Virus record (IMG/VR): IMGVR_UViG_3300045996_000387
Location: 1-21,473 of that record
Source of the DNA: a virus
Direction: 5' to 3' (one strand)
DNA: 21,473 nucleotides
The notes below the pieces were generated by a model. The model searched no databases. It was not told where the DNA came from and saw only the letters and a list, made by a program, of their open reading frames with translations. Shown here one piece after another: positions 1 through 21,473 of this stretch (its first letter is position 1; every line of letters starts with the position of its first letter). The position numbers and the translations under genes are program-made.

Positions 1-257
1 CGGGCAGTGAGCGCCAGTTCCAGCGCCTCAGGGCCGCGACCCTCGGGCAAGATGAAGGTGTGGACTTCGTAGGTTCTCGGCGCGCTCCACGTGAAGGCAA
101 AACCACCGTGCTCGCCGAGCAGGAAGACGTTCATTCGGTCATTCACCGCCGCTGTCAGATCCAGCGGTGCATCAGGGTCGCCCCCGATGTGCGGGCGGAT
201 GGAAGGGTCGTTTACGAGGTCGTTGATCCTGCCGGCGTCGAAACACCGCTGCATCAT
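1..257 (-). CDS. Truncated GNAT-like / P22 gp14-like phage protein (N-terminal part)
   Basis: This gene runs off the left edge; only its first 85 codons are visible. The start at 257 overlaps the tail-fibre stop as ATGA, and a second ATG follows immediately. The visible protein has a segment EVHTFILPEGRGPEALELAL at about residues 64-83. This resembles the acetyl-CoA-binding part of GNAT-fold phage proteins, and the family around P22 gp14 (DUF2824) sits at a comparable place after the tail-machine genes. It is probably a late gene co-transcribed with the tail fibre. The open frame, the coupled start and its position are seen directly. The GNAT or gp14 assignment is inference from a short motif, and the C-terminal half cannot be assessed. 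Confidence 0.7.
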   Translation of the reverse strand, partial: MMQRCFDAGRINDLVNDPSIRPHIGGDPDAPLDLTAAVNDRMNVFLLGEHGGFAFTWSAPRTYEVHTFILPEGRGPEALELALTA

Positions 258-1567
258 GAGTGACGCGCCTCCAGCACTTCGATCCGCGCCCTAAGCTCTC
301 GATTTTCTGCGATCAGCCCCGCAATCTGGACCATGTTGATGCGCTCATACTGAAGCCCATCCGGTCGCTTCTTTGCGCCGCGCTTGGGGCGCTGGCGGAT
401 GACCGCCGGGCTGGCAGGACGCGTAATTTCGCCCTTCTTGTTCCGCAACTCCTTCCGGGCGGGCTCGGCGACGTAGCTCTCAAGCTGGTCTTCCTGAAAC
501 CCGAAGTGGACAAAGCGCGGATCGAACTTCGCCCATTCCTCAGCAACGTGACCGTAGAAACTGTGCAGCGGATCGTCGGCCGGTGCCTTCGATCGATAGA
601 ACTTCGGCCAGAGGGCCAAGCTTGCGCGCGCGATGTCCTCGTAAAGCGGCTCAAGGTCTCGCTTGTAGCGCAGGGAGGAAGTCGACCGGAGGAGACTGTT
701 CGCAGGCGAGGAGCCACTATCGAGGAACGCGTTTGCCGCGCTCGCAGTGGTGGAGATCGACGGGAAGGTGACGACGCTGCCGTAGATGTCCAGCGGCTGC
801 ATCGCTGCCGTCGTGAAGTTGTAACTCTGCACCAACCCGCGCGCGCCGGAAATGCCGATATCGACCCAATGGCCGGTTTTGCTCGCCGCGGAATAGCTGT
901 TCGCTGCGAGAGACACTGCGCGGAACGTGCCGCCCGTGATCGTCTTGCCGGTGAAGGTCAGGGCTGCGGGCAAGGAGAGCGTAGGATTGCCCGCGGTCCC
1001 GGCGCCGTTCGCGACGTCAATCTCGGCAGCGGTGCCGGTGATCGTCCTCGCCGCACCCGTCCCCGCCCCAGTGCGCGACCAGAAGCCATTGGTGCCGTTG
1101 GCCGCCAACGCAGACAGATCGGCGTCGAACGCCTGTACATTGGTTCCGATGACCAGCCCGAGTGTGCCCTGCACCGCGGCGGCATTGGCATCGTCAAGAA
1201 ACGTCCGCGCAAACGCCGTCACTACGCCTGTATCGAGGCTCCACGTGGCACCAGAGGCCGACACGACGATGTCACCCTTGTCGCCGTCCGAGACGCCGGC
1301 AGCAGCCGCGGCATAGCGAGTGTCGCCGGTCTGCCGGTCGATGATGTTCGTCGCAGCAGCAGCGCCGACTGTGAACAGCGCAACCGTGTCCGCCCCCGTC
1401 ATGCCGATAAGCTGCGTGCCCGCGGCCCAACTAAGCCCCGAGATCGACGTGAGCAGCGCGTCCGACGCCTGAAACGTAGCCGCAAGCTCGTTCGCCATGC
1501 TCGGCGCCGCGGACTCCGAGATGACCTCGATCGGCACATAGCCAACGCGCTCCACAAGGATCGCCAT
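254..1567 (-). CDS. Tail fibre/spike protein with C-terminal S74 intramolecular chaperone
   Basis: This 437-aa late protein is probably the receptor-binding fibre or spike at the tail tip. Residues 1-290 are low-complexity, Ala/Gly/Thr/Ser-rich, as in beta-structured trimeric fibre shafts. From about residue 292 the sequence changes to a peptidase S74-like domain: SSLRYKRDLEPL at 297-308 carries the Ser and basic residues expected near the self-cleavage point, and the segment SFYGHVAEEW (337-346) is typical of that domain. The C-terminus (about 408-435, ending AGLIAENRELRARIEVLE) forms a coiled coil, as usual for these domains. In this family the domain trimerises the fibre and then releases itself by autoproteolysis. 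The start overlaps the upstream stop as TGATG, so translation is likely coupled. The long plus-strand open frame opposite it is a high-GC shadow. The specific receptor cannot be predicted. Confidence 0.88.
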   Translation of the reverse strand: MAILVERVGYVPIEVISESAAPSMANELAATFQASDALLTSISGLSWAAGTQLIGMTGADTVALFTVGAAAATNIIDRQTGDTRYAAAAAGVSDGDKGDIVVSASGATWSLDTGVVTAFARTFLDDANAAAVQGTLGLVIGTNVQAFDADLSALAANGTNGFWSRTGAGTGAARTITGTAAEIDVANGAGTAGNPTLSLPAALTFTGKTITGGTFRAVSLAANSYSAASKTGHWVDIGISGARGLVQSYNFTTAAMQPLDIYGSVVTFPSISTTASAANAFLDSGSSPANSLLRSTSSLRYKRDLEPLYEDIARASLALWPKFYRSKAPADDPLHSFYGHVAEEWAKFDPRFVHFGFQEDQLESYVAEPARKELRNKKGEITRPASPAVIRQRPKRGAKKRPDGLQYERINMVQIAGLIAENRELRARIEVLEARHS

Positions 1568-2082
1568 CAGGTTTCCCCTCCCGATGCCGATCCTGCGGGA
1601 TATGCGCCCCCACCGGCCTGCGAGAGGCCCGAACCAGCTGCCGGCGTGTAGATCACCCCAAGGAAGTGCCTGCCGTCAGCAACCGCCGCCTGCGCGTCGC
1701 CGATGGTCGTGGTGAACTCGAACTCCGGTGCGGTTACCGCCAGAGTGGGATCGTCGTAATAGACGGCATAGGCGACATCACTCGTCTTGCCGGGGAAGCT
1801 GCCTCCGGTGATGCCGAGCGTCGTCCCGTCCGCGTAGACCCGGACGTGATCCGCGATCGTCACCGTGCAATTGGCGCCGTCGTCCTGCGCGGTAATCACC
1901 GTCGTAGGGTTGGTGTGGCTCAGCATCCGCCGGATGCGATTGATCGTCTCATCCTGCGCGGACTCCTGCGCAAGGATCGCGCTCTTGACCGAGCCCCACC
2001 ACAACCGGAACCGCGGCGAGGCAACGCGCTTTTCGGTCACGATCTCATCGAAGGGGCCAAGGTCGGGAAGCTTGAGAGCCAT
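1567..2082 (-). CDS. Phage tail-associated protein of unknown function
   Basis: I do not recognise this 171-aa protein. Its start (2082) and end (1567) are both TGATG overlaps with the hub-protein gene and the tail-fibre gene, so it is embedded in the tail module. Residues 1-55 look alpha-helical, with a QESAQDETINRIRRM segment that could form a coiled coil. Residues 60-150 are rich in Thr, Val and acidic residues, as in beta-rich structural proteins. The tail is Gly/Ala/Ser-rich. In P22 the gene after gp10 encodes the gp26 needle; here this slot holds the present gene. A role as a fibre adaptor or needle substitute is inference from position only. Confidence 0.8.
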   Translation of the reverse strand: MALKLPDLGPFDEIVTEKRVASPRFRLWWGSVKSAILAQESAQDETINRIRRMLSHTNPTTVITAQDDGANCTVTIADHVRVYADGTTLGITGGSFPGKTSDVAYAVYYDDPTLAVTAPEFEFTTTIGDAQAAVADGRHFLGVIYTPAAGSGLSQAGGGAYPAGSASGGET

Positions 2083-3470
2083 CAGCGCGACCTCCCGCCA
2101 CCCGGCTCGTTGATCTTCACGCCGCTAACCCTGAACGGTACTGGATCGGTGCAGCGAAACTCGGCCAGCATGCCCGGATCATCGAACATGCCCAGTGCCC
2201 GCCATTCGGTGCGGACGCGGTAATCGCCCTGAATGCCGAGTTCGGCGTCCTCCCATTCTTCCCATGTCCGGCCGCCGTCATAGGAAACCCGCATCTCGGC
2301 CACCGGATCGGCATAGGTGCCGCTCAGTTCAGGCGTCTCCCCGACATTGGCGATCAGCCGGACATTGTTGGCCGAAAAGCTGCCACTGACAGGCAGCCCG
2401 GCACGGAACCGCCGCTCAAGCACGCCGCCTGCATCCACGTGGCCCGATCCATATTCCCAGATCGTGCCGTCCTCATCGTCGCCGAACAGGCCACCGACAG
2501 CACAGCGCGCCCGCCAGTTGTCGCGGCCCCAGCTCTGGTTCTCGCACCATTGCCGGGTCTGTGCGTCGAACAGGCGAGATCCCAGATTGGTGCGGACCAC
2601 AAGAAACTCATGCCCCTCGAAGGTATGCGTCCACAGCGCCCATTCAGTCGCCTGCGAAAGCCATTCCTCGATCCCCGCGTCCGAGATGCCCTCAGCGGTG
2701 TTGCCGGCGATATAGACGCGCAGCGACGGCCTCACACCCGGAGGCGTTGCGTCGGCTGCGCCGATCCATGCCGCGGTATTGTCGAAATTGACCGCGCAGC
2801 CCGTTGCGATGATGCCCTTCGAAAAGACCTTGCCCGGAATGGGCGCAAATGGTGCGTCCGCATCTCCGGTGGGCTGGTGGAACTCGACACTGCGCGAGCC
2901 GAACAGCAACAGGATGCCGTCGACCACAAGCCCGTCACGAAGCGGATCGGGCTGGTTCTCGGCGCTGTTGAAATCGAGTGCGGCCCAGCTCGAGCCATCG
3001 TTGACGGCCGAGAAGTAATATTGCCCCGACTCCCCCCGGATTGCGATGAAGTACCCTCCCGCGACCATGACCTTGAGCACGTCCGCACTGTCAGGAAACG
3101 TCACTGCCGCGACACTGGTGCCTGTCGTGCGATAGATCGGCCCGCCGGCGTTGATGAGCAGTTGCGTCTCGCCGGGAGCGAAGGAGACTGACCCGGCTCC
3201 CGTTATGGTGCCGATCGCCAGCGTGCCCCGGAACACCTCTGCGCCGGAGACAGCGAAAACCTCGCCCGTGAGTACGCCTTCGGACTGGTACCCGCCGCGG
3301 ATCGGGCCTGACCCAATCGTGCGGTTCACGAGAAGCCCCGGACGCGACTGCAGGACAACCCCGCTTTGCTCGGTCGGCGCGGTCTCCACGAACATATTGA
3401 TGACCGGCAGTTCGGGCAGATTGCCCCGCACCCGCGAATACGCGGACGTGCCGAAAACCATGTCGGGCAT
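2082..3470 (-). CDS. P22 gp10-like packaged-DNA stabilisation / tail hub protein
   Basis: This 462-aa protein resembles the P22 gp10 family, the hub protein that plugs the portal vertex after DNA packaging and links the adaptor to the tailspikes. The N-terminus has a characteristic NMFVETAPTEQSGVVLQSRP stretch (about residues 25-44) giving way to repeated glycine-turn beta strands with the rhythm of a beta-propeller. The C-terminal part includes MRVSYDGGRTWEEWEDAELG, a blade-like motif seen in such hub proteins. Length matches the roughly 470 aa of gp10. It is directly downstream of the gp4-like adaptor gene and is joined to it (3470) and to the next gene (2082) by TGATG overlaps. The order adaptor then hub is that of P22. 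Family assignment is from sequence pattern and gene order. Confidence 0.8.
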   Translation of the reverse strand: MPDMVFGTSAYSRVRGNLPELPVINMFVETAPTEQSGVVLQSRPGLLVNRTIGSGPIRGGYQSEGVLTGEVFAVSGAEVFRGTLAIGTITGAGSVSFAPGETQLLINAGGPIYRTTGTSVAAVTFPDSADVLKVMVAGGYFIAIRGESGQYYFSAVNDGSSWAALDFNSAENQPDPLRDGLVVDGILLLFGSRSVEFHQPTGDADAPFAPIPGKVFSKGIIATGCAVNFDNTAAWIGAADATPPGVRPSLRVYIAGNTAEGISDAGIEEWLSQATEWALWTHTFEGHEFLVVRTNLGSRLFDAQTRQWCENQSWGRDNWRARCAVGGLFGDDEDGTIWEYGSGHVDAGGVLERRFRAGLPVSGSFSANNVRLIANVGETPELSGTYADPVAEMRVSYDGGRTWEEWEDAELGIQGDYRVRTEWRALGMFDDPGMLAEFRCTDPVPFRVSGVKINEPGGGRSR

Positions 3471-4039
3471 CAGTAGTACTCGGAGGCTATCGGGGTCTGC
3501 GTGCTGCCGAACTTCGCGGCCACGCCGTTCTGGAAGCGCAGGGCGGCCATGCGGATGTCATCTGTAAGCTCGCCGCCGAACATCGTGATGAACGCGCCAG
3601 ATACCGCCAGCGTGGCAGCGAGCCCCCAGGCTCCGCGAGAGGCAAGCGGCGCATCGTCGTTCTCGTCGAGATCCAGCAGTGAAACCCAGCCGGCCCTATC
3701 CCAGAGCCAGACAGTGCGAGTGCCATCGATCAGCGTCTCGATCACGCTGAGATCACGCGGCGCCCGTTCATCGCTGGTCGGGTCGCTGTCGATCGTCTCG
3801 GGGACGGTGATGGTCACGCCGGCGGGCGCGATGATCCGCTGCCCCTCTTCAGCGGTATAGTCCGCGCTCTCGTAGCGGTCGGTCAGACGCCCGAACATTC
3901 CGGTGGCAACCCAACCGTCGTACAGCGACTGGAGCGCCACAATGCCGTCCGCCATTTCCTTGGCGCGAGGGGATCCGCCAGAGGGCAGCACCTTGGCCTG
4001 ACGCATGGCATAGGTGATGATGTCGCGGCAGGTTGCCAT
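3470..4039 (-). CDS. P22 gp4-like head-completion / tail adaptor protein
   Basis: This 189-aa protein starts with MATCRDIITYAMRQAKVLPS and continues into helices with ADGIVALQSLYDGW (about residues 31-44). This is the pattern of gp4-type adaptors, which form a ring under the portal after packaging. Length is close to P22 gp4 (166 aa). A beta-rich middle (residues 60-125) precedes C-terminal helices (SRGAWGLAATLAVSGAFITM). The ATG at 4039 has a GGGAG element about 7 nt upstream. A stable UUCG-capped hairpin lies just before the gene in the mRNA (4060-4081). P22 gp4 also has muramidase activity; no catalytic residues can be assigned here. Assignment rests on helical pattern, size and its place before the gp10-like gene. 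Confidence 0.75.
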   Translation of the reverse strand: MATCRDIITYAMRQAKVLPSGGSPRAKEMADGIVALQSLYDGWVATGMFGRLTDRYESADYTAEEGQRIIAPAGVTITVPETIDSDPTSDERAPRDLSVIETLIDGTRTVWLWDRAGWVSLLDLDENDDAPLASRGAWGLAATLAVSGAFITMFGGELTDDIRMAALRFQNGVAAKFGSTQTPIASEYY

Positions 4040-4059
4040 AGGTCACTCCCGCGAAAGGA

Positions 4060-4081
4060 GCGGGGAGCCGAAGCCCCCCGC
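4060..4081 (-). other. mRNA hairpin with UUCG tetraloop between late genes
   Basis: In the leftward transcript, 9-nt arms (4073-4081 and 4060-4068) pair fully, with one G-U, around a UUCG loop. Such loops are exceptionally stable. The hairpin fills most of the gap between the stop of the 61-aa gene and the Shine-Dalgarno sequence of the gp4-like gene. No T-run follows, so it is not a standard terminator. It may act as an mRNA stabiliser, processing site or attenuator that sets different levels of capsid and tail products. Confidence 0.6.
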
Positions 4082-4085
4082 GGGA

Positions 4086-4271
4086 TCATGCTGCGGGGCG
4101 CTCGCCCTGCTTCACATAATGATCGTTGCCCTCGAACTTGCTCTCGAGCACGTCCGGGACATCCGAGAACTTGCCGCGCTCGAACGTCACGCCGAATGCC
4201 TCGAACTCGTCGGGCAACTGCTTCTGCTCGGCAGGATTGCGGGGGTCACCCACGTACTTGAATTTCGCCAT
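4086..4271 (-). CDS. Small late protein of unknown function (61 aa)
   Basis: This small, charged protein (Lys/Asp/Glu/Pro-rich, no membrane segment) lies between the cement-like protein and the gp4-like adaptor. The ATG at 4271 has a strong AGGAGAAG element about 5 nt upstream, which fixes the start. Segments such as FKYVGDPRNP and FERGKFSDVPDVL resemble small proteins often found beside phage coat genes. I cannot name a family. It might be a minor head or head-tail joining component; that is inference from neighbours only. Confidence 0.75.
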   Translation of the reverse strand: MAKFKYVGDPRNPAEQKQLPDEFEAFGVTFERGKFSDVPDVLESKFEGNDHYVKQGERPAA

Positions 4272-4324
4272 TTCGCTTCTCCTGAATAGGAAAGGGACGA
4301 GCCCTAGAGTCCGCCCCTCACAGA

Positions 4325-4774
4325 TCAGTCGGGATACCCGACGCCGTCGTCTTCCACGACATACGACACGAACAGTTCGATCGTGCCGGCCGCGCCGGTG
4401 GCTGCGTTGGTCGACGGCGCGCCGGTGATCAGCGTCTCGTCATCGTAGCGGTAGCCGAAGCCCGTCGTCGCGGTCATGCGAGCGATGGTGCCGGCCTGCG
4501 CCACGGTGGATGCGGCGAACAGCCGATCCGCGTCACCGGCGTCGCCCACGTTCAGTGCGATCGTGGGAGTGCCGTTGGTGTCGAGGTCGGACGCCTTGAG
4601 GATGGCGTCGACCACGCGGGCGTACTTCGGCAGATAGCCGAAGCGGAGCACGTCCGCCGTCGTCAGCGCCGCGGTGGTGGTGATCAGAAATCGCTGGCAA
4701 TACACCGAGGAGCCGAAGCCGTGGCTCGGGATCGGCATGCGATTCGTGACCTGCTGGGAACTATAAGTCGCCAT
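4325..4774 (-). CDS. Capsid-associated (cement/decoration-like) protein
   Basis: This 149-aa protein lies 12 nt after the coat protein gene, with AGGAG at the right distance before ATG 4774. It is rich in Thr, Ala, Gly and Asp with short beta-like segments, including FGYLPKYARVVDAILKASDL (about residues 46-65) and IELFVSYVVEDDG near the end. The position immediately after the coat gene and the small beta-rich composition fit a cementing or decoration protein of the kind found next to coat genes in Bordetella phage BPP-1-like podoviruses. The coding call is strong; the role is inference. Confidence 0.75.
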   Translation of the reverse strand: MATYSSQQVTNRMPIPSHGFGSSVYCQRFLITTTAALTTADVLRFGYLPKYARVVDAILKASDLDTNGTPTIALNVGDAGDADRLFAASTVAQAGTIARMTATTGFGYRYDDETLITGAPSTNAATGAAGTIELFVSYVVEDDGVGYPD

Positions 4775-4786
4775 TGCTGCTACTCC

Positions 4787-5869
4787 TTAGCTGTCGGCTG
4801 CGGCCGAGACGTAGCCGGTCACAATCGACCGCTGGACGCCGTTCTGGTGGATCTTCTTGACGCCGAGCAGCTCTTCGATGCCGACGCCCTTGCGGAAGTC
4901 GTAATCGGCGAGACGGGTCTTCGACTGCGGCATCTGACCCCACGCGATGGCGACCGCGCCCGAACCGAGCAGATATGCCGGCTCGACGTCCGAGGCTGCC
5001 GCGCCGACGCCAGTCAGGACACCGATCTCCGGCTCCTCCTGGATCATCACGCCTCGAACGAGGAGATCGCCACCCTGAAACAGGGGGTTGTCCTCGACGC
5101 CGCGGTCGCGGGTGCTCTTGTCGATGGAGATGATATCGGCGTCGTTTTCGAGATCGCGGAAGGCGCGCGAGCCGACCTTGAGCACGAACCACTCGCGGCC
5201 CTTCTCGTTCTGCTCCTTGAACGGCGGGATCTTCGCCGTCTTGGCGATGCGCTTCATCTTCAGGACCCAGGCATAGTTCGCCTTGTCGTTGGTCGTGTCG
5301 ATGTTCGCGAGGCTCGCCGAATGGTCGTTCGCCGAGTTGTTCGAGATGTCCTTGCCGAACAGGATCCGATCGCTGTTGAGCGCAACCCATGCGTCCTTCT
5401 CGGCTTCCGAAGCGGAGGCGTAGGGGACGGTGGTGAGCGCCGCGTTGTTCTGGGAGATCGCGCCGAACTCGCGGATGATGTCCGCACGGAGCAATTCAGC
5501 TTCCCAGTCACGAAGCGCCGGCTTGGCAGCGTCGAGCAGGTCGATGTCGGTCTTGTACTGTTCCGACTTCGGCACGATTACCGCGTTGCGGCGGAAGTCG
5601 ATCGTGACCGGCATGTTGCCAGTGCCCAGATCCTCTTCGTTGCCTTCGAGAACCTGCGAACCCGAGACGCCGGAGCCGGTCAGACGCCCGACGAACGGGA
5701 CGATGATCGTCTTGCCGGCTTCGGACTGAAGCTCGTACATCGTCACAATGACGTTGTCGTTGCCGCGGCCCATGAGACCCGCATAACGGGTGGCACGGGT
5801 GTACTCGCGGAAGTAATTCCGGCGCCAACGAGTGATCGTCAGCCCGGAGTTGAGAAGGGTCTCAGCCAT
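4787..5869 (-). CDS. Major capsid protein, DUF4043 / N4-gp56 type
   Basis: This 360-aa protein forms the icosahedral shell. It shows the hallmark pattern of the Phage_capsid_3 (DUF4043)/N4-gp56 family: LTGSGVSGSQVLEGNEEDL at about residues 63-81, followed by DFRRNAVIVP with the conserved Arg, then a long helical segment around TDIDLLDAAKPALRDWEAEL. Those features match HK97-fold coat proteins of this family, whose usual length is 330-400 aa. It follows the scaffold gene by 3 nt; the scaffold stop is part of the AAGGAAAT ribosome-binding region before ATG 5869, so synthesis is likely coupled. Note the mosaic: adaptor and hub genes look P22-like while the coat belongs to a different coat family. 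Confidence 0.9.
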   Translation of the reverse strand: MAETLLNSGLTITRWRRNYFREYTRATRYAGLMGRGNDNVIVTMYELQSEAGKTIIVPFVGRLTGSGVSGSQVLEGNEEDLGTGNMPVTIDFRRNAVIVPKSEQYKTDIDLLDAAKPALRDWEAELLRADIIREFGAISQNNAALTTVPYASASEAEKDAWVALNSDRILFGKDISNNSANDHSASLANIDTTNDKANYAWVLKMKRIAKTAKIPPFKEQNEKGREWFVLKVGSRAFRDLENDADIISIDKSTRDRGVEDNPLFQGGDLLVRGVMIQEEPEIGVLTGVGAAASDVEPAYLLGSGAVAIAWGQMPQSKTRLADYDFRKGVGIEELLGVKKIHQNGVQRSIVTGYVSAAADS

Positions 5870-5872
5870 CGG

Positions 5873-6631
5873 TTATTTCCTTGCGAATATCTCCGCAAAC
5901 GCCTCGTCGTCCGTCGGCTCGACCTGCGTCGCCAGCCCCCCTGCGGAGGCGGCTGATGCAAGGCTTCGGGGAGGAATTGCGGGAGATGGGGATGCGGCGG
6001 GTGCCGCCGTCTGTGTGGTGAGCTGGGCTTGCGCCTGCTTCCACGCCTGGAACTGGGCGAAGTCGTCAGCGGTGACGGTGGACGCGATCTGCTCGCGCTC
6101 GTACTGCTGGACGATGTAGCCGTAGGGGTTGCGCTGGCCGAAGACTTGCTGCTGAAAGCCCGGACGGTTCTGGAATTGCTCCAGCGCCCAATCGCGGGCC
6201 TTGTCGACAAGCTCGTCGCCCTTTTGCTGGCGGACGAACTCTTCCGACATGTCGAGCTTGACGTTCAGCGCCGCGGAATGTGCCGCCGATGTCTGGTAGT
6301 TGGCAAACCCTTCGGGGTCGTCCAACGGGTCAGGGATCGGCTGCGCCTGTGGCTGAGGCTGTTGCTCGCGAAGGCGGGCGATTTCAGCTTCCAGGCCCTT
6401 CCGCTTGTCCCGCTCGTCGAGCATCGCCGTGATCGGCACGAAGCCGGGATCAGGCTTTACATCGACAACCGGAGGCGTGAGCGGGTTAGCCGGTTCTGCT
6501 GCCGGCGCTGGTTGCGCGGGCTCTGCCGGGGCCGGGGGTGTCTCCACCACGGGCTCGGGCGCCGGTTCATCAGTCACAGGTTCATTGGCGTTGTCCGCCT
6601 CGACGGCGGCCAGAAAGTCTTCGTCTTCCAT
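5873..6631 (-). CDS. Scaffolding protein
   Basis: This 252-aa protein lies between portal and coat, the standard place for a scaffold. The N-terminus is acidic (MEDEDFLAAVEADNANEP), followed by a Pro/Ala-rich linker (residues 20-60). A charged coiled coil around residues 68-95 (DERDKRKGLEAEIARLREQ) and helical Gln-rich stretches come next. The end is again Ala/Ser-rich with an acidic FAEIFARK terminus. This helical, low-complexity design without a catalytic motif is typical of internal scaffolds that direct shell assembly and are then lost. ATG 6631 is preceded by AAGGGG about 6 nt upstream. The function is inferred from composition and gene order; no strong signature motif exists for these proteins. 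Confidence 0.82.
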   Translation of the reverse strand: MEDEDFLAAVEADNANEPVTDEPAPEPVVETPPAPAEPAQPAPAAEPANPLTPPVVDVKPDPGFVPITAMLDERDKRKGLEAEIARLREQQPQPQAQPIPDPLDDPEGFANYQTSAAHSAALNVKLDMSEEFVRQQKGDELVDKARDWALEQFQNRPGFQQQVFGQRNPYGYIVQQYEREQIASTVTADDFAQFQAWKQAQAQLTTQTAAPAASPSPAIPPRSLASAASAGGLATQVEPTDDEAFAEIFARK

Positions 6632-6670
6632 TGTTAACCCCTTGCCCGTGCGTGGGCATGACGATGCGCC

Positions 6671-6692
6671 CGGACCCCGGCGGCGGGTTCCG
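6671..6692 (-). other. Hairpin in the portal-scaffold intergenic gap
   Basis: The 93-nt gap between the portal stop and the scaffold start contains 9-nt arms (6684-6692 and 6671-6679) that pair at eight of nine positions around a 4-nt loop in the leftward transcript. There is no T-run after it. It may be a processing or attenuation structure lowering portal relative to scaffold and coat output. I see no convincing promoter in this gap. Confidence 0.4.
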
Positions 6693-6724
6693 CTGATACG
6701 TTCAGCAGTTGACGTGAGCGCCCG

Positions 6725-8488
6725 TTAAGCCCCGGCGGCGGACCCCATCTGATAGCCCGCCTCAACGGGCATCAGTTGATTCTGTATCTGTTGGCCCTCA
6801 GCCTTGGCCGCATCGAGCGCGGTCTTGGCGTCCTTGCCTTCCATCTCTTTCTGGAACGCGATCTGGGCCATCTCTTGCTGCGGACCAGCGCCCTGCGCAG
6901 CCTCTTGCTGGCGGGCCTCGCGCTTCTCGATCAACTGCCGCTTCTTGGGCAGGTTGGACGCCTCCAGCAAGTCATCGAACGGCACTTCCTGCGGCCCGTA
7001 GATCCCGGCCAGCTTCACCAGTTCGGCGAACTGTTCCGACTGGATGTTCGCGGTATCCGGCACGGCGTCGATGATGATGTCCATATCCATCTCGGACGGG
7101 CGGTTCTTCACCTCGACAACAACCTGCTGCGTGCCGATCGTAGGTTGGCCGTCTGGTCCGGGCACGATCGCCTGAACCTCCTGCACGACAGGCTCGTTGA
7201 CGGTCAGGAACTTCGGCGCCCCGATGTCGTCGGTGACGCGCACAACCTTCTGGTCGGTCCAGAACTGGCGAATGCGCGCCCACATCTGGCGATAGACCCG
7301 CAACTCCATATCCTCGATGCCACCGAGCGCGGGGGTCAACTCGGTCAGGCCCGCCTGCTGGCGCACCAACTGCGCGCGTCCCGATGCATCGGCATTTCCC
7401 TGCCCAAGCACGGCGGGGTTCGGCCCCATGCGCTCGAGTTCGGCCTTCGACTCCTGCAAGAGGATGATCTGGCCCTGATCCTTGTCGCCAGTGGTGGTCG
7501 GCTCGACGCCGAACGGCAGGATGCCGTCGGGACGCGCCGCTTCCGCGCGCACTGTCTCGGCGTTGGTGTCCATGCCCTGCTCGGTCATGCGGACCTGACG
7601 GGAGTTGACCGAGTGCAGCAGCTTGGAGCGCCGCATGTTGATCTCGTCCTGAATCGGCACCATCGCCTTGACGATGCCGTAGCGGGCGTTGTCGCGATCT
7701 ACGAAGCACGACTGCGCGACAATGGGATTGGACGGCACGCCCCGCTCGTCGGTGTACGGGCTATCGGTCCCCTCCAGGACACCGCCGCCGTAGAAAACGA
7801 TCCGCTTCCATCCGCGGTGATTGAGGTACAATTCGACGATCAGCACCCGCTTGCGCTGGCTGTCGCTCCAGACGTTCTGCGGCTTGTCCTCATCGTCGAA
7901 CGCCACCGTCGTTGGCGCGACCTTATCGAGGCTGATCTCGGCCTCGGGATAGATCTGCGCGACGGTATCGACGTACATCCACTTCGCGACGCCCATGTAG
8001 CGGGCATCCTCGAAGTCCGGGTCGCGGCTATGCGGGTCGTAGATGAACTCGCCGTGACGAATGATCCGCGGCCACGGGTCGCGGTCCTCGCTGACCTCCA
8101 CGATGACGGCAGCGACACCGCCAATCAGGTAGTTCTTTGCCGCCGCAAGCTTGGTGCGCTGCCAGCGGGACTTCTCCGCGGCATAGCGCAGGGAGTCGGT
8201 CGCAACCTCCGCTGAATCGTTGTCGTCATTGGTGCGCGGGAAAGCGCGGGGATCGGTCTGGCCCTGCTCCAGCACCCCGAGCACGCCGTTGACGGCCGGC
8301 GCAATGCGGTTAATCCAGATCTCCGGCTGCTTGCGCTTGCGGAGAACCTTGATCTGCTCCGACGTCCACTGCTTGTTGTCGTAATAGTCGAAGCACAGAT
8401 CGGCTTCCTTGCGCGCCGTATCGGTGTTGTCGCGCGCTTCGCTGTAGAGGCGCTTGAGGTACGCGAGGTCGATGGTCGGCTGCTCCAT
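6725..8488 (-). CDS. Portal protein, P22-like
   Basis: This 587-aa protein forms the dodecameric DNA gate at one capsid vertex. The start of the family is clear: a helical N-terminus with DLCFDYYDNKQWTSEQIKVL (about residues 25-44) and RKQPEIWINRIAPAVNGVLG (about 48-67), followed by repeated portal-type signatures such as FIYDPHSRDPDFEDARYMGV and a long C-terminal helical region rich in Gln and Glu (about 520-580). These match P22-type portals (PF16510), which run 600-725 aa. I place the start at ATG 8488 because it makes a TGATG overlap with the upstream stop; a GTG three codons earlier is possible. It lies upstream of scaffold and coat, as in P22. Confidence 0.9.
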   Translation of the reverse strand: MEQPTIDLAYLKRLYSEARDNTDTARKEADLCFDYYDNKQWTSEQIKVLRKRKQPEIWINRIAPAVNGVLGVLEQGQTDPRAFPRTNDDNDSAEVATDSLRYAAEKSRWQRTKLAAAKNYLIGGVAAVIVEVSEDRDPWPRIIRHGEFIYDPHSRDPDFEDARYMGVAKWMYVDTVAQIYPEAEISLDKVAPTTVAFDDEDKPQNVWSDSQRKRVLIVELYLNHRGWKRIVFYGGGVLEGTDSPYTDERGVPSNPIVAQSCFVDRDNARYGIVKAMVPIQDEINMRRSKLLHSVNSRQVRMTEQGMDTNAETVRAEAARPDGILPFGVEPTTTGDKDQGQIILLQESKAELERMGPNPAVLGQGNADASGRAQLVRQQAGLTELTPALGGIEDMELRVYRQMWARIRQFWTDQKVVRVTDDIGAPKFLTVNEPVVQEVQAIVPGPDGQPTIGTQQVVVEVKNRPSEMDMDIIIDAVPDTANIQSEQFAELVKLAGIYGPQEVPFDDLLEASNLPKKRQLIEKREARQQEAAQGAGPQQEMAQIAFQKEMEGKDAKTALDAAKAEGQQIQNQLMPVEAGYQMGSAAGA

Positions 8489-8718
8489 CAGACCCACCCC
8501 CTCGCGCTGGCGATACCGCTGTCGATCACGAACCGGGCCATCGCCCGCTTGAGCGCGATACGCTCGCCTGCTGAAGGCGTCGGCGTGTCGTCCGTGTCAG
8601 CTTGACCCTCGAAGAACGCGGCGGCGTTGTTGATGATCGTGCGACCCGCTTCGGACAGGCGCACGTATTCGTCGTTCTTGACGCTCAGGATATGATCGCG
8701 GCGATAGTCGCTGGTCAT
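8488..8718 (-). CDS. Small protein between terminase and portal (76 aa)
   Basis: This 76-aa protein starts at ATG 8718 (ATGA overlap with the preceding gene) and ends in a TGATG overlap with the portal. A longer in-frame reading from 8940 exists but would overlap the whole preceding gene and has Arg/Gly-rich shadow composition, so I reject it. The protein is helical and charged (SVKNDEYVRLSEAGRTIINN at about 12-31, then an acidic loop and IALKRAMARFVIDSGIAS). No family is recognised. Position between terminase and portal suggests a head or packaging accessory role, which is inference. Confidence 0.72.
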   Translation of the reverse strand: MTSDYRRDHILSVKNDEYVRLSEAGRTIINNAAAFFEGQADTDDTPTPSAGERIALKRAMARFVIDSGIASARGWV

Positions 8719-8921
8719 GCGATTGCCGCCAGAAGTGCGGGAAACGCTTCCTCCGCATTCGCGCCACTCGGCAAGATAACCGCATTCCTGCGGGGCAGAC
8801 CGTCCCGCCACCCCTGGACCGCCACCCCAATCCTGCAACCCGCGTCGAGGCTCGCGATTTTTACTTCTACATCCGCCATGCCGAGTTGCTCGACAGCGGT
8901 TATGAAGTCTGCCTTGGTCAT
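8715..8921 (-). CDS. Small protein downstream of terminase (68 aa)
   Basis: The start at ATG 8921 forms a TGATG overlap with the TerL stop and the end an ATGA overlap with the next gene, so it is tightly coupled. The protein begins with a short helix (MTKADFITAVEQLGMADVEV), has a Cys/Gly-containing middle and ends in Ala-rich helix (EEAFPALLAAIA). No family or motif is recognised. Such small genes are often inserted between terL and portal in podovirus genomes. Function unknown. Confidence 0.7.
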   Translation of the reverse strand: MTKADFITAVEQLGMADVEVKIASLDAGCRIGVAVQGWRDGLPRRNAVILPSGANAEEAFPALLAAIA

Positions 8922-10387
8922 CAGGCCACCTTCCAATCATCGCTGTCGTTGCGGGTCGGCGCCCACATATCTTTGGGCTTCTGCACGTCTTCGGGTGTCA
9001 CGATTGCCGGATGCGCCTGGTCGATCGCGCGGCCGATAAGGCTGGCGGTATCGACATCGTCATCATGCTTGCCGGCAGGGAACACCAGGAACTCGCCGAG
9101 ATCTGCGTTGGGCTCCAAATACACGCGGCCACTTGCAGCCATCGCCTGAAACGCACGCGCCCGTGTGGGCTTGTCATTGATGCTTGCCAGCCATTCCATC
9201 CGGCAGAAGACCTTGCGCTCCCGCATGCGGCGGGTCAGCATCGGGTCAACCGCCTTCTTGATAACGCCGCTCTCGCCGAACCACGCCAGCGGCTTGTACT
9301 TCGCGATCAGGTCAAGCTTGCGCTCGATCCACACATCCGCGGTCGTTTGTCCTCGCCAACCATCTACCCGATACAGCGCGCCGGATGCGTCGATGCCCCA
9401 CACCCTGTGCACGGTGTAATCGCCGCCGCCGTCCGTCACCGCGTAATCGCTGGTGCCGTAGTAGCGGAGGCTGGGAAGCTCCTCCCACTCCTTGAACCAA
9501 TCGCGCTGGAAGAATGTGCCTTCGTCAGGTTGAGGCTGCTGCTGGTAGAGCGCTGACCATTCACGAGGGCCGATTGTGTCCTTGATGCGCTGCAAAGCCG
9601 GTACGTCATACCATTCTGGCCACAGCGCAGATCCGGATGCGTCAATCGCGGGCAGATCAAGCACAGTCCATTGACCGCCATCCTCAACCCTCCCGTCTTG
9701 TTCGAGCAGGCGCCCGGCAAGGTCGTCCTCGTGCCAGCGTGTCTGGATCAACACGATGGCACCACCCGGCATCAAACGGGTGTAGAAGGTCGAGCGATAC
9801 CAGTTCCAAACCCTGTCGCGCTGAAGCTGACTATCGGCGTCCTGCCGATCCTTGAATGGATCGTCGATCAGCCCGAGATGCGCACCGCGGCCGGTTGTCG
9901 CAGTGCCTACGCCCACAGCGTAATATGCGCCGCCTTGCTCGGTGTTCATCCGATCGGCAGCACGGCTGTCGAGACGCAGGGTCACATCGGGGAAGATCTC
10001 TCCGAACTCGGGAGACGCGATGATCCCCTTCACCTCGCGCCCGAAATCAGTCGCGAGGTCGCTGTTGTAGCTCGATGCGATTATCTGCCGGCCGGGACGG
10101 CGGCCAAGATACCATGACGGGAACCGCTTCGACGCTTTCTCGCTCTTCCCATGCCTCGGCGGCATGAAGACCATGAGGCGGTCGATCTCGCCGGATTCGA
10201 CCCTCTCCAGCTCCCGGTCGAGCAAAGTTTGATGCCGGGCACCCTCATACCCCGGCTGCGTGTAGCTAGTGAACGCTCCCAAGCTGCGGCGCGCCCGCTC
10301 CGCCCTGATCTCCCGAAGCGTCGGCACCCTTTGCGATAAGCTTCTCAAGCGCGTCGAGTTCATCGGCGCTGTAGCCGCTGAGGTCAT
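8921..10387 (-). CDS. terL: Terminase large subunit (packaging ATPase and nuclease)
   Basis: This 488-aa motor protein pumps DNA into the procapsid through the portal and cuts the concatemer. The N-terminal ATPase has Walker A PPRHGKSE (residues 76-83) and Walker B LGLIDDP (171-177). The C-terminal RNase H-like nuclease is intact in outline: D314 in TSDYAVTDGG, E372 in GESG, and D443/D444 in KHDDDVDT. Length fits phage TerL proteins. The ATG at 10387 has GGAGG about 12 nt upstream but overlaps TerS by 122 nt; a TTG at 10282 would reduce the overlap to 17 nt at the cost of about 35 residues. ATPase and nuclease residues are unaffected by this choice. Headful packaging is inferred from the P22-like gene set. 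Confidence 0.93.
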   Translation of the reverse strand: MTSAATAPMNSTRLRSLSQRVPTLREIRAERARRSLGAFTSYTQPGYEGARHQTLLDRELERVESGEIDRLMVFMPPRHGKSEKASKRFPSWYLGRRPGRQIIASSYNSDLATDFGREVKGIIASPEFGEIFPDVTLRLDSRAADRMNTEQGGAYYAVGVGTATTGRGAHLGLIDDPFKDRQDADSQLQRDRVWNWYRSTFYTRLMPGGAIVLIQTRWHEDDLAGRLLEQDGRVEDGGQWTVLDLPAIDASGSALWPEWYDVPALQRIKDTIGPREWSALYQQQPQPDEGTFFQRDWFKEWEELPSLRYYGTSDYAVTDGGGDYTVHRVWGIDASGALYRVDGWRGQTTADVWIERKLDLIAKYKPLAWFGESGVIKKAVDPMLTRRMRERKVFCRMEWLASINDKPTRARAFQAMAASGRVYLEPNADLGEFLVFPAGKHDDDVDTASLIGRAIDQAHPAIVTPEDVQKPKDMWAPTRNDSDDWKVA

Positions 10388-10742
10388 GGCGATGCTGGAC
10401 CTCCCCGCTGTGGTTCACGTCGATCTTGTCGCCGTAGATCTTCGGCAGCCACTTGCCCGCGAGCCTAAGCCGCGTGTCGATACGCACGCGCTTGTCTGCG
10501 ACCTCGACCGCGTCCTTGGCCTTCTCGTCGGCGATTTCGAGACATTGCTCAGCCAAGGCATGAACGCCCTGCGCGCGCGCGGCGCGGAACTGTCCAGCGA
10601 ACTCGGGATCGGCTTCGATCATCTGATAGACGCGAGACCTCGACGGCATGCGCGGGTCCTTGCAGATCGCGAGCAATGCCTTACCGCCCTCAAGCGCTGT
10701 CAGCAGATCGGTAATCTGATCGTCGGCGAACTTGTCAGCCAT
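10266..10742 (-). CDS. terS: Terminase small subunit (Sf6-like)
   Basis: This 158-aa DNA-recognition subunit selects phage DNA for packaging and stimulates TerL. The N-terminal half contains an HTH-like region (ALLAICKDPRMPSRSRVYQM, about 22-41), followed by a helical oligomerisation segment (FRAARAQGVHALAEQCLEIA) and RVRIDTRLRLAGKWLPKIYG (about 86-105), the hallmark of Sf6-type small terminases. The start at ATG 10742 is supported by GAGGAGAT about 5 nt upstream. An in-frame extension to 10925 would run through the intrinsic terminator and is rejected. The gene ends inside terL. As in P22-like phages, the packaging recognition site may lie in or near this gene. Confidence 0.88.
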   Translation of the reverse strand: MADKFADDQITDLLTALEGGKALLAICKDPRMPSRSRVYQMIEADPEFAGQFRAARAQGVHALAEQCLEIADEKAKDAVEVADKRVRIDTRLRLAGKWLPKIYGDKIDVNHSGEVQHRHDLSGYSADELDALEKLIAKGADASGDQGGAGAPQLGSVH

Positions 10743-10826
10743 GACGATCTCCTCGAATATGTCCCGCCCGAGCAACCATCGCGCAGCTTGTGCATCAGTG
10801 CGTCTGCGGAGAGGGGCCGGGCGGGG

Positions 10827-10851
10827 TTCAGCGCAGGGGAAGCGCGCTGAA
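10827..10851. repeat. Inverted repeat upstream of terS
   Basis: Perfect 8-bp arms TTCAGCGC (10827-10834) and GCGCTGAA (10844-10851) flank a 9-bp loop, just downstream of the terminator with respect to leftward transcription and 85 bp before terS. It could be an RNA hairpin, a binding site for a late regulator, or part of the packaging recognition region. No experimental role can be read from sequence alone. Confidence 0.5.
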
Positions 10852-10854
10852 ATG

Positions 10855-10888
10855 AAAAACGGCCCCGGAAGCATGAGCCTCGGGACCG
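10855..10888 (-). terminator. Strong intrinsic terminator of the leftward early operon
   Basis: In the leftward transcript, an 8-bp outer stem (10881-10888 with 10860-10867, one G-U), continued by AGG/CTT pairs beyond a bulge, closes on a short loop and is followed by five T residues (10859-10855). It sits after the 59-aa gene and before terS, so it separates the early/middle operon from the late genes. Late expression therefore needs either antitermination or a promoter between here and terS. Confidence 0.8.
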
Positions 10889-10892
10889 CCTT

Positions 10893-10911
10893 GTTGGCGC
10901 AATTCACCAAC
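10893..10911 (-). other. Second hairpin next to the terminator
   Basis: GTTGGTG and CGCCAAC (read on the minus strand, 10911-10905 and 10899-10893) pair over seven positions with one G-U around AATTG, 5 bp before the terminator stem. There is no T-run. It may pair co-transcriptionally and affect the terminator, as in put- or nut-like RNA elements. That role is a guess. Confidence 0.4.
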
Positions 10912-10955
10912 TTGTGGGATTCCATGCCCGAATTTTCCGGTCACGTCAAGCGCTA

Positions 10956-11135
10956 CTAGTCGATACCTCGACGCATGAGCCGTCTCCACGCATCCGAAGA
11001 GAGGCGCGTGCGTATTGTCCTGGGTGGCAATCCGGCCTCTGGCTTCGGCGTTAGCACCACGCGATCGGCGCTGATGCGGTGCTCGTTCATGTAGCCAGCG
11101 GCGTCGGCCCACTTGGATTTTGGAACGTCGGTCAT
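10956..11135 (-). CDS. Small basic protein upstream of late genes (59 aa)
   Basis: A 59-aa reading frame begins at ATG 11135 with a near-perfect AAGGAGG 4 nt upstream and ends with TAG just before the intrinsic terminator. It is the last gene of the leftward early/middle operon. The protein is basic and Arg-rich toward its end (RTIRTRLSSDAWRRLMRRG, about 40-58), consistent with binding nucleic acid, and begins with KSKWADAAGYMNEHRISADR. No family is recognised. Because it is short it is easy to overlook. Position directly before the terminator makes a part in late gene control or antitermination worth considering; this is inference. Confidence 0.75.
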   Translation of the reverse strand: MTDVPKSKWADAAGYMNEHRISADRVVLTPKPEAGLPPRTIRTRLSSDAWRRLMRRGID

Positions 11136-11152
11136 GCTGCCTCCTTAGCGCA

Positions 11153-11686
11153 TCACGACAACCTCAGATACAGCGCCAGCGCATCCAACCCTTTCCTGAT
11201 CTCCGCCACGTTCCGCATCGCCGCCCGTCCACCATACCGCGGCATGCTGTCGTGGATCAGCAAGCGGTCCATGAAACCCTGCAACTGGTGGGGGATTTGC
11301 GAGCGCATCAGCCGCATCTGGTCTCGGGCCCGGACCTGCGCTTCCTGCCGCGGCAAGCCGAACCCGAATGAACCGGGATGCTCGGCAGCACCTGTTCGCT
11401 CGCCATATGCCGAGACGACCGACAGTGCGAAGTGGCAGCGGGCGTGCGTCTCGCGGTAGTGGTTACCGGCGAACCACTGGATGTAGCTGAGCGAGCCAGA
11501 CCGGTGCAGCCGATCGAGGTGCGTTGCGCGGAACTGCCTGGCACGGCCTTGACGCTCGCCAAGCTTCTCGATGCCGGCGGGAACGATGTCGTTATCCGGA
11601 TCCTTTGCCAGCCGCTCGGGAGTGGCATCCAGACCCGTCACGCCGTGAACAGGGGCGGGCTTTGCTTTGCGCTTCATCCTGGGCAT
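11153..11686 (-). CDS. Candidate late transcription regulator (DUF6456-like)
   Basis: This 177-aa protein starts at ATG 11686, which makes a TGATG overlap with the preceding stop; a longer frame to 11761 is less likely. The N-terminus is basic (MPRMKRKAKPAPVHGVTGLD). After a central RQFRATHLDRLHRSG segment comes AGNHYRETHARCHFALSV (about 72-89) and helices ending in AAMRNVAEIRKGLDALALYL. The pattern of a basic entry, 'AG-x2-YR' and a C-terminal 'GL..LA.YL' helix recalls DUF6456-type proteins common in alphaproteobacterial phages upstream of terS, functional analogues of RinA/ArpU/Q-type late regulators. I cannot confirm the match. The location, last but one before the terminator, supports a late-switch role. 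Confidence in coding is high, in function low. Confidence 0.82.
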   Translation of the reverse strand: MPRMKRKAKPAPVHGVTGLDATPERLAKDPDNDIVPAGIEKLGERQGRARQFRATHLDRLHRSGSLSYIQWFAGNHYRETHARCHFALSVVSAYGERTGAAEHPGSFGFGLPRQEAQVRARDQMRLMRSQIPHQLQGFMDRLLIHDSMPRYGGRAAMRNVAEIRKGLDALALYLRLS

Positions 11687-12033
11687 CAGTCCCACTCCTT
11701 CATTTTCTGCGGGTCCACGAAGAACCCCCAACGACACGCGAGTTTGTCCGCCCAGAACCACTCGTCAGGGATTTCCCGGGCGAGCCGCTGGCGATAGTTT
11801 TCCTTGATCAAAGGCCTGAGTTTCTTGCGGAAAATCGCTAGCCGCCGGGCTTGCACTCGCTCGCGGCGAGCAGCGATGATCCTCGTTGCCCTCTCAAGAT
11901 CACGCGCCCACTCTCGGGCAGCAGCCAACCTCGGGAAGAAGAAATCACGCCAGAGACGAAGCGCGCCGACCACCCCGCACAGGTAGTAGTCGACAAACTT
12001 CAACTCCTCCTCGTGTGGCAGATGCATCGACAC
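11686..12033 (-). CDS. Unknown basic helical protein (115 aa)
   Basis: I place the start at GTG 12033 because GAGG lies 7 nt upstream; an ATG two codons earlier (12039) would be only 1 nt from that element. The protein is helical and strongly basic in the middle (IIAARRERVQARRLAIFRKK, about 50-69), with aromatic residues at both ends (YYLCGVVGALRLWRDFFFP and EWFWADKLACRWGFFVDP). There is no signal peptide or convincing membrane span. It ends in a TGATG overlap with the candidate late regulator. It begins after a 147-bp gap in the operon, so a promoter may exist before it, though I see no good -35/-10 pair. No family recognised. Confidence 0.68.
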   Translation of the reverse strand: MSMHLPHEEELKFVDYYLCGVVGALRLWRDFFFPRLAAAREWARDLERATRIIAARRERVQARRLAIFRKKLRPLIKENYRQRLAREIPDEWFWADKLACRWGFFVDPQKMKEWD

Positions 12034-12180
12034 GTCCATTCCTCATTCTGAGCCCCGTACAGGCCCGTTACGTTTCCACCCTACTCGACCACCAAATTCC
12101 CGCTTTCGTGCCCTGACGGCCTATCCAGCGCAGGATTTGACGGCAGCAAAAGCCTACCCGCGCCTAGTTTGCGCCATCAC

Positions 12181-12474
12181 TCACTCCTGCGCCGGGGGTT
12201 TGGGGGGGGTGGGGGCGGGCGGTATTGCCTCAAGAGACGCGTGCAGCTCTGCCCACCAGCGAGCATGTTCTTCGCGGGCGGCAAGCTGGGCAGGCGTAGG
12301 CGTCCACCAGCCCTCGCCATCGCACCGAGGGCATGTAATCTCGAAGTGGCCACAGCAGCAGAAATCGCCACCGCACTCGCACGCCACCTCACCAAGACCT
12401 TGGCAGCGGTCGCACCACTCCGAGCCCTCGTCCGGCTCTTCGTAATCGAAGTCGGGGTCGCCCATCTCGCTCAC
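12181..12474 (-). CDS. DnaJ-type zinc-ribbon protein with Pro-rich tail
   Basis: The 97-aa protein starts at GTG 12474: AGGAGG sits 5 nt upstream and the GTG overlaps the preceding mini-gene stop as GTGA. The N-terminus is acidic (GDPDFDYEEPDEGSEW). Next comes a cysteine cluster from about residue 21: CDRCQGLG, then CECGGDFCCCGHFEITC and CPRCDGEG, i.e. CxxCxGxG repeats like the DnaJ central domain, predicted to bind zinc. The C-terminus is Pro/Ala-rich (PPAPTPPKPPAQE), encoded by a very G-rich plus-strand tract that can fold as a G-quadruplex. A related CxxCxGxG protein lies in the rightward operon (20582-20944). Function unknown; chaperone-like or nucleic-acid-binding roles are possible. Confidence 0.7.
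   Translation of the reverse strand: MSEMGDPDFDYEEPDEGSEWCDRCQGLGEVACECGGDFCCCGHFEITCPRCDGEGWWTPTPAQLAAREEHARWWAELHASLEAIPPAPTPPKPPAQE
12194..12219 (+). other. G-quadruplex-forming tract
   Basis: Runs of 5, 8, 5 and 3 G separated by TTT, T and C occur on the plus strand, meeting the usual intramolecular G-quadruplex pattern with very short loops. It lies at the 3' end of the zinc-ribbon gene, on its template strand. It could stall replication or transcription and is also prone to slippage during replication or sequencing. Confidence 0.65.
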
Positions 12475-12539
12475 CCCTTCCTCCTGTTCCATGAAGCTGG
12501 CGGGGTCGCCGCCACGATTGCTGCGATGATGGCGGTCAT
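12471..12539 (-). CDS. 22-codon mini-gene linked on both sides
   Basis: A 22-codon frame starts at ATG 12539, overlapping the preceding stop as ATGA, and ends at TGA 12471, overlapping the next start as GTGA. Its 3' end also contains the AGGAGG used by the next gene. The peptide is hydrophobic at the front (TAIIAAIVAATPP) and ends basic (NRRKG), like a very small membrane peptide. It may be a translated coupling element rather than a functional protein. The precise overlaps at both ends are seen directly; the function is unknown. Confidence 0.45.
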   Translation of the reverse strand: MTAIIAAIVAATPPASWNRRKG

Positions 12540-12793
12540 GCTGGCTGGTCCAGCGCGGGCATCGTCTCGTTGATCGATTCCGTGACCCGCTCGTAGAAGT
12601 CGGCGATCAGGTACTTCTCGCGATTGGCTTGGATCTCGCTCCACCAGACCAGCCAGACGATCGTGTCGGCTGCCTCGTGGTCACCCGCCGCAGTCAGCCG
12701 GTCGACAAGCTGCTTGAGGTGCACGTTGTTCGGCGCCTTGTGCTTGCTGACGACGGTCGGCTTGTAGCCGGCGTAGACTTCGCTCGGGCTCAC
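12536..12793 (-). CDS. Unknown small phage protein (85 aa)
   Basis: The gene starts at ATG 12793 (ATGA overlap with the loader-like gene) and ends in an ATGA overlap with the mini-gene. The protein has an N-terminal SPSEVYAGYKPTVVSKHKAP and then helices, with Trp-rich DTIVWLVWWSEIQANREKYL at about residues 43-62. I know no family. Position directly after the replication genes points to a replication or middle-phase accessory role, by inference only. Confidence 0.72.
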   Translation of the reverse strand: MSPSEVYAGYKPTVVSKHKAPNNVHLKQLVDRLTAAGDHEAADTIVWLVWWSEIQANREKYLIADFYERVTESINETMPALDQPA

Positions 12794-13428
12794 GCTGCCT
12801 GTTCCTTCATGCTGTCGGGGAGGGGGCTGTCGGCCGCCAGATTCTCAGCCGTGCGGTAGGCGTAAGACCCATCCCGCTTCCGGAAGACGTGGCCTTGTGC
12901 GATCCCGATCTGGATCAGGCGATCTGGCATGTTGGCAAGGACCGCATCGCCGCTCTCGATCAGGGCTAGCATTTGCTTGCCTTCGCGCTGGCGTCGTTCT
13001 CGGACGAGATACCGAGCTCGAGCATGCGCCACCGCTTCGGTGGTCGATGCGTTCTCTGCCATCCGGAGCATGGCTGCGGGCGGCGGCATCCAGTCGCATT
13101 CAGCAAGAGACTGGCGAACCACCCGCTGCATAACCTCATGCGGCAAATGACCAAGCATCCGGCGATACACCGAGAGCTTAAACGTGCCCTCATCATCGTC
13201 GGTCTTGCGCATGCTCAGCGTGGCCGAGAGCTGAGCCATGAGTTTGCCGAACTCGATTTCATCGATCGCGGGCACAACCGGCAGCGGCGCATCGGCAAAC
13301 CGCTGAACGATGGCGAAGTTCTCCTCGCTCAACGTGCGCTCGTCGGTCGTGGTCCTAGCCAGTTCGACCGCGGCCCATGTCAACGCAGGCGTTGAAGAAT
13401 CCGTTGTCAGAGCGAGATGATTTTCCAT
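12790..13428 (-). CDS. Putative replication accessory / helicase-loader-like protein
   Basis: This 212-aa protein follows the O-like initiator gene, the position of lambda P or other helicase loaders. After a variable N-terminus, residues 50-120 include EIEFGKLMAQLSATL and LPHEVMQRVVRQSLAECDWM (about 94-113), followed by PPPAAMLRMAE. The pattern 'helix - Cys/Arg - aromatic - P.P.E/A.l' resembles the N-terminal part of phage G39P/P-type loaders. Residues 130-160 are strongly basic (HARARYLVRERRQREGKQML). No Walker motif is present, so it is not a DnaC-type ATPase. Its start at 13428 lies within the last 74 nt of the initiator gene. The loader assignment is tentative and mainly contextual. Confidence 0.75.
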   Translation of the reverse strand: MENHLALTTDSSTPALTWAAVELARTTTDERTLSEENFAIVQRFADAPLPVVPAIDEIEFGKLMAQLSATLSMRKTDDDEGTFKLSVYRRMLGHLPHEVMQRVVRQSLAECDWMPPPAAMLRMAENASTTEAVAHARARYLVRERRQREGKQMLALIESGDAVLANMPDRLIQIGIAQGHVFRKRDGSYAYRTAENLAADSPLPDSMKEQAA

Positions 13429-14038
13429 GTCGGTTCTCTCGGGGAGGGGGGAACAGGCCTTGGTAGCTGTTGAGCGTGGAGTGGTTCAGGACATCGCCGG
13501 GGGGCCACCCATCCTCATCCCTGAGCTTCCGGAGACGTGTGATCGCCTTGGCGCGGATGCTTTGCGTCATGGGCTTGCGGATGGACCGCCGCATTTCTTC
13601 GTAGTCCCGCCATTCATCCATCGGGATGTCAGCAGGGAGGACGAAAGCGGGCGCCTTGCGCGCTCGCGCTTTCGAAGAAGACGAAGTCTTCTGAGTAACT
13701 GGTGTATCTAACGTATTGGGCGCAGCCGCTGCGGGGGTTTCCGTCGCTCGCTGCGGGGGTGCAGTCTCTGCAGGGGCGCAGCCGCTGCGGGGGTGTACGA
13801 TGTACTTGCAGCCCTTTCCGGGGTTCTCGACGCGCGTCAGATGGCCCTTGGAGACGATCGCCTTGATAGCCCCCTGAATGGTCCGCTCGCTCTTGTTGGT
13901 CTTGTCCGCGAGCTGCGCGATCGAGGGCCAGCAAATGCCCTCCTTGTCCGCCCAATCGGCCATGGCGAGCAGGATCAGCATCTCGCTATCGGCGAGATCC
14001 TTCAGCTTCCATACTGCGCTCATGACGTCGATGCTCAT
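13355..14038 (-). CDS. O-like replication initiator with winged HTH (HTH_36)
   Basis: This 227-aa protein is the likely phage replication initiator. Residues 8-70 form an HTH_36-type winged helix: VWKLKDLADSEMLILLAMAD, then GICWPSIAQLADKTNKSERT and KGHLTRVENPGKG. The middle (80-130) is a Pro/Ala/Ser/Lys linker. The C-terminal part has WPPGDVLNHSTLNSYQGLFP (about 180-199), a motif common in phage replication proteins that contact a helicase loader. Its linker region is encoded by the iteron-like repeats at 13720-13794, reminiscent of lambda O where the origin lies inside the gene. The start at 14038 overlaps the DUF1064 stop as ATGA; the 3' end overlaps the next gene by 74 nt. Confidence 0.85.
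   Translation of the reverse strand: MSIDVMSAVWKLKDLADSEMLILLAMADWADKEGICWPSIAQLADKTNKSERTIQGAIKAIVSKGHLTRVENPGKGCKYIVHPRSGCAPAETAPPQRATETPAAAAPNTLDTPVTQKTSSSSKARARKAPAFVLPADIPMDEWRDYEEMRRSIRKPMTQSIRAKAITRLRKLRDEDGWPPGDVLNHSTLNSYQGLFPPPRENRHGKSSRSDNGFFNACVDMGRGRTG
13676..13692. repeat. Small inverted repeat beside the iterons
   Basis: Perfect 7-bp arms AGAAGAC (13676-13682) and GTCTTCT (13686-13692) flank GAA. It begins a roughly 45-bp stretch that is clearly richer in A/T than its surroundings and ends at the first iteron copy. An iteron block beside an A/T-rich segment is the classical layout of a replication origin. Confidence 0.5.
13720..13794. repeat. Iteron-like repeats inside the initiator gene; putative origin
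   Basis: A 19-bp sequence GCGCAGCCGCTGCGGGGGT occurs exactly at 13720-13738 and 13776-13794. Between them lie CTGCGGGGGT (13751-13760) and a diverged CTGCAGGGGC (13768-13777). Starts of the shared core (13729, 13751, 13768, 13785) are 22, 17 and 17 bp apart. Each 19-mer also contains the dyad CGCAGC-C-GCTGCG. The two exact copies are 56 bp apart, not a multiple of three, so they are read in different frames, which argues for selection on DNA rather than protein. By analogy with the lambda origin, they could bind the O-like product. Confidence 0.65.
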
Positions 14039-14388
14039 GCACGCGTCTCCCGGAACTCTATCTCAGGGTAGAGCGCGCGGAAGATGGCGACGCGCAGCAC
14101 GTAATCCCGTGTCCGAACGCCCTTGCGGTCCTCTACGACGGTCGCGCCGGTGGTGTTGTCGAGATAGGCCCAGTCCGCAGTGATGCCGATGCGTCGGCCG
14201 CCAGGGTGCTTGAGTTGGACGCCGTTGATCCAGAACCAGTATTTCGGGTGCACGACGATGTCGCTGATCGTGCCGGTTGTCTGCTCGTCGTGAAGCTCGT
14301 TGCAGCGCGCAGCCTCGGTCTTGCTGTCATGGCGGTGGCCATGCAGACAGTCGGTGCGTACCGCTCTGAATTTGTTGCTGCGGGCCAT
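14035..14388 (-). CDS. DUF1064 (RecU/PD-(D/E)XK-like) phage nuclease
   Basis: This 117-aa protein matches the DUF1064 pattern: NKFRAVRTDCLHGHRHDSKT (5-24) with the conserved D21-S-K-x-E25, then ISDIVVHPKYWFWINGVQLK, GITADWAYLD with D72, and VVEDRKG with E86-x-x-K89. This spacing reproduces the E...D...E-x-K metal-binding set of PD-(D/E)XK nucleases. Members are often small phage endonucleases or Holliday-junction-resolvase-like enzymes that act on branched replication or recombination intermediates. I start it at ATG 14388 (TGATG overlap with the preceding gene); an upstream in-frame ATG at 14424 would overlap the whole end of that gene. It lies between the DnaA-like genes and the initiator, consistent with a replication role. 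Confidence 0.88.
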   Translation of the reverse strand: MARSNKFRAVRTDCLHGHRHDSKTEAARCNELHDEQTTGTISDIVVHPKYWFWINGVQLKHPGGRRIGITADWAYLDNTTGATVVEDRKGVRTRDYVLRVAIFRALYPEIEFRETRA

Positions 14389-14537
14389 CAGGCGACGGGC
14401 GCCCCCGTGAACCGGACACGGCATTCGCGCAGACGGGCAGCTTCCTTCGCACCAGTCGCACGCTTTGCCAGCCGGCTGCGGTCGTAGCGATCGGCGCGGC
14501 GGGCCATTGTCTCGGTGAGGTCAAGCACAGGGATCAT
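14388..14537 (-). CDS. Small basic protein (49 aa)
   Basis: A 49-codon frame starts at ATG 14537 (ATGA overlap with the DnaA-like gene stop) and ends in TGATG with the DUF1064 nuclease start. The peptide is Arg-rich (TMARRADRYDRSRLAKRATG, about 10-29, and EAARLRECRVRFTG), as in small nucleic-acid-binding or spacer proteins. The exact coupling at both ends is the main support that it is a true gene. No family recognised. Confidence 0.62.
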   Translation of the reverse strand: MIPVLDLTETMARRADRYDRSRLAKRATGAKEAARLRECRVRFTGAPVA

Positions 14538-14842
14538 GCTGCGTTGCTCCATTGCTTCAGTTGGGCGGCGGCGAGCGCGAACTCCGCATCCTCATCGAGG
14601 AGACGTTCGTACTCGCTGAGCCCGTGGAGGACGGTGCTGTGGTGACGCTGGGTGAGCCTTCCAATCGCTTGAAGAGTGGCGCTCCGATCCCGCATCAGAC
14701 GCATGACCATATACCGGGCGCGTGCGACCTTGGTGGCGTGGCTCTCGCTGGTCAGGGCCTCCACGGACACGCCCATGACCTTGCTCACTCGCTCGTATAT
14801 CTCGCGAGCGGCGGACATCGGCATCGAAACGCGGCCGCTCAT
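14534..14842 (-). CDS. Stand-alone DnaA domain IV-like protein
   Basis: This 102-aa protein consists essentially of the DNA-binding domain of DnaA. After an N-terminal helix (MPMSAAREIYERVSKVMGVS) it has ATKVARARYMVMRLMRDRSA (36-55), LQAIGRLTQRHHSTVLHGLS (57-76), with HHSTV matching the DnaA signature (D/G)HSTV at the recognition helix. The DnaA AAA+ domain is absent. Such proteins occur in many alphaproteobacterial phages and may mark the phage origin, compete for host DnaA boxes, or act as a regulator. It begins at ATG 14842 overlapping the previous gene as ATGA, and that gene encodes a second, diverged copy of the same fold. Confidence 0.88.
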   Translation of the reverse strand: MSGRVSMPMSAAREIYERVSKVMGVSVEALTSESHATKVARARYMVMRLMRDRSATLQAIGRLTQRHHSTVLHGLSEYERLLDEDAEFALAAAQLKQWSNAA

Positions 14843-15057
14843 TTGTGCCTCGTTAGGGCAGCGCGGACGGTCGAAGGGTCTCGTCCGGTCCACTTCCCGA
14901 TCTGCAGGCTATTGAACCCGTCGTCCTTGAGCCGCTGGAATAGCTTACGGCGCGCGCGCCAGACCACCCGCGAGCGGTGACACGACAGGAGCGCGATAGC
15001 CGGCAAATCATGCTCGGCTGCGATCTCTTCTGCATACTGGCGAACGCGCGGCGTCAT
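14839..15057 (-). CDS. Second, diverged DnaA domain IV-like protein
   Basis: This 72-aa protein has an HTH arrangement closely parallel to its downstream neighbour: [20 protein letters not shown] (24-43) corresponds to the RARY..V.RLMRD helix, and [18 protein letters not shown] (51-68) to the IGRL..(D)HSTV recognition helix, with DPSTV in place of DHSTV. Length is just enough for domain IV. It starts at ATG 15057 with an ATGA overlap with the LexA-like gene and is itself coupled to the DnaA-like gene. The pair looks like an ancient tandem duplication. The absence of the signature His may mean altered DNA specificity. Family assignment is by alignment to the motif, not a search. Confidence 0.78.
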
Positions 15058-15395
15058 GCGCGCGCCCCCAGACCAACCGCCTCGATGTGCAGTCCGCGGC
15101 TGTTCAGCTCATCGAGCAGCTGGCGGATCGTGGCGTCGTGAAGGCGCTGGTCCAGCGGGCGAGGCCCATCGACCGGCGTAATGGCGCGCGCCCGGTTCTG
15201 TAGGCGCTGGATATAGCCGCGCTCCTCCAGAGCGTAGACCAGCCGGTGGACGCCGCTCTTCGAAGCGATGTCCATGGCTTGGGCCATCTCGATGTAGCTG
15301 GGCGTGCGACCCTTCTCAGCCTCGTAGCGGATGAAGGACAGAAGCTCTGCCTGCTTGACCGTGAGGCCAGCGTAGTTTCCGGGTGCGCGTGTCAC
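15054..15395 (-). CDS. LexA-type DNA-binding protein without protease domain
   Basis: This 113-aa protein is the winged HTH half of Lex[21 protein letters not shown] (11-30), [20 protein letters not shown] (31-50), [20 protein letters not shown] (51-70), followed by AITPVDG. That is the canonical LexA_DNA_bind pattern. No S24 protease follows, so it cannot cleave itself. The remaining 40 residues are a helical extension. It starts at GTG 15395 with a GTGA overlap with the preceding gene. It may bind LexA-like operators of phage or host; the actual sites are unknown. Its place before two DnaA-like genes puts three DNA-binding proteins in a row. Confidence 0.87.
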
Positions 15396-15553
15396 AGCGG
15401 CAGTCTTCCTTGTGAGGGGGTTGCCTGATGGGCCGAGACCCGTGCGCGCATTGCCCCCTGAAGGAGGATCAGGGCGAAGTCAGAGCCGTAGCGAGCCCGT
15501 GCCTGTGAAAGCAGGAGGCGGGCGTATTGGCGCCAGTCTGCGGGGGTTTTCAT
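15392..15553 (-). CDS. Small unknown protein (53 aa)
   Basis: A 53-codon frame begins at ATG 15553 (ATGA overlap with the preceding regulator gene) and ends at TGA 15392 (GTGA overlap with the LexA-like start). The peptide is helical and basic with a Leu-rich centre ([20 protein letters not shown], then [16 protein letters not shown]). I know no family. Because coupling exists at both ends it is likely translated. Confidence 0.65.
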
Positions 15554-15999
15554 GCTGCCTTGCCCCGGTAAGCGTCGACAGCCTCGCCGGCTTCGATGAG
15601 CGTGCGCTTCATGCGCTGGAGTTCGAGGTCGTCGATCTTGCCGTCTTCCAGCGCGATCGAGACTTCGTACATCAGCTTGGCGAGGCGGGACTGGAGCGAC
15701 TGGTCGCTGATATCGCCACCGGCCACGGGGACCAGCTTCATGCCGATCATCGCCAGCGCGTCGTCAGCGAAACGCCCGTTCCACTCGCGGCAGCCGAGCA
15801 GGAACGTACCCACCGGCATTTCGCTTAGTGCGTTGGCGTAGTCGCTGGCGCGATCGTCGCTCTTGCCGAGGATGCGTCCCGCCTCTTTCCAGCTAAGGCC
15901 GTCATCCTCACGGATGCGGCGGAGGGCAGAACCGATAGCCTCGACCGCCTTAGATACGGAGAACGAGCGAAAGCGGCCGTGGATTTGCGGTGAGGTCAT
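15550..15999 (-). CDS. CII-like/XRE-like phage regulator
   Basis: This 149-aa protein has an N-terminal HTH-like region, VEAIGSALRRIREDDGLSWK (about 19-38) and EAGRILGKSDDRASDYANAL (39-58), a compact middle containing MPVGTFLLGCREWNGRFADD, and a C-terminal helical arm SLQSRLAKLMYEVSIALEDG (about 101-120) followed by KIDDLELQRMKR. The shape is that of phage regulators resembling CII or YmfL-type proteins, with a DNA-binding front and a helical oligomerisation tail. It begins at ATG 15999 in TGATG overlap with the preceding frame. In the leftward early operon, downstream of the Cro-like gene, it occupies the position of lambda cII. Function is inferred; no target site can be named. Confidence 0.76.
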   Translation of the reverse strand: MTSPQIHGRFRSFSVSKAVEAIGSALRRIREDDGLSWKEAGRILGKSDDRASDYANALSEMPVGTFLLGCREWNGRFADDALAMIGMKLVPVAGGDISDQSLQSRLAKLMYEVSIALEDGKIDDLELQRMKRTLIEAGEAVDAYRGKAA

Positions 16000-16169
16000 C
16001 AGTTAGCACTCGCAGCATGTTGGAACGTGAAAGAAACGAAACGGACACCCCCGAGCAGATCGGAACCGGAGCGCGGCGTGTTCTGGGGATTGTTGCGAGC
16101 GCCGTCGCAGGGAAGGACGACGGCGCTCGCGCTCCGGGTGTCGGGGCCGGAGAGGGTGGCGGGGATCAC
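15999..16169 (-). CDS. Possible 56-codon gene containing a large inverted repeat
   Basis: A GTG-started frame (16169) overlaps the preceding stop as GTGA and its TGA overlaps the CII-like start as TGATG, which is how neighbouring genes are joined. The predicted peptide (VIPATLSGPDTRSASAVVLP, then a Ser/Asn/Gly-rich end) has no recognisable domain. Its middle is built from a perfect 13-bp inverted repeat (16095-16130). That may mean the region is really a structured leader or terminator-like RNA and the frame is incidental. Seen: coupling and repeat. Undecided: coding status. Confidence 0.42.
   Translation of the reverse strand: MIPATLSGPDTRSASAVVLPCDGARNNPQNTPRSGSDLLGGVRFVSFTFQHAASAN
16095..16130. 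repeat. Perfect 13-bp inverted repeat
   Basis: GCGAGCGCCGTCG (16095-16107) and its exact reverse complement (16118-16130) flank a 10-nt loop. In RNA of either strand it would form a very stable stem. No T-run follows on either strand, so it is not a classical intrinsic terminator. It may be an attenuator between the Cro-like module and the CII-like gene, an RNA processing site or a protein-binding dyad. Confidence 0.65.
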
Positions 16170-16336
16170 GAGACGATCGCCCAGACGGTCAAGGCGAGCC
16201 CGGCAGTAGCAAGGCCGGCGAACGCGACAACGATGCGAGCAGCAACAATCCAGTTGCCGTGCTGATCGGGGTCGAGCGTTGCGTGCTCGTGCGGGGGGAG
16301 CCAGTTAAGCTCCTCTTCGTGCGTGCGGGTTTGCAT
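16166..16336 (-). CDS. Small single-pass membrane protein (56 aa)
   Basis: A 56-codon frame starts at ATG 16336 (TGATG overlap with the GIY-YIG gene stop) and ends as GTGA with the following frame. Residues 1-28 are polar and acidic (MQTRTHEEELNWLPPHEH), residues 30-54 are a clear hydrophobic span (IVVAFAGLATAGLALTVWAI). It should insert with one transmembrane helix. Early phage membrane peptides often modify the host envelope or exclude other phages; here that is only a possibility. Confidence 0.7.
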   Translation of the reverse strand: MQTRTHEEELNWLPPHEHATLDPDQHGNWIVAARIVVAFAGLATAGLALTVWAIVS

Positions 16337-16659
16337 CAGGCGGCCACCTTCGCTTTGGGTGTGCGCTGCGCAGCAGGAACCATCCTGTGATTGAACAGCC
16401 GGTGTCCCTTCGCGAGCGACAGGATGATTGCGGCGCGCTCAGCCTCGCGGGCATCGGCGAGCGTGTCGTGCTGCGAAACTTCGACGGCCTCGATCACGCG
16501 GGCGTTGCTGGTCAGCCATTCGCGGAACGAGTTGGCCGGCGAGTTGAATGCGTGCGCCAGATGAGTGATCATCCGAACGAAGGGCTCGCGGCTGGTTTGT
16601 CCTATGTAGCGCGGCTCGTTTTCTCCGTGGACACGAAGCGCATAGACCGTCCAAGTCAT
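16336..16659 (-). CDS. GIY-YIG nuclease-family protein
   Basis: This 107-aa protein has the layout of a GIY-YIG domain: VYALRV (5-10) at the 'GIY' strand, RYIGQT (17-22) at the 'YIG' strand, Arg24/Arg29 after it, a Glu in DAREAERAAI (E72/E74) for metal binding, and LFNHR with Asn90. All five core positions are therefore plausibly present, though the first motif is degenerate (VYA). The length is that of a minimal domain without an added DNA-binding part. In phages such proteins range from homing enzymes to DNA processing factors. It is coupled (ATGA at 16659) to the Cro-like gene, so it is among the first proteins made after induction. Confidence 0.8.
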   Translation of the reverse strand: MTWTVYALRVHGENEPRYIGQTSREPFVRMITHLAHAFNSPANSFREWLTSNARVIEAVEVSQHDTLADAREAERAAIILSLAKGHRLFNHRMVPAAQRTPKAKVAA

Positions 16660-16871
16660 GCTGCGGCCTGCTGGTCGGCTTCCGTAGCGACTGCATCAAC
16701 GTCCACGCGCGGCTTCTGCGACTTACCCACGAGGCGCAGGTGAGCCATGCGGGATCGGGGTATGCCGTTCTTCCGCCAGCTATGAACGGTGGAGGGGGGC
16801 GTGTCCGTCAAACGGGACACTGCGGTCGTGCCGCCAAGGGCATCGATAATGAGATCAGCCACGGTCTGCAT
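16656..16871 (-). CDS. Cro-like repressor (carph-isopro/YdaS-type HTH)
   Basis: This 71-aa protein is the first gene of the leftward operon, divergent from the repressor gene, as cro is. Residues 3-48 form an HTH: ADLIIDALGGTTAVSRLTDT, then PPSTVHSWRKNGIPRSRMAH, which is the small YdaS/carph-isopro Cro-like type. The acidic C-terminus (about 52-71) may serve in dimerisation. It probably binds the TGCGA-N3-TCGCA operators beside it and turns down early and repressor transcription. There is no Shine-Dalgarno sequence before ATG 16871, and the predicted transcription start falls at or within 1 nt of this ATG, suggesting a leaderless mRNA. Confidence 0.85.
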   Translation of the reverse strand: MQTVADLIIDALGGTTAVSRLTDTPPSTVHSWRKNGIPRSRMAHLRLVGKSQKPRVDVDAVATEADQQAAA

Positions 16872-16878
16872 GGCTTAG

Positions 16879-16907
16879 AATATGCGACTATCGCACAAAC
16901 AAAGCAA
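16879..16907 (-). promoter_or_regulatory. Leftward early promoter (PR-like)
   Basis: On the minus strand, -35 TTGCTT (16907-16902), 17-bp spacer and -10 CATATT (16884-16879) precede the Cro-like gene. The spacer contains the operator TGCGATAGTCGCA, so repressor binding would block polymerase. The 20-nt core from TTGTGCGA to CATATT is identical to that of the rightward promoter at 17836-17864. Confidence 0.78.
16883..16895. promoter_or_regulatory. Operator OR1 (perfect TGCGA-N3-TCGCA)
   Basis: TGCGACTATCGCA on the plus strand is a perfect 5-bp dyad with a 3-bp centre. On the minus strand it reads TGCGATAGTCGCA, identical to the operator in the rightward promoter. It lies between the -35 and -10 of the leftward promoter. 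Confidence 0.78.
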
Positions 16908-16911
16908 GCGC

Positions 16912-16940
16912 TTTTATGCGATATCCGCGATTGCGATAAT
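16912..16940 (+). promoter_or_regulatory. Probable repressor-gene promoter (PRM-like)
   Basis: TTTTAT (16912-16917), 17-bp spacer and GATAAT (16935-16940) lead rightward to the repressor start at 16965. The -10 has five of six consensus bases, the -35 only three, typical of a promoter that needs activation. The spacer contains a degenerate operator and the -10 lies inside a perfect one, so positive and negative autoregulation are possible. Confidence 0.58.
16917..16929. promoter_or_regulatory. Operator OR2 (imperfect)
   Basis: TGCGATATCCGCG keeps one perfect half-site (TGCGA) and a second half with two changes. Its centre is 34 bp from OR1 and 15 bp from OR3. A weaker site between two strong ones could bind cooperatively and act in activating the repressor promoter. 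Confidence 0.55.
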
Positions 16941-16944
16941 CGCA
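16932..16944. promoter_or_regulatory. Operator OR3 overlapping the repressor -10
   Basis: TGCGATAATCGCA is a perfect dyad that contains the GATAAT -10 of the repressor promoter. Occupation would shut off repressor synthesis, as OR3 does in lambda. Confidence 0.72.
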
Positions 16945-16964
16945 GCGAGCGGCTTGATGGCCGT

Positions 16965-17531
16965 ATGGACCTCCAGCAGATCGATGAATGGGCACGAGCC
17001 AAGCGCGGACGCATAGGCGAGCTGGCGTCCTATCTCGGCCTCGATCCCGATAAGGTTTCGAAAGCGCTATCGGGAAAGCGTAAGTTCACCGTTGTCGAGA
17101 TGGACAAGGCTCGGGAACTGGTGCGCAACTCACTCGGTTTGAATATCTCTGAGGTGCGCTCGATCCCGCTGCTGGGCTCCGTGCCTGCCGGTAGCTGGAG
17201 GGAGGCTGTGCGCAATTCTCGGGGTACGGTCCCCGTCGCAGATGACGGCACTCCGCCCAATGCTTACGCGCTGATCGCAGACGGCGATTCGATGGATCGC
17301 GTAGCCCCGGATGGCTCCACAATCATTGTCGATCCAGACGACCTAGACCTGTACCCGGGGCGCTACTACGTAGTGCGAAACGGAGACGGTGACGCCACCT
17401 TCAAGCAGTTCAAGATGGATCCTGCCCGCCTCGCACCGTGCTCCACGAACTCGGACCACCAAGACATCCTCCTGGGGCGCGACAAGTTCCAGATCGTTGG
17501 GCGCGTAGTCGCGGTGTATAGCCGCCTTTAG
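16965..17531 (+). CDS. CI/LexA-type phage repressor with S24 self-cleavage domain
   Basis: This 188-aa protein is the lysogeny repressor. Residues 14-57 form an HTH (AKRGRIGELASYLGLDPDKV, then SKALSGKRKFT). The linker leads to the cleavage motif IPLLGSVPAGSW with Ala75-Gly76. The S24 protease follows with catalytic Ser109 in ADGDSM and Lys147 in ATFKQFK, ending in VGRVVAVYSRL. All catalytic elements needed for RecA-stimulated self-cleavage, hence SOS induction, are present. I start it at ATG 16965; a longer frame from 16740 would cross the operators and the Cro-like gene. No good Shine-Dalgarno is seen, consistent with low expression. It lies between the two operator-controlled early promoters and converges with the small gene at 17528-17746. 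Confidence 0.93.
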   Translation: MDLQQIDEWARAKRGRIGELASYLGLDPDKVSKALSGKRKFTVVEMDKARELVRNSLGLNISEVRSIPLLGSVPAGSWREAVRNSRGTVPVADDGTPPNAYALIADGDSMDRVAPDGSTIIVDPDDLDLYPGRYYVVRNGDGDATFKQFKMDPARLAPCSTNSDHQDILLGRDKFQIVGRVVAVYSRL

Positions 17532-17746
17532 GCAGCTTCGGCCGAAGCTGCGGCAAGGATCAGTCGCTTGGGAAGGCGCACGCACTGCATCGCGCCGGGC
17601 ACCACTGAGAAGTAGCGGCCGCGCTCATCATACTGGCCTAAGCCCTCGCTGATTGCGTCTCGCCGGGCTTGCTCTTTGTCGAGGCGCCAAGGCCCTCGCG
17701 GCTGCCCGAAACAGGTGATTCGGTAGAAAACGATCTCTTCGTACAT
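17528..17746 (-). CDS. Unknown small protein in the immunity region
   Basis: This 72-aa protein starts at ATG 17746 with GAGGG 4 nt upstream; a longer frame from 17920 would cover the rightward promoter and is rejected. It converges on the repressor gene, the two stops overlapping by 3 nt. The sequence (FYRITCFGQPRGPWRLDKEQ, then ARRDAISEGLGQYDERGRYF) looks like a compact phage protein of unknown family, with no membrane segment. Its position, inside the immunity region but antiparallel to the repressor, is like that of accessory immunity or exclusion genes in other phages, which is inference. Its C-terminal AAASAEAA is encoded by the perfect palindrome at 17532-17551. Confidence 0.76.
   Translation of the reverse strand: MYEEIVFYRITCFGQPRGPWRLDKEQARRDAISEGLGQYDERGRYFSVVPGAMQCVRLPKRLILAAASAEAA
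17532..17551. repeat. Perfect 20-bp palindrome at convergent gene ends
   Basis: GCAGCTTCGGCCGAAGCTGC is its own reverse complement and starts directly after the repressor stop codon. In both transcripts it forms an 8-bp stem with a GGCC loop. There is no T-run on either side. It may end both convergent transcripts or protect their 3' ends, while also coding the last residues of the small minus-strand protein. Confidence 0.6.
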
Positions 17747-17791
17747 GCGGCCCTCATTAGCGGGCAAAACAGAACATTTAATGAACGCCCG

Positions 17792-17797
17792 AGTCAA
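17792..17797 (-). promoter_or_regulatory. Possible -35 for the convergent small gene
   Basis: TTGACT (read on the minus strand, 17797-17792) is five of six consensus and lies upstream of the gene starting at 17746, but no good -10 is found at 16-18 bp. It is a candidate only. If used, it would lie beside the operator at 17813-17825 and could be repressor-responsive. Confidence 0.3.
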
Positions 17798-17812
17798 CCG
17801 ATTCGCATAATG

Positions 17813-17825
17813 TGCGATATTCGCA
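17813..17825. promoter_or_regulatory. Operator OL2 (perfect dyad)
   Basis: TGCGATATTCGCA is a perfect TGCGA-N3-TCGCA site, 10 bp upstream of the rightward -35. Its centre is 35 bp from OL1, nearly the OR1-OR2 spacing. A further single half-site TTCGCA lies at 17803-17808. Confidence 0.7.
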
Positions 17826-17835
17826 AAAATAACGC

Positions 17836-17864
17836 TTGACGGTATTGTGCGATAGTCGCATATT
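17836..17864 (+). promoter_or_regulatory. Rightward early promoter (PL-like)
   Basis: -35 TTGACG (17836-17841), 17-bp spacer and -10 CATATT (17859-17864) lead into the plus-strand operon. The -35 has five of six and the -10 four of six consensus bases. Transcription should start near 17872. The operator at 17848-17860 occupies the spacer and touches the -10, exactly as in the leftward promoter. Confidence 0.8.
17848..17860. promoter_or_regulatory. Operator OL1 (perfect dyad)
   Basis: TGCGATAGTCGCA, identical to the minus-strand reading of OR1, sits between the -35 and -10 of the rightward promoter. The identity of site and position strongly suggests the same repressor acts on both promoters. 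Confidence 0.78.
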
Positions 17865-17900
17865 ACCTCCACGCCGATGAACGGCGCTGGAGATGAGAAC

Positions 17901-18056
17901 GTGGCACAGCATGCAGTCATTCAGACCGGCGATACCTTCAAGGTTCTCCGCCTCGCCAGCATGTGCGCATACGGCTCGTTCGAAACCCGCGAGGAGGCTG
18001 AGCAGGCCATCGCGGAAGCAGCCAAGGCTGACCAACTCGCACGGTGCGGCCAGTGA
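17901..18056 (+). CDS. First gene of rightward operon; unknown small protein
   Basis: This is the first frame after the rightward promoter. GTG 17901 has GGAG 8 nt upstream and gives 51 aa; an in-frame ATG at 17877 would give 59 aa but would leave a leader of only about 5 nt. The protein has a compact front (QHAVIQTGDTFKVLRLASMC) and an acidic/Ala-rich helix behind it (GSFETREEAEQAIAEAAKAD). It ends in a GTGA overlap with the next gene. The composition recalls small phage proteins with a short beta strand and a helix. No family recognised. Confidence 0.7.
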   Translation: MAQHAVIQTGDTFKVLRLASMCAYGSFETREEAEQAIAEAAKADQLARCGQ

Positions 18057-18214
18057 GCCGCCCATCTCAAAAGCAACTGATGCGGGAAGCCCTCGAGATC
18101 ACCGAGGGCAACCTGTCCTCGCTGATCGGCGCGCGCTCGTCTGATCGAGTGCTGATGACCAACTGGCGGGACGTGGTGCGCCGCGCCCTGAGCCATTGGC
18201 CGTCAGCCGCCTGA
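18053..18214 (+). CDS. Small basic protein (53 aa)
   Basis: GTG 18053 overlaps the previous stop as GTGA. The 53-aa product starts with a helix, SRPSQKQLMREALEITEGNL, has a Ser/Arg turn (GARSSDRVLMTNWRDVVRRA) and ends LSHWPSAA. The charge pattern suggests a small DNA- or protein-binding factor, but nothing specific can be assigned. It is second in the rightward operon, so it would be produced immediately after induction or infection. Confidence 0.62.
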   Translation: MSRPSQKQLMREALEITEGNLSSLIGARSSDRVLMTNWRDVVRRALSHWPSAA

Positions 18215-18251
18215 ACTCAAATCAACAGCGACACCCGCTGCGGAGGTTACG

Positions 18252-18491
18252 ATGTCAAATCCCGAGAACCCGCCGGCATTCCCTAGCCAGCCGTATGGCT
18301 CGGACGGACTTCCGGAAATGTCGGCTTTCACCGGCATGACCCTGCGCGACTGGTTCGCGGGGCAGGTTGCCAGCGGCATGGCTGCGCACTCGGGCACGGC
18401 TGGTGGTGGTTACGGCCCCGGTGACATCGCCGTCCGGTCTTACGAGTTCGCCGACGCCATGCTCGCCGCTCGATCGGAGCAACCCAAGTGA
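18252..18491 (+). CDS. Widespread small phage protein ('GMTLRDWFAGQ' type)
   Basis: A strong GGAGG stands 5-6 nt before ATG 18252. The 79-aa protein contains GMTLRDWFAGQVASGMAAHS (about 28-47) and ends with YEFADAMLAARSEQPK. This combination is common in small uncharacterised proteins of tailed phages and prophages. It has no catalytic motif or membrane span. It overlaps the following gene by 4 nt (GTGA). Function unknown. Confidence 0.82.
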   Translation: MSNPENPPAFPSQPYGSDGLPEMSAFTGMTLRDWFAGQVASGMAAHSGTAGGGYGPGDIAVRSYEFADAMLAARSEQPK

Positions 18492-18961
18492 CCCCCCCGG
18501 ACACTGCCGGCTCAGCGGGGCTGGAGGTGGCGTTTACGCCGGGCGAGTGGATCGCCGATTTCCACAATGAGAAACGCGACGGCGGACGGTTCATCACCTA
18601 TATCCGAGGCGGCAACCAGCTTGTTCCTATCGCGGCGGTGCCGACCGGTGTTGAGGGCTACGGACGCGAGGAAGGCCGTGCCAACGCCCGCCTGATCGCG
18701 GCGGCTCCTGATCTGTACGAGGCGCTCGCTGATCTGGCAGAAGTATTCGCGCTTCCCGGCGAAAACTCCATCGACCGTTTCGAGCGGCTGGCAGCGTGGT
18801 TCCGCAAAGACACCGGCTATCTCGCGCCGGGCAAAGATCAACCGATGTGCGGCCCTGATCAGCCGGACGGCGACGAACTCCGCGCAATCTACGACGCTTG
18901 GTATCAGGCCAAGATCGACCGCGCACGCGCAGCCCTCTCCCGCGCAGGCAAATCGTCATGA
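18488..18961 (+). CDS. Phage protein with 'ANARLIAAAP' motif (157 aa)
   Basis: GTG 18488 overlaps the preceding stop as GTGA. The N-terminal half contains FTPGEWIADFHNEKRDGGRF and the hallmark ANARLIAAAPDLYEALADLA (about 65-84), found in many small phage proteins of unknown function. The C-terminal half is extended by a more polar region with PMCGPDQPDGDELRAIYDAW. The same two-motif layout recurs in the gene at 21059-21367, so these are likely paralogues. It ends GKSS in a 17-bp sequence repeated at the next gene junction. Function unknown. Confidence 0.8.
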   Translation: MTPPDTAGSAGLEVAFTPGEWIADFHNEKRDGGRFITYIRGGNQLVPIAAVPTGVEGYGREEGRANARLIAAAPDLYEALADLAEVFALPGENSIDRFERLAAWFRKDTGYLAPGKDQPMCGPDQPDGDELRAIYDAWYQAKIDRARAALSRAGKSS

Positions 18962-18963
18962 GC
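18947..18963 (+). repeat. 17-bp junction repeat, copy 1
   Basis: GGCAAATCGTCATGAGC spans the end of one gene (encoding GKSS-stop) and the start of the next (ATGAGC). An exact copy occurs at 19519-19535 in the same relation to its genes. Confidence 0.7.
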
Positions 18964-19533
18964 AACAAGGACTTGGCGACCCCTTCGGAGCAACCTGCTC
19001 TCGTCTGCGATGAAGCCCGTACCGGTCTTCACCCTTCGGGCTTCGATCAGGCGCAGGAGATTGAGTGGACGCGGTGGGCTGACCAACGCACCCCCAATGC
19101 TAGCGGCTCCTACCGCTTCCGCGCGACGTTCCCGTTCTTGGGCCTCACGGTGACTGCCGAGTGGACCGAGGAGCAGCATCTGTGCGGGATGGGTTACGGC
19201 GATGGCGAGTGGTGGCCCCCGCGCCCCTGCTATTGGGACGGGTATCGCCGCTACATCACCAACGATACCTTGGAGTGGCGCCCGCTTCAGGCTTACGACC
19301 CTGAAGGCGTCATCTGGTACGGGATCGACCTCCTGCCGTGCCCCTTCACCGGCAAGGCGCCCAAGCTTGAGCCATCCGGTCAGTACATTGGCGCGCCGCT
19401 GTGGCGTTCCGAGGCGGTATGGATCTCAAGCCCAGCAATCCCGAAGCGTCGGTGGACCGATGCCAAAGCGATGCAGGCCGCTTGGAACACGCGCGCGCCT
19501 GACGCCCAACTCTCATCGGGCAAATCGTCATGA
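18958..19533 (+). CDS. Unknown protein with Lar-like motif (191 aa)
   Basis: ATG 18958 overlaps the preceding stop as ATGA; an in-frame extension to 18898 is rejected because it would overlap further with no ribosome site. Residues 30-110 are Trp/Tyr/Arg-rich (WADQRTPNASGSYRFRATFP, and MGYGDGEWWPPRPCYWDGYR). Later, DLLPCPFTGKAPKLEPSGQY (about 123-142) and a C-terminal AKAMQAAWNTR mimic the 'LPCPFCGG...AWN.R' frame of Lar-type restriction-alleviation proteins, but with the second Cys replaced by Thr and the later Cys pair missing. It may be a degenerate or re-purposed relative. It ends GKSS in the second copy of the junction repeat. Confidence 0.78.
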   Translation: MSNKDLATPSEQPALVCDEARTGLHPSGFDQAQEIEWTRWADQRTPNASGSYRFRATFPFLGLTVTAEWTEEQHLCGMGYGDGEWWPPRPCYWDGYRRYITNDTLEWRPLQAYDPEGVIWYGIDLLPCPFTGKAPKLEPSGQYIGAPLWRSEAVWISSPAIPKRRWTDAKAMQAAWNTRAPDAQLSSGKSS

Positions 19534-19535
19534 GC
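19519..19535 (+). repeat. 17-bp junction repeat, copy 2
   Basis: Exact copy of the sequence at 18947-18963, again joining a GKSS-stop end to an ATGAGC start. Two identical gene joints 572 bp apart allow recombination that would delete or duplicate the intervening gene. Confidence 0.7.
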
Positions 19536-19835
19536 GGGGGAGAGATCTACCGTGGCATCCATGTCGGCAAGTCGTGGCCGCGCGCTGCAACCCCGTGCGC
19601 CTTGATGCCGCGGTGGGAAGGCGAGTTCATCAGCCATTCGGACTGGGTGAACTTCGCCAGCAAGCGCCTGACTGTAGCGACGGATAGCAACGGTAGCAGC
19701 CTGAAGGCCATCTGCGTTGATGCGCTCGGTCGCCGATGCGCGAATGGCCGCGATTTCCAGCGCGCGCACGATGAAGGCACTTTCCCGGTGCGGTATTTCT
19801 GGGATTGTGAGCTCGCATCGGACCAGCCGAAGTGA
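19530..19835 (+). CDS. Unknown phage protein (101 aa)
   Basis: ATG 19530 overlaps the preceding stop as ATGA. The protein has GIHVGKSWPRAATPCALMPR (about 9-28) and a second half with KAICVDALGRRCANGRDFQR and FPVRYFWDCELA. Two pairs of cysteines and several aromatic residues suggest a small folded domain, but no family is recognised. It overlaps the next gene by 4 nt. Confidence 0.75.
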   Translation: MSGGEIYRGIHVGKSWPRAATPCALMPRWEGEFISHSDWVNFASKRLTVATDSNGSSLKAICVDALGRRCANGRDFQRAHDEGTFPVRYFWDCELASDQPK

Positions 19836-20029
19836 ACGCCCGCACCAACCCGATCGCGGCGACGGGCGAAGAGCGTCTGACCCGCTTCGAAGCATGGAGC
19901 CGGGAAGCCGAGTTCCGCGCTGCCCGTAACCATCCGGTGGTCTGCGAAATCGAAGACATCGCCCGTCGCATCAACGGCGGAAAGAAACTCCCGCGGCCTT
20001 GGTCGCAGGCGAATGGAGGACCGTACTGA
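19832..20029 (+). CDS. Unknown small protein (65 aa)
   Basis: GTG 19832 overlaps the previous stop as GTGA. The product is helical and charged (ATGEERLTRFEAWSREAEFR at about 10-29, then VVCEIEDIARRINGGKKLPR) and probably soluble. It ends in a TGATG overlap with the membrane-protein gene. No family recognised. Confidence 0.7.
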   Translation: MNARTNPIAATGEERLTRFEAWSREAEFRAARNHPVVCEIEDIARRINGGKKLPRPWSQANGGPY

Positions 20030-20244
20030 TGACGAACACGATCACGCTGCTGAAAATGATAGCGGGGTTCATCATCGGCTTCACTGTGGTCAGCGGCTGG
20101 GCTTGGCTCACCCTCCGGCTTAGCGATTTCGCGTGGTGGGGCGTCGCGCTCTACTTGGCGCCTCTCCTCGTTGTGCCGCTCGCCCTCGCGATCCGCGCAG
20201 ACCTGAAGGCGAAGGCCACCCCCCACCCGAGGAATGAAGCATGA
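20029..20244 (+). CDS. Two-helix membrane protein (71 aa)
   Basis: ATG 20029 is joined to the preceding stop as TGATG. Two hydrophobic spans are clear: TLLKMIAGFIIGFTVVSGWA (about 6-25) and WGVALYLAPLLVVPLALAIR (about 37-56), followed by a basic, Pro-containing tail. The protein should be an inner-membrane hairpin. Being in the early rightward operon rather than in the late region argues against it being the phage holin and for an envelope-modifying or exclusion role, which is inference. Confidence 0.76.
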   Translation: MTNTITLLKMIAGFIIGFTVVSGWAWLTLRLSDFAWWGVALYLAPLLVVPLALAIRADLKAKATPHPRNEA

Positions 20245-20585
20245 CTGAGGTTCTTCTTCCGTGCCCGTTCTGTGGTGGTGAGGTTCAGCATCGCTTTGCC
20301 CTTTGGCCGAGCGACGGCAACGTAGACGCAATCATGCATGCGCAGCCGTCTGAATGCGGGTTGCCTGACTTCTCAGTCGGGACTGCCGACAGCGGGAAAG
20401 CCGTCGCAGCCGCTTGGAACCACCGGATCGCTGGGCAGGCTGAGCTTCGGGAGCTTCTGCGCGAGCTTTACGACTGGTCGAACAAGACCGCGAACGGCCT
20501 CATGTGGCGGTTCGCTGATCAGCCGATCGCCAAGAAGGTCGAAGCCGCCCTTTCCGCCGCGCCTTTCAAAGGGGGGATTGCGTGA
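20241..20585 (+). CDS. Lar-like restriction alleviation protein
   Basis: ATG 20241 overlaps the previous stop as ATGA. Residues 1-65 contain LLPCPFCGGEVQHRF (about 5-19), a later Cys in PSECGLPDFS, and KAVAAAWNHRIA, the layout of Lar-family (PF14354) small zinc-ribbon proteins. The remainder (residues 65-114) is a helical extension with AELRELLRELYDWSNKTANG. In Rac prophage, Lar modulates type I restriction; many phage homologues carry only the motif and have no tested role. It may help the incoming phage escape host restriction. Confidence 0.82.
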   Translation: MTEVLLPCPFCGGEVQHRFALWPSDGNVDAIMHAQPSECGLPDFSVGTADSGKAVAAAWNHRIAGQAELRELLRELYDWSNKTANGLMWRFADQPIAKKVEAALSAAPFKGGIA

Positions 20586-20944
20586 TGCTTGACGCACGCG
20601 ACGCCTATTGGCGTGAGGCCTTTGAGATCAGCATGGGCGAGGCCGGCTGCGGACACCTGCTCAAGCAGATGACCGACGAGCAGATCGAAAATGTCGCGGG
20701 CGGCATTCAGGGCTGCCACGAGAACATCGGCATGGCCTTCTATGTGCCTGAGAATCCAATGATCGGCGAGAACGAACGCCTGTCTCGCAAGCTCAAGTGG
20801 GAACGCGAACTTGACGCTTGCGGTGTCTGCAAAGGCCGCGGCCGGGAGGAATATTCAGCCGGCCCTTGGGCGGTGAACACGCAATGCCATCGCTGTCACG
20901 GCGCGGGCAAGGTCCATCCTCGTGGCGATCGAGAGCCAGCATGA
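20582..20944 (+). CDS. CxxCxGxG zinc-ribbon protein
   Basis: The GTG at 20582 overlaps the previous stop as GTGA and an ATG follows at once (20585). The 120-aa protein has an acidic N-terminal helix region (WREAFEISMGEAGCGHLLKQ) and two DnaJ-type metal-binding knuckles: CGVCKGRG (about 80-87) and CHRCHGAG (about 102-109). These probably bind one zinc ion. A related but different double-knuckle protein lies on the other strand at 12181-12474. Function unknown; DnaJ-type zinc domains usually bind unfolded protein, others bind nucleic acid. Confidence 0.8.
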   Translation: MMLDARDAYWREAFEISMGEAGCGHLLKQMTDEQIENVAGGIQGCHENIGMAFYVPENPMIGENERLSRKLKWERELDACGVCKGRGREEYSAGPWAVNTQCHRCHGAGKVHPRGDREPA

Positions 20945-21066
20945 CCCCGCTTTATTGGGCAGCGTACGCCCTCATCAACACAGCACTCGCCCTCTTCGGC
21001 CTCCACATCCTGGCTCGCGGGGTGGGGCGGGGGCTCCAACGTTTCGGGGAGATTTCCAATGGTTGA
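20941..21066 (+). CDS. Small single-pass membrane peptide (41 aa)
   Basis: ATG 20941 overlaps the previous stop as ATGA. The 41-aa product has one clear hydrophobic span, YWAAYALINTALALFGLHIL (about 5-24), followed by a short basic tail (ARGVGRGLQRFGE). It ends 8 nt inside the next gene. It is the second membrane protein of this operon and the third of the early region. Confidence 0.66.
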   Translation: MTPLYWAAYALINTALALFGLHILARGVGRGLQRFGEISNG

Positions 21067-21367
21067 GCATACTCCGGGGCCTTGGGTGGTTCATCCCGTC
21101 CATGCGCAAGTCGAAAGCAGCATGCCATCGAAGCTCGGCGGTCTTCTGCCGATCGCGCAGATGCTGTGGCCGACCGACGAACGCAGCGAGGCTGAAACCG
21201 AAGCCAACGCCCGTCTGATCTCGGCGGCACCGGAAATGCTAATTGCCTTGATCGAACTGGAGCGCCGGTTCGGACACGTCAAATGCCTGCCGATCGACAT
21301 GGCCCGCGCCGCCCTCGCCAAAGCAGCCCCCGCCACGTCCAATGGAGAGGAGGCGAGCCGTGGGTAG
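21059..21367 (+). CDS. Phage protein with 'TPGPW...ANARLISAAPEML' layout (102 aa)
   Basis: ATG 21059 overlaps the membrane peptide's end by 8 nt and is preceded by a GGGGAGAT element. The N-terminus has EHTPGPWVVHPVHAQVESSM and the middle ANARLISAAPEMLIALIELE (about 49-68). This is the classic form of a family widespread in tailed phages, with no known role. The same motif pair appears in the longer protein at 18488-18961. The short C-terminal part is Ala-rich helix. Confidence 0.82.
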   Translation: MVEHTPGPWVVHPVHAQVESSMPSKLGGLLPIAQMLWPTDERSEAETEANARLISAAPEMLIALIELERRFGHVKCLPIDMARAALAKAAPATSNGEEASRG

Positions 21368-21473
21368 TCTGGCGCCTTTCCGCAGCCGGCAGCTGGCAGA
21401 TTCCATCGCGCACTTCGAGGCGATGAACGCGGCTTACGGCGACATGCTCGAGCACGGGCTGCACGGTGGCCCG
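21360..21473 (+). CDS. Truncated gene at the right edge
   Basis: GTG 21360 has GGAGAGGAGG just upstream and overlaps the end of the preceding gene by 8 nt. Thirty-eight codons are open to the window edge, with GSLAPFRSRQLADSIAHFEA and NAAYGDMLEHGLHGGP. The start is well supported. The protein is too incomplete to identify. Confidence 0.62.
   Translation, partial: MGSLAPFRSRQLADSIAHFEAMNAAYGDMLEHGLHGGP

Follow-up and report, generated by a model that had tools for sequence, protein, structure and literature searches.

Two genes stand immediately ahead of the late region of the virus analyzed here, which raises the question of which of their products, if either, switches the late genes on. The window, that is, the whole stretch of DNA analyzed, comprised 21,473 bases of an IMG/VR virus record. 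On its minus strand, a 117-aa gene is followed by a 177-aa gene, a 59-aa gene, a terminator-like hairpin, the terminase genes and then the portal and coat genes. A preliminary description had placed the 177-aa and 59-aa genes last before a terminator, and this was confirmed, as the hairpin at 10892-10856 comes next and the terminase genes after it. The phage may be temperate, as suggested by an S24-type repressor gene on the plus strand (16740-17531). A minus-strand ORF of 71 aa, Cro-like by eye, overlaps this repressor gene (region 16656-17531), and a 103-aa protein encoded at 12181-12492 (minus strand) has CxxC motifs and a weak match to DnaJ (E 0.05). The features on which the analysis rests are as follows, L002 and L003 being the two nearest relatives.

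11153..11686, minus strand: gene of the 177-aa DUF6456/GafZ-related protein, the proposed late switch (ORF list, profile homology and structure model)
10956..11135, minus strand: 59-aa basic ORF between the switch gene and its promoter, absent in L002 and L003
10889..10953, minus strand: conserved 65-bp block with the candidate late promoter, 63 of 65 positions identical in L002 and in L003
10944..10949, minus strand: candidate -35 element, TTGACG
10927..10943, minus strand: 17-bp spacer with the imperfect inverted repeat CCGGAAAATTCGG, a candidate binding element of the switch protein by analogy with the Caulobacter ZBE
10921..10926, minus strand: candidate weak -10 element, CATGGA
10893..10911, minus strand: leader RNA hairpin no. 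1, its pairing preserved in L002 and L003
10856..10892, minus strand: terminator-like hairpin with a T run, ahead of terS
10266..10742, minus strand: terminase small subunit gene (terS), Sf6 type, the first late gene (family-library matches)
8921..10387, minus strand: terminase large subunit gene (terL)
14534..14893, minus strand: gene of a DnaA domain IV-like protein (PF08299), a possible GafY-like partner

Both the 177-aa and the 59-aa protein had been put forward as late-switch candidates. The 177-aa protein held up by its homology to DUF6456/GafZ proteins, its conserved promoter-terminator neighbour and its place in related phages, whereas the 59-aa protein, for which no homologue was found and which is absent from L002 and L003, did not. 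We conclude that the 177-aa protein is probably a GafZ-related late-gene switch analogous to Q, with DNA binding, polymerase binding and antitermination as its presumed activities. It would be produced as early transcription ends and recruited to a promoter (TTGACG at 10949) that lies past the end of its own gene, probably via the spacer at 10943-10927, and would join RNA polymerase near the start. The polymerase would then pass the terminator at 10892-10856 into the terS, terL, portal and coat genes. The DnaA-domain-IV protein (14534-14893) may assist in this, in a presumed partnership like that of GafY.

DUF6456 is the annotation of GafA relatives in those parts of the gene transfer agent (GTA) literature that were available, and GafZ corresponds, in Caulobacter, to the C-terminal part of GafA. 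The available part of PMC11150451 reports that Caulobacter GafZ is an antiterminator with which part of the polymerase passes a terminator, that it associates with elongating polymerase and NusA/E/G, and that it requires a palindrome located between the -35 and -10 elements. Its partner GafY is described in the accessible part of PMC9632790 as homologous to DnaA domain IV.

The DUF6456 label given earlier to the 177-aa protein was invisible in direct scans and gained its support through intermediate sequences, so that the HMM search once proposed for this protein failed when run directly but succeeded through intermediate profiles. Scans against Pfam, NCBIfam and PHROG gave no usable match, direct comparison with PF20057 did not reach the Pfam gathering threshold, and tblastn against phage records found nothing at E 0.1. 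A plasmid search returned a single match (E 4), and a first scan of genome contigs none. When P0002, a homologue of the 177-aa protein, was searched in phage records at E 10, four matches were obtained, of which only that in a Bradyrhizobium phage (E 0.9) was taken further; synteny, and later the profiles, spoke for accepting it. Close relatives of the 177-aa protein in IMG/VR numbered three, namely L002 and L003, both on one 86-kb contig, and L004, which is cut by a contig end.

A profile of the window family (A2, four proteins) was then searched in 385 genomes from the class of a Bradyrhizobium genome and had matches at E<=0.01 in eight of them. The one strong match (E 6.9e-11) was an alphaproteobacterial protein that also proved to be DUF6456 (55 bits, above the cut-off) in a separate PF20057 search, in which 26 of 142 genomes had a match. 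The window profile also matched the protein of Bradyrhizobium phage ppBeUSDA76-2 (E 1.6e-4 within that record), and DUF6456 matched it at 1.1e-5, the 25.9 bits falling 0.4 bit short of the cut-off of 26.3.

Further support came from a short-type profile that combined 11 short proteins related to DUF6456, one of ppBeUSDA76-2 and ten of bacterial genomes, and excluded the window family; L035, L051 and L052 were omitted for want of a suitable ORF or because of a sigma-like protein. This profile gave the window protein 48.5 bits, compared with 11.5 for the best of 2000 shuffles and 9.1 for the best other ORF of the window. Since two of its members (L018 and P0003) had originally been found through the window family, the search was rerun without them, giving 31.8 bits (best shuffle 12.8); on removal of a third member, a relative of those two, 21.2 bits remained (best shuffle 13.4). 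In hhalign comparisons, the window family matched the short type at 97.3% (94.3 and 89.8% with the reduced sets), the short type matched the GTA type at 99.7%, and eight terL-linked viral proteins matched the GTA type at 95.7%, whereas all reversed-sequence controls stayed below 0.4%. The window family was not detected when compared directly with GTA-type proteins (0.5%), and its link to them is therefore transitive.

A first structure model of the 177-aa protein, made from four sequences, was too poor for use (pLDDT 46.9). The AlphaFold model from 20 sequences, at a pLDDT of 65.9, had the DUF6456 phage protein A0A6J5KP95 at rank 4 in BFVD (prob 1.00, E 4.9e-3, TM 0.49/0.43) and the DUF6456 protein of roseophage RDJL Phi 1 as a weak structural match (E 1.2, prob 0.47). 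None of the solved structures was similar to the model (VIA Z at most 3.2), a result that excludes no fold. The sequence comparisons support the view that the 177-aa protein is a distant phage relative of DUF6456/GafZ proteins, and the structural match in BFVD adds moderate support. The preliminary description had pointed to the position of Q, RinA or ArpU-like regulators; no window protein matched the Q family or RinA/ArpU in Pfam, NCBIfam or PHROG, libraries that presumably contain models of both, and a structural match to Q was likewise not obtained.

The DNA between the two candidate genes and terS carries the second line of evidence. A simple consensus scan of 10200-12200 listed no promoter and missed the hairpin at 10892-10856. 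The minus-strand RNA 10922-10840 folds into two hairpins, the second of which (10892-10856) ends in a T run; the fold has an energy of -34 kcal/mol, whereas shuffles averaged -24.3 (z -3.5), and one of 200 shuffles was as stable. The 65-bp block was better conserved in L002 and L003 than the 177-aa gene, which is 79-81% identical (Fisher P 4e-4 and 1.5e-4). In L002 and L003, the final two codons of the 177-aa gene, immediately before the stop, read TTGACG and belong to this block, whereas the window gene reads TTGTCG there and TTGACG recurs after the 59-aa gene. The 17-bp spacer is identical in the window, L002 and L003; its repeat is imperfect, unlike the Caulobacter palindrome, and the candidate -10 element is a poor match. 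An exact scan of viral contigs for the promoter block returned only the contig already known. Behind the block, the terminator stems of L002 and L003 differ in sequence and still fold. When the terminase proteins of the window were compared with L002 and L003 by tblastn, nothing matched at E 1e-3, and the sole match of the long terS frame there falls in the leader block. Thus, with the block kept while the window terminases are without a match, the gene, promoter and terminator appear to move as one module.

Two further observations concern these loci. L002 and L003 share a contig of 86,291 bases, in which the unit of switch gene, promoter and terminator occurs twice, in diverged form and at a distance of about 44.5 kb, each copy ahead of its own terminase-like genes; the contig is probably either two phages or prophages or a chimeric assembly. 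In addition, a short inverted repeat starts 37-42 nt past the start of the -35 element in seven of nine promoters (window, at 10911-10893 on the minus strand, L002, L070, L077, L080, L083 and L132). As a common element, this leader hairpin is suggestive at most, as only two of the nine clearly beat shuffles.

Comparison with known systems brought out both likenesses and differences. In lambda, phage 21 and other phages with related antiterminators, the Q gene ends the early region and is followed by a promoter at its 3' end, a near terminator and the late genes. The window has its gene, predicted promoter, predicted near terminator and late genes in the same order, but its late region opens with terminase rather than lysis genes. 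With Caulobacter GafZ and the C-terminal part of Rhodobacter GafA, the 177-aa protein shares remote homology via intermediates and a terminator, here a predicted one, downstream of the controlled promoter, and as with GafZ the sequence between -35 and -10 is the likely binding element. On the other hand, the window protein has no match to the Pfam model and cannot be aligned directly to GTA-type members, and it is phage-encoded in cis beside its likely target promoter. As for GafYZ, a DnaA-domain-IV protein is encoded in the same element, and its PF08299 match is clear (3.9e-13); however, its gene lies 2.8 kb upstream instead of being adjacent, and the spacer sequence differs. The protein may be a GafY-like partner or another DnaA-like protein. 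A DnaA-like gene was present in eight of 20 records, the window included, and was not found in 12, several of which are fragments, so that a specific link between this gene and the 177-aa family is compatible with the records and nothing stronger.

A phage-encoded GafA relative is already in print for roseophage RDJL Phi 1 (PMC6363796). That protein differs in its length of 310 aa and its place near a CtrA-like gene, and the available part of the report describes no role for it at a late promoter or terminator. The accessible part of PMC8601537 reports that gafA (rcc01865) had no match over threshold in a set of Rhodobacter capsulatus phages, which means that the family is not general there. 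In five bacterial genomes (L018, L055, L058, L059 and L060), a gene related to DUF6456 and one for a repressor of helix-turn-helix plus S24 type are arranged back to back; these pairs recall RogA and gafYZ, and most of the neighbourhoods are poor in phage genes by eye.

The same arrangement was then sought in related phages. Among the best 80 of at least 599 stretches found by the TerL search, 13 encode a family member ahead of terL and in the same orientation, although L080 and L082 are copies and L079, L130, L081 and L070, the weakest members, joined the family only by iteration. The homologue in ppBeUSDA76-2 lies 555 bp ahead of its terminase gene. The 11-sequence profile is free of the window family and of these loci; at E 1e-3 it picked out seven proteins from non-redundant loci (plus L082), and all seven were within 2.3 kb upstream of terL, a zone chosen after the matches had been inspected and in which 52 of 355 ORFs of that size lay as background. 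When the reduced profile was used, the seven terL-linked matches dropped to three (L124, L095 and L122). Within limits likewise set after inspection, TTGAC occurred between 20 nt ahead of the gene stop and 60 nt past it in eight of 14 non-redundant loci (controls: 119 of 1516 windows, 12 of 168 other stops) and was not beside the gene in the other six, and a terminator-like hairpin followed within 110 nt in five of the 14 (controls: 3 of 420 windows, 8 of 166 other stops), nine failing this criterion. These counts omit L082 (the same gene as L080), L003 (a near copy of L002), the later-found L064 and L066, and, because of its insert, the window itself.

L064 and L066 are the closest TerL relatives of the window among the best 80 loci. 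They carry the gene farther off in their contigs, ahead of another late-gene stretch; E-values for their proteins are flattered, as the alignment contains a near relative (L065). In both, the gene stop lies inside TTGACG. Next come 17 bp of spacer, TATACA and a strong hairpin with its T run; of the late-looking genes beyond, one matches a virion structural family (5e-12), the others being without a telling match. An order of gene, predicted promoter, predicted terminator and late genes thus recurs in several divergent relatives.

NusG-domain proteins occupy the same place in other related phages. At least 2.5 kb of upstream sequence was available for 44 of the best 80 TerL loci (two pairs of which, L080/L082 and L071/L073, are copies): 11 had a family member, 10 a NusG-domain protein, none had both, and the remaining 23, including L064 and L066, showed neither one there. 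The NusG-domain proteins are encoded on the terL strand, about 0.8 to 3.7 kb upstream, and were seen in L069, L071, L072 and L100 and also in L114, L117, L128, L133 and L135. The domain in L071 and L072 was detected by hmmscan and not by the genome search, and that of L073 was counted from its translation, which is identical to L071; L090 looked NusG-like by eye, but hmmscan gave no match. Like the gene of the 177-aa protein, their genes precede terL in the same orientation, here in related phages; the proteins differ in belonging to another family, no NusG domain being matched in the window record. Paralogues of NusG are known elongation factors, and this supports the place upstream of terL as one for such factors, a conclusion weakened by the looser NusG distances.

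The main rival is that the 177-aa protein acts as an initiation activator at the late promoter, with DNA binding like that of sigma region 4, while the terminator merely ends early transcription. The poor -10 element of the window is typical of activated promoters, and the available part of PMC6363796 notes that the C-terminus of GafA resembles sigma factors and that GafA was initially put forward as a possible alternative sigma factor. However, in the window, L002, L003, L064, L066 and L079 the candidate promoter is followed by a terminator-like hairpin, so that activated initiation by itself would fall short of the late genes. The NusG-domain proteins upstream of terL in related phages, from a family that includes known elongation factors, argue in the same direction. 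We therefore consider pure activation unlikely, though it deserves more weight than any other alternative to an antiterminating switch.

It is quite improbable, in our judgement, that the 65-bp block serves packaging (as pac/cos) or the binding of TerS instead of being a promoter. Its position directly ahead of terS would fit such a role, but L002 and L003 retain the block next to terminase genes unmatched by those of the window, and in L064 and L066 the order of gene, promoter and terminator is found about 5 kb away from terS.

The 59-aa gene had drawn attention through its ribosome site, and this part of the preliminary description was accurate, since AAGGAGG, 4 nt before the ATG, is the longest Shine-Dalgarno match among 29 genes. 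Its GC3 of 0.72 lies within the range of the 29 tabulated genes (0.66-0.87), as does that of the 177-aa gene (0.78). The 59-aa protein contains nine Arg and three Lys and has a pI of 10.8, but the 177-aa protein is as basic (pI 10.7), so ribosome site and charge do not single out the smaller one; the 177-aa gene is itself preceded by AAGGAG, 8 nt from its start. Scans of the 59-aa protein against Pfam, NCBIfam and PHROG gave nothing usable, and tblastn found no relative in phage records, plasmids or the fetched TerL-related loci. A pattern-based scan of IMG/VR and the 385-genome search, both blunt for so short a protein, also returned no homologue. In the window, the gene sits exactly between the 177-aa gene and the 65-bp block, whereas L002 and L003 retain the 177-aa gene, promoter and terminator without it. 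It looks like an insert between the switch gene and its promoter, the direction of the event being presumed; it may be a young gene, or its product a modulator. That this protein is the antiterminator of new type proposed earlier is therefore very improbable: it is encoded last before the promoter and terminator, behind a strong ribosome site, but no search found a homologue and it is missing from L002 and L003, where the rest of the unit persists.

The reading that we prefer thus remains a GafZ-related 177-aa switch acting from a promoter beside its own gene. No description of a GafZ-type phage late switch was found in the literature searched, in which coverage of subscription papers was thin. 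We see an even chance that phages, apparently of alphaproteobacteria, use GafZ-type, promoter-loaded late antiterminators beside Q and NusG-like ones, interchangeable at one genomic place, and that the GTA regulators GafY and GafZ are a domesticated form of them. With gene, promoter and terminator in one compact cis unit, both the late switch and this origin of GafY and GafZ would be testable by a simple reporter, and the small proteins and short DNA may serve structural work on GafZ-type antitermination.
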